DNA of 64,000 nt. Origin: Thermoplasmata archaeon. GTDB lineage: Archaea; Thermoplasmatota; Thermoplasmata; Methanomassiliicoccales; Methanomethylophilaceae. Below are positions 1-64,000 of this stretch, one piece after another. Location: the NCBI GenBank assembly GCA_015063125.1, contig SUTB01000006.1:1-64000 (forward strand), in the 5' to 3' direction. Under the pieces are notes generated by a model. It ran no database searches and was not told where the DNA came from. It worked only from the letters and a program-made list of their open reading frames with translations. A program made the translations under genes and the position numbers. Position 1 is the first letter of the stretch, and the number at the start of each line of letters is the position of its first letter.

Positions 1-159
1 GAATGAATGTCGCACTTTTTCAGTCCTTGCACTCACCCTCGAAGAGCTTGCCGCTCGTTTTTGTTGCTGGTCATTTTTCTCCACTTCATTGAGACGTTCG
101 ACAGTCAATAGCGATTGCTATGGACGGACCCATCGGCCATATCATCACAGTCGGATTTT
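1..159. other. No recognisable gene
   Basis: Only very short open frames occur here on either strand, and none has a convincing start, ribosome-binding site or family resemblance. The stretch lies beyond the terminator of the leftward UPF0147 gene. Confidence 0.5.
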
Positions 160-190
160 GAAAAAAAACAGGACTGGGCAGAGCCCAGTC
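160..190 (-). terminator. Terminator of the UPF0147 transcription unit
   Basis: An 8-bp perfect hairpin (GACTGGGC / GCCCAGTC at 172-179 and 183-190, loop AGA). On the minus strand it is followed by a run of T residues, as expected downstream of the leftward gene ending at 220. Confidence 0.6.
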
Positions 191-219
191 AAGGAAATAA
201 GAGAATTGGAAGAGAAGGA

Positions 220-477
220 TCAGTTACCCTGACTGATCATCTCGAGCTGACTCATGACCTGGTAGATCAACGTCCTTCCGTGCATGGGGATGTTGGGATC
301 GTTGGCCAGGTCGTCGAGGATGACGATGGCGCCTGTCGCACGGACGTCCATGGGTTCCTTGGTGTCGAGGAGCCTGGCCTTCGCGTCAGTCGCGCCTTTC
401 CTGATGTTTCTGGGGATGGAGGTGTCCTCTGCGAGCATGTCGAGAACATCGGTTATCTGTTTCACTTTGTCTGCCAT
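220..477 (-). CDS. UPF0147 family protein
   Basis: An 85-residue all-helical protein matching the archaeal UPF0147 family. It starts MADKVKQITDVLDMLAED and contains the characteristic stretch around RKGATDAKARLLD and RATGAIVILDDLANDPNIP. The family is conserved across Euryarchaeota with no established biochemical role. The gene lies 15 bp downstream of another small leftward gene (493-657), so the two are probably co-transcribed, and a hairpin-T-tract terminator follows. Length fits the family, so start and stop are secure. Confidence 0.85.
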   Translation of the reverse strand: MADKVKQITDVLDMLAEDTSIPRNIRKGATDAKARLLDTKEPMDVRATGAIVILDDLANDPNIPMHGRTLIYQVMSQLEMISQGN

Positions 478-492
478 GGAATCACCTGGAGC

Positions 493-657
493 TCAGAAGC
501 TCTCGAACTCTTCCTGAAGGTCCTGTACCATCTGGTCGAGGACTTCCTCGAAGTTGATCGATTTGTATTCCCTGACGCCGCCCAGATCGCTCTGGATCCT
601 GACGACAAAATCGTTGTTCTCTTTCACAAGCTCTACGTTGCACAGAATCTCTTCCAT
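493..657 (-). CDS. Small conserved-looking protein, 54 aa, unknown
   Basis: Read directly from the minus strand: ATG at 657, TGA at 493, preceded by a GGGGGT purine-rich stretch. The product begins MEEILCNVELVKENNDFVVR and ends QDLQEEFESF. It is acidic, with a predicted beta-hairpin then a helix, and has no Cys, His or membrane segment. Codon use is the GC-rich pattern of neighbouring genes and the gene sits just upstream of UPF0147, which supports it being real. I do not recognise the family. Confidence 0.6.
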   Translation of the reverse strand: MEEILCNVELVKENNDFVVRIQSDLGGVREYKSINFEEVLDQMVQDLQEEFESF

Positions 658-808
658 TCTTATTACCCCCGTAGGATAGTTGGGCGAACAAGCACGGCAT
701 ATATATCATTGGCGGTTCTCTCTTTTTACTCATAAAGATAACTAATGCGTGAAGTATTAGACTAAACACACCTAGGATAGGTAAGAAAAGCCCCTTTTCA
801 TTAGAAAC

Positions 809-912
809 GTTTATAATAGAATGTCCGTTAGAGGGGTTCGTTCTGTGTTGTTATAGCTTCAGCGAAAGCAAGCACCGAAATAATCGGCAAACGCCGATGG
901 AGAACGATTCAA
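809..912 (+). promoter_or_regulatory. Promoter and leader of the secE-spt5-rpl11 operon
   Basis: A TATA-like element (GTTTATAATA, about 809-818) lies about 95 bp before the secE start, predicting transcription from about 835-840 and a leader of about 75 nt. The leader contains a 6-bp hairpin (ATCGGC / GCCGAT, 883-888 and 893-898) just before the GGAG-like ribosome-binding site. Confidence 0.45.
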
Positions 913-1143
913 ATGGCAGCAGACGAAGAAGAGTCAACGTACGAAGAGCTCCAGGACGAGTTCGAGTCGAAGGCACGCGGATTCGGAAAGGGAAAGTACG
1001 GAAGGATCATGAAGATGGCGCGCACGCCCAGCATGGATGAGTACAAGAAGACCGTGTACATCACGGCAATCGGAATCATCCTGATCGGAGCAGTCGGATT
1101 CGCCATCATGTGGCTGATGACCGTCCTGCCGAAATACTTCTGA
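913..1143 (+). CDS. secE: Preprotein translocase subunit SecE (Sec61 gamma)
   Basis: A 76-residue single-span membrane protein. A charged N-terminal half contains an amphipathic region (KMARTPSMDEYKKT), followed by one transmembrane helix at about residues 48-72. This is the architecture of archaeal SecE/Sec61-gamma, which clamps SecY in the plasma-membrane protein-conducting channel. It lies directly upstream of spt5 and rpl11, the classic archaeal order. The N-terminus is more acidic and longer than in many archaeal SecE proteins. Confidence 0.9.
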   Translation: MAADEEESTYEELQDEFESKARGFGKGKYGRIMKMARTPSMDEYKKTVYITAIGIILIGAVGFAIMWLMTVLPKYF

Positions 1144-1157
1144 AGGAGCTGAGCATC

Positions 1158-1967
1158 ATGATGTTCACTGGTGAAAACAATCTGAAGAAGGTTGCAGCCA
1201 GCGGTACAGTCTTCTGGAAGTTCCAGATCAGCTCGGGTGCGGAGAAAGCGAAACTCTCGTTCTCACTCGTGACCGGACCCGACGCAGAGAATGCCCCTGA
1301 GTGGACAGTGGAGCTCCACGATGCAACCGACGGGGAGATCTGGTCCAACGGAAGAAGCAAGACAGAGGTCGACGTGGCCCTCCCCGGCAAGAACGCCAAG
1401 GAGCTGAAGCTGGTCGTCATCTGCCCCAACGGAGCAAGGTACGGCGACTCCGTCACCATCACCGTCAACGGCTCTGCCGACGACGGAATGGATTCAATCA
1501 CATTCGAAGCCGTAGCACAGCAGTCCATAATGGTCCTTAAGACGCAGATCGACCAGGAGAAGACCGTCGCGAACGAGTTGGCATCCAAGGCGAACAAGTC
1601 TGCTGACAAGGACATATATGCGATCCTGAGCCCAGCAGGACTCAGGGGATACGTGTTCGTCGAAGGAATGAACACGGATCGCGTCCGCGAGAAGTCCAAG
1701 GACATCAAGAAGGCCAGGAACTTCATCGAGGGCGAGGCTAAAATTGAGGAGGTAAGTCCCTACCTCACACCCGTATCCGCTGTAGTAGGAATCGTCGAGG
1801 GAGACACTGTCGAACTCATCAACGGTCCCTTCAAAGGTGAGAAAGCAAGGGTACAGCACATCGATCATGGCAAAGAGGAGATCACTGTCGAGCTCACCGA
1901 GGCCATGGTCCCCATTCCTGTCACTGTCAAGGGAGACAGCGTCAGACTAGTTGAAAAGGAGAAATGA
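1158..1967 (+). CDS. spt5: Transcription elongation factor Spt5 (NusG) with N-terminal extra domain
   Basis: Residues about 121-205 form the NGN domain (starts QQSIMVLKTQ; includes ILSPAGLRGYVFVEG) and about 209-235 the KOW motif (VEGDTVELINGPFKGEKARV). Archaeal Spt5 binds the RNA polymerase clamp with Spt4 and promotes processivity. The first ~115 residues are an added beta-rich domain not present in standard archaeal Spt5 (about 150 aa). The ATG at 1158 has AAGGAG 9 nt upstream; an in-frame ATG at 1110 lies inside secE and is less likely. A second ATG follows at 1161. rpl11 starts 4 bp downstream. Confidence 0.9.
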   Translation: MMFTGENNLKKVAASGTVFWKFQISSGAEKAKLSFSLVTGPDAENAPEWTVELHDATDGEIWSNGRSKTEVDVALPGKNAKELKLVVICPNGARYGDSVTITVNGSADDGMDSITFEAVAQQSIMVLKTQIDQEKTVANELASKANKSADKDIYAILSPAGLRGYVFVEGMNTDRVREKSKDIKKARNFIEGEAKIEEVSPYLTPVSAVVGIVEGDTVELINGPFKGEKARVQHIDHGKEEITVELTEAMVPIPVTVKGDSVRLVEKEK

Positions 1968-1970
1968 GCA

Positions 1971-2441
1971 ATGGTAGATACTGTTGAGGCATTGGTGGAC
2001 GGAGGCCGCGCTTCCGCAGGTCCACCGCTCGGTCCCGCACTGGGTCCGAAAGGAGTGAACATCGGTCAGGTCATCGCAAAGATCAACGAGAAGACGAAGG
2101 CATTCGACGGAATGAAGGTCCCCGTCAAGATCCTGATCAACGACGACAAGACATTCGACATCAAGGTCGGAACACCCCCTGTGTCCGCACTGATCAAGGG
2201 AGAGCTCGGAGTAGAGTCCGGAGCTCACAACGCCAGGACCGAGAAGGTCGGAAACCTGACCCTCGACCAGGCAAAGAAGATCGCCGACATGAAGGGCGAC
2301 GATCTCCTCGGCGCAACGATGAAGGCAAGGGTTCTGGAAGTCGCCGGAGCCTGTGTCGCCATCGGTGTGACCATCGACGGAAAGGGACCCAAGGACTTCA
2401 CCAAGGCTGTCAAGGCCGGTGAGTACGACTCCCAGTTCTGA
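1971..2441 (+). CDS. rpl11: 50S ribosomal protein L11
   Basis: A 156-residue L11. The N-terminal domain carries the proline-rich GPPLGPALGPKGVNIGQV motif, followed by the RNA-binding C-terminal domain that contacts the GTPase-associated region of 23S rRNA. It forms the stalk base with L10/L12, encoded in the next transcription unit. The start follows the spt5 stop with a GAG-rich ribosome-binding site. A hairpin-T-tract terminator follows immediately. Confidence 0.96.
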   Translation: MVDTVEALVDGGRASAGPPLGPALGPKGVNIGQVIAKINEKTKAFDGMKVPVKILINDDKTFDIKVGTPPVSALIKGELGVESGAHNARTEKVGNLTLDQAKKIADMKGDDLLGATMKARVLEVAGACVAIGVTIDGKGPKDFTKAVKAGEYDSQF

Positions 2442-2451
2442 AAAAAATCAC

Positions 2452-2474
2452 GGGGGCTCCGCCCCCTTTCTTTC
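2452..2474 (+). terminator. Terminator after rpl11
   Basis: A GGGGGC / GCCCCC hairpin (2452-2457 and 2461-2466) followed by TTTCTTT. It separates the secE-spt5-rpl11 unit from the rpl1 promoter. Confidence 0.65.
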
Positions 2475-2510
2475 CTATACTTTTGTGCGCGTATGCGCTT
2501 TTGAGAATCT

Positions 2511-2588
2511 ATATATAGGTTTATATATCAGATGTCTCTAACGGTGGAATACTTGTAGGAGAGCCGCAAGGCTCGCAAGCACTACAGG
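2511..2588 (+). promoter_or_regulatory. rpl1 promoter and structured leader (candidate L1 autoregulatory site)
   Basis: AT-rich TATA elements lie at 2511-2528. Transcription is predicted from about 2550, exactly where a two-helix RNA element begins. Outer stem CUUGUAG (2552-2558) pairs with CUACAGG (2582-2588). Inner stem GAGCC / GGCUC (2561-2565, 2570-2574) is capped by a GCAA tetraloop. The internal loop is asymmetric, 2 nt against 7 nt. The 3' strand of the outer stem runs into the rpl1 ribosome-binding site (AGGAGG). Two short helices around an asymmetric loop is the known shape of L1-binding sites in rRNA and in archaeal L1 mRNAs. Confidence 0.55.
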
Positions 2589-2598
2589 AGGAATTGTA

Positions 2599-3237
2599 TT
2601 GGCAGAAAAATCAACCGTAATGGCCGTGCAGAAAGCACTCGAGAGTGCAAAGAAGCGCAACTTTACTGAGACGGTTGAGTTGGCCATCAATCTCGTGGAT
2701 GTCGATCTGACAATTCCCAAGAACCGTATCCAGGAGGATATCATTCTCCCGAACGGAAGGGGAAAGTCGGTGAAGATCTGCGTCATTGGTGGTGGCGAAC
2801 TTGCCTTGAAAGCCAAGGACGTGGCCGATCTTGTGATCACACCCGAGGAACTCGGAGCGATCGCAGACGACAAGAAACAGGCTAAGAAGATCGCGAACAG
2901 TACCACCTACTTCATCGCTGAGGCACCTATGATGGCTCAGGTCGGTAAGAGGCTGGGTACCGTTTTGGGACCTCGCGGAAAGATGCCTAAACCAATCGCA
3001 CCGGGAGCAGATCCCGCACCGATGATTGACGGTCTCCGCAAGTCTGTGTCCATCAGAACGAAAGACAGGAAGACATTCCACGCACCCGTCGGCTCCGCTG
3101 ACATGAGCGCAGAGGAGATCGCTGACAACATCGATCTCATCATCAAGCGTGTTGAGGCCCACCTCGAGAAGGGAAGGCACAACATCGCATCCGCTTACGT
3201 CAAGACGACCATGGGTCCCTCGGAGAAGATTCTGTAA
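2599..3237 (+). CDS. rpl1: 50S ribosomal protein L1
   Basis: A 212-residue L1 with the signature region LGPRGKMPKP after the central domain. L1 forms the mobile stalk that handles E-site tRNA and, in archaea, represses its own operon by binding its mRNA. The start is TTG at 2599, placed 8-9 nt after a strong CAGGAGG ribosome-binding site that is itself part of the leader hairpin. First gene of the rpl1-rpl10-rpl12 unit. Its stop is TAA; most genes here use TGA. Confidence 0.95.
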   Translation: MAEKSTVMAVQKALESAKKRNFTETVELAINLVDVDLTIPKNRIQEDIILPNGRGKSVKICVIGGGELALKAKDVADLVITPEELGAIADDKKQAKKIANSTTYFIAEAPMMAQVGKRLGTVLGPRGKMPKPIAPGADPAPMIDGLRKSVSIRTKDRKTFHAPVGSADMSAEEIADNIDLIIKRVEAHLEKGRHNIASAYVKTTMGPSEKIL

Positions 3238-3249
3238 GGAGGTTTGAAG

Positions 3250-4251
3250 ATGGCACACGTCGCAACTTGGAAGAAGGATCTGGTAAGCGAGCTGGTACAG
3301 GATATGCGCGAGGCTCCAGTTGTCGCAGTTGTCGACATGGAGAACATCCCCGGACAGCAGATCCAGGCCATGAGGGCAGGACTCAGGGCACACGCGAAGC
3401 TCAAGATGACCAAGAACAAGCTCATGCTCTTGGCCCTCGACGAGGTTTCCAGCGCAAAGCCCGGAATCGAGGCACTCAAGGACTCTATCGATGGACAGTG
3501 TGCGATTGTCACAACTGACATGGATCCCTTCAAACTGTTCGCACAGTTGAAGAAGACAATGTCACCCGCACCGGCAAAGCCCGGTCAGATCGCACCCTTC
3601 GACATCGTTGTACCTAAGGGACCGACACCTTTCGGACCCGGACCGATTATCGGAGAGCTTCAGAAGATTGGCCTTCCCGCAGCAATTGAGGGAGGAAAGA
3701 TAGGAATCAAGAAGGACACGACGCTCGTGAAGGAGGGTGAACCCATCCCCGCGGACGTTGCAGCAATGCTGCCCAAGCTCGAGATTCTTCCCATGATCGT
3801 AGGATTGGACCTTAGGGCCGCCTACGAGGACGGAACAGTCTACCACAAAGATGTCTTGGACATTCCTGAGGATTACTACGCTAACATGTTCGCTACGGCT
3901 GCACACAACGCATTGGCACTCGGTGTCGAGATCGCCTTCCCCACGAAGGAGACCACCCCACTGCTCATCGCCAAGGCGTTCAGGGAGACTGTTGCAGTCT
4001 CTGTTGAAGCCGCGATACCCAACGAAGCAAGTATCAAGACACTCGTCGCAAAGGCGGACGCCCAGGCGCTGTCCGTTGCAGCAGCGAGCGGATACCAGAG
4101 CGATTCTGTGAACGCTAAGGTAGCCGCAGCCGCCGTAGCAGCACCTGCAGCTGCAGCAGCAGCACCCGCAGCAGAGAGTGTGAAAGAGGATGAACCCGAG
4201 GAAGTAAGCGAGGAGGATGCAGCAGCAGGCCTCTCGGCACTCTTCGGATGA
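3250..4251 (+). CDS. rpl10: 50S ribosomal protein L10 (acidic P0)
   Basis: A 333-residue archaeal P0/L10 protein: N-terminal rRNA/L11-binding domain, middle insertion domain, helices that bind L12 dimers, an alanine-rich hinge, and a C-terminal tail ending [13 protein letters not shown]. The tail is nearly identical to that of L12 (next gene), as expected for proteins that recruit translational GTPases. AAGGAGG at 3236-3242 favours the ATG at 3250 over the in-frame TTG at 3244. Confidence 0.95.
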   Translation: MAHVATWKKDLVSELVQDMREAPVVAVVDMENIPGQQIQAMRAGLRAHAKLKMTKNKLMLLALDEVSSAKPGIEALKDSIDGQCAIVTTDMDPFKLFAQLKKTMSPAPAKPGQIAPFDIVVPKGPTPFGPGPIIGELQKIGLPAAIEGGKIGIKKDTTLVKEGEPIPADVAAMLPKLEILPMIVGLDLRAAYEDGTVYHKDVLDIPEDYYANMFATAAHNALALGVEIAFPTKETTPLLIAKAFRETVAVSVEAAIPNEASIKTLVAKADAQALSVAAASGYQSDSVNAKVAAAAVAAPAAAAAAPAAESVKEDEPEEVSEEDAAAGLSALFG

Positions 4252-4271
4252 AATTAAAGGAGTTGAATTAA

Positions 4272-4586
4272 ATGGAGTATATCTACAGCGCAATGGTGCT
4301 CTACTCTGCTGGCAAGGACATCACCGAGGACGCAGTTAAGGCAGTTCTCACAGCCGCCGGAGTTGACGCTGACGCAGCAAAGATCAAAGCACTGGTTGCA
4401 TCACTCGAGGGAGTCAACATCGCAGATGCTATCGCGAACGCCGCAGTCGCAGCGCCCGCAGCAGCACCCGCAGCTGGAGCCGCCCCCGCAGCAGCAGCCG
4501 CTGCACCCGCAGCAGCCGCGGAGCCCGAGGTTGAGCAGGTCAGCGAAGAGGATGCAGCAGCAGGTCTCTCTGCTCTCTTCGGATGA
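4272..4586 (+). CDS. rpl12: 50S ribosomal protein L12 (acidic P1)
   Basis: A 104-residue archaeal P1-type stalk protein: helical N-terminal dimerisation domain ([20 protein letters not shown]), a long Ala/Pro-rich hinge (about residues 60-85) and the GTPase-recruiting tail [13 protein letters not shown]. Last gene of the rpl1 unit, 20 bp after rpl10. The bias toward Ala-GCA codons makes other frames look open, but they are not genes. Confidence 0.96.
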
Positions 4587-4690
4587 ACGCAAGTTGATCT
4601 TAAGAGTCAATACAAACCTTTTACCACACCCTTGTGGTTTCTTTTCTTCGAATTCATTATACATCCGTCCGTCATTGGAGAACCGATACA

Positions 4691-5494
4691 ATGAGCGACG
4701 TTCTCATCATCATGTGCGGAGGGGCTGCCGGCAACGCCATTCTCGGACCCGCCGCCGATGAGAACTTCGACGAATCCGTCAAGGACGCCAGGCAGAAGTT
4801 CGGCGAGGACCTGGACATCGTCACCAAGGGGGAATCTACCTTGGACATCAATGACCAGAAAGCATTGGAGGATCGTCTCTCCCAATACCGCATCGTCACC
4901 ACATACTGTGTTCTGGGCGGGGAGTTCGGCACCGATCTGGTGCAGGAGATAATCAAGACCTCCAGGGCCGTCGGCTGCAAGATCGTCTCCATATTCGGTA
5001 TACCGATGGAGATGGAGGCGGACAGGCGCAAGAGGGCTCTGAAAGCACTTCCTGAATCCGTCGCTCTGACCGATTGCAGCCTGGTGATCGACATGCAGAG
5101 ATCCCAGGAACTGAACCTCGAGTTCGGCGACCGTGAATGGAAGAACTTCCTCAGGCTCAGCGACACCATGGTAGTATCGTCAGTCGTATCGGTCAGGGAC
5201 TGCTTGCAAGGACCGTTCTTCTCGACGTTCAAGAGCAAGCTATATGCATTCGTATCCCACAGCGACGTCATGCCCGTGAAGGCGGTCATGAAGGCATGGG
5301 ATAATATCCTGTTCGACGACTCCCAGGCGCTGGACGACTCCGTCGTCATGGTCGGGAAGAACATCAAATCCTCCGAGATAGAGGATATCAAGAATCAGGT
5401 AGTGATGAACCACGGATCGATGCCCGAAGTGGTCGCCAGATCCGATTCTGACGATTCCAAAGTGATCGTCTTCAGGGCCGTCAAGTCATTCTGA
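4691..5494 (+). CDS. Divergent FtsZ/tubulin-superfamily protein
   Basis: A 267-residue protein with an FtsZ-like N-terminal fold. MCGGAAGNAI (8-17) corresponds to the FtsZ GxGGxGxN nucleotide-binding loop, and the segment after GGEFGTD (76-82) resembles the helix and strand following the tubulin signature GGGTGTG. Two of the glycines of that signature are replaced (E and D), and the C-terminal tail of FtsZ is missing, so GTP hydrolysis is doubtful. The ATG at 4691 is preceded by TTGGAG; a TATA-like TTCATTATA lies about 35 bp upstream. An upstream in-frame start at 4634 falls before the promoter. The 3' end overlaps trmJ by 9 bp, tail to tail. A scaffold or divisome-accessory role is inference. 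Confidence 0.7.
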   Translation: MSDVLIIMCGGAAGNAILGPAADENFDESVKDARQKFGEDLDIVTKGESTLDINDQKALEDRLSQYRIVTTYCVLGGEFGTDLVQEIIKTSRAVGCKIVSIFGIPMEMEADRRKRALKALPESVALTDCSLVIDMQRSQELNLEFGDREWKNFLRLSDTMVVSSVVSVRDCLQGPFFSTFKSKLYAFVSHSDVMPVKAVMKAWDNILFDDSQALDDSVVMVGKNIKSSEIEDIKNQVVMNHGSMPEVVARSDSDDSKVIVFRAVKSF

Positions 5495-6217
5495 CCTGTC
5501 CTTCTTCCAGGACTTGCCGTACTTCAGGTACTTTGAGGCATCGCCGAAAACGCCCATGAGCGTGTTGTACTCGTACTTCGTGGGGATAGCACGCCCCATC
5601 ATCCTTCTGAACATGATGCTGGTGTAAGGGCGTCTCTCTTTCGGGTACTCGATACCATCCAGCAGGTCCCCGAAGTATGCGTATAGCATCTCCTTCTCCC
5701 TCTTGTCCGCAGGCTCGGGCCTCCTGGGGTCCGTGTGCATGGACATGAAGAACTCGTAGAGGACCGTGTGGGTGGCATGGGACAGGTTCAGGATAGGGTA
5801 CTCCTCGCTGGCCGGTATGGTGACGAGGACATCGCAGTAGTTCAGCTCGTCCTGGAGAAGACCGATGTCCTCCCTTCCGAACACAACAGCGATCTTCTCG
5901 GTGTAGCCCCTGCAGTGCTCCGCGAACTCCCTGACGGGCATGGGCACGCGGGTGTAGTTGCTGTCGCCCTTGGTGACGACACCGCTGGTCCCGACGACTA
6001 GGAAGCAATCCTGAGTGGCCTCCTCCAGCGTGTTGCAGATCACTGCATTGTCAAGGATGTCCGCTCCGTGCTTCGATCTGCGGTACGCATCGTCCCCTAG
6101 TTCACAGGGATTCACAAGATAGAGCTCCTTCATGTCGAAGTTCGCCATGGACCTGGCGATGGCCCCCACATTCCCTTCGTACTTCGGACCGACGATTACC
6201 ACACGGATTTCTGGCAT
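5486..6217 (-). CDS. trmJ: tRNA (cytidine/uridine-2'-O-)-methyltransferase TrmJ, SPOUT family
   Basis: A 243-residue SPOUT methyltransferase. Motif 1 is VIVGPKYEGNVGAIARSMANF at the N-terminus (N16 of the family), motif 2 VVFGREDIGL and motif 3 ILNLSHATHTVLYE, which together form the knotted SAM-binding site. TrmJ methylates the ribose at tRNA position 32. Length and motifs match the archaeal TrmJ subgroup; the C-terminal helical extension is also present. Monocistronic, convergent with the FtsZ-like gene. Confidence 0.85.
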   Translation of the reverse strand: MPEIRVVIVGPKYEGNVGAIARSMANFDMKELYLVNPCELGDDAYRRSKHGADILDNAVICNTLEEATQDCFLVVGTSGVVTKGDSNYTRVPMPVREFAEHCRGYTEKIAVVFGREDIGLLQDELNYCDVLVTIPASEEYPILNLSHATHTVLYEFFMSMHTDPRRPEPADKREKEMLYAYFGDLLDGIEYPKERRPYTSIMFRRMMGRAIPTKYEYNTLMGVFGDASKYLKYGKSWKKDRSE

Positions 6218-6310
6218 ATGCCCCTACAGAACGGATTGGCTACATAACATCATCGAACGGGAGAGCGATACATTAATTCGAGACAGGAACATTAAGGGTT
6301 CTCAGTCAAG

Positions 6311-6322
6311 CCGCATATGCGG
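6311..6322. repeat. 12-bp perfect palindrome upstream of phosphopantothenate synthetase
   Basis: CCGCATATGCGG lies 17 bp before the start codon. It may be an operator or chance; nothing else supports a role. Confidence 0.25.
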
Positions 6323-6338
6323 ATCAAGAGGAAGATTC

Positions 6339-7097
6339 ATGGACATACCAAAGGATCACCCGAGATACAAATCGCTGATGACAAGGGAGCGTCTGGCTCA
6401 TATGGTCGAGGAAGGTCTTGTGACCCCCACCGGGCTCATCTCCCACGGAAGAGGGGAGGCATACGACTACCTCATGGGGGAGAAGAGCATCCCGCCCGCA
6501 TTGGAGGCGGAGAAGGTGGCCGCCGCGTACCTTCTCAGGGCGAAGAACCCCGTAGTATGCGTCAACGGCAACGCCGCTGCGCTGGACCCCGACAACCTCA
6601 TCGCGCTCGCCAAGGCCGTACCGGCCAAGATGGAGGTCAACCTCTTCCACAGGACCCCTGAGAGGATGGAGGGATTGATATCGTACCTCGAGTCCAAGGG
6701 CGCCGGCAAGGTCCTCGGAAGGGACCCCGACTGCAGGATCCAGGGCCTGAACCACGACCGTGCCCTGTGCACGAAGGAAGGCATCTTCGACAGCGATGTG
6801 ATAGTCGTTCCCATAGAGGACGGCGACCGCGCCGAGGCGCTGGTGTCCATGGGCAAGATCGTGATATCCATAGACCTAAACCCGCTGTCCCGCACGTCAT
6901 GCAAAGCGACGGTCCCCATCTCGGACGAGATGACCCGTGCATTGGAGAACATCATCCGTTTCATCGGGGAGCTCAGGGGCGACGACGATGCAATACTTAA
7001 AGTAATTAACCAATACAGTAGCCTGAAGAACCGTCGTGAAACCGTCAAATACATCTGTGATTCACTGATATCAGGTTTCGAAACGGGAGATGATTGA
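6339..7097 (+). CDS. 4-phosphopantoate--beta-alanine ligase (phosphopantothenate synthetase)
   Basis: A 252-residue protein of the archaeal PPS (former DUF137) family. It joins 4-phosphopantoate and beta-alanine using ATP in the archaeal CoA pathway. Recognisable features are the N-terminal HPRYKSLMTRERL, the VCVNGNAAALDP nucleotide region, the VNLFHRTPERM segment, and the C-terminal SIDLNPLSRTS. The ATG at 6339 gives the usual family length. The stop abuts the SAH hydrolase start, so the genes form an operon. A 12-bp palindrome (6311-6322) lies upstream. Confidence 0.88.
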   Translation: MDIPKDHPRYKSLMTRERLAHMVEEGLVTPTGLISHGRGEAYDYLMGEKSIPPALEAEKVAAAYLLRAKNPVVCVNGNAAALDPDNLIALAKAVPAKMEVNLFHRTPERMEGLISYLESKGAGKVLGRDPDCRIQGLNHDRALCTKEGIFDSDVIVVPIEDGDRAEALVSMGKIVISIDLNPLSRTSCKATVPISDEMTRALENIIRFIGELRGDDDAILKVINQYSSLKNRRETVKYICDSLISGFETGDD

Positions 7098-8336
7098 ATG
7101 GAAGACCTTCTCAAACAGGGATCCCTGAAGCTCCACTGGGTAGAGACTCACATGCCCGTGCTCCAGGAGATCAGAAAGAATTTCATAAAGGAGCAGCCCC
7201 TGGCAGGATTCAAGATCGGAATGGCCCTCCACACAGAGGCCAAGACAGGTATGCTGGCCATCACTCTGGCGGACGCAGGTGCGAACATCCGCCTCGCGAG
7301 CTGCAACCCCCTCTCCACGGACGACTCCGTCGCCACCGCGCTGCGCGACGAGTACGGACTGGACGTCTTCGCTAAGAAATGGGAGACGCAGGAGGAGTAC
7401 TACGCGAATCTCAATACGGTCCTGAACATGAACCCGGACCTTATCATCGATGACGGTGCGGACCTGATCACGATGGCCCACACCAGCCGCAGGGAGGTGC
7501 TGCCCAACATCAAAGCCGCCAACGAGGAGACCACCACCGGTGTGACCCGTCTCAAGGCCATGGCAGCCGACGGAACCCTGCAGTTCCCCGTCCTGGACGT
7601 CAACGACGCCAAGATGAAATTTCTCTTCGACAACAGGTACGGAACCGGACAGTCAGCATTCGACGGATGGATGAACGCGACCAATCTGCTGGTCGCCGGA
7701 AAGACCCTTGTCGTCGCCGGTTACGGATGGTGCGGAAAGGGAATCGCCATGAGGGCCAAGGGAATGGGTGCCTGCGTAATCGTCACGGAAGTGGATCCCG
7801 TCAAGGCCATAGAGGCCAAGATGGACGGATTCCAGGTCATGAGGATGATCGATGCCGTCAAGATCGCGGACATGATCTTCACGGTCACAGGATGCAAGGA
7901 CATCATCGCACTGGAGCACTTCCAGGTCATGAAGGACGGCTGCGTCGTAGGTAACGTCGGTCACTTCGATAACGAGATCAACAAGGAGCATCTCTACGCT
8001 CTGTCCGAATCATGCACCCGCGTCCGCGAGTTCATCGACGAGTACAAGATGAAGGACGGCCGCCGCATCTATCTGATCGGAGAGGGCCGCTTGATGAACC
8101 TGGCAGCAGGTCAGGGACACCCCGCGGAGATCATGGACATGTCCTTCGCGACACAGGCTCTCGGTATCGAGTACATGAGCAGGAACTACGAGAACATGGA
8201 GCCCACGGTCCACAGGGTGCCCGAGATGATCGACAAGAAGATCGCGAGCATCAAGCTGGAGTCCATGGGAGTGGTCATCGACCACCTCTCGGATGACCAG
8301 ATAAAGTACACCACTGGATGGCAGGAAGGCACATGA
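7098..8336 (+). CDS. ahcY: Adenosylhomocysteinase (SAH or S-inosylhomocysteine hydrolase)
   Basis: A 412-residue SAH hydrolase. The substrate-binding HTEAKT (45-50), NEETTTGV near 152-159, and the NAD-binding GYGWCGKG (198-205) are all present, as is the C-terminal region ending near the dimer-completing tail. It removes the product of SAM-dependent methylations. Some methanogens use a paralogue on S-inosylhomocysteine, which sequence alone does not exclude. The stop overlaps the PfkB kinase start (ATGA), implying coupled translation and disposal of the adenosine released. Confidence 0.95.
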   Translation: MEDLLKQGSLKLHWVETHMPVLQEIRKNFIKEQPLAGFKIGMALHTEAKTGMLAITLADAGANIRLASCNPLSTDDSVATALRDEYGLDVFAKKWETQEEYYANLNTVLNMNPDLIIDDGADLITMAHTSRREVLPNIKAANEETTTGVTRLKAMAADGTLQFPVLDVNDAKMKFLFDNRYGTGQSAFDGWMNATNLLVAGKTLVVAGYGWCGKGIAMRAKGMGACVIVTEVDPVKAIEAKMDGFQVMRMIDAVKIADMIFTVTGCKDIIALEHFQVMKDGCVVGNVGHFDNEINKEHLYALSESCTRVREFIDEYKMKDGRRIYLIGEGRLMNLAAGQGHPAEIMDMSFATQALGIEYMSRNYENMEPTVHRVPEMIDKKIASIKLESMGVVIDHLSDDQIKYTTGWQEGT

Positions 8337-9253
8337 AGGAGCCCTTCCTGTCCGTCTACGGCCATGTGACCGTCGACCAGATAATGACGGTCAGGAAGTT
8401 CCCCGCGGACAACACCACCGAGGACATCGTCACGAAGATGACGACCCTCGGCGGGACGGGGACGAACATCGCCGTGGCGGCGGCCAAGCTGGGATGCCCC
8501 ACCGCTCTCTGCGCTTTCGTAGGCAACGATTTTCCCGGCATGTACGAGAAGCAGATAGCCGATTCAGGATTGATACTGGACGAGTTCCTCCATGTGGACA
8601 AGTTCGAGACATCCGGAGCGGTCGTCGTCAACGATCCCAACATGGTCCAGAAGGTCGTGTTCTACCAGGGGCCACAGGGTTTCGCCGATGAGGTCGGGAT
8701 CATGCTCACATCGAATGCGAAGAAGTCCAAGCACACGCACTTCTGCACAGGCCAGCCCTCCTATTACATCAAGGTCATGGACGCGATCAAGGGATGCACC
8801 AAGATCGCGCTGGACCCTGCCCAGGAATCCCACAGGATATGGAACAGGGACAACTTCGTCCCTGCTCTGGAGAGATCGGATTCATTGTTCTGCAACAACT
8901 TCGAGGCGGAGTCCCTGAAGAAGTATGCCGGGATTGATGACATCCTGGATGCCGATGTCGGCATGGTCGTATGCACGCACGGGGCCGAAGGCAGCGTGGC
9001 CAGGATCGGCGACGAGAGGATCAGGATCCCTACGGTCAAGGCCGACAGGATAGCGGACCCTACAGGCTGCGGGGACACCTACAGAGCGGGATTCTACACT
9101 GCACTGTACAAGGGATACGGCATCCCCGAGGCGCTGACCATAGCATCAGCCGTAGCATCCTTCGTCATAGAGGAGACTGGGGCCCTGACGCATATCCCCG
9201 ATTGGGATTCCGTCATGGCCAGGGCGGAGCCCTATCTGAGAGAGATCTCATGA
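8333..9253 (+). CDS. PfkB-family kinase, probably adenosine/nucleoside kinase
   Basis: A 306-residue ribokinase-fold protein. It has the N-terminal GGTGTNIAVAAAKLG motif (PfkB signature 1) and the C-terminal ADPTGCGDTYRAGFYTAL motif (signature 2 with the catalytic Asp and anion hole; GCGD replaces the usual GAGD). ATG at 8333 overlaps the ahcY stop and follows AGGAAGG, so it is preferred over an upstream start at 8318. Position between SAH hydrolase and an AMP-type kinase suggests it phosphorylates adenosine, but the substrate is inferred from context. Confidence 0.85.
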   Translation: MKEPFLSVYGHVTVDQIMTVRKFPADNTTEDIVTKMTTLGGTGTNIAVAAAKLGCPTALCAFVGNDFPGMYEKQIADSGLILDEFLHVDKFETSGAVVVNDPNMVQKVVFYQGPQGFADEVGIMLTSNAKKSKHTHFCTGQPSYYIKVMDAIKGCTKIALDPAQESHRIWNRDNFVPALERSDSLFCNNFEAESLKKYAGIDDILDADVGMVVCTHGAEGSVARIGDERIRIPTVKADRIADPTGCGDTYRAGFYTALYKGYGIPEALTIASAVASFVIEETGALTHIPDWDSVMARAEPYLREIS

Positions 9254-9783
9254 GCCTCTTCGCGATAACGGGCACGCCGGGCACCGGCAAGACATCCGTA
9301 TCCGCGGAGCTGCGCTCCAGGGGCTACGACGTCATAGACATGAACGAGCACATACGCTCCCACGGATTGCTCGGGGAGCTGGATGCCTCCAGGGACACGC
9401 ACGAGGTGGATCTGGACGCATTGAACGATTCGCTTCAGCCCTACCGGGATTCCGACGGGCTGCACCTCATGGACAGCCATCTCTCCCACTTCATGGACTG
9501 CAGCGGGATCATCGTCCTGCGCTGCGACCCGGAGATCCTGTACAAGAGGCTGAAGGCCAGGGGCTACTCGGAGGAGAAGGTCCTGGAGAACGTCCAGTCC
9601 GAGGTACTGGACGTGATATTGTGCGAGGCCACCGACTCGGACATCTCCGTCTACGAGGTGGACTGCTCCGGAGGGGATCCTTCGGTTTCCGCGGATTCCG
9701 TGGAAAAAATACTAAAAGGGGAGACTACTGACTACTTACCAGGAAAGACCGATTGGTCGCAGGGGATGGACAAATGGTTCTAG
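9250..9783 (+). CDS. AK6-type adenylate/NMP kinase (Fap7-like)
   Basis: A 177-residue P-loop NMP kinase. The Walker A motif GTPGTGKT (8-15) starts after a very short N-terminus, followed by the AK6-type segment YDVIDMNEHIR and the lid region KRLKARGYSEEKV. AK6/Fap7 proteins are small, broad-specificity NMP kinases, and the eukaryotic member also helps 18S rRNA maturation. The start overlaps the PfkB stop (ATGA). It is the only TAG-terminated gene I found in the window; 18 further in-frame sense codons follow before TAA. Confidence 0.85.
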   Translation: MSLFAITGTPGTGKTSVSAELRSRGYDVIDMNEHIRSHGLLGELDASRDTHEVDLDALNDSLQPYRDSDGLHLMDSHLSHFMDCSGIIVLRCDPEILYKRLKARGYSEEKVLENVQSEVLDVILCEATDSDISVYEVDCSGGDPSVSADSVEKILKGETTDYLPGKTDWSQGMDKWF

Positions 9784-10448
9784 ACGGACAGAGATCGAAG
9801 GTTGATTTCGCGCTCGCGCCGGTCGCACGCGCTTTCATAAAGGTGAATCCGAACATCGTTTCTTGGATCGGGCTGCTCATAGCATTGCTGAGCGGTATCG
9901 TCCTCTATCTGAGCGGAGCTGACGACAGGACATGGCTCCTGCTGGTCGGTGCGTTCCTCGTCATCGTATCGGGATACTTCGATGCACTCGACGGCAAGAT
10001 CGCGAAGCTCGCCGGAAAATGCAGCGCCAAAGGCGATTATCTCGACCACGTATTCGACAGGTATGCCGATGTTTTCATGATCGGCGGAATTGCGTTCTGC
10101 GGCTATTGGTGCAACCCTTACCTGGGGATGCTGGCATTGGTGGGTGTCCTTCTCACGTCGTACATGGGAACGCAGGCACAGGCGATCGGTGCACCTCGTC
10201 TCTACGCAGGTCTCCTCGGACGTGCGGACAGGGTCGTTCTTTCGACATTGTTCCCTATCCTTCAGTTCGTGTTCGGAAGCTTCGGTATGGGATGGTACGA
10301 CCTCACGATCGGCGATTGGGTGTTCTCCATAAACTGGCTGACCATCATGATGCTCTGGTTCGCTGTAGTCGGCAACATCACGGCCATCCAGAGGGCGATC
10401 ATAACTTGGAACAACCTCTCCAAGATGGATGAGAAGAAGGATCGGTGA
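9774..10448 (+). CDS. Archaetidylinositol-phosphate synthase (CDP-alcohol phosphatidyltransferase)
   Basis: A 224-residue polytopic membrane protein with the CDP-alcohol phosphatidyltransferase signature around DALDGKIAKLAGKCSAKGD followed by YLDHVFD (D-G-x2-A-x8-G-x3-D-x3-D pattern; A at the usual R-adjacent site). This subfamily joins inositol-1-phosphate to CDP-archaeol to begin archaeal inositol lipid synthesis. About six transmembrane helices are evident. ATG at 9774 overlaps the AK6 end; an upstream GTG at 9753 is the alternative. The 3' end overlaps the primase large subunit frame by 187 bp, tail to tail. Confidence 0.85.
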   Translation: MVLDGQRSKVDFALAPVARAFIKVNPNIVSWIGLLIALLSGIVLYLSGADDRTWLLLVGAFLVIVSGYFDALDGKIAKLAGKCSAKGDYLDHVFDRYADVFMIGGIAFCGYWCNPYLGMLALVGVLLTSYMGTQAQAIGAPRLYAGLLGRADRVVLSTLFPILQFVFGSFGMGWYDLTIGDWVFSINWLTIMMLWFAVVGNITAIQRAIITWNNLSKMDEKKDR

Positions 10449-11503
10449 GACTGCTCCGGCCCGGCAGGGGTCTGCTGGCCCTTGTTTCCATCCTTTGCCT
10501 TGGTCCTGTAGTACTTGAGCGGATGCGACATCCATTCCTGCTCGCACAGCTTATCGGGGTTGTAGCAGAGACCGTTGGTCTTCATCGTCTTGCATTCGGG
10601 TGGAGAGTAACCTTCTCCTCCGCTCAGCTCACCCATGATGTGCTTGATCTGATATTCGGACTTGGATTCATCGAAATCCGGCGATTCTGCGAATACCTTG
10701 ATGATGTCGTCATACCCCAGCCCCAGTGCCTTCAGGAACGTGACAATCGCGAATCTGGCGCTGTGAGGAAGGTTCAGACCGTTCCTCGACATCTCCAGTA
10801 TGTGCACCAGGCATGGTGGCATGTAGTCCATCTTCATGCCTTCTCCGTTGGTGGGGCTCATCTTCATCTTCGTGTCCGCCAGAGCCATGGTCACAGCGGT
10901 GACGTCGCCCTCGAAGTACCTCTTGTACTCGTCCGGCGTCTTTACCGGAAGTTCCGATTCGATCTTGTCCTGAAGGGCATTCTGCATGAGACGGCTGTAC
11001 TTGTCCTGCGGGAGGTAGACGATACCGTGGTGGATGTCGCTGTTGATGAGCTTCCAATCGATGCTATTTAGCCTGCTGGACAGCCTAAGGTAATCAGGGA
11101 ACTTCATATGGATGGTCCCGTCGCGGTCAACTGTGGACGTGATGCCCAGCTCCTCGGAGACCATCAGGACGGTCTCCCTGTCCTCCTTGTTCAGGAGGCT
11201 GTTCATGCGGACAGCTTCCGCGAGAGCGTACCTCTTGGTCAGGAAACGGTCGCCGATCTGGGAGACTATCATCCTCGCATAGGGATATGACATGACCTCG
11301 ATGAGCCTGTCGTAATCCGACATCAGCTCCACATAGGAAACCTCGGATCTATCCAGAGCCTGGAGGACCCTTTCCCTGCCCCTTGTGCGTGCAGGAGCGT
11401 ACGACTCTGACGTGATCAGGGACTCTAGGTCTGCGGAATTGTTCTCCGCAAACTCGGACGATTCCCTGAGGAACGGGTATCTAGCCGCACGCTTGGTATC
11501 CAT
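10262..11503 (-). CDS. priL: DNA primase large subunit PriL
   Basis: A 413-residue archaeal PriL. The N-terminal helical domain is followed by the C-terminal Fe-S domain, with Cys residues in CLVHILEMSRNGLN, in PPECKTMKTNGLC, and in DKLCEQEW, fitting the 4Fe-4S ligands. PriL partners PriS (18575-19831) to make RNA primers. The frame runs about 75 residues past the expected end, and this tail (rich in bulky hydrophobics) is read antisense to the phosphatidyltransferase gene. Confidence 0.9.
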   Translation of the reverse strand: MDTKRAARYPFLRESSEFAENNSADLESLITSESYAPARTRGRERVLQALDRSEVSYVELMSDYDRLIEVMSYPYARMIVSQIGDRFLTKRYALAEAVRMNSLLNKEDRETVLMVSEELGITSTVDRDGTIHMKFPDYLRLSSRLNSIDWKLINSDIHHGIVYLPQDKYSRLMQNALQDKIESELPVKTPDEYKRYFEGDVTAVTMALADTKMKMSPTNGEGMKMDYMPPCLVHILEMSRNGLNLPHSARFAIVTFLKALGLGYDDIIKVFAESPDFDESKSEYQIKHIMGELSGGEGYSPPECKTMKTNGLCYNPDKLCEQEWMSHPLKYYRTKAKDGNKGQQTPAGPEQSHRSFFSSILERLFQVMIALWMAVMLPTTANQSIMMVSQFMENTQSPIVRSYHPIPKLPNTN

Positions 11504-11594
11504 GCCCGACGGACTATCTTAGGGATAGATAATGATTGACATTTCCGGTCACAATCGGGACTGCTTGGATCGAGGAAGGCATCCTTGGATCGAT

Positions 11595-13208
11595 TCATCC
11601 TAGGTAGATCAGATCGCGTAATCCGTCCATCACGTGGGGATCCTCGATGACCTTCTCAAGGTCCTCCATGGAGGCGAAAGGCCTCTCTAAAACTAACTTG
11701 CTGGCTCTCTTCTTTCCGATACCCGGCAGAGCCTCCAATGACGACATCGGCATGTGGTTGATGTCGAAGGGATAGGTTATCCCTGTGATCGAGCGGAATC
11801 CCCATTCGGTGATGAACACATCGGTGAACTGCTCCGTGTCGAGCTTGTACGGTATCCCTATCAGGAGCGGATAGGATCCGATCTGTCTGCCGAATGTCGT
11901 GTTCCCGTCGTTCAGCTCCAGATAGACGTCCTTTAGGACGGTCCCGTAGGGCACGATGCTCTCAAGCATCGCACGGTCGATCTCCTCGCGAACCTCCTCC
12001 TTGAACTTCTTGAATCTGCGCTGGTCGACCTTGACGTTGAAAGGTCTTCTGACCGGAAGGACCTGACGGATGTTGATGCGGCGGACCATCAGCCCTTCGT
12101 CGCGCATCTTCCTCAGGATCTCCATGTCCATGTCGTATGTGGCCGGCGTCTCTCCGTCCAGACCGCATACGATGTTGATCCCGGGGAGCAGCTTGGGCAT
12201 ACCTCTCGGGCCTCTCTCGGAGCCGACCTCGTTGATGAGCCTGACGGCATCCATGACCTGCTCGGATGTGCTGTTGAGGTTGTTCTCGGTGACCACGAAC
12301 GGATCCGCCGATTCCATCCCAAGGGCGAGGACGTTGCCGTCCGTGCAGTTGTCAGCGAGTATCTTGAGGACCTCCCTTGATTCCTCCGGGTAGCTGGCGA
12401 TGACGGCAGGGTTCGCATTGTCCACATGTATCGTCGAGAATCCCATGGCGTTCAGGCCTTCGAAGAGCTCCCTCACGGCCGAGGGATTAGGCCTAGGTAT
12501 CTCGGAATCGTCCTCGGAGCCGTAGGACACTATGCATGTCTGGCCGCCTATCCTGATGTTCCTTACACCGAGCTCCCTGAGCCTGGAAGCTTCAGCCAGT
12601 ATGTCCTTCGGGGCCCTCATCAGCGGTCTGCCCTTCAGAGGCTCGATGCAGTATGAGCATCCTCCCGACTTGTAGCGGTGGCATCCCCTGTACGATTCTA
12701 TCTCGGCCACAAGGGGATCTGGGAAGTCCTGATGCTGGGTGACGATGTCGGCACCCAGGAGCATCCATCTGTTCCATTCCTCGAGCGTCCTGAAACGCTC
12801 TCCGACCTCCTTGCCGCAGATGCCATCATAAAGCGATGCCGCGGGATCCTTCCTGATGACGAAGTCGAAGAGTCCAGCCTCCTCAGAGTCGGCGGCGGAA
12901 CCGCTGATCATCTTCCATCCCTTAAGCTTCGGAGCGATCTCCTTCAGCTCCTTCAGGGACATCGGCATGGTCCTGAGGTACTTACCGGGGACGGTGTTCC
13001 CGGAAAGAACGACCGTGACCGCGGCATCGGGGATCTTCCTGTGCCTGCGGATCATGTCTATGGAGATGTACTCGACCCTGTCGGCACCGGCATCCAAGGC
13101 GGCGCCTGCTATCGAGCGTATCATTGGCGATATGTAAGGCGGCACCCCCAGTGCAGCCGGGTCGTCGATGTAACCGTCGATGAGGACGATCACTATCTCC
13201 TTGGTCAT
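11595..13208 (-). CDS. Radical SAM protein with C-terminal helix-hairpin-helix domain
   Basis: A 537-residue archaeal protein matching the radical SAM plus HhH family (COG1031 type). Cluster ligands are spaced C-x7-C-x2-C (C166, C174, C177), unlike the standard C-x3-C-x2-C. SAM-binding features follow (GGQTC, GMESADPFV). The C-terminus carries a HhH motif (ALPGIGKKRASKL) typical of nucleic-acid binding. Function is not established; a tRNA or DNA substrate is plausible from the HhH. The N-terminal ~150 residues resemble a B12-binding-like alpha/beta domain of radical SAM enzymes, but I am unsure. Confidence 0.85.
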   Translation of the reverse strand: MTKEIVIVLIDGYIDDPAALGVPPYISPMIRSIAGAALDAGADRVEYISIDMIRRHRKIPDAAVTVVLSGNTVPGKYLRTMPMSLKELKEIAPKLKGWKMISGSAADSEEAGLFDFVIRKDPAASLYDGICGKEVGERFRTLEEWNRWMLLGADIVTQHQDFPDPLVAEIESYRGCHRYKSGGCSYCIEPLKGRPLMRAPKDILAEASRLRELGVRNIRIGGQTCIVSYGSEDDSEIPRPNPSAVRELFEGLNAMGFSTIHVDNANPAVIASYPEESREVLKILADNCTDGNVLALGMESADPFVVTENNLNSTSEQVMDAVRLINEVGSERGPRGMPKLLPGINIVCGLDGETPATYDMDMEILRKMRDEGLMVRRINIRQVLPVRRPFNVKVDQRRFKKFKEEVREEIDRAMLESIVPYGTVLKDVYLELNDGNTTFGRQIGSYPLLIGIPYKLDTEQFTDVFITEWGFRSITGITYPFDINHMPMSSLEALPGIGKKRASKLVLERPFASMEDLEKVIEDPHVMDGLRDLIYLG

Positions 13209-13363
13209 CGCAGTGAGTACGTCCTACTCGTATATCTGTTGAATGGAAGCGCTGACCGATGTCGTTCGGGCTCAGTACCTGCGCACGCCACCCTTGCTGC
13301 GGAAGGTTGTGAAGAGTGTGACCAACGGCAGATAGAAATACTCTCCTAAGCGATTTCGGGGTC

Positions 13364-13903
13364 ATGACATTCGAATTAAACGGATCCGGAGTCAAGGCGT
13401 TCGGATGGGCGACGTTGGCCTTCGCGCTCCTTGTTTTCGGTTCCCTGCTGGTATCAGTACAGTTCGACGTGGAATACTTGGACTATTTCGAAACGGATAT
13501 GATCATGATCACGTTCGCTTCATATCTGGCGATCCTCGGAGGCATCCTGATGGTGTTCAAAGGAGGAGCCGCGCAGGGTGTCATCGTGGCCCTTTCAGCC
13601 TTATCGATGATCATCATCAGCGAAAGTTCCTACGTCAACCTGGTCGCCATCCCCGCCTTCCTTGTCGTGATGGTCATAATGATGGCCGCTTCCTACAAAG
13701 GCGGAGATTCCAACACACCCGTGTTCTGCATCTTCATGCTGCTGTTCCTGTTCGTCGAGTGCATCTACAAGAACGAGTGGATCGACATCGTAACGGACGC
13801 CGATGCCGTCGTCGGTGCGATCTGCATCGTCGCAGCGGCTGTCGCGCTCATCATCGCGTACAAAGAGATCGCAGCACCCAAAGACGAAGAAGAGCGATCC
13901 TAA
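13364..13903 (+). CDS. Integral membrane protein, unknown, 179 aa
   Basis: Hydropathy shows about six membrane segments (for example residues 14-32, 47-66, 70-85, 90-110, 120-135, 147-165) and a charged cytoplasmic tail (AAPKDEEERS). There is no recognisable catalytic or transport motif. It begins after an AT-rich promoter-like stretch and ends at a strong terminator, so it is transcribed alone. I do not recognise the family. Confidence 0.65.
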   Translation: MTFELNGSGVKAFGWATLAFALLVFGSLLVSVQFDVEYLDYFETDMIMITFASYLAILGGILMVFKGGAAQGVIVALSALSMIIISESSYVNLVAIPAFLVVMVIMMAASYKGGDSNTPVFCIFMLLFLFVECIYKNEWIDIVTDADAVVGAICIVAAAVALIIAYKEIAAPKDEEERS

Positions 13904-13911
13904 ACCGATTC

Positions 13912-13938
13912 CCGGGGTCCAGCACCCCGGTTTTCCTT
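13912..13938 (+). terminator. Terminator after the 13364-13903 gene
   Basis: CCGGGGT / ACCCCGG hairpin (13912-13918 and 13924-13930) followed by TTTTCCTTCT. The malic enzyme promoter (TATA near 13951-13959) follows. Confidence 0.65.
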
Positions 13939-14030
13939 CTCTATATTAACATTATATACTTGGTAGGGGCATCGCCTCAATTACCGACTACGGCTGGCGA
14001 TGGGTATCAGCACGTATCGAGGTGAATAAG

Positions 14031-15380
14031 ATGGTAAATGACCAGGAAATTAGCGTAGAGGAGCGTCTGGCCAAGGCGAAGAAGCCCGGACAGGACGCTA
14101 TGAAGATGCACCCGTACTACGGAGGAAAGATCGAGGTCGTACCGAAGGCATGTGTAAGGTCGTTCGACGACTTCGCGATTTGGTACTCCCCGGGAGTGGC
14201 AGAACCCTGTAAGGACATCGCCGCCAATCCGGAGAAGGTGTATGAGCACACATGGAAATGGAACACCGTTGCCGTTGTGTCCGATGGAACACGCGTTCTT
14301 GGTCTCGGGGACATCGGTCCTGAGGCGGCCATGCCCGTCATGGAAGGAAAGGGAATGCTGTTCAAGTACCTCGGAGGAGTAGACTGCGTCCCCATCTGTC
14401 TGGACACCAAGGACCCCGACAAGATCATCGAGACCGTCAGGCTCATCGCACCCTCGTTCGGAGGAATCAATCTCGAGGACATCTCGAACCCCAAGTGCTT
14501 CGATATCCTCGATGAGCTCAGAAGGGACTGCAAGATCCCCGTATGGCATGACGACCAGCAGGGAACCGCTACCGTCGAGGTGGCCGGAGCGATCAACGCC
14601 ATGAAGCTCGTCGGAAAGAAGCTCGAGGACGCCCACATCACCGTCATCGGAGCGGGAGCCGCATCAATCGCAATCGCGAGGCTCCTCCTTGCAACCGGAT
14701 TCAAGCCCGAGCACATGTGCATGTGCGACTCCAAGGGAATCCTCAACCAGTCCAGATCCGACGTCGAGAAGGATTTCAAGCAGAAGTGGGAGATCTGTAA
14801 GAAGACCAACGGAGCCGGTAAGACCGGCGGAATGAAGGAGGCCTTCGAGGGAGCCGACATCGTCATCGCGGCATCCAAGCCCGGACCCGGAACCATCCCT
14901 GCAGAGTACGTCGACCTCATGGCGGACGACCCTGTCATCTTCGCCACTGCCAATCCGATCCCCGAGATCTGGCCCTGGGAGGCGAAGGAGCACGGATGCA
15001 AGATCTTCGCCACCGGAAGGTCCGACTTCCCCAACCAGGTCAACAACTCCATGGGATTCCCCGCTATCTTCCGCGGTGTTCTCGATGTCAGAGCTAAGAC
15101 CATCACCGACGAGATGTGCATCGCGGCCGCAAGGTCCCTCGCGGCATCCGCCGAGAAGAAGGGAATCACTCCCGAGTACATCGTCCCGACCATGTCGGAG
15201 ACCGAGGTGTTCATCGACGAGGCCGTCGCGGTCGGAGCCAAGGCTCAGGAGCAGGGCGTCGCCAGGCTCAAGCTCTCCAAGCAGGAGATGCACGACAGGG
15301 CAGAGTTCATGATCAAGAGATCCAGGAACCTCACCGCCCAGATGATGAAGGACGGCTTCATCAAAGAGTACGTCGAGTGA
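14031..15380 (+). CDS. NAD(P)-dependent malic enzyme
   Basis: A 449-residue malic enzyme. It contains the active-site tyrosine region WYSPGVAEPC, the metal-binding segment PVWHDDQQGTATV, the NAD(P)-binding VIGAGAASIAIARLL, and FATANPIPEI. It interconverts malate and pyruvate plus CO2, probably supplying pyruvate or NADPH. The GAGGTG at 14018-14023 sits 7-8 nt before the ATG at 14031, so this start is preferred to a GTG at 14022 that is part of the binding site. Monocistronic, flanked by its own promoter and a terminator at 15396. Confidence 0.93.
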   Translation: MVNDQEISVEERLAKAKKPGQDAMKMHPYYGGKIEVVPKACVRSFDDFAIWYSPGVAEPCKDIAANPEKVYEHTWKWNTVAVVSDGTRVLGLGDIGPEAAMPVMEGKGMLFKYLGGVDCVPICLDTKDPDKIIETVRLIAPSFGGINLEDISNPKCFDILDELRRDCKIPVWHDDQQGTATVEVAGAINAMKLVGKKLEDAHITVIGAGAASIAIARLLLATGFKPEHMCMCDSKGILNQSRSDVEKDFKQKWEICKKTNGAGKTGGMKEAFEGADIVIAASKPGPGTIPAEYVDLMADDPVIFATANPIPEIWPWEAKEHGCKIFATGRSDFPNQVNNSMGFPAIFRGVLDVRAKTITDEMCIAAARSLAASAEKKGITPEYIVPTMSETEVFIDEAVAVGAKAQEQGVARLKLSKQEMHDRAEFMIKRSRNLTAQMMKDGFIKEYVE

Positions 15381-15395
15381 AATCCAATTTATTCA

Positions 15396-15417
15396 GGGGC
15401 CTCAAGGCCCCTTCTTT
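15396..15417 (+). terminator. Terminator after malic enzyme
   Basis: GGGGCC / GGCCCC hairpin with a TCAA loop, followed by TTCTTTCT. Confidence 0.65.
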
Positions 15418-15424
15418 CTGCATA

Positions 15425-15439
15425 ATCGGTAAAACCGAT
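15425..15439. promoter_or_regulatory. Inverted repeat before the M20 peptidase
   Basis: ATCGGT-AAA-ACCGAT, ending 19 bp before the start codon at 15459. It could be an operator or a leader hairpin. Confidence 0.35.
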
Positions 15440-15458
15440 AATCTTCATACATGAGGTC

Positions 15459-16685
15459 ATGAAGACCCTTGCCGACATCCTCTCGGAGATAGACTCGTTG
15501 AAGGACGAGATGATTGAGACCACAATCGAGATGATCAGGATACCGGCTCTCGCTCCGGTGAACGGAGGGGACGGGGAGGGAATGAAGGCCGATTACCTCA
15601 TGACCAAGACTGGAGGGTTCGACGAGGTCAGGCGCTATGACGTCCCTGACAAGACGGATCCCTTTGTGAAGAGGTCCAACATAGTGGCTGTCAAGAAGGG
15701 GAAGAAGAAGGGCACCGTCTGGATGGTGGCCCATATGGATGTCGTCCCCACAGGCGATCCTGAGCTTTGGGAGAATCCCCCGTTCGACCCGATCGTGAAG
15801 GACGGCAGGATATACGGCAGGGGAACGGAGGATGACGGGCAATCCGTCATATCGTCCATGTTCGCCTCCAGGCCGTTCCTGGAGGAGGAGCTCGAGGGGA
15901 TGTCGATCGGCATGGCATGGGTGGCCGATGAGGAGACCAGCAGCGTATGCGGTATCCAGTATCTTCTCGAACAGGGGGTATTCACGAAGGATGATGTGAT
16001 CATAGTCCCCGATTACTGCACCAAGGACGGCAGCAGGGTCGACGTGGCGGAGAAGCACATCCTCTGGCTGAAGTTCTGCATCGAAGGGAAGACAACACAT
16101 GCCTCCACGCCCCATCTGGGGGTCAATGCGTACAAGGTATCGACTCTCCTCCTCATGGATCTGATAGAATCGTTCGATAACAGATTCGGCGATGTGAACA
16201 GCATGTACCTTCCCAACGGGTCCACGTTCGAGCCCACGAAGAGGATCTCCACCGTGGACAACATCAACACGATTCCGGGCTACGATGAGTTCTGCATGGA
16301 CATCCGTCTCAATCCGGAATACGATCCCGAATCGGTTCTGAAGATGGCCCGGGAGAAGGCCGACCTGTATTCCGAATCCACCGGGGCAAGGATCACCGTG
16401 GAGGTGGTCCAGAAGGCCGTCGCAGGGAAGCCATCACCGATAGATTCAATCGGCTACAGAGCGCTGTCGGAATCCATAGAATCCGTCATGGGCAAGGCCC
16501 CCGAACCGGTGGGCATCGCTGGCGGAACCTGCTCGAATTTCTTCAGGGAGAAGGGTCTCGACGCATATGCGTGGCAGACAGGCGTTGGAACACTGCATGC
16601 TCCGAACGAGTACCTGCTGATCGATAATCTTGTCAACGATACGAAGGTGTTCGCCACACTGTTCTACAAGCTCTGCCTGCAGTGA
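15459..16685 (+). CDS. M20-family metallopeptidase/deacylase
   Basis: A 408-residue M20 enzyme (ArgE/DapE/CPG2 type). Metal ligands are visible in AHMDVVPTGD, GRGTEDDGQS and ADEETSS, with a further acidic residue in PDYCT and the last His in LHAPNEYL. A dimerisation/lid domain lies in the middle (THASTPHLGVNAYKV). Succinyl-diaminopimelate desuccinylase or a dipeptidase are the nearest assignments; the substrate cannot be decided. Its stop lies directly against the ftsY stop on the other strand. Confidence 0.85.
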   Translation: MKTLADILSEIDSLKDEMIETTIEMIRIPALAPVNGGDGEGMKADYLMTKTGGFDEVRRYDVPDKTDPFVKRSNIVAVKKGKKKGTVWMVAHMDVVPTGDPELWENPPFDPIVKDGRIYGRGTEDDGQSVISSMFASRPFLEEELEGMSIGMAWVADEETSSVCGIQYLLEQGVFTKDDVIIVPDYCTKDGSRVDVAEKHILWLKFCIEGKTTHASTPHLGVNAYKVSTLLLMDLIESFDNRFGDVNSMYLPNGSTFEPTKRISTVDNINTIPGYDEFCMDIRLNPEYDPESVLKMAREKADLYSESTGARITVEVVQKAVAGKPSPIDSIGYRALSESIESVMGKAPEPVGIAGGTCSNFFREKGLDAYAWQTGVGTLHAPNEYLLIDNLVNDTKVFATLFYKLCLQ

Positions 16686-17774
16686 TCACTCGAACATCCT
16701 GTCGATCATCCACTCGGTGTTGAACATGACGATGTCGTCGTATTCCTGACCGTTGCAGACGAATGCGATGGGTTTGCCGATCGTGTGGGCTATGGAAAGC
16801 GCCGCGCCGCCTTTGGCGTCGGTATCGATCTTGGTGAGGATCACAGCGTCGATCCCTACAGCGTCGTCGAAGACCTTGGCCTGCTCGATTGCGTTGTTAC
16901 CGGCAAGGGAGTCGCCGACGAAGACCTTCAGGTCAGGTTTGGCGACCCTTACGATCTTCTTCATCTCCTCGATGAGGTTGCTGTTGGTCTGCATGCGTCC
17001 GGCGGTGTCGACGAGGACGATGTCCCTCCTCTTAGCCTTCGCATGCTCCACTGCGTCGTAAGCCACTGCAGCGGGGTCCGCGTCCTGAGTCTGCTTGACG
17101 ATCTTGCATCCGAGCTTGTCGGCATGGATGCTGAGCTGCTCGATGGCACCGGCCCTGAAGGTGTCGCATGCCGCCATGACGACGGACTTGCCGCTCTTCT
17201 GGAGACGGTTGGCGATCTTGGCGATGGCCGTGGTCTTGCCGGTTCCGTTGATACCGACGAACATGATGACCGTAGGCCTCTGCTGCTCCTCGACCCATTG
17301 GTCGAAGTTGAACTCATTGAGCTCCAGGACGTCCCTGACGGCATCCTTGACGGACATCTCCACTACCTCCTCCAGAGAGTAGGAGCGATCGTACTTCTTG
17401 CCGGTGAGGTTGGCCCTCACGCCCTCCTTGATCTTGTCGGCCACGGGTAGGGCCACGTCGGCCTCCAGAAGGGTGAAGTACAGTTCGTCAAGGATCTCGT
17501 CCAGTGCGGAGTCCTTGATCTTCTTTCCGCCGCTCTCCGATACCACGGAGGCGGACTTGTGCGTGTCCTTGCCGGATGCCCTCTCCTGCTTCTGGAGCTT
17601 CAGCATCTCCTTCCTGGAGAGCTTGGGTTGTTCCGGTTCGGGCTGAGAATCCTGAATGGGGGTTTCGGGAGTGGTGGTCTGTTCGGTCTCGTCCTTGAAG
17701 ATCTCCTTCTCGTCAAGGTCATCCTTGGCCTTGCTGAAGAGGCTCTTCATCTTGGATTTGAGAGATTCGAACAT
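16686..17774 (-). CDS. ftsY: Signal recognition particle receptor FtsY
   Basis: A 362-residue SRP-family GTPase. An acidic, linker-like N-terminal A region (about 1-85) precedes the four-helix N domain and the G domain with P-loop GINGTGKTT, DTFRAGA, DTAGRMQ and TKIDTDAKGGA. FtsY docks SRP-ribosome complexes at the membrane. It is the last gene of the leftward rpl18a-pfdA-ftsY operon, an order common in archaea. Confidence 0.96.
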   Translation of the reverse strand: MFESLKSKMKSLFSKAKDDLDEKEIFKDETEQTTTPETPIQDSQPEPEQPKLSRKEMLKLQKQERASGKDTHKSASVVSESGGKKIKDSALDEILDELYFTLLEADVALPVADKIKEGVRANLTGKKYDRSYSLEEVVEMSVKDAVRDVLELNEFNFDQWVEEQQRPTVIMFVGINGTGKTTAIAKIANRLQKSGKSVVMAACDTFRAGAIEQLSIHADKLGCKIVKQTQDADPAAVAYDAVEHAKAKRRDIVLVDTAGRMQTNSNLIEEMKKIVRVAKPDLKVFVGDSLAGNNAIEQAKVFDDAVGIDAVILTKIDTDAKGGAALSIAHTIGKPIAFVCNGQEYDDIVMFNTEWMIDRMFE

Positions 17775-17784
17775 CCCTTACCAC

Positions 17785-18219
17785 TCACTGAGTTGAGGTT
17801 TCCTGTCTGTTCGCGTACTCGATCTGCACGGCCTCGGAGACCGTGGAGAGGGCCTGCTGGACCTCCTGGAGTGCGTCAACTGTCTTCTTCAGCGCCTCTG
17901 TGAGCTCAGCGGCGTTGGCGTCCATGTACTTCGATGCGTCCTCGGGGGATTTCTCCACGGAGATTCCCGATCCGATTCCCGTAACGATGTCCTTCTTGGA
18001 CGAGACCTTGACTGTCATGAACGACGAAGCTCCGATAGGGATCATGATCTCGTCGCCCTCTTTCGCGGCCATCAATGCTTTGATGGACTCGTTGGCGAGG
18101 TTGACCTCGTCGAGGGTCGAACGGAGCACCTGGACCTGACGGCTGAGCGCCTCGGTCCTGGTCCTGTAGTTTTCCATCAGAGCCATCATCTGACGGAGTT
18201 CGTCGTCGTTCACGTTCAC
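17785..18219 (-). CDS. pfdA: Prefoldin alpha subunit
   Basis: A 144-residue protein with N- and C-terminal coiled-coil helices (about 5-60 and 100-135) around a beta-hairpin core (EIMIPIGASSFMTVKVSSKKDIVTGIGSG), the prefoldin alpha architecture. The hexameric chaperone delivers unfolded proteins to the thermosome. It overlaps rpl18a by 4 bp and is 10 bp before ftsY. Confidence 0.92.
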   Translation of the reverse strand: MNVNDDELRQMMALMENYRTRTEALSRQVQVLRSTLDEVNLANESIKALMAAKEGDEIMIPIGASSFMTVKVSSKKDIVTGIGSGISVEKSPEDASKYMDANAAELTEALKKTVDALQEVQQALSTVSEAVQIEYANRQETSTQ

Positions 18220-18443
18220 TCACCGATCTGGTATTTCACGACGTGGTTGGTGACTTCGTCGGCGGACAGCTCTTTGACATCGGTGATGTCGATCTGCCAT
18301 CTCTTGAGCTTGTGCTTGCTTCCGATTGTCGAGAGCGCCTTCTCCTTGACAGCCGCTTCATCGTCAGCGGCCATCTCGACAGCGAAAGGCTGCCTGACCT
18401 GCCTGACGTCAGCGTAAGTTCCTGATACGAGGAATGCTTTCAT
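18216..18443 (-). CDS. rpl18a: 50S ribosomal protein L18a (LX)
   Basis: A 75-residue archaeal LX/L18Ae protein beginning MKAFLVSGTY, with the family pattern of basic RQVRQPF followed by GSKHKLKRWQIDI. It leads the rpl18a-pfdA-ftsY operon. The start is clear from the family N-terminus. Upstream lies AT-rich sequence suitable for a promoter. Confidence 0.93.
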   Translation of the reverse strand: MKAFLVSGTYADVRQVRQPFAVEMAADDEAAVKEKALSTIGSKHKLKRWQIDITDVKELSADEVTNHVVKYQIGE

Positions 18444-18574
18444 TTTATTACCTGTTCCTCGTGATAAAGACCCTATTAATAAAGCTAACGCGTTTATTTA
18501 CAGGCGTTTAATAGGGGAAACATCGTGCCCATGGGCATCGTTCAAAGATAAAATCCGTATGTGCCAGATAGGGA

Positions 18575-19831
18575 TCAGAAAAGCTTCTCCTTCTCTACTT
18601 CCTCGGATTTGTAGCCGAAATCGGCCATCTTCCTGCCGACGAGGAATATCGCAGCGTATTCGGGCACGGTGGTCTCTCCGCTGAGGTCGAAGTGCTGCCC
18701 CTTCATGTCGAGCTTAGCGTCCTTCCTCATGGTAATCTTGACCTCATCGTCGGAGTACTCGTCGGGCACCGCCATCTGCAGAGGATCGAAGTCTGTGAGC
18801 TCCGCTCTGGTGATCGGGGTGACCTTCAGACCGCTCTTTCCGTGGACGGATCCGGGCAGACGGATCAGCCTCTTGATGTCGGCGGTGACAGGTTCGTCCA
18901 CCTCTCCCGAGAGACGGGGCGCCATATCCTCCTTCATGACCTTGACCAGTATGTTCTGCGTGGATTGCGACAGCATCGCCATGGTGTTCTTCTCGAAGAG
19001 CAGGCCTCTGGTCTTCCTCAGCTCTTCCTGGGCCTTGAACAGCGTGGTGCTCTGACTACCCTTGATGCTGGGATACTCCTTCTTGAACTCCTTCACATCC
19101 CCGTCGCATAGGTCGTTGACTACATCCATGAGGGAATTCCTCATCATCAGCTTCCAGCCGCCGGCATCTGCCGGGGGTATGAGGCGGTCCTTCGCGACGT
19201 TGGTGCGGACACCGCTGCCCGTAGCTACCTGGGAGGTGGCTACCCTGTTGTATGGGAACACCCAATCGATGTTCAGTCCGGAGCCTGTGATGAAATCCAC
19301 CAGCTCCCTTCTCTCAGGAGAGCCCAGCCCCATGATCTCCGGGGTCCTGACGTGGGCGTGGTAACCCCTTCCTCCAGAGAACGTGATGTGTATATCCTCC
19401 TCCTGGAATCCAAGATGGTCCATCAGGAAGGTGTCTACCAGGTGCATCATCTGCTTGCGGATCTCGATCAGCATCTCCGAATAGGTCATGTTGCCCGCGC
19501 CTTCCAGGTGGTCTGCATCCAGGTCGAAGATCAGCTCCGCCCCCATCCAGCCCTTCTCGTCCATTGTTGGCGCGTCGGGCTTGCGGTAGTAAGATGTGGA
19601 GTAGTAGCTGTGCGAGGGCACCTGGCCGAGCATGAACTTGTGCAGCTCGGATTGGTTGGTGAACCCCATGTGCCTCTGGACGAAGTTCTTGTCGAAGAAC
19701 ATGAATCCGAACTCCCTGCGGGTGAACCTGTCCGGTAGCATCGGCGTGTTCACCTTGTAGTACTTCCTGAACGCTTTGAACAGGAAGCGTTGGTTCGAAT
19801 CCATGGGGAAGCGATTGTGTACTTCGAACAT
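18575..19831 (-). CDS. priS: DNA primase small (catalytic) subunit PriS
   Basis: A 418-residue archaeo-eukaryotic primase. The catalytic DxD is in ELIFDLDADH (D103, D105), followed by the SGGRGYHAHV motif and RLPGSVHGKSGL. PriS synthesises primers with PriL (10262-11503), here not in the same operon. An in-frame ATG at 19804 (MDSNQRFLF) resembles the usual family start and is an alternative to 19831; neither has a strong ribosome-binding site. Confidence 0.94.
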   Translation of the reverse strand: MFEVHNRFPMDSNQRFLFKAFRKYYKVNTPMLPDRFTRREFGFMFFDKNFVQRHMGFTNQSELHKFMLGQVPSHSYYSTSYYRKPDAPTMDEKGWMGAELIFDLDADHLEGAGNMTYSEMLIEIRKQMMHLVDTFLMDHLGFQEEDIHITFSGGRGYHAHVRTPEIMGLGSPERRELVDFITGSGLNIDWVFPYNRVATSQVATGSGVRTNVAKDRLIPPADAGGWKLMMRNSLMDVVNDLCDGDVKEFKKEYPSIKGSQSTTLFKAQEELRKTRGLLFEKNTMAMLSQSTQNILVKVMKEDMAPRLSGEVDEPVTADIKRLIRLPGSVHGKSGLKVTPITRAELTDFDPLQMAVPDEYSDDEVKITMRKDAKLDMKGQHFDLSGETTVPEYAAIFLVGRKMADFGYKSEEVEKEKLF

Positions 19832-19907
19832 TAAGGTTGTGCTGTGCGGTATAGCTGCGTTCCCTCATCAAAAGTAATTAATCGATGCGTACCCAATCAG
19901 ATGCCAT

Positions 19908-20744
19908 ATGAGCGAGAAGGTGCCCGTATACGACAACCACCTCCACATGAGCCCCTCGGGCAGGAACGTGGATGCCCTGAAGGAGTTCGAGGCCGCAGGA
20001 GGGACCGGTCTGACGCTGGTCACGCTGCCCCACAAGGAGGTCCCGATCACCAGCGGAAAGGATTTCGCAGAGTCGTACGAGGTCACCTACAGGCTTGCGG
20101 ACAGAGCGAAAGCGGAGACCGACCTGGAGATCAACATCGCAGTCGGTCCCTACCCGATCCTCCTGATATCACTGGCGGAGCAGTTCGGCCTCGAGAAGGC
20201 GGAGGAGATGATGATCGAGGGCATGGAGCTGGCGGCCAAGGACATAGCCGAAGGGCGCGCAAAGGCCATAGGCGAGGTCGGAAGGCCGCATTTCCCGGTG
20301 GACAGCGAGATTTGGGATGCGTCCAACAGGGTCCTTCTGAGGGGATTCGAGCTAGCCAAGGAGCTGGACGTCCCCGTGATAATCCACTGCGAGAACGAGG
20401 ACGACACGGACAGATCCCTCGCGGAGCTGGCCGACAAGGCCGGTCTGGACAGGGGATTGGTGATCAAGCACTCCTCTCCGCCTTGGGTAACCCCAGAAGA
20501 GACGCATGGGGTGATGCCGTCCATACCCGCATCCAAATCCAACCTCAAGGAGGCCCTGTCCAAGGGTACCGACAGGTTCATGATCGAGACGGATTACATA
20601 GATGACCCGGAGAAGCCCACCGCCATCATGGCGGTCACAACAGTGCCCAAGAAGGTGGCCTCATGGGTCGCCAACGGACAGGTCCCCATGGAATCGATTT
20701 ATAGAATCTGCAAGGATATACCTGACTCACTATACCATCGCTGA
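19908..20744 (+). CDS. TatD-like metal-dependent hydrolase (archaeal COG1099 type)
   Basis: A 278-residue TIM-barrel hydrolase. Metal ligands: HLH at 11-13, Glu in GEVGRPH, His in VIIHCE, His in VIKHSS, Asp in ETDYIDD. The family includes nucleases and uncharacterised hydrolases. The GC-rich N-terminus lies just downstream of the divergent priS promoter region. It is 10 bp before the metallo-beta-lactamase homologue, suggesting co-transcription. Confidence 0.85.
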   Translation: MSEKVPVYDNHLHMSPSGRNVDALKEFEAAGGTGLTLVTLPHKEVPITSGKDFAESYEVTYRLADRAKAETDLEINIAVGPYPILLISLAEQFGLEKAEEMMIEGMELAAKDIAEGRAKAIGEVGRPHFPVDSEIWDASNRVLLRGFELAKELDVPVIIHCENEDDTDRSLAELADKAGLDRGLVIKHSSPPWVTPEETHGVMPSIPASKSNLKEALSKGTDRFMIETDYIDDPEKPTAIMAVTTVPKKVASWVANGQVPMESIYRICKDIPDSLYHR

Positions 20745-20753
20745 GGTGCAGAA

Positions 20754-21500
20754 ATGACCGCGAAGATCACATGCGTTTACGACGAAGGCTCCCTTCCGGG
20801 AACCAGTCTGATCGGTGCCAAAGGCACGTCCATGCTCGTAGAGAAGGATGGGAAGAAGATCCTGTTCAACACCGGGCTGCGCGACAGATACCTGTCGCAC
20901 AACATGGACTATCTGGACATCGATCCCGAATCCATTGACATGGTGGTCGTTTCACAGAGCAACCCCTGCGACTCCGCTGCATTGAACGGTCTGCTCAAGA
21001 GGAGGGAGAAGTCCATCGATGTGTACTGCCCCAACGGTCTGTATGGAAAGAGGTCATTCATCTCCAGGGGTGTCGGTCTGGACGATTCCAACACATCCAA
21101 GCCAGTCTATCACGACATAGGTTCGTGGGAGGAGCTGGTGCCGGGAGTCCTCATCACACCTTACTTCTACGATGACAAAGGCTACGGAGAGACGTTCATG
21201 GTCGTTACCGACGGCAACAAGGCGGCGATCCTCAGCGGACGCTGCTCATGCTTCCCGGACAAGGTCATCTCAGAGGTCGAGCAGCACACCGGCAAGAAGA
21301 TAGTGGCGTTCATCGGCCCCGTCTTCCTCGAGAAAAAGAAGAAACCGGTCGCGAAGACCTACGCGGACATGCTTTCTCCTATTCCCGACCTTTACATCAA
21401 CCACTGCGTCGGCAAGGACGGAATAGTGAACCTCCGCGTCCATCTGGGCCTGACAGGGGTCAAGGATTTCTACGTGGGTAACTCGTACGAGCTGAACTGA
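20754..21500 (+). CDS. Metallo-beta-lactamase-fold protein lacking the HxHxDH zinc motif
   Basis: A 248-residue homologue of the COG1237 branch of MBL-fold proteins, the branch that includes methanopterin-related enzymes. The N-terminal ILFNTGL and IDPESIDMVVVS match the family, but where HxHxDHxGGL should follow, it reads SQSNPCDSAALNGLL. Only the Asp remains. A C-terminal INHCVGKDG keeps one His. Probably metal-poor or non-hydrolytic. Operon with the upstream TatD protein. Confidence 0.7.
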   Translation: MTAKITCVYDEGSLPGTSLIGAKGTSMLVEKDGKKILFNTGLRDRYLSHNMDYLDIDPESIDMVVVSQSNPCDSAALNGLLKRREKSIDVYCPNGLYGKRSFISRGVGLDDSNTSKPVYHDIGSWEELVPGVLITPYFYDDKGYGETFMVVTDGNKAAILSGRCSCFPDKVISEVEQHTGKKIVAFIGPVFLEKKKKPVAKTYADMLSPIPDLYINHCVGKDGIVNLRVHLGLTGVKDFYVGNSYELN

Positions 21501-21540
21501 ATCTTTCGTATAGTATCCAAACGGATAGCGCCACGCTTTA

Positions 21541-21559
21541 TACTATCAAAAAGATAGTA
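21541..21559. promoter_or_regulatory. Operator-like inverted repeat over the promoter of the 21565 gene
   Basis: A perfect TACTATC-AAAAA-GATAGTA repeat overlaps the TATA element (TTTATACT, about 21537-21544) and touches the start region. The same architecture (ATC-AAAAA-GAT core) recurs at 22333-22349 before hcp. A weaker related repeat, TATCC-AAAC-GGATA, is at 21514-21527. Confidence 0.6.
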
Positions 21560-21564
21560 TGTGC

Positions 21565-21903
21565 ATGTCATCAACCATCGAGACCAAGATGAGTATCTGC
21601 GACAAGTACATCAGAGTGACCGCTGACCAGAGAGAGGACGGCACCATAGGGATCAAGGTGGAATCGGATTGCGATGCAATCCAGGGGTTCGCCGAGAAAA
21701 TGACCGCGGTGACCATGGACGACATCCTGAATTTCGAGACCAGCACCATCAACAAGGAAGAGGTCCGCGGAAACATGTCAATGATATGCGTCGCACCGAT
21801 CATGGTCTATCAGGCTGCGTGGATGGAATGCGGTATGCTGTCCAGAAGGATATTTCCCAAGAGTGGGCCCATCACCATAGACATGGGCAGAGACGAATGG
21901 TAA
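21565..21903 (+). CDS. Small Cys-containing protein, unknown (DUF6951-like)
   Basis: A 112-residue protein with Cys residues near C-D-K-Y-I-R-V and D-C-D-A-I-Q-G-F-A, a spacing I recall from a small methanogen-enriched family (DUF6951), and a later WMECGML. No membrane segment. The TATA box at about 21537 places the transcript start near 21565, so the mRNA is probably leaderless from the second ATG (alternative start 21559). It shares an operator-like repeat with hcp. Confidence 0.6.
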   Translation: MSSTIETKMSICDKYIRVTADQREDGTIGIKVESDCDAIQGFAEKMTAVTMDDILNFETSTINKEEVRGNMSMICVAPIMVYQAAWMECGMLSRRIFPKSGPITIDMGRDEW

Positions 21904-21921
21904 GTCCTGTCATAGGAGATA

Positions 21922-22278
21922 TCAAAGTCTGCATTTGCAGCAGTTCAGCTTTTCGCATGGTTTATTGTTGATTTTCCACTTAAGGGCCCACATCTTGATA
22001 TCCAATATGATATCAGTAAGTTCAAACCCGGCTTGGGTCAGGCGGTATTCGCTCTTGATAGGGACTTCCGACGAGTCAACCCTGTGCTCTATCAGATCTT
22101 CCTGTTCCAATTCCTTCAGTCTCTCTGTCAGTACCTTGGGAGTTATGCTAGCCATCCTCATGTGGAGCTCGGAGAATCTGATCCAATCGCCAGATCTCCT
22201 CATTTCGAACATGATGACCATTGCCCATTTCTTTGAAAGATAATCCAGGGTGTTGTACACGGTGCAACTCTCGTGCAT
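21922..22278 (-). CDS. HxlR-family winged-helix regulator with terminal cysteines
   Basis: A 118-residue HxlR-type regulator: wHTH core with KKWAMVIMFEM, FSELHMRMASITPKVLTERLKELE and the wing EYRLTQAGFEL. Cys5 and a C-terminal cluster (C108, C113, C114, C116) could bind metal or sense redox/NO. It sits between two genes whose promoters share an inverted repeat and is divergent from hcp, so it is the likely regulator of both. Confidence 0.85.
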   Translation of the reverse strand: MHESCTVYNTLDYLSKKWAMVIMFEMRRSGDWIRFSELHMRMASITPKVLTERLKELEQEDLIEHRVDSSEVPIKSEYRLTQAGFELTDIILDIKMWALKWKINNKPCEKLNCCKCRL

Positions 22279-22332
22279 GCTTTCCGCTTAGAAACTTGGT
22301 GGTATATATAGACTAGTATCTATTTGAAATCT

Positions 22333-22349
22333 AATATCAAAAAGATATT
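22333..22349. promoter_or_regulatory. Operator-like inverted repeat before hcp
   Basis: A perfect AATATC-AAAAA-GATATT repeat near the predicted transcript start (TATA box GTATATATAG about 22302-22311) and just before the ribosome-binding site. It matches the repeat at 21541-21559. Confidence 0.6.
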
Positions 22350-22362
22350 GAGGTTTGAGAAG

Positions 22363-23919
22363 ATGAAATGCATGCAGTGTGAGGAAAGCATCGCCGTTAC
22401 GGGATGCATAAGGAACGGAGTTTGCGGAAAGAGCGGAGAATTGGCAGACAAGATGGACAAGCTGATCGCTTCCTTGATAGAGATCTCAGCGGCAACCACG
22501 GACTGCACAAACGAGGGATTCATCAAGGAAATCGACGAGCACATTGTCGATTCTTTGTTCATGACCCTGTCCAATACCAATTTCGATATGCAGAGGATAG
22601 ATGATGCAATATCCGTCAGCGATTCGTTCATGAGGAGGGCGGGTAAGCAGTACTCGCTCTTCGGGGAAGATTATTCCGTCGATACCTATGATTCCAACGA
22701 GGATCTGAAATCTTTGAAGCTGCTCCTCCTGTTCGGACTCAAAGGATTGGCAGCCTACTATCATCACGCTTATGTTCTGGGAGCCAGCGATGTATCGATC
22801 ACCGCCTTCACGAGGAAAGCACTGGCCGCAATCAAGAAGGACAAGTCAGCCGAGGAGCTCATAGCGTTGAATATGGAGTGCGGAGAGGTCGGTGCCAAGG
22901 CCATGGCTCTTCTGGATGAATACAATGTGAAGTGTTATGGCAGCCCAGAGATCACACAGCTAAGGACCGGAGCAGGAAAGAATCCAGGTATCCTGATCAC
23001 CGGACATGACCTCAAGGACCTCGAACAGCTTCTGGAGCAGACCAAGGGCACGGGCATCGATGTCTACACCCACGGAGAGATGCTCCCCGCACATGCCTAT
23101 CCCGCGTTCAAAAAGTACGACAATCTGGTCGGCAACTACGGCAACGCATGGTATCTACAGAAGGACGAGTTCGAGAAGTTCAACGGTCCGATAATAGCTA
23201 CGACCAATTGTGTCCTGATCCCTAAGGACGGATACAGGCAGAGGCTGTTCACCACAGGAACCGCCGGTGTCGAAGGGGTGAAGCACATTCCCGAGAAAGA
23301 CGGTAAGAAGGACTTCTCGGAGGTTATCAGCATGGCCAAGGAATGCCCCGCGCCCACCGAGATCGATGATAAAATCCTCACCATCGGATTCGCCCATGGG
23401 CAGACCCTTGCCTTGGCCGGGAAGATCATCGATGCGGTCAAGGCCGGAGCCATCAAGAGGTTTGTGGTCATGGCCGGATGTGACGGAAGGGAGAAAGCAA
23501 GGGATTATTACACCAGATTCGCCCAGGAACTTCCCGGGGACACCGTCATCCTCACCGCAGGATGCGCTAAATACAGGTACAACAAGCTGGACCTCGGTGA
23601 CATCGGGGGCATCCCAAGAGTCATAGATGCCGGACAATGCAACGATTGCTACTCCCTTGTAGTCATCGCCAATGCCCTTGCTGAGGCTTTCGGTACCGAT
23701 GTCAACGGGTTGCCTCTGTCGTTCAACATCTCTTGGTACGAGCAGAAGGCCGTCCTTGTGCTCCTAGTACTGTTGAATCTCGGTGTCAAGAACATCATGC
23801 TCGGTCCAAGGCTTCCCGTATTCCTGACCCCAGGCGTTACAAACGTTCTGGTCGAGACTTTCGGCATCAAGGCGAACAGCGAGCCTGCTGCTGACAGGGT
23901 CATTTTGAACATCGATTGA
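22363..23919 (+). CDS. hcp: Hybrid cluster protein (hydroxylamine reductase/NO reductase type)
   Basis: A 518-residue Hcp. N-terminal Cys C3, C6, C15, C21 (MKCMQCEESIAVTG...) bind the cubane cluster, and hybrid-cluster ligands lie in the C-terminal half (HGEMLPAHAYP, TTNCVLIP, AGCAKYRYN, DAGQCNDCYS). Hcp reduces NO or hydroxylamine and counters nitrosative stress. ATG at 22363 is preceded by TTGAGGT; in-frame TTG at 22324 falls upstream of the operator and is rejected. Confidence 0.95.
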   Translation: MKCMQCEESIAVTGCIRNGVCGKSGELADKMDKLIASLIEISAATTDCTNEGFIKEIDEHIVDSLFMTLSNTNFDMQRIDDAISVSDSFMRRAGKQYSLFGEDYSVDTYDSNEDLKSLKLLLLFGLKGLAAYYHHAYVLGASDVSITAFTRKALAAIKKDKSAEELIALNMECGEVGAKAMALLDEYNVKCYGSPEITQLRTGAGKNPGILITGHDLKDLEQLLEQTKGTGIDVYTHGEMLPAHAYPAFKKYDNLVGNYGNAWYLQKDEFEKFNGPIIATTNCVLIPKDGYRQRLFTTGTAGVEGVKHIPEKDGKKDFSEVISMAKECPAPTEIDDKILTIGFAHGQTLALAGKIIDAVKAGAIKRFVVMAGCDGREKARDYYTRFAQELPGDTVILTAGCAKYRYNKLDLGDIGGIPRVIDAGQCNDCYSLVVIANALAEAFGTDVNGLPLSFNISWYEQKAVLVLLVLLNLGVKNIMLGPRLPVFLTPGVTNVLVETFGIKANSEPAADRVILNID

Positions 23920-23952
23920 GATGTATCAACCTCCTAGCAAAGAAACGTTTTA

Positions 23953-23991
23953 CCGCAGTCTTCGGACTGCGGGTCATTCTGTCTTCGGACA
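23953..23991 (+). terminator. Terminator region after hcp
   Basis: An 8-bp hairpin CCGCAGTC-TTCG-GACTGCGG (23953-23972) with a UUCG tetraloop is followed by a second, smaller UUCG hairpin (TGTC / GACA, 23980-23991). Confidence 0.6.
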
Positions 23992-24049
23992 TCAGGCTTC
24001 GCAAGTTCTTCAAATTTTCATTCTGCAGTTCTATATATTAGAACAGTAA

Positions 24050-24958
24050 GTGGCCTTCTGTGATAAATTGAGCCTTTGGCATCTGAGAACGGCAGGTATG
24101 TTCGTTGCGATGACAGGGATACTGGTAGCACTGGGTTCCGTCATCGGCTATGCATTCGACAGGATGTGGACCGGACTTTACATCATGTTGGGGATCTCCA
24201 TATTGGTGAGCTTCGCCTCCTACTTCTTCTCGAAGAGCATGGCGCTGTCGGCCAACAAGGTCCGCATAGTGACGCGCGAGGAGGAGCCCAGGCTATATGG
24301 TATCGTCGAGAGGCTCGCCATGAAGGCCAACCTACCGATGCCTGAGGTAGGGATATCTGAGGTCAACATGCCCAATGCATTCGCTACAGGACGCAATCCG
24401 AAGAATGCGGCTGTAGTGGCTACGAGACCGATCCTCAGTCTGCTCAGCGATGAGGAACTCGAAGGTGTGCTGGCACATGAGCTCTCGCACGTCAAGAACA
24501 GGGATATCCTTGTTATGTCTACAGCCTCGGCGCTCGCATCGATAGTGTCATTCATATCTAGGATGGCGGTGTGGTCCGCGGTGTTGTCCGACAACAGGAA
24601 CCCTTACGGATTGGTCATCGCTATTGTCGCCGATCTCACATTGCCCTTCGCGGCCATGCTAGTGCAGCTCGGCATCTCCAGGAACCGCGAGTTCCTCGCC
24701 GACGAATCCGGCGCGAAACTGACAGGCAAGCCCATGGCATTGGCCAGGGCGCTTCAGGCATTGGAGACCGGATGTTCCTCAAGGACCAACAAGTACGACA
24801 ATCCCTCGGGAGCCAACATGTGGATCACCAACCCCTACGGTAAGAAGAAAGGAATCGGATTGGCAACACTGTTCAGGACCCACCCCTCGACCGAGGAGCG
24901 CGTAGAGAGACTCATGAAGCTTGATGAGAAGCTCAATGGGGTACGCCACTTTTACTGA
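24050..24958 (+). CDS. htpX: M48-family zinc metalloprotease HtpX
   Basis: A 302-residue membrane protease. Two N-terminal transmembrane helices (about 17-37 and 41-60), the zinc motif AHELSHVKNRD, two further membrane segments and the third ligand in FLADESGAKL. HtpX performs membrane-protein quality control. The GTG at 24050 lies only about 15-20 bp from the TATA box CTATATATTA (24031-24040), so the TTG at 24068 may be the true start. The end overlaps the HPS-RraA gene by 7 bp. Confidence 0.9.
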   Translation: MAFCDKLSLWHLRTAGMFVAMTGILVALGSVIGYAFDRMWTGLYIMLGISILVSFASYFFSKSMALSANKVRIVTREEEPRLYGIVERLAMKANLPMPEVGISEVNMPNAFATGRNPKNAAVVATRPILSLLSDEELEGVLAHELSHVKNRDILVMSTASALASIVSFISRMAVWSAVLSDNRNPYGLVIAIVADLTLPFAAMLVQLGISRNREFLADESGAKLTGKPMALARALQALETGCSSRTNKYDNPSGANMWITNPYGKKKGIGLATLFRTHPSTEERVERLMKLDEKLNGVRHFY

Positions 24959-26244
24959 ACGGGTTCCCATTTCGATAATTCGTTGACCTTCGAGAGAGTG
25001 GATCCGCGGTTGATCTCCTCTCTCGTACGGTTCTCCCTCTCGTGGACGTCCAGCGAGCGGTTCGCTACCTCGACGGCCATCTCCTTGGGGACGACTATCA
25101 GACCGGATTCGTCTCCGATTATCCAATCGCCGGTCCTGACCCTCTGACCTCCGACCGTGACCTCGATACCGATTCCCCCGTAACCCTTGGGCTCTCCGGC
25201 GCACGGAGCAACGGTTCTAGAGAATGCGGGGAACTTCAGGTCCCTTATGTCATCTATGTCCCTGATGGCCCCGTCGATGACGATCCCGGCGGCGCCCATG
25301 ACCATCGCCGAACATGTGGCCAGTTCTCCCCATACGGCGACGGGGGCTCCGCCCACGTCCACCACGATGACGTCCCCTTTCTTGACGTGATCGATGGCCT
25401 CGACAGGTTTGGCCCAGTCTCCGTTCGCTGTCTGGACGGTGAGTGCGCGTCCGACCATCCTCTGCTTGTGCTGAAGGGACTGCGGAACGATTCCGATCAT
25501 GACGCCCTGTTTGTGGAATGCATCCGAGATGTTGCATGTGGAAACCTTGGAGAAGGCCTCGAAGAGTTCGTCCTCGGTGTACTTCTTGGAGATCCCGGCA
25601 TCGATCTTCGCTCCGTTGATCGCCTTCTTGACGTTCTCGGCGGCTTCCTTGATGTTACCGGTCTTGATGATCGCACCGCCGACGATGATGTCCGTCGCTC
25701 CGGCCTCGGCATAGAGTCCGGCATTCTCCGCCGTGATGCCTCCCGCCACAGCGACAGGTATGGAGATCGTTTCGACTACCTTCTTGAGCGTGTCGATGGG
25801 AGGTTCCTCACCCTTCATCTGGGTGTCGATGCCCATATGCAGACAGACGTATGCCACGCCGAGCTTCTCCACTTCCTTGGAGCGGGCAACTTTGTCGGGG
25901 ACGTTGATCATGTCGACCATGACCTCTGCGCCGTACTTCCTTCCGGCCATGACCGCTTCCTCGATGGTGGAGTCCTCTGACAGGCCTAGGACAGTGATTA
26001 TGTTCGCGCCCGCCTTGGCCATGATCTCGACCTCGACCCCTCCGACGTCCATGGTCTTTGTGTCGGCGATGATCTTCTTGCCGGGGAACTCCCTGCGGAG
26101 AGTGCGCACGGCCTCTGCACCCTCACTCTTGATCAGCGGGGTTCCCACCTCGACCCAATCCGCTCCGCCGTCCACGGCCTCGTGGGCTATGGCAACGGCT
26201 CTGTTCAGCTGCATAAGGTCCAGTGCGATCTGCAATACGGGCAT
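24952..26244 (-). CDS. Hexulose-6-phosphate synthase fused to an RraA-like domain
   Basis: A 430-residue two-domain protein. Residues 1-~210 are a KGPDC-superfamily hexulose-6-phosphate synthase (LQIALDLMQL, IIADTKTMDVGGVEVEIM, AVAGGITAEN). Residues ~220-430 are an RraA/HMG-aldolase-like domain (VSTCNISDAFHKQG, VWGELATCSAMVMGAAGIVIDGAIRD). In methanogens HPS with its isomerase makes or interconverts ribulose-5-phosphate and formaldehyde for pentose synthesis. The PHI isomerase is not adjacent. This fusion type is known in methanogens. Confidence 0.9.
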   Translation of the reverse strand: MPVLQIALDLMQLNRAVAIAHEAVDGGADWVEVGTPLIKSEGAEAVRTLRREFPGKKIIADTKTMDVGGVEVEIMAKAGANIITVLGLSEDSTIEEAVMAGRKYGAEVMVDMINVPDKVARSKEVEKLGVAYVCLHMGIDTQMKGEEPPIDTLKKVVETISIPVAVAGGITAENAGLYAEAGATDIIVGGAIIKTGNIKEAAENVKKAINGAKIDAGISKKYTEDELFEAFSKVSTCNISDAFHKQGVMIGIVPQSLQHKQRMVGRALTVQTANGDWAKPVEAIDHVKKGDVIVVDVGGAPVAVWGELATCSAMVMGAAGIVIDGAIRDIDDIRDLKFPAFSRTVAPCAGEPKGYGGIGIEVTVGGQRVRTGDWIIGDESGLIVVPKEMAVEVANRSLDVHERENRTREEINRGSTLSKVNELSKWEPVQ

Positions 26245-26375
26245 GTTCCTGCGTTAATCCATGTGCGTATATACCTATTGGGATTGTACGCCTGTCGAAC
26301 CGATCTTTTCACAGATAGCATGAGGCGATATACCATATGGTTAATTACGGTTGACCACATTTCGTTATCAGGTGT

Positions 26376-27842
26376 ATGCGCATGACCAGTCATCAGACCC
26401 TGATGGAAGCTGTTAAGGAAGCGAGCGGAATTTGCAGACAGTGGACGGATCCAGAGAGCGGGAACACAGTCTCTTCTTCGGAATTCTCATCCATGGCGGC
26501 GGAGGTCGATGCTTCAGGCATCCTCTACGGCGGGGAATGTTACGAGGTCTCTTCGGACGGTACGGTATCCGTCATCGTCCAAGGTTCTCAGAGGGTCATA
26601 GCGCAGGCACAGTCAAGTCCGGCCCCTGCCGGCAGCGGATCCACCGATGCCGTCAACAGACCGGTCTTCACTTTCGATTCAGAGGCCTTAAAGGCCAAAA
26701 CGGGAAAGGCTACGGAGGATGCGAAGAACATGGCGCTGGGCGCCATGGCATCCCTGTCGGGATTCGGAAAGGGTCTGAAGGAGAAGGCGGCAGAAGCGAC
26801 ATCCAAGGTTTCCGGATTGGGAATGAAGGACCGTCTGGGCGGTCTCAAAGGGAAAGGGTTCGGTTCGTTCGGTAAATCCTCTTCCAAGCAGTCGACGGAG
26901 AGCACATCCTATTCCGTGCCGGAGGAGATCAGCCAGCCCAGCACCCCCAGTCAGCCTGCATCATCGGTCCCCAGCGGCGGTTTCTCCCTTCCTCAGACCA
27001 TGGACAGGTCATTGGGATCCAACATAGGACCATCGAGCGGAGGATCCGGTACATCTTCGGACAGCGGGGAGGCACCCGCACCCGCTAAGAGCACCGCAGC
27101 GGATCCTGTCGCGGGAAAGTTCAGCAAGCTGATGGATGCGGCAGATGCCGCTTCTACATTCTGCTCATCATGGTACTTCTTCGATGACGAGACCGAGCAT
27201 TTCGATCTTAAGTCGTTGAAGGGAATGGCGGAGATCTCCGACCAGGAGGAGTCCCTAGACTACGACGAATGGTACATCGTCCTCAAAGACGGATCCATCG
27301 GAAGGCAGGAGGAGGGCGGCATGGCCGATTGGCTGTTCGTCCCCTTATCCGGTCAGGACAAGGAGATCCTCGAGGCATTCATGGGCGAGGCCGATGATTC
27401 CCTCATAGGCTACTCCAAGATGCTGGATGACCCGGAGATACTGGATGCGGCCCGTAAAAGGGCCAGCGGGATCTTCGGTAAGAAGAACGACGGTCTGATC
27501 TGGGAGGGAACGGTCATCAACAAGCAGCACGAATCCGAGACTGTCAAGAGAGGATATGACGAGGACACAGGTGAGAGGCTGGAGGATGTCCATAACAGGT
27601 ACACCATCACCGTCGCAAGGTACGACGGTCAGATGTACACCATGGAGGAGGGGGATGACAATCCCAATTACACATGGGTGCATGAGGGCGACCGCGTCAG
27701 GTATCTCCCGATGTTCGATATGCTGGAGAAGTACGACAAGTCGAAGGACTCCAGGATACCTTGTATGGTGTGCAGGAAGATGAACAAGGTCGACCCGGAT
27801 CAACCAAGATGCTTCAGCTGCAAGTTGCCGCTGTTCAAGTGA
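26376..27842 (+). CDS. Low-complexity protein with C-terminal zinc ribbon, unknown
   Basis: A 488-residue protein in three parts: an N-terminal ~90-residue globular segment, a Gly/Ser/Pro/Lys-rich linker (about 95-245, including KGKGFGSFGKSSSKQS), and a C-terminal globular region ending with a zinc-ribbon CMVCRKMNKVDPDQPRCFSC. No transmembrane segments. The layout suggests a tethered cytoplasmic protein; no function is recognised. Upstream 130 bp has a TATA-like stretch. The next gene encodes Sel1 repeats. Confidence 0.7.
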   Translation: MRMTSHQTLMEAVKEASGICRQWTDPESGNTVSSSEFSSMAAEVDASGILYGGECYEVSSDGTVSVIVQGSQRVIAQAQSSPAPAGSGSTDAVNRPVFTFDSEALKAKTGKATEDAKNMALGAMASLSGFGKGLKEKAAEATSKVSGLGMKDRLGGLKGKGFGSFGKSSSKQSTESTSYSVPEEISQPSTPSQPASSVPSGGFSLPQTMDRSLGSNIGPSSGGSGTSSDSGEAPAPAKSTAADPVAGKFSKLMDAADAASTFCSSWYFFDDETEHFDLKSLKGMAEISDQEESLDYDEWYIVLKDGSIGRQEEGGMADWLFVPLSGQDKEILEAFMGEADDSLIGYSKMLDDPEILDAARKRASGIFGKKNDGLIWEGTVINKQHESETVKRGYDEDTGERLEDVHNRYTITVARYDGQMYTMEEGDDNPNYTWVHEGDRVRYLPMFDMLEKYDKSKDSRIPCMVCRKMNKVDPDQPRCFSCKLPLFK

Positions 27843-27925
27843 TCTGACCTTCAGGTAGGAATATCTGGCCGCCAGATGCTAGATTTTGGCATACATTCAT
27901 TAAAAGGAACATCCATTATTCCCGC

Positions 27926-28801
27926 ATGGCAGACAAATTCGATCAATTAGTCATCAAGGCAACCGATGGCGATGCTGAGGCCATGTGCGAACTGGCCAAT
28001 ATCTACTATGACGTTTTCGACGAGCATTTCGATCCGGCAGTGGCCGCAAAGTGGTATCTCAAGTCTGCCGAGGCAGGTGTCGCCGAGTCTCAGTTCTGCA
28101 TCGCGAGGCTGTACTCCTGGGGAGACGGCGTCGAGGTCAACGTGGACGAGGCACTCAAGTGGTACAAGGCAGCCGTCAAACAGGGCCACACCGATGCGAT
28201 GTGCGACCTGGCAAGCATGTACCTCTTCGACCCCGAGGTCAGGAAGTCCAAGAAGAAGGCGATCAAGCTCTACGAGGAAGCAGCGGCTCTCGGTAACCCC
28301 AATGCACAGTACTTCCTCGGTCTGCTCTATCTCGACGGGGACTACGTCGAGCAGTCCTACGAGCAGGCGAAGATGTGGTTCGAGAAGGCGGCGGAGAAGA
28401 ACAACCCCTACGCCCAGTTCGATCTCGGAGAGATGTACTTCCTCGGAATCGGCGTCAAGAAATCCAAGAAGACAGCTTTCAAGTGGTACCTCAAATCTGC
28501 AGAGAACGACCATGCGCTGGGACAGTACGCCATCGCCACCATGTACCTCGAGGGCAAGGGCACAAAGCAGTCCTACAAGGATGCGTTCAAATGGATGAAG
28601 GAGGCCGCGGAGCAGGGAGTCACCAGCGCCATGTACGATCTCTCGCTCATGTACCACTACGGGACCGGTGTCAAGAAATCCAACAAGGAGGCCCTCAAGT
28701 GGATGAGGATCGTCGCCGACGATCTCTTCGAGGAATCCGAGATGATGTATGACGACTACTTCGAGGAAGAGGAAGCCGTCCCTGAAGAGAAAGAGGAGTG
28801 A
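27926..28801 (+). CDS. Sel1-repeat (TPR-like) protein
   Basis: A 291-residue protein built of about seven Sel1 repeats of ~36 residues, each with the W-Y/F-x-x-A-A/x-x-G pattern (for example AAKWYLKSAEAGVAESQ and AFKWMKEAAEQGVTSAM), ending in an acidic tail (DYFEEEEAVPEEKEE). Sel1 repeats form a superhelical protein-binding scaffold. There is no signal peptide, so it acts in the cytoplasm. Partners are unknown. Confidence 0.88.
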   Translation: MADKFDQLVIKATDGDAEAMCELANIYYDVFDEHFDPAVAAKWYLKSAEAGVAESQFCIARLYSWGDGVEVNVDEALKWYKAAVKQGHTDAMCDLASMYLFDPEVRKSKKKAIKLYEEAAALGNPNAQYFLGLLYLDGDYVEQSYEQAKMWFEKAAEKNNPYAQFDLGEMYFLGIGVKKSKKTAFKWYLKSAENDHALGQYAIATMYLEGKGTKQSYKDAFKWMKEAAEQGVTSAMYDLSLMYHYGTGVKKSNKEALKWMRIVADDLFEESEMMYDDYFEEEEAVPEEKEE

Positions 28802-28817
28802 TCCTCTAAACTAATTA

Positions 28818-28835
28818 CGCGGACGTATGTCCGCG
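28818..28835. terminator. Shared terminator between the Sel1 gene and abiEii
   Basis: CGCGGAC-GTAT-GTCCGCG hairpin between two converging genes; the plus side is followed by ATTATTTTTCCC, so it can serve as a terminator for the Sel1 gene. Confidence 0.55.
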
Positions 28836-28836
28836 A

Positions 28837-29703
28837 TTATTTTTCCCTTAGTTCTGACGTCAGTTGTATGAACATTTCCGGACACCAGATCTCAGTTGAT
28901 TTCAACGCTTCTGGATTCAGGAACGGGACAACATCCTGTTTGGCAGTGTCGTAATCTATTTCGCGGAATCTATCGTTGAGCATGGCCACGATATCCCTAT
29001 GCGACAATCCGTTGCCCACGTCGATATCAGACATTGACAGTTTGTTGTTGAGGAACTCAATGTTATACGGAGTTTTCCGATCCAGATAGAAGAGGTAATC
29101 GTACAGATCACGGCCTTTGAATCTGTTCGACCAAGGGCGGCATAAGATGGCATGAAGTTTACCAGAGAACATCGTCGGCATGTCGCAAGCCGTCATCCTA
29201 TAACCGTATGGGGATGTCCTGAATACGTTCTCTGAACGTGCTCCCTTCGCGGGGCTTATATCTATCTCCAATTTGATTTTGGTAAGCTGTGTTCCGTAGA
29301 TGTCCTTAAAATATGGTTTGTCGGAGAAGAATTTCAGATACAGATTTCTGGTGCTGGACTTCAACACTCCTTCCTTTATGTTCGATTCCGTTTTCTTAGT
29401 CGTAGGTTCCACAGATATGTCCAGGCCATAGACGTTCATCTGTCTCTCGATCTCAGGTATGTATGTCTCGATGGAGAACTCCGGATCAGCTGTTTTCAGT
29501 ATGAAATCCAGGTCCTCCGAGAATCTGTCCAGACCGCGGAGTATCCTAAGGGCAGTACCTCCCATGAACGATGCGCGGTTGAAGAAATCTGTCTTGGAGA
29601 GACTGTACAAGGTAAGTTCCTGTAGAACCTCTCTGATGGCATGATCGCGTTCAGTTTCGGTACTGGTTTCATATCTGGAGATCATCTTCTCTAAGATATT
29701 CAT
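28837..29703 (-). CDS. abiEii: AbiEii/AbiGii-family nucleotidyltransferase toxin
   Basis: A 288-residue MNT-fold protein. The hallmark region is FMGGTALRILRGLDRFSEDLDF (residues about 47-67), with the GG-T plus DLD metal-binding Asp pair. A later KLHAILCRPW and the KGRDLYDYL segment match the family. AbiEii toxins transfer nucleotides to RNA targets (in characterised cases tRNA acceptor ends) and are neutralised by the upstream AbiEi. Base composition is more AT-rich than neighbours, suggesting transfer. Confidence 0.88.
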   Translation of the reverse strand: MNILEKMISRYETSTETERDHAIREVLQELTLYSLSKTDFFNRASFMGGTALRILRGLDRFSEDLDFILKTADPEFSIETYIPEIERQMNVYGLDISVEPTTKKTESNIKEGVLKSSTRNLYLKFFSDKPYFKDIYGTQLTKIKLEIDISPAKGARSENVFRTSPYGYRMTACDMPTMFSGKLHAILCRPWSNRFKGRDLYDYLFYLDRKTPYNIEFLNNKLSMSDIDVGNGLSHRDIVAMLNDRFREIDYDTAKQDVVPFLNPEALKSTEIWCPEMFIQLTSELREK

Positions 29704-29704
29704 A

Positions 29705-30289
29705 TTACATCCTCCTGACGAATCTGGAGAAAAGCGAGACGTTCTTAGACTGGTATAGTTCAGACAGGGATTCTATTGTGTCGATATTTAGGTCGTTAAG
29801 GTCTTCTTCATAGATCCGTAGATCTTCTGAAATAACAATATCCATGTTCTTTAGCGAGCCTATTGGCGAGAGTGCATACATTTTGTCGCACATCGCTTTT
29901 TCCGGACTGGCCATCAGATAAGTGTATCCGTTTTTTGTGTGTATATTCACTTCTTCCGCGAAAGCATCCTTCGGGACATCATTGTACGTGTACACGCCGA
30001 AAGGGGTCTTGTACATCTTGGACCTGTTCTTTCCGAATGTAGCTGAAGTGAACGTATAGACCCTTTCGGGTATGAGGCCGTGATAGTTCAGTGCGTAATC
30101 GAAGGACAGGTATGAAGGGTTATAGATGGCACTCGCCAGAAGGTATCCTTCGGTCTTCGGATCGGTCTCGTACAATCCCCTGATGATCGGTGTGTACTTG
30201 CCTTCCTTGACCATCCTAGCGATCCTGCATTTCGGGTTAGAGTATTCATCGCTGAGCTGATCGATGAGCATGGAGGTTGTAACTATCAC
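29705..30289 (-). CDS. abiEi: AbiEi-family antitoxin/transcriptional regulator
   Basis: A 194-residue protein with an N-terminal winged-helix region (residues ~1-45, ending RMVKEGKYTPIIRGLYET) and an AbiEi-like C-terminal domain (YLSFDYALNYHGLIPERV, TYLMASPEKAMCDKMY). AbiEi antitoxins also repress their own promoter by binding inverted repeats. The start is GTG at 30289 with GGAG 6 nt upstream; an in-frame ATG is at 30271. The stop overlaps the abiEii leader (TAATATG). AT-rich like its partner. Confidence 0.85.
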   Translation of the reverse strand: MIVTTSMLIDQLSDEYSNPKCRIARMVKEGKYTPIIRGLYETDPKTEGYLLASAIYNPSYLSFDYALNYHGLIPERVYTFTSATFGKNRSKMYKTPFGVYTYNDVPKDAFAEEVNIHTKNGYTYLMASPEKAMCDKMYALSPIGSLKNMDIVISEDLRIYEEDLNDLNIDTIESLSELYQSKNVSLFSRFVRRM

Positions 30290-30297
30290 GATTATCT

Positions 30298-30328
30298 CCA
30301 GTAAGTATTGAAATATAATACTTTCTGG
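30298..30328. promoter_or_regulatory. abiE operator-like inverted repeat
   Basis: CCAG-T-AAGTATT-GAAATAT-AATACTT-T-CTGG: a 31-bp repeat with 12-bp arms and one mismatch pair, covering the predicted abiEi promoter (AGTATTATATTT on the minus strand). Autorepression by AbiEi through such repeats is known in characterised AbiE systems. Confidence 0.65.
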
Positions 30329-30334
30329 AGGATT

Positions 30335-30910
30335 TCAGTAGTCGTGTTCCTCTATGATCCTGAGGAAGTTCTTGAAAATGTCTACGCCGTGCTCGGTATT
30401 CTCGACCTCTGGGTGGAACTGGACTCCCCAGATGGGCCTGTCCTTGCAGCGGACAGCTTCGTGAGGACACGCTTCCGAATGGGCGATGACCTCAAATCCC
30501 TCGGGAACGACCTTGACCTCGTCGTTGTGGGATGCCCACACGGTGAACTCGTCGGGGAGATCTTTGAACAGGTCGTCGTGGTTGGTGACCTTCAGCGGAA
30601 CGGCTCCGAATTCGGGGGTGGAACCGGCCCCTAAGGTCCCTCCGAAATGCTCGCAGAGGAACTGCATCCCTGCGCATACTCCCAGGATAGGGAACTCAGC
30701 TTTGTCCAGATACTCTCCGTTGTTTCCCATTGCCGCTCCTTCGGTAGCGACATTGGGCGCTCCTCCGGAGAGGACCAGTCCGTCTACGTCCTTGATCTCG
30801 TCGAACGGGGTCGTGTTGGGCACGATCTTGGTGTCGACCTTGAGGTATCTCAGGACGCGCCATTCGCGGTGCGTCCACTGGCTTCCGTTGTCTATGACGT
30901 AGACTTTCAT
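30335..30910 (-). CDS. guaAA: GMP synthase glutaminase subunit A
   Basis: A 191-residue class I glutamine amidotransferase. Catalytic Cys is in ILGVCAGMQFL (C79) and the His-Glu pair in GVQFHPEVE. In archaea GMP synthase is split: this subunit makes ammonia for the synthetase subunit encoded at 31889-32836. The two are separated here by an ADH synthase gene. It starts MKVYVIDNGS, the family N-terminus. Confidence 0.93.
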   Translation of the reverse strand: MKVYVIDNGSQWTHREWRVLRYLKVDTKIVPNTTPFDEIKDVDGLVLSGGAPNVATEGAAMGNNGEYLDKAEFPILGVCAGMQFLCEHFGGTLGAGSTPEFGAVPLKVTNHDDLFKDLPDEFTVWASHNDEVKVVPEGFEVIAHSEACPHEAVRCKDRPIWGVQFHPEVENTEHGVDIFKNFLRIIEEHDY

Positions 30911-30967
30911 TGCGCACGCAATCTTGCAGATTGGATAAAAAACGAACGGTCAGGCGATCTGATCATC

Positions 30968-31762
30968 TTATGATTGAAGGTGCTTCTGGGCTTCCTCCAC
31001 CGTAGCTCCATGCAAGACTATCTCCGATACCGCGCTCATCATTCCGCGGACGTTCTTGTGCTGGAAGATGTTCCTTCCCATAGATACGCCGTGTCCTCCC
31101 GCCTCAAGCGAGTCATGGACCATGTTCAGCACGTCCAAATCGGAATCCATCTTCGGCCCTCCGGCTATGACGACAGGGACCATTGTACCCTTCACGACCT
31201 CTCTGAAGGAATCGATGTCTCCGGTGTAGCTGCACTTGACGATGTCTGCGCCCAGTTCCGTCGCCACCCTTGCGGCGTGAGCGATGGCCTGCGGGTCGAA
31301 GGAGTCCTTGATCTTGGGTCCGCGGGGGTAGGCCATGGCGATGAGGGGCATTCCCCATTGACGGCATTGCCTGGAGACCATTCCCATATCGGACAGCATC
31401 TGGGGTTCGCACTCGGCACCGACGTTGATGTGCATCGAGACCGCATCTGCTCCCATGGACAGGGCTTCCTCGACGGTTGCGACAAGGACCTTGTTGTTGG
31501 AGTTCACTCCTATGTCGGTGGACGCCGAGAGATGCAGGATGAGACCGACATCGTGTCCTGAGGTCCTATGACCCAGAGGTACGATTCCCTTGTGCATCAG
31601 GACCGCGGTTGCACCGCCTTCTACGACGTCGTCGACCGTGCTCTTCATGTCCGTGAGGCCTGAGATCGGACCAACGCTAATCCCGTGGTCCATAGGTACT
31701 ATTACAGCGTTCCCGCTCTGTCTGTCCATTATCCTTTCGATCCTGATGTTCTTGCCGTACAT
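30968..31762 (-). CDS. aroA': 2-amino-3,7-dideoxy-D-threo-hept-6-ulosonate synthase (ADH synthase)
   Basis: A 264-residue class I aldolase of the archaeal DeoC/FbaB-like family. [23 protein letters not shown], and the Schiff-base region [12 protein letters not shown] match MJ0400-type ADH synthase, which with DKFP and aspartate semialdehyde begins the archaeal route to dehydroquinate and aromatic amino acids. A class I FBP aldolase is the alternative. ATG at 31762 gives the family start. An in-frame GTG at 31789 would start within a palindrome and is disfavoured. Confidence 0.85.
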
Positions 31763-31772
31763 CTCTGTCACC

Positions 31773-31789
31773 GTGCTAAGTGTTAGCAC
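31773..31789. promoter_or_regulatory. Palindromic operator-like element before aroA'
   Basis: GTGCTAA-GTG-TTAGCAC, perfect 7-bp arms, lying about at the predicted transcript start (AT-rich TATA region near 31810) and just before the ribosome-binding site. Confidence 0.5.
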
Positions 31790-31888
31790 GCCACACTATA
31801 GAGGCGATATATTTAATCATTTTGACAATTTTTGATAAGAATTAATCAAAAACAGTCGATACCGGGAGATCCCGGTACCGGTTAGGTT

Positions 31889-32836
31889 TCACTCCCACTC
31901 TATGGTCGCGGGAGGCTTGTTGGTGATGTCGTAAACAACGCGGTTCACGGATTGCTTCATGGTGTTAGTGATGCGCTGCGACATCGCGTCCAGGACATCA
32001 AGGGGTATCTTGGAGTATGTGGCGGTCATACCGTCGATCGAAGCGACGGCGCGGATGGCGATGGTCCTTCCGTATGCCCTCCTGTCTCCCTGAACTCCGA
32101 CGGATTTCGACGGTAGGAGGACAGCGAAGTACTGCCAGGGAAGCTCCATCTTGCCGGCATCGGCGGCCTTCCTGATCTCATCCTCGACGATGTAGCATGC
32201 TTCGCGTACGACCTCGATGTTCTCTGGGGTGACTTCGTCCAGGCATCTGACAGCAAGTGCGGGTCCGGGGAAGGGCTGCCTCTCCGAGGCAGCGACATTG
32301 AGCATCCTGGCCAGATCCCTGACCTCATCTTTGTAGAGGTCTCTCAGCGGCTCGTAAAGGGACATCCCCATCTCTTTGGGGAGCCCTCCCACGTTGTGGT
32401 GCGATTTGATGGTGTCACGGACGCCGTCCCCGGATTCGATCCAGTCGGGTGCGATGGTTCCCTGGATGAGGAACTCTGCGCCGTACTCTTTCGCTCTCCT
32501 CTCGAAGACGCGGATGAACTTCTCTCCGATGATCTTCCTCTTTTTCTCGGGCTCGGTGACTCCTTTGAGTGCTTCGAAGAACTCATCGGCGGCATCCTCG
32601 ATGATGTAGTTGAAGCCCATGGATTTGAACATGGCCTCGACCTCCTCGGTCTCGCCCTTCCTCATCAGTCCGTTGTCCACATAGACTGCGAGGAGCCTCT
32701 CTCCGATGGCCTTGTGCACCAATGCTGCCGCCACCATGGAGTCCACTCCTCCAGAGCAGGCGATGATGGCCTTGCCGGTGATCTTGGCCTTGGTGTCCTC
32801 TATGGTATCGTTGATGAAATCCTCAGCACCCAGCAT
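31889..32836 (-). CDS. guaAB: GMP synthase PP-ATPase subunit B
   Basis: A 315-residue ATP-pyrophosphatase. PP-loop [15 protein letters not shown], then [11 protein letters not shown], and the C-terminal dimerisation domain with the family ending [10 protein letters not shown]. It adenylates XMP and transfers ammonia made by the GuaAA subunit. It overlaps purE by 14 bp; purE is upstream in the same transcript, so purine biosynthesis genes are co-transcribed. Confidence 0.95.
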
Positions 32837-33302
32837 CTTCCTGCACCTTCTGCGAATCCGCGATGACCTTGTCCGCCTGCTCCTTCCTGTAGTCTGCGAG
32901 CTTCTGCTTGAGGGATCCGTCGGAGACTGACAGGATCTCGACTGCCAGGACGGCAGCGTTGTCCCCGCGGTCCAATCCGACTGCGGCCACCGGGATTCCC
33001 GGGGGCATCTGGACTACCGACAGGAGTGCGTCGTAGCTCAGGGTGCCGCTTACGGGCACTCCGATGACGGGTTTGGTCGTGAACGATGCTATGACTCCGG
33101 GAAGAGCGGCCGAAAGTCCTGCGATGGCGATGAAAACGTCGGCACCGCTCTTGGTGACGAGTTCCTCGACCCTGTGGGGGGTCCTGTGGGCGGATGCTAC
33201 GTTGATCTCGTATCCTACGCCGAACTTCTTCAGGATGTTGATCGCTTTCTCGGCGACCGGCAGGTCGCTTTTGCTTCCCATGATGATGGAGACTGTGGAC
33301 AT
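32823..33302 (-). CDS. purE: N5-carboxyaminoimidazole ribonucleotide mutase / AIR carboxylase PurE
   Basis: A 159-residue Pur[13 protein letters not shown] and [12 protein letters not shown] form the substrate-binding loop, and [23 protein letters not shown] continues the conserved core. It makes CAIR in de novo purine synthesis. It starts the purE-guaAB operon. Class I versus class II cannot be settled from motifs alone. Confidence 0.93.
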
Positions 33303-33467
33303 TATTTGTCTAAATCAGATAATCCGATAAAAAGAATAGTGAAACGGCGGGCACGGGTCCCTACGCCGGCCTGACATATTTTCAATTTTGATGGAAGCGA
33401 GCTTAAGTTGTCGTTCCGTATCAGTACAGGACTTATGGCTTCCGTTTCGGTCTATGATTTTGTTGTC

Positions 33468-33485
33468 CCGATAAGAACGTATCGG
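33468..33485. promoter_or_regulatory. Inverted repeat upstream of the deaminase gene
   Basis: CCGATA-AGAACG-TATCGG, ending about 35 bp before the start codon. Possible operator or leader hairpin. Confidence 0.35.
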
Positions 33486-33519
33486 CAATATCATAACCCT
33501 CCATTGCGTTCCATGGACC

Positions 33520-33987
33520 ATGCCATCGGACGAGGAACTTCTCAGGATCGCAGTGGAAGAGGCGAAGATCGGGATCAGGGCCGGTCACGGAGGACCATTC
33601 GGCTGTGTTATAGCAAAGAACGGAGTGGTCCACGGCAAGGGCCATAACCGCGTTTTGATCGATAATGATCCCACTGCCCATGGCGAGATTACAGCGATCA
33701 GGAACACCTGCAGGGAGCTGAAGACCATAGACCTCTCCGATTTCACGCTCTATACCTCATCAGAACCCTGTCCGATGTGCAAGGCGGCCATAAGTTGGGC
33801 CAAGGTCGGCAGGGTGGTCTACGCGGCATCGATGGAAGAGGCCAACGAGATCCTCGGGTTCAAGGATCTCCGCATGAGCAATGCCATGAAGAACGGGGAG
33901 GACCTCACTCCGTCCGAGAGGATCCATGTCGAAGGGTATCTCGAACCTTTTGAGGAGTACCGCGACATGCAGGGCACGATCTACTGA
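33520..33987 (+). CDS. CDA-superfamily nucleoside/base deaminase (guanine deaminase type)
   Basis: A 155-residue zinc deaminase. Catalytic TAHGEITAIRN (His and Glu) and SSEPCPMCKAAISWA (two zinc Cys). The overall pattern, including GGPFGCVIAKNGVV and EEANEILGFKD, is closest to the bacterial guanine deaminase/nucleoside deaminase subgroup. It probably salvages guanine or a related base, which fits its position beside purE and guaA genes. A tRNA adenosine deaminase is less likely because the substrate-loop region differs. Confidence 0.85.
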   Translation: MPSDEELLRIAVEEAKIGIRAGHGGPFGCVIAKNGVVHGKGHNRVLIDNDPTAHGEITAIRNTCRELKTIDLSDFTLYTSSEPCPMCKAAISWAKVGRVVYAASMEEANEILGFKDLRMSNAMKNGEDLTPSERIHVEGYLEPFEEYRDMQGTIY

Positions 33988-34064
33988 TCCGGCCAGTAAT
34001 TGGATGTATTGTCCGATAAGGCGCACGCTAAGAGATAGTAGGTGTAGGTTATTGGTGGTAGGTG

Positions 34065-34091
34065 CAGGGGGCTTGGCACCCCCTGTTCTTT
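34065..34091 (+). terminator. Terminator after the deaminase
   Basis: CAGGGGG-CTTGGCA-CCCCCTG hairpin followed by TTCTTTG. Confidence 0.6.
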
Positions 34092-34109
34092 GACTTGGCT
34101 TAGGGTTTT

Positions 34110-34220
34110 TCAGAATGCTGGCTCGAATCTCATCTCGAGGGGCTGACCGCAGTTCATGCACCTGGAGAACGGATTCAACTCATCATTCGTCGTTCCGCAG
34201 TATTTGCAAATGCATCCCAT
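34110..34220 (-). CDS. 36-residue zinc-ribbon microprotein
   Basis: Read directly from the sequence: ATG at 34220, TGA at 34110. The product is MGCICKYCGTTNDELN then PFSRCMNCGQPLEMRFEPAF. It has two CxxC knuckles 15 residues apart, enough for one zinc ribbon. Codon use is normal and a TATA-like AATAAATAC plus an inverted repeat lie just upstream, so it probably has its own promoter. The function is unknown; RNA- or RNA-polymerase-binding is typical for such ribbons. Confidence 0.6.
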   Translation of the reverse strand: MGCICKYCGTTNDELNPFSRCMNCGQPLEMRFEPAF

Positions 34221-34225
34221 AATAG

Positions 34226-34243
34226 ACGGTAAGAGTTTACCGT
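34226..34243. promoter_or_regulatory. Inverted repeat at the promoter of the 36-residue zinc-ribbon gene
   Basis: ACGGTAA-GAGT-TTACCGT, perfect 7-bp arms, between the TATA-like element and the start codon (6 bp away). Confidence 0.5.
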
Positions 34244-34300
34244 ATTTATTGAGGTCTAAAGGTCGGAACTTAACCGCAAAAAATTTTGCTCGTCTTTAGC

Positions 34301-34477
34301 TCAATCTTCGTCCTCTGCGGCCTCATCTTCGAAGACCGCCTGCTTGTCCCCTTCGTTCGAGGGCGCGACGTAGTCCGGGCGGGCCTCCGGCCTGTCCGAA
34401 GGATACTCCTGCTGGAAGGTGGATTTGTAGTCCTCGTCGGACACGAGCTTTCCAGAGGGGAACCTGTACAGGGTCAT
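34301..34477 (-). CDS. Small acidic protein, 58 aa, unknown
   Basis: ATG at 34477, TGA at 34301. It starts MTLYRFPSGKLVSDEDYKST and ends in a very acidic tail (VFEDEAAEDED). There are no Cys and no membrane segment. It lies 51 bp downstream of aEF-1beta on the same strand and may share its transcript. Codon pattern supports coding; the family is not recognised. Confidence 0.5.
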   Translation of the reverse strand: MTLYRFPSGKLVSDEDYKSTFQQEYPSDRPEARPDYVAPSNEGDKQAVFEDEAAEDED

Positions 34478-34528
34478 GGTATCAAAATGAAAAAGAACAG
34501 AGGGGTGACCCTCCGTGAGATGTTTCTT

Positions 34529-34798
34529 TCAGAGAACTGTGGATGCTACGCACTCGATCTCCGCGATTCCGGGAATTGCACGGAGCGCGTCCTCGAGCTT
34601 GCTTCCGATCTCCGAATCGGTGTCGTCGATGACGAAACCGGCCGTGATCTTCATGAGACCGAATGCAACAGGGTTGATGCTGGTCTCGGTGATCTGAATA
34701 CCTGCGGGGATGTAGCTGGCCAGCTTATCGATGATAGCCTGGAGATCCACTTCCGTTCCCTCGGGCATGAGGTCGTATCCTGCAACAATCTGTCCCAT
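34529..34798 (-). CDS. ef1b: Translation elongation factor 1-beta (aEF-1beta)
   Basis: An 89-residue protein with the archaeal EF-1beta fold: MGQIVAGYDLMPEGTEVDLQ at the start, PVAFGLMKITAGFVI in the core and IAEIECVAS at the end. It is the nucleotide-exchange factor for aEF-1alpha. It follows the zinc-ribbon gene at 34808 by 9 bp, an arrangement frequent in euryarchaea. Confidence 0.94.
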   Translation of the reverse strand: MGQIVAGYDLMPEGTEVDLQAIIDKLASYIPAGIQITETSINPVAFGLMKITAGFVIDDTDSEIGSKLEDALRAIPGIAEIECVASTVL

Positions 34799-34807
34799 TT
34801 CAACACC

Positions 34808-34975
34808 TCATGGTCCGATGAATCCGCATTTCTTGCACTCGTAAGGGACACTCTGGTCGCGGCACTGGTCGCACCTTCCGATCTCGTAGTCCCCGCACTT
34901 GGGGCACTTGAAGAAAGTGTTGCCGTGGCCGATGAGCCTCTTACCGCATGAAGAGCATATTTTGTCAACTGCCAT
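34808..34975 (-). CDS. Archaeal zinc-ribbon protein, 55 aa (HVO_2753-like)
   Basis: ATG at 34975, TGA at 34808. It contains four CxxC-type knuckles (ICSSCGK, KCPKCGD, RCDQCRD, ECKKCGF), enough for two zinc-binding ribbons. It resembles the small archaeal zinc-finger proteins of the HVO_2753 type commonly encoded next to aEF-1beta; the characterised relative affects swarming and biofilm formation. Leads the small operon with ef1b. Confidence 0.8.
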   Translation of the reverse strand: MAVDKICSSCGKRLIGHGNTFFKCPKCGDYEIGRCDQCRDQSVPYECKKCGFIGP

Positions 34976-35071
34976 GTTTTGTGCGATGATATAACTTATA
35001 TTAAAAGGGTAGGTAACGGTTTTTGCCCGGATATCGCAACGTTATCATAGAATCAACGCATCCTTCCGATC

Positions 35072-35935
35072 ATGAGGGTCCATCCTGACTGCGTACCGTG
35101 TCTGATGAAGCGCATACTCTTCCAGTCCAGGCTAGTCTCTGGATCGGACGAGAGAACATCCGTGGAAAACGGTCTGAAGGTCTTCGCGGAGGGGTTCAGC
35201 TACGATAAGAAATCGGTCGATCTGGCGACAGAGGTTCACAGGGCATCCTATGCCGTTCTCGGGAAGGATCCATATCACAATCTGAAGGTCAGGGCGGATA
35301 TCATCGCTGAGAAGTTCATGGGCATGGCGCAGGACTACGTTGATTCCTCGGACGACAAGCTCAGGGCCTGCCTGATGGTGTCCGTGATAGGCAACATCAT
35401 GGACTTCGGCTCCACAGGAGGGATAGACAATCCCGAGCAGTTCGAACCAATCTTCCAGAAGCTGATCGACCAGGGACTCGGCAGGGATGATTCCGAAAGG
35501 ATCAGGGCCGTCCTAGATAAGCCTGGCACAATCGTTTACATGTTCGATAACTGCGGCGAGTCGCAGCTAGACAAGATATTCATAAGATACCTCCGTGCCC
35601 ACGGAAAGAGGGTGGTCGGGATGGTACGCGGGGAGCCGATACTCAACGACGTCACATATGATGATGCCATCCGTTCCGGATTGGACAAGGAGGTCGATCT
35701 CCTGCTCACCACAGGAACGTTCTACGTAGGCATCGATTGGAGGGACGTCCCCGAGGATCTGATGAAGGAGATCGAAAACAGCGATCTGATAATCGCCAAG
35801 GGCATGGGGAACTACGAGTCTTTATCGGATGAGGTCCTACCTGTGCCCGTGGTCCACGTGATGCGCACCAAGTGCGCTCCGGTGGCGGAGTCGATAGGCA
35901 TGCCGCTGGACCAGAACGTTGTCTATGTGAGATGA
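35072..35935 (+). CDS. DUF89 damage-control phosphatase-like protein
   Basis: A 287-residue ARMT1-like/DUF89 protein of the archaeal type. It starts MRVHPDCVPCLMKRILFQS (CxxC) and has the DNCGESQLDK metal-binding motif and a C-terminal VVHVMRTKCAPVAESIG. Family members hydrolyse damaged or side-product phosphometabolites with Mn2+ or Co2+. It is followed by a 4-bp gap to a sugar-nucleotidyltransferase, suggesting a sugar-phosphate substrate, which is inference. Confidence 0.85.
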   Translation: MRVHPDCVPCLMKRILFQSRLVSGSDERTSVENGLKVFAEGFSYDKKSVDLATEVHRASYAVLGKDPYHNLKVRADIIAEKFMGMAQDYVDSSDDKLRACLMVSVIGNIMDFGSTGGIDNPEQFEPIFQKLIDQGLGRDDSERIRAVLDKPGTIVYMFDNCGESQLDKIFIRYLRAHGKRVVGMVRGEPILNDVTYDDAIRSGLDKEVDLLLTTGTFYVGIDWRDVPEDLMKEIENSDLIIAKGMGNYESLSDEVLPVPVVHVMRTKCAPVAESIGMPLDQNVVYVR

Positions 35936-35939
35936 GGAT

Positions 35940-36959
35940 ATGAAGGTCAGACAGGCTATCGTGATGGTGGGTGGAATGGGAACGCGTCTCCGTCCCTTGA
36001 CGGAGAACAGGCCGAAGCCCATGCTGTCGGTGGCCGACAGGCCTTGCATCTGGTATCTGCTCAGGTCTTTGGCCAGGGCGGGAGTGGAAGAGGTCATCCT
36101 CGCATGCGGCTATAAGCCCGGCATGATGGAGGCTCTCGGCGACGGTTCCGATCTCGGCATCAAGATCATCTATTCCTACGAGGACACCCCGATGGGGACT
36201 GCCGGATCGATGAAACTGGCAGAGGACAGGTTGGATGACGTGTTCATCGCCGCCTACGGCGACATCTTCGCGGACATCGATGTGTCCGAAGAGGTCAGGA
36301 TCCATTTCGATAACAAGGCGGACATAACCGTCGCCCTCACGGCGGTGGAGGATCCCACGCAGTTCGGTATCGCCAGGGTCGATGAGACCGGAAGGATATT
36401 GGAGTTCAAGGAGAAGCCTAAACCCGAGGAGGTCTTCTCCAACCTCATCAACGCTGGAATCTACGTCATGAACAGGAGCGTCCTGGACAAAGTCCCTAAG
36501 GACACGTTCTTCGATGTCTCGAAGGAGCTGATCCCGCAGGTCATGGCGGAGGGACGCATACAGGCGTATCAGCTTGAAGGCGTCTGGATGGACGTCGGGC
36601 GTCCCCACGATCTCCTGGAGGCAAATCTCCTGGTGGCCGAGAGGGAGTACCGTCTTAAGAGGTTCGATTCCGCCGTCGAATGCTGCACCAAGGGCAGCTT
36701 CTATCTGGGAGAGGGAGCGTTCATAGGCAATTCCAAGGCCAAGAGCACCGTGATATCGAAGGGATCGAAGGTAGTGGATTCGGATCTGGACAGGGTCCTT
36801 CTGCTCGATGACTGCGAGGTCAGCGGCGCCACCATAGTCAATTCCATCCTCGGAGTGGGCTGCAGGGTAGGTAAGGGAGCGAAGATCTCCAATTGCGTCC
36901 TTGCCGACAGGACAGTCGTCGAAGAGGGCAGCAATCTGGAAGGCGACAGGATCGTCTGA
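35940..36959 (+). CDS. Sugar-1-phosphate nucleotidyltransferase
   Basis: A 339-residue nucleotidyltransferase. The N-terminal domain has GGMGTRLRPLTENRPKPML and the AYGDIFADID metal/substrate region. The C-terminal ~100 residues form a left-handed beta-helix with hexapeptide-like repeats (GSKVVDSDLDRVLLLDDCEV). It resembles mannose-1-phosphate guanylyltransferase-like and glucose-1-phosphate enzymes. It probably supplies activated sugars to the glycosyltransferases downstream. Confidence 0.88.
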   Translation: MKVRQAIVMVGGMGTRLRPLTENRPKPMLSVADRPCIWYLLRSLARAGVEEVILACGYKPGMMEALGDGSDLGIKIIYSYEDTPMGTAGSMKLAEDRLDDVFIAAYGDIFADIDVSEEVRIHFDNKADITVALTAVEDPTQFGIARVDETGRILEFKEKPKPEEVFSNLINAGIYVMNRSVLDKVPKDTFFDVSKELIPQVMAEGRIQAYQLEGVWMDVGRPHDLLEANLLVAEREYRLKRFDSAVECCTKGSFYLGEGAFIGNSKAKSTVISKGSKVVDSDLDRVLLLDDCEVSGATIVNSILGVGCRVGKGAKISNCVLADRTVVEEGSNLEGDRIV

Positions 36960-36992
36960 ATAGAAAGGTCCAAAAATTTTCGGTTCTGGAGT

Positions 36993-38141
36993 TTACGAGG
37001 ATTGCTTTCTCTTCTTTTCCTCGACGACTTCCTGATAGAGTTTCTCCAGAGCATCCGCCGTTCCTTGGATGGAGTACGTCTCGGCGGTCTTCCTTGCTCC
37101 GGCCTTCAGTTTGTCGATGTTCTCTAGACCTTGGCGTATGACCCTGACGCAGTCCTCCTCGGTGGTCTCGAACAGATAACCGTTCTCGCCGTCTTGGATC
37201 ACATCGGTGAACGCACGTCCGTTGGCGCACAGTGCAGGCACCTCGCATGCCATGGCTTCCAGGGTGGTCAGTCCCTGAGTCTCGAATTTGGATGCGGTTA
37301 TGAACAGGTCGGCGCACGAATAGTATGACACAAGATCGTCATCTGGAACGAATCCGGCGAACACAACCTTATCGGTCACACCCTCGTCGACAGCGAGCTG
37401 TCTCCACTCGTCGCCGGCCGGGCCTTTGCCGCATATCAGGAGAGCGATGTCATCGTCAAGGTGCTTCATGGAACTGATCAGAAGGTCTACCTTCTTCTCG
37501 AAGGACAGTCTGCCGACCGTTATGAGGACCTTCTTTCCCACGAGACCGTGCCGCTCCCTTATCTCGTCCCCCTTGTCGTTCTTCACGAATCTGTCGATGT
37601 CGACTCCCACAGGGATGATCTCCATCCTCTTGGGCTTCACTCCCATCTCCAGGAGCTCCTTCGCTATCGAAGGTGTCGGAACGACCAATGCATTGGGCCT
37701 CTTCAGCTCCTGGCGGAGATAGATCTGGACGAGCTTGTTCAGGAAGTTCGGCGGGAGCTTGATGGGCGAGTACTGGTATGCAACCTCGTTCACCATGGTG
37801 ACGAACGTCTGCACAGTGGGGATGCCGGAGAAATGCGATGTGACCAGTCCCTTCATGGTCATGACCGTGCATCCGTGAAGGTGGATGATATCGGGATTCC
37901 AATCCTCGACCTCCTTCAGCTCGTTGTGCCTGAATGTCGGCAGGAAGTATCCTTCGTATGATTTGAACGGCTTCGACGGGACGTAGATGATCCCTTCCTC
38001 ACGGTCCTTCTCCCCTGGATCCGGAGCGACGATTATGACCTCGTGGCCCATACGGTCCAGGCACTCCTTCGTGGTGAGGACCTGGGTGGCCACTCCGTCC
38101 CTGGTCGGGAAGTAGCTGTCGGTCACGATAGCGACTCTCAT
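36993..38141 (-). CDS. GT4-family glycosyltransferase
   Basis: A 382-residue GT4/GT-B enzyme starting MRVAIVTDSYFPTRDGVATQ, with acceptor-side VPTPSIAKELLEMGVKPKRM, donor-binding ITVGRLSFEKKVDLLI and the EAMACEVPALCAN motif (E-x7-E-like). ATG at 38141 overlaps the VTT gene stop by 4 bp; longer upstream frame is not coding. Probably acts in glycolipid or N-glycan assembly at the membrane. Confidence 0.9.
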   Translation of the reverse strand: MRVAIVTDSYFPTRDGVATQVLTTKECLDRMGHEVIIVAPDPGEKDREEGIIYVPSKPFKSYEGYFLPTFRHNELKEVEDWNPDIIHLHGCTVMTMKGLVTSHFSGIPTVQTFVTMVNEVAYQYSPIKLPPNFLNKLVQIYLRQELKRPNALVVPTPSIAKELLEMGVKPKRMEIIPVGVDIDRFVKNDKGDEIRERHGLVGKKVLITVGRLSFEKKVDLLISSMKHLDDDIALLICGKGPAGDEWRQLAVDEGVTDKVVFAGFVPDDDLVSYYSCADLFITASKFETQGLTTLEAMACEVPALCANGRAFTDVIQDGENGYLFETTEEDCVRVIRQGLENIDKLKAGARKTAETYSIQGTADALEKLYQEVVEEKKRKQSS

Positions 38142-38737
38142 TCCTCGACCTCCTGCTGGTCGATTCCCATCTTCTTCTTGCGGATGAAGGCGACCACAGC
38201 GCTGATGACTATCATTGCGATGATTGCAATCAGCATGACCGTTCTGGACGTCCCTCCGTCGAAGAATGTGGTGGCGGTCTGTCCGAACAGCATTATCAGG
38301 CCGTATTTGAACACGTATCCGACCACAAGCCAGAGCAGGCATTTGCGTACATCCCATCTCTTCCTCATGGACGCCATCACCGCACCGGTGAACGGTACCA
38401 TGGGAGCGATCCTGTTGATCAGCATGACCTTCTCGTCGCTCACTATCAGGAAGTTGATGTACTTCTTCAGGGCCTTGTCCACCCTCTTCGGCAGTCCTGT
38501 TCTTTTTACAACATTGTATAGGAAGAACACGCCCACCATCTCTCCGGCGAAACCTACCACCAAAACCAGCAGGCTGAATTCCCATGATGTGTTGGCGCCT
38601 ATGGCGAGTATGAAGAAGAGCTCAGGAACTGTGGGCACCAGTAGGGCATCCAGCAGGAACAGTAGGAATATGCAGATCAGTATGCCCTGATCCCCCAGCC
38701 CTGCGAAGAGGTCGAAAAGGAAGTCCCCAACACCCAT
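38138..38737 (-). CDS. DedA/VTT-domain membrane protein
   Basis: A 199-residue integral membrane protein of the DedA/VTT type: two N-terminal helices, the reentrant-loop signature region with RIAPMVPFTGAVMAS, and C-terminal helices. DedA proteins transport lipids or lipid-linked intermediates in the membrane. The overlap with a glycosyltransferase suggests a glycolipid pathway. GGHG-like Glu in VPTVPELFFILAIGA is conserved. Confidence 0.8.
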   Translation of the reverse strand: MGVGDFLFDLFAGLGDQGILICIFLLFLLDALLVPTVPELFFILAIGANTSWEFSLLVLVVGFAGEMVGVFFLYNVVKRTGLPKRVDKALKKYINFLIVSDEKVMLINRIAPMVPFTGAVMASMRKRWDVRKCLLWLVVGYVFKYGLIMLFGQTATTFFDGGTSRTVMLIAIIAMIVISAVVAFIRKKKMGIDQQEVEE

Positions 38738-38869
38738 CTTATCTTGGGTTTGGGATTCTATTGATTATATTTATTTGGTTAAGTTCGACTCACGGAGCGG
38801 GCCCGCTGTTTTCATCCGTATCAGAAACAATTAGATGCAGAACCCCGTGTCCACAGGTTTCAGGGATGC

Positions 38870-39961
38870 TCATCTTCTCTGGAATGTCTCTACGGTGTCG
38901 ATCAGGAATCTCTCATACCCGTCGATGTGATTGGACCAGTCATAGTATTCCGCCTGCTTCCTGGCCCTCTCTCCCATATCTTTCCTGAGCTGGTCGTCAG
39001 CCAGCAGTTTGTTGATGGCATCCGCCAATCCCTTCGGATCTGCCGGATTCACCAGGATGCCTCCGTCGCCGACCGTCTCCGGGAGTCCGTTGACGTTGGT
39101 GCAGACGATCGGTTTCTTCTGCGACATTATCTCGACGGCCACCAGGCCGAACGCCTCGTAGAGGGAAGGCATGACCAGCATCTTGCATGTGCCCATTAGC
39201 CTGTTCTTCTCTTCCTCGGACACGAACCCGACGAATTCGATCTTATCTTCCAGGCCCTCTCTCCTGATCTGCTTCTTGATGTTCTTCTCCTCGGGACCCT
39301 TTCCGCAGATCTTCAGCTTGCAGTCCACATCCTTCATGGCCTCTATTAGGTACTTGATGCCCTTGACCTTGACCAGGCGTCCCAACGAGAGGATGAAGTC
39401 CTCCTCCTCGCCCATGTACCTGTATTCAGGAACGTGGCCGCAGGTGGGGATCGTGAACAGCTTGTCCTCCGGCGCTCCCCTCCTTATGAGGTCCTGGCGG
39501 ATGTTCTCGCTGACCGTGACGATCCTGTCGAACCCCAGCATGGTCTTCCAGAACATGTTGTCGTTCACTGCGGAGATCTTCTTCACCATGCCCGTCCCCT
39601 CATGCCATGTGTTGTGGACGGTGTGAATCTTCACTCCCTTGTACTTTCCAAGCGCCTTGTTATAGGAAGGAGCCCAGCGGTAGTTGTAGTTCACGATGTC
39701 GGCATCCAGGGAATCCAATGCCTCCAGAATGCCGTGTGACCATGTGTATGGAGGGTTGTACAGGTTGATGTATCCGGATTTGAGGCGGATGATGTTGTAA
39801 CCTTCAGGGGCCCTCTCCTCCGCTTCCGTTCCCGGAAGCTGTCCGGTCAGGACGGTGACGTCATGTCCCTTCTGGGCCAAAAGAGCGGATGTCTGGTGCA
39901 TGCGGTTCTCTATTCCCCCGCCGTAGGGGTAGAAGAATGGGTTGACGTCTACTATCTTCAT
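38870..39961 (-). CDS. GT4-family glycosyltransferase
   Basis: A 363-residue GT-B enzyme starting MKIVDVNPFFYPYGGGIENR, the GT4 N-terminus. It has FILSLGRLVKVKGIKYLI, CGKGPEEKNI and the donor-binding EAFGLVAVEIMSQKKP. It differs from the other GT4 protein (36993-38141), so it is a separate activity. There is a 130-bp gap to the next gene downstream, so the two units may be independently transcribed. Confidence 0.9.
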   Translation of the reverse strand: MKIVDVNPFFYPYGGGIENRMHQTSALLAQKGHDVTVLTGQLPGTEAEERAPEGYNIIRLKSGYINLYNPPYTWSHGILEALDSLDADIVNYNYRWAPSYNKALGKYKGVKIHTVHNTWHEGTGMVKKISAVNDNMFWKTMLGFDRIVTVSENIRQDLIRRGAPEDKLFTIPTCGHVPEYRYMGEEEDFILSLGRLVKVKGIKYLIEAMKDVDCKLKICGKGPEEKNIKKQIRREGLEDKIEFVGFVSEEEKNRLMGTCKMLVMPSLYEAFGLVAVEIMSQKKPIVCTNVNGLPETVGDGGILVNPADPKGLADAINKLLADDQLRKDMGERARKQAEYYDWSNHIDGYERFLIDTVETFQRR

Positions 39962-40119
39962 GATCGTTCCGGACCTGTTGTTCCGATGGAGTGCTTAATC
40001 CGATAAAAACCTTTGAGGGAGGCTGAACCCTGCTTTCATGTAGGAAATATTAAAGGAATTGAACACATCGGCAACTCTAATACACCGCCCCGTTAGTGTA
40101 CAGGGGCAGGGGATGCGAA

Positions 40120-41034
40120 ATGCCGATAGCACCGTCAAAGTTCCTGCCGGAGCATATTCTGGAATCACTCGAGCACGAGATACCTGAGCAGAAGCCAGCG
40201 AATACCATATGCCTCTACAACTTCGAGGCATCCAACGTCGCTGCCGACACGGTATCCAGCTATGTATTCGCCAATTCCGACGTCCAGGTGCACACCATAG
40301 TGGACAGGATCGTTCCCTCATGGGTCAACGATTCCACCGACGTCATAATCATGTCCTATTCCGGCGAAAGCCAGGAGGTGGACGAGGTGTACAAGGGAGC
40401 GAAGCTGAACAGGGCGAGGATCCACTGCGTGACATCCGGAGGAAGGCTGAAGGAGCTCTGCGAGGAAGGGAAGGACGATCTTATCCTGATCCCGGGAGGG
40501 CTCTCCAACGCAGAGGCCACAGGATACGAGATCGGAGCTTTGATCAATCTCTACGAGTCCTTCGGAATCAAGGGCGTCAGGGACGCGATGAAGGAAGCGC
40601 TTCCGAGGATAATCGAGTTCAGGGACTCCGTCTGGGGTTCGGACGAGGCCAAGTACATCGCATCCCGTATCAAGAACAAGATCCCCGTCATCTACTGCAT
40701 CGGAGAGCTCCGTGCGGTTCACAAGAGATGGAAGATGCTCGTCAACCAGGTGCTGGGCAGGCTGGCCTTCTCCGGGGAGCTTCCGGAGTTCGACCATAAC
40801 GAGATCGTCAGCTGGACAGAGGACGACGACAACAAATCGTTCATAATCCTGATGTTCAGGACGGAGACCGACTCCCCGCTCCTGGACCATATAGTCACCA
40901 CGGTCACCACCCTGCTTCCGGAATACGGATTGAACATGATCACCGTAGATCTCAGCGGAAAGCTGATGGAAAGGGGAATCCGCGGAATCATCCTGGCAGA
41001 TGCCGTCATAGCATGCATGAAGGGAGGTGCCTGA
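40120..41034 (+). CDS. SIS-domain protein, phosphoglucose/phosphomannose isomerase-like, degenerate subunit
   Basis: A 304-residue SIS protein homologous to bifunctional PGI/PMI. It keeps SYSGES (79-84) and the catalytic-His region ELPEFDHNEIVSW (H226), but the N-terminal sugar-phosphate GMGGSA loop is absent (reads YNFEASNV) and the conserved catalytic NEN is NQ (209-210). The next gene shows the complementary losses. ATG at 40120 follows AGGGGATG; an upstream in-frame start at 40096 is weaker. Two bp separate it from the next gene. Confidence 0.82.
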   Translation: MPIAPSKFLPEHILESLEHEIPEQKPANTICLYNFEASNVAADTVSSYVFANSDVQVHTIVDRIVPSWVNDSTDVIIMSYSGESQEVDEVYKGAKLNRARIHCVTSGGRLKELCEEGKDDLILIPGGLSNAEATGYEIGALINLYESFGIKGVRDAMKEALPRIIEFRDSVWGSDEAKYIASRIKNKIPVIYCIGELRAVHKRWKMLVNQVLGRLAFSGELPEFDHNEIVSWTEDDDNKSFIILMFRTETDSPLLDHIVTTVTTLLPEYGLNMITVDLSGKLMERGIRGIILADAVIACMKGGA

Positions 41035-41035
41035 G

Positions 41036-42025
41036 ATGGTGACCGCAAGGGACAAGCTGCATGAGTTCCTGGACGACCTCAAGAGCACCATCGACACCAA
41101 CATCGATCTCGGAGGCGCCGAGATCAAAGACGTATTCATGGGAGGAATGGGAGGCTCCGCCATAGCGGCCAATTTCGTGGCCAGCTGCTGTGCCCAGTAC
41201 ATGGATATCCCGATAAGCGTCAACAGGTCCCCGATAGTCCCGCACTGGGTAGGCAGGAACACTCTGGCGATCATCTCGTCCTACTCCGGCAACACGGAGG
41301 AGACGCTTGAGATGTACGCCAAGGCGAAGTCTGTCGGGGCGTGCATCGTCGTCATCACTGCCGGCGGAAAGATGGAGGGCATGGCCAAGGATGACGGATA
41401 TCCGATCCTGAAGGTCCCCACCGGATTCGAACCCAGGTACTCCGCAGGATACATGATAGGATACATCGCAGCCCTGCTGTCCAAGATAGGCTATCCACAG
41501 TTCAAGGACAGGCTCATGGACTGCATGCCGTCGCTGGAGAACTACAGGAACTATCTGGAGGCACCAGGTTCCCTGGCGCATCTGCTGGCGCAGAAGTACA
41601 GCGATTGCGTTCCTGTGCTCTGCACCGAGAACAAGTTCAAACCTGTCTCTCTCAGGTGGAGAGCAGCGTTCAACGAGAACGCCAAGACCATCTGTTTCGA
41701 GACTTCGCTGTCGGAGTTCAACAGCTTCGAGACCACTCCCTGGGCGTCCTACAAGGGCAAGAGGATGAGATTGATCGTCCTTACCGGAGAGGATGATCTG
41801 GTGGACGGAGGTCTGGTCAAGACTGCTGTCCAGAATATTGAGTCTCTTGGATTCCCATTCGATCTGGTAGCCGTCGGAGGCACATCGCACGAGGAGAGGA
41901 TGTTCCGTGCGCTCATCCTCGGGGATTACGTCACGGTCTACATCGCAGAGGCAGCGGGAATCGATCCCGAGATCACCACAGTCATCAGCGAGCTGAAGAG
42001 AAGGATCCGCGCCAAGAAGTTCTGA
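41036..42025 (+). CDS. SIS-domain phosphoglucose/phosphomannose isomerase-like subunit
   Basis: A 329-residue PGI/PMI-family protein. It keeps the GGMGGSAI loop (36-43), SSYSGNTEET (81-90) and FNENAK with the catalytic Glu (E214). However, the HNE motif is replaced (SEFNSFET, 226-233), so the catalytic His is lost. That His is present in the preceding SIS gene. It is directly followed by a phosphohexomutase gene, consistent with hexose-phosphate interconversion for sugar-nucleotide synthesis. Confidence 0.88.
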   Translation: MVTARDKLHEFLDDLKSTIDTNIDLGGAEIKDVFMGGMGGSAIAANFVASCCAQYMDIPISVNRSPIVPHWVGRNTLAIISSYSGNTEETLEMYAKAKSVGACIVVITAGGKMEGMAKDDGYPILKVPTGFEPRYSAGYMIGYIAALLSKIGYPQFKDRLMDCMPSLENYRNYLEAPGSLAHLLAQKYSDCVPVLCTENKFKPVSLRWRAAFNENAKTICFETSLSEFNSFETTPWASYKGKRMRLIVLTGEDDLVDGGLVKTAVQNIESLGFPFDLVAVGGTSHEERMFRALILGDYVTVYIAEAAGIDPEITTVISELKRRIRAKKF

Positions 42026-42034
42026 GGTGTCATT

Positions 42035-43387
42035 ATGAAGATGTTCGGCACAAACGGTATCCGCGGAGTAGCGAACGAGTATCTGGATTGCGGGCTGTCC
42101 ACCAAGGTGGGCATGGCCATTGCGTATGTGCTGGGCCCCGGGCCCATCGCCATTGCCATGGATACAAGGATATCGTCTCCGATGATCGCATCATGCGTTT
42201 CGGCCGGACTGATGTCAATGGGAGTGGACGTCATCGATCTGGGCATGGTCCCCACGCCCGCCCTCCAATATTACGTCAAGACGCATGACAAGGTCACTGC
42301 AGGCGTGATGATAACCGCTTCCCACAACCCTCCCGAGTTCAACGGAATCAAATGCGTTGCGGGGGATGGTACGGAGTGCACCCATGAGCAGGAATCGGCC
42401 ATAGAGGATGCATATGAGAAGGATCTCAAAACGGTTCCCTGGAAGGATATCGGACAGATGTCCAGGGTCGAGGATGCCGGAGAGGAATACGTTGATTCGA
42501 TAGTCTCCAAGGTCGATGTGGAGTCCATCAGAAAATCCAATATCAAAGTGGTGCTGGACTGCGCCAACGGCGCATCAGTCCACACATCGCCGTTGCTGCT
42601 TGAGAAGCTCGGTGTTTCAGGAGTGGTCCTGAACAGCGAGCCTGACGGTATGTTCCCCGGCCACTACAGCGAACCGGTCGAGGAGAACCTATCCGAGCTG
42701 AAGGAGACCGTAGTTGAGATAGGAGCGGACCTCGGAATCGCCCATGACGGCGATGCGGACCGCTGCGTATTCGTCTCCAACACAGGGAAGTATCTTCCCG
42801 GGGATATCGGACTGGCGATCCTGGCGATCCTGTGCATGAGGAACAATCCTTCCAAGAAACAGCTGGCGTCTACGGTGGCGTTGTCCAGTATGGTTGAGGA
42901 CGCTGTTGCTGCCGAAGGCGGTGAGACCATCCGTACAGCAGTGGGTTCACCCATAGTGGCGAGGAAGATGATCGAGACCGGCGCTCCCATAGGCGGGGAG
43001 GACAACGGCGGGATAATCTTCTCCGACCATCAGTTCTGCAGGGATGGCGCCATGGCAGCTGCCAGGATGATCGAGTTCATCGCGAAGAACGGTCCTCTTC
43101 AGGATCAGGTGGACAAGCTCCCGGTGTATCATACCATCAAATCGGCCGCCTACTGTCCTGATGACAAGAAGGAGTACCTCGTATCGGAGATGGTCAAGAA
43201 CCATTCCTCGGAGAAGCTGGACAGGACAGACGGCCTGAAGATCGTCTATGATGACGGATGGGTGCTGCTGCGCCCTTCGGGGACCGAGCCGAAGTTCAGG
43301 ATCTATTCCGAATCCAAGGATCCCGCTATCGCCAAATCCAGGTCCGAGCAGTTCGTGAAAGAGGTCGCCGATATTCTCTCGCAGTGA
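42035..43387 (+). CDS. glmM: Phosphohexomutase (phosphomannomutase/phosphoglucosamine mutase)
   Basis: A 450-residue alpha-D-phosphohexomutase. Domain order is standard: FGTNGIRG at the N-terminus, active-site TASHNPPEFNGIK, metal-binding DGDADR, sugar-binding GGEDNGGI, and phosphate-binding RPSGTEPKFRIYSE. Substrate could be glucosamine-1-P, mannose-1-P or glucose-1-P. Last gene of the SIS-SIS-mutase operon. Confidence 0.93.
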   Translation: MKMFGTNGIRGVANEYLDCGLSTKVGMAIAYVLGPGPIAIAMDTRISSPMIASCVSAGLMSMGVDVIDLGMVPTPALQYYVKTHDKVTAGVMITASHNPPEFNGIKCVAGDGTECTHEQESAIEDAYEKDLKTVPWKDIGQMSRVEDAGEEYVDSIVSKVDVESIRKSNIKVVLDCANGASVHTSPLLLEKLGVSGVVLNSEPDGMFPGHYSEPVEENLSELKETVVEIGADLGIAHDGDADRCVFVSNTGKYLPGDIGLAILAILCMRNNPSKKQLASTVALSSMVEDAVAAEGGETIRTAVGSPIVARKMIETGAPIGGEDNGGIIFSDHQFCRDGAMAAARMIEFIAKNGPLQDQVDKLPVYHTIKSAAYCPDDKKEYLVSEMVKNHSSEKLDRTDGLKIVYDDGWVLLRPSGTEPKFRIYSESKDPAIAKSRSEQFVKEVADILSQ

Positions 43388-43444
43388 TCCCTGCCTATCC
43401 ATAATCGTTTATACCCGCGCGAACGTGCAAGGTTCAGTAACCAA

Positions 43445-43461
43445 GCCGCGCCGTGCGCGGC
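43445..43461 (+). promoter_or_regulatory. GC-rich hairpin in the ilvE leader
   Basis: GCCGCGC-CGT-GCGCGGC, a perfect 7-bp hairpin about 25 bp before the start codon and downstream of a TATA-like CGTTTATACC (about 43406). Confidence 0.4.
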
Positions 43462-43485
43462 ATCACATTCCAAAAAGGTGTTCAA

Positions 43486-44424
43486 ATGGACAAGGGAAAG
43501 AAGATTTGGCTTGACGGCAACATCGTCAACTGGGAGGACGCGAAGGTCCATGTCCTCTGCCATGCGCTCAACTATGGAACAGGTATCTTCGAGGGTATCA
43601 GGGTCTACGAGACCCCCAAGGGCCCCGCTGTCTACAGGCTCAAGGATCACGTCAAGAGACTGATGGACGGATGCAAGATCATGGGAATCGAACCCAAGGT
43701 CAACGGCAAGCTCATGACCATGGACGACATCATCGAGGCCCACAAGGAGATCATCAGGGAGAACGCAAAGCTCGGATTCACCACCGACTACATCAAGCCC
43801 ACCGTCTTCCTCTCAGGAGAGGAGGTCGGACTCAACCCTACGAAGGTCCCTTCCTCGCTGTCCATCTGCTGCGTCCACATGGGATCCTACCTCGGTGAGG
43901 ATGCCAATGCCGGAGCCAAGCTGATCACCTCATCCTGGCACAGGCCCGATAACCTCTGCTCACCTGCAGGTGCGAAGGTCAACGGAACCTACGTCACATC
44001 CACCCTCGCAAAGAGGGAGGCCGTCCGTCAGGGAGCCGATGAGGCAGTGATGCTCAACTCCTGCGGACACGTCGCGGAGTGCACCGGAGAGAACATCTTC
44101 ATCTACCGCAAGGGAGTCATCTACACACCCTCCATCTCCGAGAGCATCCTCGAGGGAATCACAAGGGATTCCATCATCAAGGTCGCCAGGGACATGGGCT
44201 ACACCGTTGTCGAGAAGGAGATCTCCAGGTCCGAGCTCATATCAGCTGATGAGGTCTGGATGACCGGAACCGCTGCCGAGATCGGACCCGTCACAATGAT
44301 CGACGGAAGGGTCATCGGAGACGGAAAGATCGGCAAGGTCGCCACAGATATCCACAAGAAGTTCATCGAGATCACCACTGGAAAGGATCCCAAGTACGAT
44401 GCGTGGCTCGACTACGTGAACTGA
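43486..44424 (+). CDS. ilvE: Branched-chain amino acid aminotransferase
   Basis: A 312-residue fold-type IV PLP aminotransferase. FEGIRVYETPKGPAVYRL near the N-terminus, the lysine region (ADEVWMTGTAAEI for substrate-binding, ECTGENIF for PLP phosphate contacts), and the length match ilvE. It transaminates Val, Leu and Ile. The ATG at 43486 is preceded by GGTG and a leader hairpin. Confidence 0.93.
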   Translation: MDKGKKIWLDGNIVNWEDAKVHVLCHALNYGTGIFEGIRVYETPKGPAVYRLKDHVKRLMDGCKIMGIEPKVNGKLMTMDDIIEAHKEIIRENAKLGFTTDYIKPTVFLSGEEVGLNPTKVPSSLSICCVHMGSYLGEDANAGAKLITSSWHRPDNLCSPAGAKVNGTYVTSTLAKREAVRQGADEAVMLNSCGHVAECTGENIFIYRKGVIYTPSISESILEGITRDSIIKVARDMGYTVVEKEISRSELISADEVWMTGTAAEIGPVTMIDGRVIGDGKIGKVATDIHKKFIEITTGKDPKYDAWLDYVN

Positions 44425-44439
44425 TCCAAAACAATTCAG

Positions 44440-44456
44440 CCCCCGCAAGGGGGTTT
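44440..44456 (+). terminator. Terminator after ilvE
   Basis: CCCCC-GCAA-GGGGG hairpin with a GNRA-type loop followed by TTT. Confidence 0.6.
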
Positions 44457-44499
44457 CATCGCACTCACCCTTTTATATGATAATAAGATAGCAGGGATG

Positions 44500-44549
44500 C
44501 TCTTACAGAGCCGATGAATAATGATGGCGCCTTTGTGCGCCGGAAAGAG
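44500..44549 (+). promoter_or_regulatory. rpl7ae leader with candidate kink-turn
   Basis: A GGCGC / GCGCC hairpin (44526-44530, 44537-44541) is flanked by GA on the 5' side (44523-44524) and GA on the 3' side (44543-44544), and further out by CTCTT / AAGAG (44500-44504, 44545-44549). Tandem GA pairs next to a stem are the core of a kink-turn, the RNA motif L7Ae binds. The distance between GA and outer stem is longer than usual, so this is tentative. Confidence 0.3.
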
Positions 44550-44558
44550 GTAATTGAA

Positions 44559-44924
44559 ATGTCTGTATTTGTTAAATTCGAGACCCCTAAGGAGGTCTCC
44601 GACAAGGCATACGCTCTCGCTGAGGCAGCTCGCGACGGCGGTAAGATCAAGAAGGGAACAAACGAGGTCACAAAGGCCGTCGAGCGCGGAAACGCAGCAA
44701 TGGTCATCATGGCCGTCGACGTCGAGCCCCCAGAGATCCTGGCCCACATGCCCGCTCTCTGTGACGAGAGGAACGTTCCCTACGTGTACGTCCCCAGCAA
44801 GGTCGAGCTTGGAGCCGCTATCGGACTCAACAAGCCCGCAGCATCCGTCGCCATCATGGACGTCGGAAAGGGAAAAGCACTCTGTGATGAGATCGCTCAG
44901 GCAACCGCAGCCCTCAAGAACTGA
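44559..44924 (+). CDS. rpl7ae: 50S ribosomal protein L7Ae
   Basis: A 121-residue L7Ae starting [18 protein letters not shown], with the kink-turn-binding [16 protein letters not shown] and [12 protein letters not shown]. Besides the ribosome it is a core protein of C/D and H/ACA RNPs and RNase P. ATG at 44559 follows AGAGGT; an in-frame upstream start at 44514 lies in the leader. Operon rpl7ae-rps28e-rpl24e-ndk. Confidence 0.96.
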
Positions 44925-44934
44925 GGTGAGCTGA

Positions 44935-45147
44935 ATGGTCGACACTGACAGCATCCCTTCTGAAGTCGTTGAGATCATCGGAAGGACCGGAATGACCGGT
45001 GAGGCAACTCAGGTCAAGGTACGTGTCCTCGATGGCCGCGACAAGGGAAGGATCATTACAAGGAACATCATGGGTCCTGTCAGAATGGGTGACATCCTCA
45101 TGCTGAGGGAGACATCCAGAGAAGCCAGGAAACTGGGCATGAGGTGA
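44935..45147 (+). CDS. rps28e: 30S ribosomal protein S28e
   Basis: A 70-residue OB-fold S28e with the family core [23 protein letters not shown] and the basic [11 protein letters not shown] end. Ten bp after rpl7ae and overlapping the leader of rpl24e. The L7Ae-S28e-L24e-Ndk arrangement is conserved in archaea. Confidence 0.96.
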
Positions 45148-45152
45148 TTTCG

Positions 45153-45374
45153 ATGGTAGACACATCCAAGAGATGCTCGTTCTGCGGAGCACCCATCGAG
45201 CCCGGAACCGGCAAGATGTTCGTCAAGAAGGACGGAACCATCCTCTTCTTCGACACCAACAAGTGCTACAAGAACATGATCGAGCTGAAGAGGGTCGCTC
45301 GTACCACCGAGTGGACCGAGAAGGCAGCCAAAGAGAAGGCAGCCAGGCTCAAGGCAGCAGAGAAGAAGGAGTGA
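45153..45374 (+). CDS. rpl24e: 50S ribosomal protein L24e
   Basis: A 73-residue L24e with a zinc knuckle [21 protein letters not shown] and C-terminal basic helix ([18 protein letters not shown]). The GAGGTG at 45141-45146 favours ATG at 45153. Ndk begins 5 bp downstream. Confidence 0.95.
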
Positions 45375-45379
45375 GTTCC

Positions 45380-45835
45380 ATGGCTATGGAGCAGACTTAC
45401 CTGATGGTCAAGCCCGACGGAGTCCAGCGCGGACTCTGCGGCGAGATCCTCTCGCGCTTCGAGAAGAAGGGACTGAAGATCGTCGGTCTCAAGTTCATGG
45501 TGATCTCCAAGGAGATCGCCGAGAACCACTACGGCGAGCACAAGGGAAAGCCCTTCTTCCCCTCACTCATCAGCTACATAACCTCCGGCCCCGTCATGGC
45601 GATGGTGCTCGAGGGAGAGGATGCAGTCCAGATCTGCAGGAACATGATGGGAAAGACCAAGCCCATCGAGTCCGCTCCTGGAACCATCCGCGGCGACTAC
45701 GCAATGGTCACCGGCTGCAACATCATCCACGGATCGGACTCCGTCGAGTCCGCCAAGAGGGAGATCTCCATCTTCTTCAAGCCCGAGGAGCTTGTCACAT
45801 ACGACAGGACCGCGGACAAGTGGATCTACGAGTGA
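45380..45835 (+). CDS. ndk: Nucleoside diphosphate kinase
   Basis: A 151-residue Ndk with catalytic His in [19 protein letters not shown] and the N-terminal [14 protein letters not shown]. It equilibrates NTP pools by ping-pong phosphohistidine chemistry. ATG at 45380 or 45386 (both in frame). It ends the L7Ae operon and is followed by a hairpin terminator at 45866. Confidence 0.96.
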
Positions 45836-45865
45836 GTTCTTGATAGTACAGTGAAACTTCAATAC

Positions 45866-45887
45866 GGCCCGGCCGTTCGGTCGGGCC
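45866..45887 (+). terminator. Terminator after ndk
   Basis: GGCCCGGCCG-TT-CGGTCGGGCC hairpin (10 bp with one G-T pair), 30 bp after the stop. Confidence 0.55.
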
Positions 45888-45939
45888 ATCATCTTCTATC
45901 ATCGTCATCCTAGCAGATCTGGACACATCGATTAATGAA

Positions 45940-45990
45940 TTTACTACGAAAAATGAAGTAAAATTATTTTACTAACAAATCGAAAGTAAA
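45940..45990. promoter_or_regulatory. Two tandem operator-like repeats before the ATPase gene
   Basis: Two copies of TTTACT-N11-AGTAAA (45940-45962 and 45968-45990), 28 bp apart start to start. A further internal AGTAAAA-TTA-TTTTACT palindrome arises where they meet. They sit just upstream of TATA-like AATTATATATT (about 45990-46000). Confidence 0.5.
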
Positions 45991-46022
45991 ATTATATATT
46001 CTGATCCCGATGAAGAAATGCC

Positions 46023-47453
46023 ATGAAAGGATTCGTCGGACGTGTCAGAGAGCTCGAATATCTGGAAACGATATGGTCCAAGGAGCGTTACAAAACCTGT
46101 GCGATCTTCGGCCGCAGGCGCATAGGCAAGACGAGCCTGATCAATCAGTTTATCCAAGATAAGGACAGTATTGTGTTCGATATGGTCAAGGGTTCCGAAA
46201 GGGAGAATGTCCTGAGGATGATGCGCATCCTGGGGGAATCTCTCTCGACAGATTCGGATGCGTCCCTGTTTGATGTCTTCCAGGTATTGAAGAGGATATG
46301 TTCCGAGAGGGATACGGTAATAGTAATCGATGAGATGCCTTACCTCACTGGAAGGAATCCAGGCGCAGCATCGGAGATACAGCATTTCGTGGATTGGATG
46401 GTCGATAACTCGGGGTCCATGATGATCGTATGCGGCTCATCCGTATCGATGATGTTGGAAGAATTGAACGACCGTAAGGATCCGCTATACGGCAGATTCC
46501 ATCATAGGGTGGATCTCGGTCCTCTGACAATAGAGGAGACCAGGCAGTTCCACCCGGGATTGTCCGACCAGGATATCCTGAGGACGTATCTGATTCTGGG
46601 AGGCATCCCGTTGTTCCATGCCGGGGCGGGAGACCGCAGCTATCGGGCCATAGTCGAGGATTATCTGCTGGATCCGAACGGTATCTTCAATAACGATTCG
46701 GTCGAAATCGTCGTCAGTGAGCTGAAATCCCTATCCTCGGATGCGATGTCCGTCTTAGAAGCCATATCGTCCGGTCACTCCAGGTTCGGGGAAATCGTCT
46801 CAAGGACGGGTCTTCCGGATCCGGTGGTCAACAAATGTCTGACAGGTCTATCGGGTATGCGCCTGATCGACACCCTCCATCCAATGGCCGGGGCTCCGAA
46901 GCATCCCCGTTACATCATAACCGATGGTCCGACTTCATTCCATTTCTCCGTCATCAGGAACAATCCGAACTCGGTGAGAGTGACCGAGGGCAGGTATGAT
47001 GCGCTGTCGCAGCAGATCACCACGTTCCTGGGGAAACAGTTCGAGATATTCTGCAGGGACGAGATATCGATAAGGTATCCGTGTGTGGAGATCGGCAGCT
47101 GGTGGGGGGCCGTGCCTGTCAGGGATGAGGAAGGGAATCCGATACACGATGACAGGGGAAAGGTCGTCACAGAGGATGAGGATATAGACGTGGTTGCCAC
47201 ATTGCGCAGCGGCAATAACCGCATCGATATGTTCGCGGAATGCAAGTTCACCAAGAACAAGGTGTCATTCACGACATTGAACAAACTCCAGAGGAGGGTA
47301 TCATCCCTGAAGGGGGGATACAATGCAAGGTTGGCGATCGTGTCGGGATCAGGATTCGAGGACGATCTGATCGAATATGCGGAGGATGCAGGCGTGATAC
47401 TGATAGGCCCCGAGAATATCGTCGGTAAGGAACCGTATCCGCAGATAATCTGA
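46023..47453 (+). CDS. Archaeal AAA-type ATPase with DUF234 C-terminal domain
   Basis: A 476-residue STAND-like archaeal ATPase. Walker A FGRRRIGKTSLI, Walker B VIVIDEMPYL, a winged-helix middle region and a C-terminal DUF234-type domain (AECKFTKNKVSF, with E and K arrangement of a PD-(D/E)xK fold) that is nuclease-like. These proteins are widespread in archaea, often expanded or mobile. Monocistronic with tandem inverted repeats in the promoter. Confidence 0.85.
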   Translation: MKGFVGRVRELEYLETIWSKERYKTCAIFGRRRIGKTSLINQFIQDKDSIVFDMVKGSERENVLRMMRILGESLSTDSDASLFDVFQVLKRICSERDTVIVIDEMPYLTGRNPGAASEIQHFVDWMVDNSGSMMIVCGSSVSMMLEELNDRKDPLYGRFHHRVDLGPLTIEETRQFHPGLSDQDILRTYLILGGIPLFHAGAGDRSYRAIVEDYLLDPNGIFNNDSVEIVVSELKSLSSDAMSVLEAISSGHSRFGEIVSRTGLPDPVVNKCLTGLSGMRLIDTLHPMAGAPKHPRYIITDGPTSFHFSVIRNNPNSVRVTEGRYDALSQQITTFLGKQFEIFCRDEISIRYPCVEIGSWWGAVPVRDEEGNPIHDDRGKVVTEDEDIDVVATLRSGNNRIDMFAECKFTKNKVSFTTLNKLQRRVSSLKGGYNARLAIVSGSGFEDDLIEYAEDAGVILIGPENIVGKEPYPQII

Positions 47454-47564
47454 GGACGTCTCCGCGACCGTATGCAAAGCTTATTTACCGAAGCGCCTTT
47501 GCCTGGTTAACTGCACTTATTATAAAGTGTCAGTCGGATTTGGAATACATGGAAAGTGGTGACT

Positions 47565-49313
47565 ATGGCGATAAGACAACCGGTTGTGAGCGTTCTCGGT
47601 CACGTTGACCATGGGAAGACCAAGCTTTTGGATAGGATCAGGGGGACATCGGTGCAGGCCCGCGAGGCAGGCGCCATCACGCAGCACATAGGTGCGACCG
47701 AAGTCCCCATCGAGCACATCTACAAGGTCTGTAAACAGCTCATCGGGAACAAGAAGTTCGACGTTCCTGGATTGCTTTTCATCGACACCCCAGGCCACCA
47801 TTCTTTCATCACTCTCCGTGCGAGGGGAGGATCCCTCGCAGATATCGCCGTTCTCGTCATAGACATAAGGGAGGGGCTGATGCCACAGACCATCGAGTCC
47901 ATCAGGATCCTCAGGCAGTACAAGACGCCGTTCGTCATCGCCCTCAACAAGATCGACACCATCGAGGGTTGGATCTCCGAGGAGGGAAGGCCGTTCATCC
48001 TGTCCGAGAAGCAGCAGCAGGCTCACACGCTGCAGGTATTCAACGACAAGCTGTACACCGTCATCGCGCAGCTCTCCGAGGAGGGCATCTTCGCTGACAG
48101 GTACGACAGGATCGATGACTTCACCAAGAACGTGGCGCTCGTCCCCATGTCCGCAAAGGAAGGGGAGGGTGTGCCTGATCTGCTTCTGGTCCTCATAGGA
48201 TTGGCGCAGCGCTTCCTGGAGTCGAGGCTGGAGAAAGGAGAGGGACCAGGTAAGGGAACTATCCTGGAGATCAAGGAGGAGAAGGGACTGGGGAAGACCC
48301 TGGATATGATCCTCTATTCCGGTACGATCAAGAAAGGAGACATGGTCGCCCTGGGTACGAGGGGAGCACCCGTAGTGACCAAGGTCAAGGCCATCTTGAA
48401 ACCCAAACCACTCGATGAGATCCGCGACCCCAGGGACAGGTTCGATTCCGTCCCCGTGCTGCACGCAGCGGCGGGAGTCAAGATTTCATGTCAGAACGTC
48501 GACGGGGTCATCGCCGGCGCTCCTATGCTAGTCGTGAAGAACGAGAAGGACCCCGCAATCAAATCGCTCCAGGAGGAGTCCACGGTCAAGATCGAGACGA
48601 CCGAGAACGGTATCTCCATCAAGGCCGATGCGGTAGGTTCCCTGGAAGCCCTGGCGTTCGAGGCCAAGGCCAACAACATCCCCATCCGCAAGTACGGAGT
48701 GGGAGAGATCACCAGGAGGGATATTGTGGAGGCCGCCTACGGCGACAAGAAGAACTGTGTCCTCTTGGGATTCAACGCTACATTATCGAAGGATGCGGAG
48801 GCCGAGCTGGCCCTGCATCCCGAACTCAAGGTCATCACCAATCAGATCGTCTACAAGCTCATCGAGGATTACGTCGATTGGGTGGACGAGACCAAGAGGC
48901 AGGCCGAAGGGGACAAGAGAGCGGAGTTCTCGTTCCCCGCTAAGTTCAAGATCCTGCCCAACTGCATCTTCCGTGCCAGCAAGCCCGCCATCGTCGGCGT
49001 CAGGGTTTTGGCTGGAAGGATCAGGCCCGGCGAGAACCTCATAGGTCCCGACGGACGCGACTGCGGAAGGATCAAATCTATCCACACCGGAGAAGACACC
49101 CTGAAGGAAGCCGTACAGGGAGAGGAGGTCGCCGTCGGTATAGAGGGTGTAACCGCGGGCAGGCAGATCAACGAGGAAGATGTCATCTATGTGGACCTCA
49201 TCGGATCTTCCATAAAACCGCTGAAGGAGATGGACCTCAACGAAGACGAGAAGATGGCCTTGGAAGAGACCATCGCGATCAAGCGTAAGGACGAGCCCTT
49301 CTGGGGAATGTAA
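47565..49313 (+). CDS. infB: Translation initiation factor aIF5B
   Basis: A 582-residue aIF5B (IF2 homologue). G domain: [35 protein letters not shown]. Then domain II, a characteristic eIF5B middle and C-terminal domain IV with VRVLAGRIRPGENL. It promotes subunit joining with initiator tRNA. ATG at 47565 follows GGTGA; GTG at 47556 is an alternative. Confidence 0.95.
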   Translation: MAIRQPVVSVLGHVDHGKTKLLDRIRGTSVQAREAGAITQHIGATEVPIEHIYKVCKQLIGNKKFDVPGLLFIDTPGHHSFITLRARGGSLADIAVLVIDIREGLMPQTIESIRILRQYKTPFVIALNKIDTIEGWISEEGRPFILSEKQQQAHTLQVFNDKLYTVIAQLSEEGIFADRYDRIDDFTKNVALVPMSAKEGEGVPDLLLVLIGLAQRFLESRLEKGEGPGKGTILEIKEEKGLGKTLDMILYSGTIKKGDMVALGTRGAPVVTKVKAILKPKPLDEIRDPRDRFDSVPVLHAAAGVKISCQNVDGVIAGAPMLVVKNEKDPAIKSLQEESTVKIETTENGISIKADAVGSLEALAFEAKANNIPIRKYGVGEITRRDIVEAAYGDKKNCVLLGFNATLSKDAEAELALHPELKVITNQIVYKLIEDYVDWVDETKRQAEGDKRAEFSFPAKFKILPNCIFRASKPAIVGVRVLAGRIRPGENLIGPDGRDCGRIKSIHTGEDTLKEAVQGEEVAVGIEGVTAGRQINEEDVIYVDLIGSSIKPLKEMDLNEDEKMALEETIAIKRKDEPFWGM

Positions 49314-49415
49314 TCGAGAAATCAAACTGGGCAAGTCTTTGATTTGTCGCCGATTAATTCACACCGAGGATTTCTGACGGCATATGTTTTAACCTATGGG
49401 ATGCACAATCCAATC

Positions 49416-49900
49416 ATGACACGCCAGATGAGGAAATCCGTGAGGGAAGTGAAGGAATTCGACGACATCGTCAGCATCATCGACCGCTGCGAGGTCGTAA
49501 GGGTCGGCCTGAAGGACGAACCGTTCCCGTACGTGGTCCCCCTGTCCTACGGATTCGATGTGAACGAAGGGAAGGTGTCCCTGTACTTCCATTGTGCCCC
49601 GGTGGGCAGGAAGGTCGAGCTCATCGAGAATGACCCCCATGTCTGCATCGAATGTGACAGGTCCAAGCTGTTCAGCGGGGAGGAACGCGGCATACCTGCG
49701 ATTTCGAGAGCGTGATCGCCAACGACACCGTCACCGAGGTCCGTTCCGAGGAGGCACTCAAAGGCCTCGGTCTCATAATGCAGCACTGCGGATACGGCCA
49801 GAGGAAGCTCAACGAATCCACGTTGGAGCGTTTGAAGGTCTATCGTATCGATCTGGAGGATGTCTCCGGCAAAAGGCGGCAGGAGGACGGGCATCACTGA
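49416..49900 (+). pseudogene. Frameshifted pyridoxamine-5'-phosphate-oxidase-like (NimA-type) flavoprotein
   Basis: The first part (49416 to about 49715) encodes an FMN-binding split-barrel start: RKSVREVKEFDDIVSIIDRC, FPYVVPLSYGFD, HCAPVGRKVELI. It then runs out of frame to a TGA at 49713. Shifting frame near 49690-49695 restores the family core CDFESVIAND and the C-terminal YRIDLEDVSGKRR up to 49900. One missing base would explain it. Function would be small flavoprotein-type reduction or nitroimidazole resistance. Pseudogene, sequencing error or programmed shift cannot be separated here. Confidence 0.75.
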
Positions 49901-50002
49901 ACGTCACCGTACATACGACGCCTGTACTGTGCGGAACGGATAGTCGGTCTATCCATATCTTTTTAAACCATCCTTTATTACACGCACAATACAGGTGTTC
50001 AA

Positions 50003-50401
50003 ATGGCAGAATTCAAAGCTGTTGTTAACGACAAGAAAACCGGAAAGTCATACAATGTGGCTGTCTCCGGTCACCACGCGAACTCTCTGATCGGTATCAC
50101 AATCGGAGAGACAGTCGACGGAGTCTTCTTTGGTCTCCCCGAGTACAAGATTAAGATCACCGGTGGATCCGACTCCAACGGCACACCCATGAGGAAGGAC
50201 CTTCCCGGAAACAAGAGGCTCAGACTCCTGCTCTCCGACGGAAAGGGATTCCACGAGAGGTACGACGGAGAGAGGAAGAGGACCGCAATCCGCGGTAACG
50301 CCATCTCCGCAGAGATCGTCCAGATCAACGCCGTCATCGAAGAGTACGGACCCAAGTCCATCGAGGAGTGTCTCAACCCCGAGGCACCCGCGGAGAACTG
50401 A
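50003..50401 (+). CDS. rps6e: 30S ribosomal protein S6e
   Basis: A 132-residue S6e starting [18 protein letters not shown], with the family segment [16 protein letters not shown] and [10 protein letters not shown]. Its stop (TGA at 50399-50401) overlaps the aIF2-gamma start. A promoter with TATA-like TCTTTTTAAA lies about 40 bp upstream. Confidence 0.95.
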
Positions 50402-51639
50402 TGAAAGTACCAAAGCAGCCCGAGATCAACATCGGGATGATCGGTCACGTCGACCACGGTAAGACAACCCTTACCAAGGCCCTTTCGGGAGAGTGGACTG
50501 ACCGTCACTCGGAGGAATTGAAGAGAGGAATCTCCATCCGTCTCGGGTACGCAGACGTAGCGTTCTACAAATGTCCTGAATGTCAGGGTGCAGCGGCATA
50601 CGGCACCACCAAGAAGTGTAAGAACTGCGGTGCCGAGGCCGAGTACCTCAGGGCGGTGTCCTTCGTTGACGCCCCCGGACACGAGACCCTAATGGCGACC
50701 ATGCTCTCGGGAGCTGCCCTCATGGACGGAGCCCTGCTGCTGGTGGCGGCTAACGAGAAGTGCCCCCAGCCTCAGACGAAGGAGCATCTGATGGCCCTGT
50801 CGATCATCGGTATCGACAAGATCATCATCGTCCAGAACAAGATCGACATCGTCACAAGGGAACAGGCCATCGAGAACTACAAGCAGATCAAGGAGTTCGT
50901 CAAAGGGACCATAGCGGAGAACGCCCCCATCATCCCCATCTCGGCCAACCGCGGTGTGAACATCGATATGCTCATCGAGGCTATCGAGGAGCACATCGTA
51001 GCGAAGGTCAAGAGGAATGCGAAGGCAACCCCGCTCATGCACGTCGCACGTTCATTCGATATCAACTCCCCCGGAACCAAACCGGAGGACCTCAAGGGAG
51101 GAGTACTGGGAGGAACACTCATCCAGGGAACCCTGAAGGTCGGGGACGATATCGAGATCTCCCCCGGAAGGAAGACAGAGGTGGCTGGAAAGGTCGTCTA
51201 CGAGAGGATCACCGCCAAGGTGACATCGCTCGAGGCGGGCGGCCGTTCCGTCAAGTCGGTCGTTCCCGGAGGACTCATCGCCATCGGAACGGGTTTAGAC
51301 GCATCCATCACGAAGTCCGACGGATTGACAGGAAGGGTCATCGGTTCACCCGGTGAGCTTCCCGAGGTCGTCCATGACTTCAAGATGAAGACCACTCTGC
51401 TTGACCGTGTGGTGGGTTCATCCGCAGAACTGTCTGTGGAGGACATCAAGAGCAATGAGCCCCTGATGCTCAGCGTAGGTACGGCTACCACTGTGGGAGT
51501 CGTCAAGAGCGCCAGGAACGGAGCGGCCGAGGTCGTGCTTAAGATTCCGGTGTGCATCCTGCCCGGCCAGAGGGTCGCAATCTCCAGAAGGATCTCCAAC
51601 AAGTGGAGACTCATCGGTTACGGTATCGTAGATCAGTGA
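50401..51639 (+). CDS. eif2g: Translation initiation factor 2 subunit gamma
   Basis: A 412-residue aIF2-gamma. GTPase motifs [24 protein letters not shown] and VQNKIDIV, and the zinc ribbon CPEC / CKNC in the switch region. aIF2 delivers initiator Met-tRNA to the 30S subunit. The start codon ATG overlaps the rps6e stop. Confidence 0.96.
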
Positions 51640-51643
51640 GATC

Positions 51644-52012
51644 ATGCAGACCGTCGTGCTCGACACAAACGCCTTACTCATGCCTTTCGAGATGAAGATG
51701 AACCTCGACCTCGCATTGAGGGATCTCCTCGGCGAGGTCAGGATCGTCGTCCCCGGACCGTTGGTCGGGGAATTGAAGCACATGGACCACAAGTACGCGA
51801 AAGCGGCCATAGCTTTGGCCCGCAAGTACGAGATCATCCCTACGGAGTACACCGGGGACAACGCAGTGGTCGAGATGGCCGCCAAGACCGGCGGTTACGT
51901 CCTTACCAATGACAAGGAGCTGAGGAGAAGGCTTAGGAAGGAAGGGGTGCCGATAATCATGCTCCGTTCAGGAACGCACCTCGTCATCGATTCGTATCTC
52001 GGCGAGGAATGA
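51644..52012 (+). CDS. PIN-domain protein (Fcf1/VapC9-like nuclease)
   Basis: A 122-residue PIN domain starting VVLDTNALLMPF (first catalytic Asp), with GELKHMDH and TNDKELRRRL (further acidic residues). The archaeal rps6e-eif2g-PIN arrangement is typical, and Fcf1-like PIN proteins act in rRNA processing. It follows eif2g by 4 bp. No VapB antitoxin is encoded beside it, which argues against a TA toxin. Confidence 0.85.
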   Translation: MQTVVLDTNALLMPFEMKMNLDLALRDLLGEVRIVVPGPLVGELKHMDHKYAKAAIALARKYEIIPTEYTGDNAVVEMAAKTGGYVLTNDKELRRRLRKEGVPIIMLRSGTHLVIDSYLGEE

Positions 52013-52013
52013 T

Positions 52014-52478
52014 TCATCCCGAGATCTCTTTTCCGAAGTCCGTGATTATCTCCAGAACGTTCCCGACGAGGATGATGTCCATGAGCTCCCTCGCCCTATC
52101 CGTTGATTCCTGGAGTATCCCGATTATACAAAGATCGCTCCCGAACATATCCCTCATCATCTGAGCATCCTTGTCCGAGTGCGTGGTCACCGCCACCCTG
52201 TGCATCCCGTTGTCGTATGCGACGCATACGCCCTCGATCTGATCCACCTTGGCGGTCTCCGGGTCGAGGACGTTGTCCTCTCCCACGATATCGATAATCT
52301 GTTTGTCTGGTTCTGTTGATTCCGAGCCTATGATCCTGGGTCCGATCTCCTTCATTATGGAAGGGTCGGTGACGACGGACGTCCCGCTGCCTTCGAGGCA
52401 GACTATAGCAACCTCTATCCTCTTCTCCTCAAGGGACTTCGATAGGATCGCAGGGATATCCGTCGGCATCCTGATCAC
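52014..52478 (-). CDS. Hypothetical protein, 154 aa
   Basis: A 154-residue alpha/beta protein with no recognised motif; only two Cys and no membrane segment. The N-terminal half resembles a nucleotide- or CBS-like alpha/beta pattern (VAIVCLEGSGTSVVTDPS, GSESTEPDKQIIDIVGEDN), but I cannot assign it. It overlaps the cyclophilin gene by 4 bp, so the two are probably co-transcribed. Confidence 0.55.
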   Translation of the reverse strand: MIRMPTDIPAILSKSLEEKRIEVAIVCLEGSGTSVVTDPSIMKEIGPRIIGSESTEPDKQIIDIVGEDNVLDPETAKVDQIEGVCVAYDNGMHRVAVTTHSDKDAQMMRDMFGSDLCIIGILQESTDRARELMDIILVGNVLEIITDFGKEISG

Positions 52479-52954
52479 TCGATTACTTCGACCGATACGA
52501 GCTTGACAGGTTCAAGAGGCCTGTCCATCCTGTCGGTCTGGACCTTGCTGATCTTGTCGGCGACGTCCATTCCCTCGAGCACGGTTCCGAACACGGGATG
52601 TGCCGAAGGTGTCCTGGGGTCCTCCTTGTCGAGGTAGGTGTTGTCGACGACGTTGATGAAGAACTGGCTGCCTCCGCTGTGGGGCCTTCCGGTGTTGGCC
52701 ATCGAGATGGTTCCCCTGATGTTGGAGTGTCCGGTTCCGAACTCGTCCTCGATGGTGTATCCGGGTCCGCCCATTCCGGTTCCCTGGGGGTCTCCTCCCT
52801 GAATCATGAATCCCTCGATGACCCTGTGGAAAATGGTGCCGTCGTAGAAGCCGTCCTTAGAGAGCTTGACGAAGTTGCCTGTGGTGATGGGCATGTCGTC
52901 GTGCATTTTGATCTTGATGTCACCCATTGAGGTGTGCATAATCACTGTGGTCAT
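52475..52954 (-). CDS. Peptidyl-prolyl cis-trans isomerase, cyclophilin type
   Basis: A 159-residue cyclophilin: FHRVIEGFMIQGGDPQGTG, RGTISMANTG, SQFFINVVDNTYLD and HPVFGTVLEGM contain the catalytic Arg and substrate-binding residues. It assists proline-limited folding in the cytoplasm. ATG at 52954 (MTTVIMHTSMG) is the family start; longer upstream frame is in the promoter region. Confidence 0.94.
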   Translation of the reverse strand: MTTVIMHTSMGDIKIKMHDDMPITTGNFVKLSKDGFYDGTIFHRVIEGFMIQGGDPQGTGMGGPGYTIEDEFGTGHSNIRGTISMANTGRPHSGGSQFFINVVDNTYLDKEDPRTPSAHPVFGTVLEGMDVADKISKVQTDRMDRPLEPVKLVSVEVIE

Positions 52955-53042
52955 GTGTGGTGGATAGGCTTCATATGAAAAAAACTTGGGTAGCGAAGAC
53001 TCGATTATATACGCTGAAACCCTCGATAGATACGGTGGGAAC

Positions 53043-53672
53043 ATGAAGGTCCTGTTGATCAACGGAAGCCCTCACGAGAAGGGTTGCACATACACATCAC
53101 TGAAGGAAGTCGCGGATACGCTGGAACAGAACGGCATCTCCACCGAGATCCATTGGATCGGCAAGGGGGACATTCCCGGATGCAGGAGCTGCGGATACTG
53201 CAGGTCCAAAGGACGTTGCGTCATCGAGGATGATGTAAACGCCATCGGAGCGAGGATCGATGAATTCGACGGCTTCGTTTTCGGCGCACCGGTCTTCTAT
53301 TCCGGGCCTGCGGCGCAGATCACCGCATGGATGGACCGTTTCTTCTATTCCTACTCATCGAAGCTGGGAGGCAAGGCTGCAGCATCCGTCGTCAACGCCC
53401 GCAGGGGAGGCAACTCAGCATCATTCGAGAGGCTCAACCAGTACTATCTCATCAGCGGGATGATCGTTCCCGGATCCCAGTATTGGAACATGACCCATGG
53501 TTTGGCACCGGAGGACGTCTCCAAGGACGGTGAGGGGCTTCAGACCATGAGGGCTCTGGGAAGGAACATGGCATGGATCCTGAAATGCATCGATGCAGGC
53601 AAGGAGAAAGGACTATCGTTCCCTGAGCTGGAGCCCAGGATAGCTACCCATTTCGTAATGCCCAAGGAATGA
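53043..53672 (+). CDS. Iron-sulfur flavoprotein (NADPH-dependent FMN reductase fold)
   Basis: A 209-residue Isf-type flavodoxin-fold protein. LLINGSPHEKGCT is the FMN phosphate loop, GCRSCGYCRSKGRC supplies the 4Fe-4S cysteines in the C-x2-C-x2-C-x5-C pattern, and GAPVFYSGPAAQI lies at the FMN ring. Such proteins reduce O2, H2O2 or other acceptors in methanogens. Divergent from the cyclophilin gene, sharing its promoter gap. Confidence 0.9.
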   Translation: MKVLLINGSPHEKGCTYTSLKEVADTLEQNGISTEIHWIGKGDIPGCRSCGYCRSKGRCVIEDDVNAIGARIDEFDGFVFGAPVFYSGPAAQITAWMDRFFYSYSSKLGGKAAASVVNARRGGNSASFERLNQYYLISGMIVPGSQYWNMTHGLAPEDVSKDGEGLQTMRALGRNMAWILKCIDAGKEKGLSFPELEPRIATHFVMPKE

Positions 53673-53675
53673 GGT

Positions 53676-54212
53676 TCATTCCTCGGATTCGCTGCACACG
53701 AGCCTGTAGGATTCCGCGTTGATCATAGGGATGTTGATTAGGTACAGCAGCCACGATTTCAGCGGCGGCGTGTCCGTGAACGGAGGGGTGTAGAACTTCC
53801 TCACAGATGGGAGGAACATGATGATCTCCGCGATGATGATGGGGACCGCCACGAGTTCCGGGCTCATTATGAAGCCTGAATAGATTATACCCTGAAGGTC
53901 CAGCACGCTCAGCAGCCAATTCGATATGAAAAGAAGGATAGATGAGCGGACGACCGATCTCCATGACTGAGGTCTTGCCGAGGGCACTCCGAGGATCGCC
54001 CTGACCACCAGAACGGACATGCCCAGCATGAACAGGATGGACACGAAGTTGATGATCATCCTCCATACCGTGCTCTCGGCAGGGGACACTATCGAAGTGA
54101 AGTTGATCAGGTAACGGAAAAGGACCAGGGTTAGCATGAGCTCTCCCACTATAAGCACCCTGGGCATCTTCTTGCGCGCCCGGCTCCTGGTCGGTTTAAC
54201 GTACTCTGACAT
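53676..54212 (-). CDS. Membrane protein, unknown, 178 aa
   Basis: A basic N-terminus (KPTRSRARKK) followed by four hydrophobic helices (about 22-40, 50-70, 92-112, 120-135). No conserved enzymatic motif is visible. ATG at 54212. It converges with the Isf gene (3-bp gap) and is divergent from the next membrane protein gene. Family not recognised. Confidence 0.6.
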   Translation of the reverse strand: MSEYVKPTRSRARKKMPRVLIVGELMLTLVLFRYLINFTSIVSPAESTVWRMIINFVSILFMLGMSVLVVRAILGVPSARPQSWRSVVRSSILLFISNWLLSVLDLQGIIYSGFIMSPELVAVPIIIAEIIMFLPSVRKFYTPPFTDTPPLKSWLLYLINIPMINAESYRLVCSESEE

Positions 54213-54254
54213 TTGGGGGGCAAACAGTTTATTAGTAAATACAGTTAGCGGGGC

Positions 54255-55178
54255 ATGGGTAGTCCTAGCGCAGACAAGTTCCTCACCTGCGTTCTCAAGC
54301 GTTCCGAGAACGACGCCATCGTACGTGTCGGAGCGCTCATTCTGATAATGCTCGTCGTCCCTGTGATGGCAGTGCTGCTGACCTTGGATGCACTTTGGAT
54401 CTTCAATACGTATTTCGCCGATCCTACCGAGGTCATAGAGTTGCCCAACTTCATCCTCGATCACATGGACGATTTCGTCGGCGCACACATGATGGAGTAC
54501 ACCATCGGGACGTTCATCCTGTTCTTCCTGATGAAGGCCTTCTATGACCATTGCAAGCGCGACCACCTGTGGATGGATTCGCTCATAGGATATGCAGAGG
54601 AGAAGGGCCGCGACACCGCCAAATTGAAGGACATCAGGGAGGAGATGAAGATCGGCAGGGCGGACCGCATCTACAAGGTATACGGGGTATGGTTCGTCAT
54701 CGTCGGTCTGTGCTGCGTATTCCAGGCTCTCTTCATCAGCATGAGGGACCTTCAGCCCCACACGGCTGTAGCGGTCATCAACGCGCTGATATTCGTGATG
54801 ATCGTCCAGCTATCCTATACCACCGGTTTCCTGATCTACTTCATCAACATCTACGACGAGGTCCAGGTCAGGTTCACGGAGGAGTATCAATCGCTGATGT
54901 CGGATCTGCTTCCGGATCTGGGGGTCATGGTCGACAACATCAAGGAGATCAAGATGGTCCCGTACATGGTCATCACCATCCTCACCCTGGGGCTGCTGTC
55001 CCTGTTCAGCATGTTCTGGGCCGTCCATACCCTTAATATCCACATCAAGAACCAGTGGGATTACGAGGAGAAGCTTATGCGCATAATCGCCAAGAGGGAG
55101 AAGGCCATCCGTGTCGAGGTCGTCGAGGACACAGACGACAGCCTCAAGGGATTGGCCAGACGTATGATGAGGTCTTAA
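54255..55178 (+). CDS. Membrane protein, unknown, 307 aa
   Basis: Around five transmembrane helices (for example about 24-46, 80-96, 140-160, 170-195, 230-255) separated by acidic/helical cytosolic loops (YAEEKGRDTAKLKDIREEMK) and a charged C-terminal tail. I see no transporter or enzyme signature. It overlaps the GNAT gene by 4 bp tail to tail. Divergent from 53676-54212; the pair of membrane proteins may work together. Confidence 0.6.
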   Translation: MGSPSADKFLTCVLKRSENDAIVRVGALILIMLVVPVMAVLLTLDALWIFNTYFADPTEVIELPNFILDHMDDFVGAHMMEYTIGTFILFFLMKAFYDHCKRDHLWMDSLIGYAEEKGRDTAKLKDIREEMKIGRADRIYKVYGVWFVIVGLCCVFQALFISMRDLQPHTAVAVINALIFVMIVQLSYTTGFLIYFINIYDEVQVRFTEEYQSLMSDLLPDLGVMVDNIKEIKMVPYMVITILTLGLLSLFSMFWAVHTLNIHIKNQWDYEEKLMRIIAKREKAIRVEVVEDTDDSLKGLARRMMRS

Positions 55179-55702
55179 TCCTCGCGTTTTCCTTTTATCG
55201 ACAGAAGGATGAACATCCATTCCAGCTCGGCCTTGCTGACGTTCCCGCCACATGACATGAGGGCGTAGGTGACGCCTTCCCATTTGACCCTGTCGCCGGA
55301 ATCATTGAACCCGTTCCTCTCATAGAATCTGATTCTGGAGAGCCGCTGATCGTTATTGTCTGCCCTTGGATCGAGAGCCTCCGTGTTGAGGGCGAACCTG
55401 CTGCCTGGATGCATCTCCTTGATCATGGAGAGTACGGCCGTGCCATATCCCCGGTTCCTGAGTCCCGGTACGATGGCTAGGTAGTAGATGTATACGAGAT
55501 TATGGCGGAATATCCTGTAGAGGATGCCTACCCTGTCGTCACCATCCAGAATGACGCTGAACTCTCCCAGGTCGGTTCCGGACACCTTCATGATGGACTC
55601 TATCTTATCCCGTTCCGGCTCAGGGAACGACGAGTAATAGAGGTCTACAGCGAACGTATAGTCCTCGGAATCGGGCTCTACACGTCTCAACGACAGCCGC
55701 AT
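55175..55702 (-). CDS. GNAT-family N-acetyltransferase
   Basis: A 175-residue GNAT fold. Acetyl-CoA-binding motif A is IVPGLRNRGYGTAVLSM (R-x2-G-x-G), followed by RFYERNGFND, the C-terminal beta-bulge segment. Substrate unknown. ATG at 55702, immediately after the upstream gene's stop, so it is cotranscribed with 55704-56081. Confidence 0.85.
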   Translation of the reverse strand: MRLSLRRVEPDSEDYTFAVDLYYSSFPEPERDKIESIMKVSGTDLGEFSVILDGDDRVGILYRIFRHNLVYIYYLAIVPGLRNRGYGTAVLSMIKEMHPGSRFALNTEALDPRADNNDQRLSRIRFYERNGFNDSGDRVKWEGVTYALMSCGGNVSKAELEWMFILLSIKGKRED

Positions 55703-55703
55703 G

Positions 55704-56081
55704 TCAATCGGCAAAATCGGAGAACTCGGATCCCCAGTCCACCCTCTCCCTGAGGCAGTAGGTCCTGGTGCCTATGAACTCCGCGATGCGCTCCCTTACA
55801 TCCTCGGTAAGACCCTCGGTGTCCGAGGGATCGAATGAGCGGACTGCGACCAGGAGGTTGCATCCTTTGAGGTTCGAATCCGCGTATTCGGCGGCAGAGC
55901 CGTCCGATCCCACCAGGACGAACGGTCTTCCGCTGTTCTCCTTGAAGTAGGAATCGAGGTCGGATCCGGACGATACGAAGACGTTGGTGAGTCCTTCCAT
56001 GGCATTCCTCAGCATGTCCTCCTCGCGGTCTTCCATCTTGGGACCGATGTAAACGCAATCCATGGATTTGCTGTTGGGCAT
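55704..56081 (-). CDS. Hypothetical protein, 125 aa
   Basis: Starts MPNSKSMDCVYIGPKMED. It is a mixed alpha/beta protein with a possible nucleotide- or cofactor-type stretch (FVLVGSDGSAAEYADS), but the family is not recognised. It sits between an aldo/keto reductase gene (gap 4 bp) and GNAT gene on the same strand, so the three form an operon. The start at 56081 is preferred to an upstream frame that overlaps the reductase. Confidence 0.55.
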   Translation of the reverse strand: MPNSKSMDCVYIGPKMEDREEDMLRNAMEGLTNVFVSSGSDLDSYFKENSGRPFVLVGSDGSAAEYADSNLKGCNLLVAVRSFDPSDTEGLTEDVRERIAEFIGTRTYCLRERVDWGSEFSDFAD

Positions 56082-56085
56082 GCTA

Positions 56086-57198
56086 TCACTCCTCGAAGAG
56101 CTTGATGCATCTCTCAAGCTCGTCGGGTATCTTTATGTTCTGGGGGCAGACCTCCTCGCACTTACCGCATTTCAGGCAGTCCTGGGCAGGCTTGCTGCCC
56201 TGACCCTGGACAAGCCATTGGAGCTGTCCCTTGGAGAATTCCGTCAGACCGTATTGTATGACCTGGTTGGAGGCCTCGAACGTCCCCGAGATGCCTATGT
56301 TCGCAGGGCAGACCTTTGCGCAGTAGTTGCATGACGTGCACTGGATTATCGGATATGATTTCAGGGCGGCCGAGGCATCCTCTATGGTCTTCCTCTGTCC
56401 GTCGGTGAGTCCTTCGAATCCCTTCATGTAAGAGAGATTGTCCTTCATCTGGTCGACATCCGACATCCCAGACAGGACCGTGAGCACACCTTCCCTGTCA
56501 GCGCAGAATCTGACCGCCCATGATGCGCAGCTCCTGTCGGGCTCTGCGGTCTTCAGGATGTCCTCGACTTTCTTCGGGGGCTTGGCCAGCAGACCTCCTT
56601 TGACAGGCTCCATGACGATGACCGGCTTGCCGTACTTCCTGGCAAGCTCAAGGTTCTTCCTTGATTGGACGGAGTCGCTCTCCCAGTCAGCATAGTTGAT
56701 CTGGAGCTGCACGAACTCCATCTCCGGATGTGCCTCGAGCAGGGGCTCCAGCGCATCTACCGTGGAATGGAACGAGAATCCTATGTGCTTCACCTTCCCC
56801 TGTTTCTTCAGGTCGATGACGAAATTCCACATGTCGAAGTCGTCGAAGGGCTTGATCCTGGCGTTGCCGAGGTTATGCAAGAGATAGAAGTCGATGTAGT
56901 CGGTGCCCAGGCGTTCGAGGGATGTCTCGAACTGTGCAAGCGCTTCCTCCTTGGTCTTCACCCTCCAGGCGGCGTTCTTCGTCGCAAGGTAGTAGCTGTC
57001 GCGGGGATACCTCTCCACCAGGGCCTTCCTCGTGGCCTCCTCGCTGCCAGGATACGCCCACGCTGTGTCGAAGTAGTTGAAACCGGCCTCCATGTAGAGG
57101 TCGACCATCTCCTTTACCTGTTCGATATCGATCTCCTCGCCCTTGCGGGGGAGACGCATGAGTCCGAATCCAAGCTTGCCTATCTTCTCGTCGATCAT
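56086..57198 (-). CDS. Aldo/keto reductase with C-terminal 4Fe-4S ferredoxin domain
   Basis: A 370-residue protein. N-terminal TIM barrel: GFGLMRLPRKGEE, DTAWAYPGSEEATRKAL, YLLHNLGNAR (catalytic Tyr/His/Asp-type positions). C-terminal ~90 residues hold two clusters, CTSCNYCAKVCP and CLKCGKCEEVCP. Such fused reductases couple NAD(P)H to a ferredoxin-type partner; the substrate is unknown. First gene of a three-gene leftward unit. Confidence 0.92.
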   Translation of the reverse strand: MIDEKIGKLGFGLMRLPRKGEEIDIEQVKEMVDLYMEAGFNYFDTAWAYPGSEEATRKALVERYPRDSYYLATKNAAWRVKTKEEALAQFETSLERLGTDYIDFYLLHNLGNARIKPFDDFDMWNFVIDLKKQGKVKHIGFSFHSTVDALEPLLEAHPEMEFVQLQINYADWESDSVQSRKNLELARKYGKPVIVMEPVKGGLLAKPPKKVEDILKTAEPDRSCASWAVRFCADREGVLTVLSGMSDVDQMKDNLSYMKGFEGLTDGQRKTIEDASAALKSYPIIQCTSCNYCAKVCPANIGISGTFEASNQVIQYGLTEFSKGQLQWLVQGQGSKPAQDCLKCGKCEEVCPQNIKIPDELERCIKLFEE

Positions 57199-57251
57199 CT
57201 CGGCACCGAGTGATGTTACCGCGGTGCGGATATTAGGTTATCGCGGGGGAT

Positions 57252-58064
57252 TCACAGGTGTTGAGCGTCTTCGTCGAAGTGCTCGATCATGTACGCCACC
57301 GTCAAGGCGCACTGATGGGCGATCAACATCCTGAACTCCTCGTATTCCTCCGGACTGTCCCCGTTTGTAGTGTCGGATACAGCTCTGATAATGACGAAGG
57401 GGACGTTGCAGAGATAACATACCTGTGCTACAGCACCGCCTTCCATCTCACAGCAGAGCCCGCCCCATTCAGCGTTCAGAGCGGCCTTCTGCTCGGGTGT
57501 GCTGATGAACTGGTCGCCGGTGCAGATCCTGCCCTCCATGACTGTGGCGCCGACGTGTTGCGATATGGCCCATACGGCTTTCTCCCTCAGTGCATCGTCC
57601 GCCTTGAAGGCATACAGCCCGGTGTAGGGGATTTCCCCTTTCACGAATCCGATGGGTTCGACGTCGAAATCATGCTGCACGGCATCGACTGAGACGACAA
57701 AATCGCCGATGTTCAGCCTGCTGTCCAAGGATCCAGACACGCCTGTGTTGATGACGTGTTTGACGTTGAATTTTGAGATTAGCGTCTGGGCACAGATCCC
57801 CGCATTGACCTTCCCCATACCGCATTGCACGACGACGATGTCCTGACCGTAGAGCCTGCCCACGCAGAAGTCCATGCTGGCGATCTCTTCGGTGTAATCG
57901 ATGTCCATGGCATCCTTAAGAGCGGCCACTTCTTCTTCCATGGCTCCGATGATCCCGATCCTATCGGGTTCGTCCGTGCCGTTATTGTTATCATAGATGA
58001 AGGCACAGGCCAGCACAGCGATGACTGCCACGGCGATTATTGCGAGGAGTTCCTTGGTTTGCAT
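57252..58064 (-). CDS. 5'-methylthioadenosine/S-adenosylhomocysteine nucleosidase-like, membrane anchored
   Basis: A 270-residue purine nucleosidase: IGIIGAMEEEVAALKDAM, GVSGSLDSRLNIGDFVVS, substrate-binding CCEMEGGAVAQVC and catalytic Asp in AVSDTTNG match MtnN. Unusually it starts with a hydrophobic segment (residues 6-24, LAIIAVAVIAVLACAFI) and a short linker DNNNGTDEPD, predicting a membrane-anchored or exported enzyme. It lies next to CstA. Since an intracellular nucleosidase needs no anchor, an outside or envelope role is inferred. Confidence 0.85.
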   Translation of the reverse strand: MQTKELLAIIAVAVIAVLACAFIYDNNNGTDEPDRIGIIGAMEEEVAALKDAMDIDYTEEIASMDFCVGRLYGQDIVVVQCGMGKVNAGICAQTLISKFNVKHVINTGVSGSLDSRLNIGDFVVSVDAVQHDFDVEPIGFVKGEIPYTGLYAFKADDALREKAVWAISQHVGATVMEGRICTGDQFISTPEQKAALNAEWGGLCCEMEGGAVAQVCYLCNVPFVIIRAVSDTTNGDSPEEYEEFRMLIAHQCALTVAYMIEHFDEDAQHL

Positions 58065-58117
58065 GGTCCTTTCACCTGTTTAGCATGTTAAATCATGTCT
58101 TTAGTTTTATCTTCGGA

Positions 58118-59533
58118 TCATTCCTGATTTTCCGTCTTCTTCGTAGCGTATTCCCTGACGTACAGCACAGTCGCGGCGACGGTGACGAAGGCCGCGATCA
58201 TCAGCGATACGGTGTAATCCAGGCTAAATCCCTGTCCCGAGTGCATGATGAACGATGTAACCGTCATCGTCATGAAGATGGCCGGCAACGCGGTCATCAG
58301 TGAATATATTCTGTTGGCGTTGGTCCTCAGCAGGAACACGGTGGCGGTCCACAGGACTATGCAGGCTAGGGTCTGATTCAACCATGAGAAGTACTGCCAA
58401 AGTATGCTGAAGTCCAGAAGGCATAGGCCCACGATGAAGAACGAGAGGATAATCGTCAGGCTGAGGGTGGCCTTCACATTGTCGGAATGGATCTGCCTGT
58501 CGTCCTGAATCATCAGTCTTGCGGATCTCATCGCGGTGTCGCCCGATGTTATGGGGCATATGATCACTCCGATGATCGCCAGTATGCCCCCGATCGGTCC
58601 AGCTACGCTCATGGAGATCTCGTAGACCACTCCTGCGGATCCTCCAGCTGCGAGAGCATCGGTCAGTCCGCCGGTATCGCCGTAGAACGTGAGTCCGGCG
58701 GTGGCCCATATCAACGCTACAACCGACTCGACGCACATCGCTCCGTAGAAGATCATGCGTCCGTCCTTCTCCCTCGTGGTGCACCTGGCGATCATGGGCG
58801 ATTGGGTGGCATGGAATCCGGATATCGCTCCGCAGGCCACGGTGATGAACATGTCCGGGTAGTACTCGGCACCGGTGGGATGGAGGTTCTCCAGGGTGAT
58901 CCCGGGGAAGGTGTATCCCTGCACCGCCAGACCGATGATGATGGCTGCGGCCATGACGAGCAGGAGCGTTCCGAACAGGGGGTAGATCTTCCCGATGAGC
59001 TTGTCTATGGGGAGGACAGTGGAGGCCATGAAGTAGATCAGGATGACGGCCATCCATATGAACATGGGGATCCCGGTGATGTGGACCAGCAGGTCGCTTG
59101 CGCTCCTTGCGAACGTTGCGGAGACCATCACCATGAGGAACACGATGAGGATGAGTATCGGGTATCTGGTCCTCTCTCCCAGGTACCTCTTGATGAGCCC
59201 GGTGACGGATGCGCCCCCGTTGCGCATCGACATCATGCCGGTCATGTAGTCGTGAACCGCGCCTCCGAAGATCGTTCCGAAGATGATCCAAAGGAAGACG
59301 ATGGGTCCCCATTTGGCTCCCATCAGGGCACCGAATATGGGTCCAGTACCGGCGATGTTCAGGAATTGTATGAGGAGGTTCTTGTGCCTCTTCATCGGGA
59401 CATAGTCGATCCCGTCCCTCATGGATATCGCCGGAGGCGGTTCCTTGTAAGGGAGGATCGCTCTCTCGGCCAGCCTGCTGTAGAAGAGGTAACCCGAAAG
59501 AAGGGCGACTATTCCGAGGATCAGAACCAACAT
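58118..59533 (-). CDS. cstA: Carbon starvation protein CstA (peptide/pyruvate transporter)
   Basis: A 471-residue polytopic membrane protein of the CstA family. NIAGTGPIFGALMGAKWG, GGAVHDYMTGMMSMRNGGAS and PIDKLIGKIYPLFG are the family signatures; about 12 or more transmembrane helices. CstA and its relatives import peptides or pyruvate. It lies 53 bp upstream of the anchored nucleosidase on the same strand and may share its transcript. Confidence 0.93.
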   Translation of the reverse strand: MLVLILGIVALLSGYLFYSRLAERAILPYKEPPPAISMRDGIDYVPMKRHKNLLIQFLNIAGTGPIFGALMGAKWGPIVFLWIIFGTIFGGAVHDYMTGMMSMRNGGASVTGLIKRYLGERTRYPILILIVFLMVMVSATFARSASDLLVHITGIPMFIWMAVILIYFMASTVLPIDKLIGKIYPLFGTLLLVMAAAIIIGLAVQGYTFPGITLENLHPTGAEYYPDMFITVACGAISGFHATQSPMIARCTTREKDGRMIFYGAMCVESVVALIWATAGLTFYGDTGGLTDALAAGGSAGVVYEISMSVAGPIGGILAIIGVIICPITSGDTAMRSARLMIQDDRQIHSDNVKATLSLTIILSFFIVGLCLLDFSILWQYFSWLNQTLACIVLWTATVFLLRTNANRIYSLMTALPAIFMTMTVTSFIMHSGQGFSLDYTVSLMIAAFVTVAATVLYVREYATKKTENQE

Positions 59534-59665
59534 CGGAGAGTGTCATCTCTGAGTCGCTTAAAATCATGTTGATACTGGAATGACATAATAGGACAATCTA
59601 GCAGAACGGACAGCTAACCAGCTGTTCAGGTATTTGATTTAAAGTAGGAACAAGTATCCTCCAAT

Positions 59666-60598
59666 ATGAAATCATCATTCATAGCGATAATAGTCGTCGT
59701 GATGTTGATTCTCGTAGGGATGGGAGCCTACTTCGCATACTCCTCAGGGAATCCTGACGACGTGAGCACAGATTTGAAAGTTGGAGACAGCACTACAGTG
59801 GAAACCTATTACTCCGGTGAGGTCACGAAGCCCCACGAAGCAGAGGTCACAGACATACTGGAATCATACCTGTACTCGAACCCGATCTCCGAAGGCGAGA
59901 TCACTGGAACCGATACCGTAGAATACAAGGGAACGAAGGTCGCATGTGACCTGTACGAGGCCGAACTGGAAGGATCGCAGTACAAGGCTTGGGTGGAGCC
60001 CGAGTCCGGCATCGTGTACATGTGGGAGATGACGAACGGGAACACTCTCGTTGTGCAGCAGCTCCTCGACACGAGCTTCGACCTCACGAAGACGATGGAA
60101 GAGCAGACGGTGACCAACGGTTCGTTCGTCGAATATCACATGGAAGACTCCACGGGTGCTACGGACCGCACTTACACCGTATCCGAGATATCCGAGGATT
60201 CATGCAAGATCACCTCCACATACTCCGTGGATGTGGACGAAGAGAACGAATACACGATCGCAGCCATCGACGGCGACACCCTCACCATGACCGACGGCAG
60301 CACCATGAAGAAGAACGATTTCATAGCATTGGTGTCACATTTCGCCTATGAGAAATACCTCAAGGACTCCGGTCTCAAACCGGTCTACGGAGAGAAGCAG
60401 ACCGAGGAGATCGAGACCGCCTTCGGTCTTAAGGAGGTCACCGTGCAAGATGTCGTATGCACAAACGAGTCGGGTGAAGAGTACACCATCATGATGTACT
60501 ACGACGATAAGGGAATCATCTATAAGCTGGAAGAGAGAAGCGAAGGGTTCCCCGTAATCACATCCGATCTCAAGGCATCGACCCTTATCGAGGCCTGA
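59666..60598 (+). CDS. Membrane-anchored extracytoplasmic protein, unknown
   Basis: A 310-residue protein with an N-terminal hydrophobic segment (about 4-26, FIAIIVVVMLILVGMGAYFAY) then a Ser/Gly-rich link and a large acidic exposed region. No lipobox Cys. Two parts look alike: KAWVEPESGIVYMWE and YDDKGIIYKLEERS, hinting at an internal repeat of a beta-rich domain. Surface protein of unknown role. Divergent from cstA. Confidence 0.6.
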   Translation: MKSSFIAIIVVVMLILVGMGAYFAYSSGNPDDVSTDLKVGDSTTVETYYSGEVTKPHEAEVTDILESYLYSNPISEGEITGTDTVEYKGTKVACDLYEAELEGSQYKAWVEPESGIVYMWEMTNGNTLVVQQLLDTSFDLTKTMEEQTVTNGSFVEYHMEDSTGATDRTYTVSEISEDSCKITSTYSVDVDEENEYTIAAIDGDTLTMTDGSTMKKNDFIALVSHFAYEKYLKDSGLKPVYGEKQTEEIETAFGLKEVTVQDVVCTNESGEEYTIMMYYDDKGIIYKLEERSEGFPVITSDLKASTLIEA

Positions 60599-60611
60599 AA
60601 ACCTTTATCAG

Positions 60612-60635
60612 CGGCCCCTTTGGGGCCGTTCATTT
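60612..60635 (+). terminator. Terminator after the 59666-60598 gene
   Basis: CGGCCCC-TTT-GGGGCCG hairpin (60612-60618, 60622-60628) followed by TTCATTTT. Confidence 0.65.
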
Positions 60636-60662
60636 TGATTCTAGGTCTATTCTGAATAATCG

Positions 60663-61475
60663 GTGGACAAGGGAAGGAACAGTCTCCAGAACATCGGGAG
60701 GATCATACATCTCTTGAAGGAGAAGGGCATCATTCAATCTGATAATCCCGCACGTATGGTGCCGAATGACATCAGGTGTTTCGTGGAAGAACGCAGATCC
60801 GGAGGTATTTCGGAATCCACTGTCTCCAGAGATCTGTCCTATCTCGATGGTTACCTCTGTTTCCATGACAACTGTTCCGTGAGGGAATATCTGGAAGGCC
60901 TCAGGATCAGGAATTTGGAAGAGAAAAAGGAGAATTCTAAGAAGGCCCTGAGGATGTTATTCCTGCACAATTCCAAGGACGTTAAAGGCAGCCATCTTGT
61001 GAAGGCATACGCTTTCGTCATGCTGGCGATAGTGTTCGATATACCTCCGGACATGCTCCGCAAGGCGATGCTGCGCAACGCATTCGAGAACGGCTGTGTG
61101 AACAACTATCGCATCAGATTCATCGATAGGAGCGGTATGGAAAGGGGTGAGCTTCTCGACCTTAACAGACTTCCGGTGATCGGCAGATATATCGATCAGA
61201 CTTATCTGCTCGGGTTTGTCAATTCCACACCGAGACCAATATTTCCATCATCCAATCCTCTCTTCGATTACATCAGTCTGGATGAATCCAGGGAGCTCAA
61301 GCATCAGGTGGAGGAGGATATTGGCCTCAGTTTCGATTATGCTCAATGTACTGAGATCTATCTCGATATGCTGGAAGACGATTCTCCCGTTCAACGCAAC
61401 AAACCTGTTCTAAACGGAATCTGGATGCCCCCTTTCAGAAGAAGATCTCTTTTTGACCGTCTTTTGCACCGTTGA
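60663..61475 (+). CDS. Degenerate tyrosine-recombinase-like protein
   Basis: A 270-residue protein (GTG start). Residues 1-~75 resemble the SAM-like core-binding domain of phage integrases (RMVPNDIRCFVEERRSGGISESTVSRDLSYLDGYL). The following part follows the catalytic-domain layout (YRIRFIDRSGMERGELLDLNRLPVIGRYI, IFPSSNPLFDYISLDES), but the GLR catalytic Arg, the HxLR block and catalytic Tyr are not recognisable; instead it reads DIPPDML and LSFDYAQCTEIYLDML. Likely an inactive or divergent recombinase. Codon use is less biased than in core genes. Confidence 0.6.
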   Translation: MDKGRNSLQNIGRIIHLLKEKGIIQSDNPARMVPNDIRCFVEERRSGGISESTVSRDLSYLDGYLCFHDNCSVREYLEGLRIRNLEEKKENSKKALRMLFLHNSKDVKGSHLVKAYAFVMLAIVFDIPPDMLRKAMLRNAFENGCVNNYRIRFIDRSGMERGELLDLNRLPVIGRYIDQTYLLGFVNSTPRPIFPSSNPLFDYISLDESRELKHQVEEDIGLSFDYAQCTEIYLDMLEDDSPVQRNKPVLNGIWMPPFRRRSLFDRLLHR

Positions 61476-61508
61476 ACGTACATCAACCCTGGGATCATCC
61501 CTATGACC

Positions 61509-61683
61509 GCCTGCCGGCGGTCCGTTGCCGTGGGGCCGTAGGCCCCGGCAAGGACCCGCCAGGCAGGCATCTATGTTTTCATCTACACACATTACAACAA
61601 CGGTCGGGCGGCCGAGTCTCTGCCGAGCCCATAGCCCGACCGAGGACGAATCACGCGACGCGAAGCGGAGCGGGATTCGGACC
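61509..61683. other. GC-rich strongly palindromic region (structured RNA or relic mobile element)
   Basis: Three adjacent hairpins lie in one 175-bp block between AT-richer genes. A: 61509-61568, five stacked helices including GCCTGCC / GGCAGGC and GGGGCC-GTA-GGCCCC. B: CGGTCGGGC / GCCCGACCG (61601-61609, 61634-61642). C: CGAATC / GATTCG (61647-61652, 61674-61679) enclosing CGC-GA-CGC-GAA-GCG-GA-GCG with tandem GA mismatches. No coding frame fits. Confidence 0.6.
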
Positions 61684-61797
61684 GACTTGATAGAGATAAC
61701 CTGAGTTAAAACCTGACTATGGCTTCTGACAACGAAATAAAAAGAAAGTCGTCTATCTCTGATCCCAATTATCACTAATCAGTTGCGAGAGAATTGT

Positions 61798-62400
61798 TCA
61801 ATTCGCCATCCTTTTGAATCCGATATCCACACCATATTTTTCTTTCAATACCCATCTGAGGCCTGTGTTTATCATGCCGTTAGACATATTGTTTGCATCC
61901 TCCAGAGTTATGATGTTGCTGGCTAGACAGTTCAAGAACATATGTACAAGGCCTGATATAATAACGGACAGGGTCTCTGTGGTCTGCGTACTGGGCTCTT
62001 CCATATCTATCTGAAGGTCATTGAACAGCATATTTTCGATATAGGAACGATATCTCAAAGAGAACTCTGGATCCTTATATTCCATGACCAATGGAATCAG
62101 ATATCTTTCATTCTCAATGAACAGCTCCTGGAAGCGCGGTATGAACGATTGGAAATCACGATTCTCATTGTTACTGGTCTCGAATAGGTCGCGGATTAGA
62201 TCCATCTGTTTTTGTTTTATGGAGTCCAGAACCTCATCGATGTAATTGTAGTAATAGTAGAATGTGGAGCGTGTGATGCCTGCATTTCTGCAGACGTCTT
62301 CTACGGTCACTCTCTTTTTCTCCTCCGAGGTGTAGAGCTCCCAGAACGATTCCTGAATGCTCACCATTGTTCTGTTCCTTGCCGCTTCGTAGATTCCCAT
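61798..62400 (-). CDS. TetR/AcrR-family transcriptional regulator
   Basis: A 200-residue TetR-type protein: N-terminal HTH (RVTVEDVCRNAGITRSTFYYYY, residues about 30-51) followed by a helical ligand-binding domain. It is AT-rich compared with core genes, consistent with horizontal transfer. Divergent from the ACGX peptide gene; the 109-bp gap between the two starts contains their promoters, so it is the prime candidate to control the cassette. Confidence 0.88.
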   Translation of the reverse strand: MGIYEAARNRTMVSIQESFWELYTSEEKKRVTVEDVCRNAGITRSTFYYYYNYIDEVLDSIKQKQMDLIRDLFETSNNENRDFQSFIPRFQELFIENERYLIPLVMEYKDPEFSLRYRSYIENMLFNDLQIDMEEPSTQTTETLSVIISGLVHMFLNCLASNIITLEDANNMSNGMINTGLRWVLKEKYGVDIGFKRMAN

Positions 62401-62509
62401 TTGTTATTCTCCAATTTCTTACATAATGATTGATTTCGTAGTATTTTATTTAAACCGAATGATATTATATTAAATATTAAACAAAAAATTGAACTCCGAG
62501 GTCATAAAA
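62401..62509. promoter_or_regulatory. Divergent promoter region between tetR and the ACGX peptide gene
   Basis: Very AT-rich. A TATA-like ATTATATTAA (about 62464-62473) lies suitably for a transcript starting around 62492-62495 and the ATG at 62510; CGAGGT 8 bp before the ATG is the ribosome-binding site. No convincing TetR palindrome was found. Confidence 0.45.
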
Positions 62510-62725
62510 ATGGCACTTAAGAATCTATTTGGAACGGATTCCCCTTCATCGGCTTGCGGCAGTGCATGCGGTTCAGGGGACAAGAAGAGATCCTCTGCGT
62601 GCGGAAGTGCTTGTGGCTCGGGCGACAAGAAGAGATCCTCTGCGTGCGGAAGTGCTTGTGGCTCGGGCGACAAGAAGAGATCTTCCGCCTGTGGCAGCGC
62701 ATGCGGTTCAGGGGACAAGAAATGA
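62510..62725 (+). CDS. Predicted RiPP precursor with four ACGSACGS repeats
   Basis: A 71-residue peptide: a 12-residue N-terminal piece MALKNLFGTDSP followed by four 15-residue units of SSACGSACGSGDKKR (the last ends ..GSGDKK). Each unit has two Cys spaced C-x3-C, and each Cys is followed by Gly-Ser, giving eight Cys. The peptide is hydrophilic with a Lys-rich linker in each unit. It is immediately followed by a radical SAM/SPASM enzyme gene. From memory this is the ACGX-repeat peptide family with a paired rSAM protein; the mature product has not been characterised to my knowledge. ATG at 62510 follows CGAGGT; a TTG at 62489 is rejected. Confidence 0.85.
   Translation: MALKNLFGTDSPSSACGSACGSGDKKRSSACGSACGSGDKKRSSACGSACGSGDKKRSSACGSACGSGDKK
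62546..62725 (+). repeat. Four tandem 45-bp coding repeats in the ACGX peptide gene
   Basis: Units at 62546-62590, 62591-62635, 62636-62680 and 62681-62725. Units 2 and 3 are identical at DNA level; units 1 and 4 differ from them mainly at synonymous positions and share different codons (GGT TCA GGG against GGC TCG GGC). So inner units duplicated recently and the protein sequence is under constraint. Confidence 0.9.
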
Positions 62726-62766
62726 ATTAAACGGCCCTCTGAATATGGGGGCCACTTTCCGATATC

Positions 62767-63807
62767 ATGGATTATTTCGCTTTCCAATTGCACATCACCG
62801 AAGCCTGTGATCAGCGTTGCAAACATTGCTATATCTACGCTCTAGGCAGCCATGCTGAATTCAGGGAGATGTCTCTGAAGGATATGAGGACGGTGCTGGA
62901 TAATATCAAAGAGTTCTGCAGGAAGGCCAACCGCCTTCCCTACCTGTATATAACCGGCGGAGATCCGATACTCCACCCCGATTTCTGGTCATTGGCGGAA
63001 ATTCTGAGGTCCGAAGAGATTCGCTTTGCGATATTGGGCAACCCGTTCCATCTGACCGAGGATGTATGCAGGAGACTGAAAGATTGCAGTTGTTGCAAGT
63101 ATCAGCTCTCCCTCGATGGTTTGAAAGAGACACATGATGAAATCAGACAGCCCGGCTCATATGATTCCACGATGGATGCAATACCGCTTCTGAAGAGAGC
63201 GGGGATAGATGTCGCCATCATGACCACGGTCTCCAAATGGAATGTGAAAGAGATCCCTGAACTCATCGATGAGGTTGTAAAGAACAAGGCCGACATCTTT
63301 GCCTTTGCCCGCTACTGTCCTTCGTTGATGGATAGGGATACAACTTGCGATCCCTTGGAATACCGGGATATGATGGATAAGTGCTGGAAGAAGTTCGAGC
63401 AGTACAAGGATTCGGATACATATTTCAATCTGAAGGATCATCTCTGGACCTTGTACAGGTATGAAATCGGGGATTTCGATCCCAAAGAGTTCCCTGATGA
63501 CGAATATGTCTATGATGGATGCAACTGCGGCAATTCCCACCTCACCATCCTGTCCGATGGTGCCGTATATGCATGCAGGAGGATGGAGAGCAAGGTTGGT
63601 AACGCATTGACAGATGACCTATATGATCTGTTCACTGGACCCAAAATGGATGTATACAGAGTGTATGAGAATTTTGAGAAATGCTCCAAGTGCGAGTTAC
63701 TCCGTTTCTGCAGAGGCTGTCCGGCCGTTGCCAAGGGATATCATGGGAACATGTATGCGGCCGATCCCCAATGCTGGAAGGTGATTCGGATCGATGAGGG
63801 CAGTTAA
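62767..63807 (+). CDS. Radical SAM/SPASM peptide-modifying enzyme (ACGX system)
   Basis: A 346-residue radical SAM protein with CxxxCxxC (C14, C18, C21: ACDQRCKHCY) for the SAM cluster, GGDP (64-67) in the next motif, and a C-terminal SPASM domain with C252, C254, C270, C306, C309, C315, C318 and C336 (CNCG, YACRR, CSKC, FCRGC). SPASM enzymes install thioethers or other crosslinks on Cys-containing peptides. It follows the repeat peptide gene by 41 bp, so its substrate is probably that peptide. Its end overlaps the next gene by 14 bp. AT content is higher than in core genes. Confidence 0.88.
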   Translation: MDYFAFQLHITEACDQRCKHCYIYALGSHAEFREMSLKDMRTVLDNIKEFCRKANRLPYLYITGGDPILHPDFWSLAEILRSEEIRFAILGNPFHLTEDVCRRLKDCSCCKYQLSLDGLKETHDEIRQPGSYDSTMDAIPLLKRAGIDVAIMTTVSKWNVKEIPELIDEVVKNKADIFAFARYCPSLMDRDTTCDPLEYRDMMDKCWKKFEQYKDSDTYFNLKDHLWTLYRYEIGDFDPKEFPDDEYVYDGCNCGNSHLTILSDGAVYACRRMESKVGNALTDDLYDLFTGPKMDVYRVYENFEKCSKCELLRFCRGCPAVAKGYHGNMYAADPQCWKVIRIDEGS

Positions 63808-64000
63808 GATAGACAGGATAACCCCGGCTGACGATGTGTCGCTGACGGAAGTTCCGATACCTTCTGTACGTTCGGGATGGGTTCTGGTCAAGGTCAAGGC
63901 TTTCGGGATGAACCATTCCGAGAAGATCCTGAGATTGGGGGAGATCGAAGCCGATTACATTTCCAGACCTGTGATCCCTGGTATCGAGTGCGTAGGCGAG
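63794..64000 (+). CDS. MDR-family zinc-type alcohol dehydrogenase/quinone oxidoreductase, truncated by window end
   Basis: The visible 69 residues start MRAVKIDRITPADDVS and contain VRSGWVLVKVKAFGMNHSEK and PVIPGIECVGE, the GroES-like N-terminal domain of the MDR superfamily. In this family the FGMNHSE region carries the first zinc or substrate position. The start codon overlaps the rSAM gene, so translation is probably coupled and it may belong to the same pathway. The catalytic core and C-terminus lie beyond the window. Confidence 0.75.
   Translation, partial: MRAVKIDRITPADDVSLTEVPIPSVRSGWVLVKVKAFGMNHSEKILRLGEIEADYISRPVIPGIECVGE

Follow-up and report, generated by a model that had tools for sequence, protein, structure and literature searches.

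The ACGX system is a two-gene system described in silico, in which a Cys-repeat peptide (NCBIfam TIGR04341, "ACGX-repeat peptide") precedes a radical SAM/SPASM enzyme (TIGR04340, "radical SAM/SPASM domain protein, ACGX system"). The NCBI annotation of Roseburia sp. 831b names the pair acgA/acgM. A search of the open literature returned nothing relevant on chemistry or function. Several characterised systems resemble it in part. SbtM (TIGR04082) is a radical SAM/SPASM enzyme that modifies peptide Cys or selenocysteine, and its product is a thiooxazole formed with the loss of four hydrogens (PMC11002830). In the ranthipeptide system PapB/PapA (freyrasin), a single radical SAM maturase acts on multiple Cys-X3-Asp units; PapB links Cys-X3-Asp/Glu and tolerates 0–6 intervening residues (PMC9413430). 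The EGKCG repeats of captophorin- and bufferin-type peptides, which also contain Cys-Gly, are converted to copper-binding 5-thiooxazoles by nonheme iron enzymes (PMC12668002).

We analysed a 64,000-nucleotide stretch of a Thermoplasmata archaeon genome (contig SUTB01000006.1, hereafter the window), near the end of which lies such a pair. A first-pass annotation made from the sequence had linked the pair to an ACGX system, correctly: in an NCBIfam model search both genes score above the curated cut-offs. Judged by these matches, the pair is a new member of the system already named. It has the same gene order and nothing essential is different; the window member is characterised by four Cys units, a TetR regulator and a medium-chain-type (MDR) dehydrogenase partner. 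To the named pair we add its cross-domain distribution, the single A-C-G as the probable substrate, and the recurring redox and regulator neighbours.

The precursor AcgA and its repeat array

The acgA gene (62510..62725, plus strand) begins with the ATG at 62510, ends with a stop codon at 62725 and encodes a peptide of 71 aa that matches TIGR04341 with 35.8 bits (cut-off 28). The coordinates of the first-pass annotation, 62510–63807, fit the start of acgA and the end of acgM exactly, and the overlap with the dehydrogenase gene noted there is confirmed. AcgA consists of the leader MALKNLFGTDSPS followed by four Cys units with RS joints between them, at 62549..62587, 62594..62632, 62639..62677 and 62684..62722, all on the plus strand. 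Every unit reads SACGSACGSGDKK and contains one ACGSACGS Cys pair, giving eight Cys per peptide, and Cys-X3-Asp is present in all four, a spacing that had escaped the earlier reading. That reading was right about four repeats with ACGSACGS; its "15-residue unit" is better described as an identical 13-residue block plus a two-residue RS joint, repeated with a period of 15 residues or 45 nt. A Pfam "Resistin" match to AcgA, below its cut-off and with no significant stretch, was rejected as reflecting Cys composition only.

Unit 2 has the same DNA sequence as unit 3. All other pairs of units differ by 5, 8 or 11 nt, always at third codon positions and always synonymously. If single changes were placed in a unit at random, about 23% would be synonymous; in a simulation, five random changes left the unit protein intact in 0.03% of trials. 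The repeats are therefore under selection as protein and form a real coding repeat. A genome of the same species (G159) has three units against four in the window, and from this and the identity of units 2 and 3 it follows that the array changes by whole units.

We compared 16 distinct AcgA precursors containing 98 Cys. Of these Cys, 95 are followed by Gly and 82 preceded by Ala. An acid stands at +4 less regularly (Asp 38/98, Glu 5/98). It is frequent, though not invariant, after the terminal Cys in Oscillibacter, Hallella (as Glu), Clostridia, Subdoligranulum and Roseburia; it is missing in some units, such as CGAGAK in Roseburia and CGSGGK in two archaea of the same family (G387 and G375), and is moved to +3 in Methanosphaera. 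Pairing varies too: the Hallella precursor has single ACGAGEKPS units, the Methanosphaera precursor single ACGxE units, and one precursor (L015) three Cys, arranged as one single and one pair. Because Cys-Gly is nearly invariant while spacing and pairing vary, AcgM probably takes the single A-C-G unit as its substrate rather than the Cys pair. Precursors of the window's group have short leaders; those of G387, G375 and Methanosphaera have longer ones.

The regular repeats and the basic spacer GDKKRSS of the window AcgA had led the first-pass annotation to propose cleavage at the spacer with release of four short peptides, as would suit an exported signal or a bacteriocin-like product. The comparison speaks against it. 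Spacers in the other lineages have no KKR (AGEKPS in Hallella, EVVSS in Methanosphaera), the precursors differ in the number of their units and in the distance between them, and beside the cassettes examined no protease, transporter or exporter, or immunity gene recurs. We consider an exported, processed product highly improbable.

The enzyme AcgM

Downstream of acgA lies acgM (62767..63807, plus strand), which encodes a radical SAM/SPASM enzyme of 346 aa. AcgM matches TIGR04340 over residues 2–339 with 597.8 bits (cut-off 400), and both PF04055 and PF13186 are above their cut-offs. Since the model alignment begins at residue 2, AcgM has no N-terminal leader-binding extension. The first-pass annotation had pointed out the cofactor CxxxCxxC and SPASM cysteines. 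The three Cys of the motif (C14/C18/C21) are invariant in 18 homologues, as are eight Cys in the C-terminal part (C252, C254, C270, C306, C309, C315, C318 and C336). By sequence, the eight C-terminal Cys fit a full SPASM domain. An additional Cys, C206, is kept in all 18 proteins.

Structure prediction without an alignment was poor (pLDDT 42). A prediction from 11 sequences reached pLDDT 68.8, and its best structural matches were SuiB, SkfB and anSME. As much of the SPASM part lies below pLDDT 50 (residues 242–257 and 296–335), we did not take cluster geometry from the model.

After TIGR04340, the characterised family that scores highest for AcgM is SbtM, with 184.6 bits over model positions 199–505 only; the first ~200 model residues are unmatched and the cut-off of 350 bits is missed. 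The PapB model NF047865 gives 70.5 bits (1.5e-19; cut-off 340) and sactipeptide maturase models about 59 bits. None of these passes its own cut-off, so AcgM was not filed under SbtM, PapB or the sactipeptide maturases. No true SbtM scores above the cut-off in the order; the matches listed are the AcgM proteins themselves.

Two further Thermoplasmatota genomes (G017 and G005) encode a sister radical SAM/SPASM enzyme at loci L028 and L029 (1501–2538, minus strand), directly followed by a CGGC-repeat peptide. It scores 276–281 bits to TIGR04340 and 204 to SbtM, both below cut-off, and looks like the maturase of a separate, unnamed precursor–maturase pair between the ACGX and Sbt systems. These enzymes have a Cys matching C252 of AcgM and none matching C254, which therefore looks like an AcgM-specific addition.

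Proposed chemistry

We infer that AcgM modifies AcgA; Cys modification of the peptide is a plausible prediction. AcgM, as a SAM-radical enzyme with two predicted auxiliary Fe–S clusters, would recognise the short conserved AcgA leader (MALKNLFG-type) and modify the Cys of each A-C-G unit one after another. In an SbtM-like reaction, oxidation of each Cys and ring closure with the backbone carbonyl before it would yield a thiooxazole (−4 Da per Cys), and a window AcgA peptide could have up to eight of these. The modified AcgA would probably stay uncut inside the cell, as a thiol/metal- or redox-active peptide in a TetR-regulated stress module with an NAD(P)H quinone-reductase-like partner. To this reading as a whole, that is, an SbtM-like thiooxazole at each A-C-G, a peptide kept in the cell and a redox or electrophile-stress module, we assign a rough probability of 0.4. 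The CGGC-repeat peptide that follows the sister enzyme in L028 and L029 also speaks for it.

The thiooxazole is favoured because SbtM is the nearest characterised enzyme, because Cys-Gly is near-invariant, and by analogy with the EGKCG peptides. Like those peptides, AcgA has tandem Cys-Gly units and would carry several independent modifications. Captophorins and bufferins differ in their other partner genes and in their MNIO enzyme, an iron-dependent oxidase (PF05114) that would be an alternative thiooxazole maker; it is unrelated to AcgM and absent from this genome. The window cassette also differs from the SbtM system in that no evidence of selenocysteine was found for it. Against the thiooxazole stand the missed SbtM cut-off and the acid at +4, which fits a Cys-Asp/Glu thioether equally well.

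Such a PapB-type thioether would join each Cys-X3-Asp, leaving the first Cys of the pair free or otherwise paired. The units typical of a ranthipeptide precursor, Cys-X3-Asp/Glu, occur in all four window units and in most but not all homologues, the +4 acid recurs in other lineages, and AcgM has the full SPASM Cys set together with a recognisable match to PapB. However, that match is far below both the SbtM score and the PapB cut-off, and AcgA has a strict Ala-Cys-Gly context that PapA does not share. At +4 of the first Cys of each pair, nearly half of all Cys, stands another Cys and not an acid. Finally, the acid is lost or shifted in some units where Cys-Gly is nearly invariant, which a linkage driven by the acceptor would leave without explanation. 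The thioether is thus possible though on the unlikely side, and from the sequences we infer that the thiooxazole is somewhat likelier. The question of AcgA chemistry is narrowed to two options distinguishable by mass, −4 Da per Cys or −2 Da per Cys-Asp pair.

Neighbouring genes in the window and the genus

A gene for a TetR-family regulator of 200 aa (61798..62400, minus strand) is divergent from acgA. Its TetR_N domain scores just below the Pfam cut-off, and it matches TIGR02366 and TIGR03968. The first-pass annotation had not counted this gene as part of the cassette. A full-length homologue stands beside acgA–acgM in eight of the nine acgM-positive genomes of the genus, and the Lachnospiraceae and Clostridia loci have a TetR homologue at 31% identity. 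The gene is a probable regulator of the cassette. Between it and acgA, at 62420–62440, lies the imperfect inverted repeat TACATAA-N7-TTTCGTA, a candidate TetR operator. The sequence around it is conserved in relatives, most of which have TTTTGTA.

On the other side, the gene for an MDR/quinone-reductase-like oxidoreductase of 315 aa (plus strand) starts at 63794 and overlaps the last 14 nt of acgM. It runs past the window end at 64000 to position 64741 of the contig (C7; 3795–4742 in locus L009). ADH_N and ADH_zinc_N are above cut-off, and the best NCBIfam match is a PIG3-type quinone reductase, below its cut-off. Of the 31 genomes of the genus, nine encode the dehydrogenase, and these are the same nine that carry acgM. 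Given this and the TetR gene in eight of the nine, MDR, TetR and acgM vary as a unit in the genus.

A small precursor, a radical SAM enzyme, a TetR regulator and a dehydrogenase side by side recall mycofactocin, and modified AcgA might accordingly be pictured as a peptide-derived redox carrier for the neighbouring dehydrogenase. The TetR gene matches the mycofactocin regulator model weakly (1.6e-5), the dehydrogenase follows acgM as described, and in other lineages its place is taken or shared by nitroreductase or flavin/Fe-S proteins. Yet AcgM gives the mycofactocin maturase model TIGR03962 only 81.5 bits against a cut-off of 265, mycofactocin-type partner genes were not seen, the mycofactocin precursor is unrelated to AcgA, and a repeat array is unlike a single-site cofactor precursor. 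We regard the redox-carrier role as quite doubtful.

In two genomes of the set, MDR and TetR fragments lie outside the intact cassette (G442, contig C48, 3750–4213; G446, contig C92, 5705–6025). The MDR fragments contain stop codons, and all are apparently decayed second copies.

Redox neighbours across lineages and a proposed cell role

In every cassette examined, genes for NAD(P)H/flavin oxidoreductases occur together with a regulator of the TetR or HxlR family. The Hallella cassette has MDR upstream and a PNPOx-Fer4 flavin/Fe-S protein with HxlR downstream. Oscillibacter, Subdoligranulum and Roseburia share the set HxlR, acgA, acgM, nitroreductase and PNPOx-Fer4. In the archaea G387 and G375, HxlR is present and a nitroreductase directly follows acgM (in G375 a nitroreductase-like ORF, by frame reading); the same-genus G452 has an HxlR-like gene and MDR. 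Methanosphaera, where acgM is annotated in two pieces, has HxlR and PNPOx-Fer4 divergent and MDR downstream. Clostridia L019 combines TetR, a ferredoxin–nitroreductase fusion, MDR and a second nitroreductase, and Lachnospiraceae L017 has TetR and PNPOx-Fer4. For the bacterial flavin/Fe-S partner, only short ferredoxin-like parts match elsewhere in the window's genome.

The HxlR proteins that we inspected share an N-terminal Cys-Pro without exception. HxlR-family regulators of Bacillus sense hypochlorite, quinones and diamide through a conserved N-terminal Cys, with nitroreductase among their targets (PMC6943732). The redox genes that adjoin the cassettes suggest that AcgA, retained in a redox or electrophile-stress module, may protect against chemical stress. 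Counting against this is that the window type has TetR, not HxlR. The redox partners could also tailor AcgA rather than share its function. Genes for metal transport or metal sensing do not recur beside the cassettes, which leaves a metal role without genetic support. The comparison of cassettes offers a cell role that can be tested, namely redox or electrophile stress.

A bolder extension of the thiooxazole reading would make AcgA/AcgM the oxygen-independent counterpart, in anaerobes, of captophorin and bufferin: a thiooxazole at each A-C-G would turn the retained peptide into a multi-site trap for soft metals or electrophiles, within a quinone- or disulfide-stress module common to gut archaea and bacteria through gene transfer. 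In this full form the proposal seems to us rather unlikely.

Distribution and gene tree

AcgM above cut-off was found in 11 of 147 genomes of the order, including the nine of the genus. A twelfth genome of the order (G171) has an acgM copy broken by a stop. The closest relatives, at 67–99% identity, come from ruminant Methanomethylophilaceae, Oscillibacter, Lachnospiraceae, another Clostridia MAG and Hallella; relatives at 53–56% are on plasmids of Methanosphaera, Subdoligranulum and Roseburia. The first-pass annotation had proposed that a lack of conservation of the peptide with the enzyme in other genomes would count against it, and the pair is indeed conserved together. The order acgA, then acgM, is kept in Methanomethylophilaceae, Methanosphaera, Clostridia and Hallella; wherever the sequence before acgM can be read, a Cys-repeat ORF immediately precedes the gene, apart from the fragmentary match L021. 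The L017 precursor is apparently shortened by a frame change. On viral contigs no relative was found. A cassette for a peptide with predicted modification is documented as spread between archaea and bacteria that live in the gut and rumen of animals, plasmids included.

In the AcgM tree, the window clade forms a group with Hallella, Clostridia, Oscillibacter and Lachnospiraceae (99/100), and the same-family copies G387 and G375 and the same-genus copy G452 fall outside this grouping. Support is weak at several deep forks and L030, the outgroup, has a very long branch, so we took from the tree only its mixing of archaeal and bacterial copies. This mixing is most naturally read as transfer of acgA–acgM between the domains.

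Three related ORFs around the cassette (60663–61475 in the window; 8215–9225 and 14132–15091 in L009) have tyrosine-recombinase domains, one with a full Phage_integrase match and two with the N-terminal SAM-like domain only, one of these below cut-off. A similar ORF lies at 12166–13065 of locus L011, and these genes may reflect mobility of the cassette region. Two genome bins each hold two different acgA–acgM cassettes, the roe deer MAG RGIG4496 (L011 and L012) and G446 (contigs C48 and C69), as either true paralogues or mixed strains.
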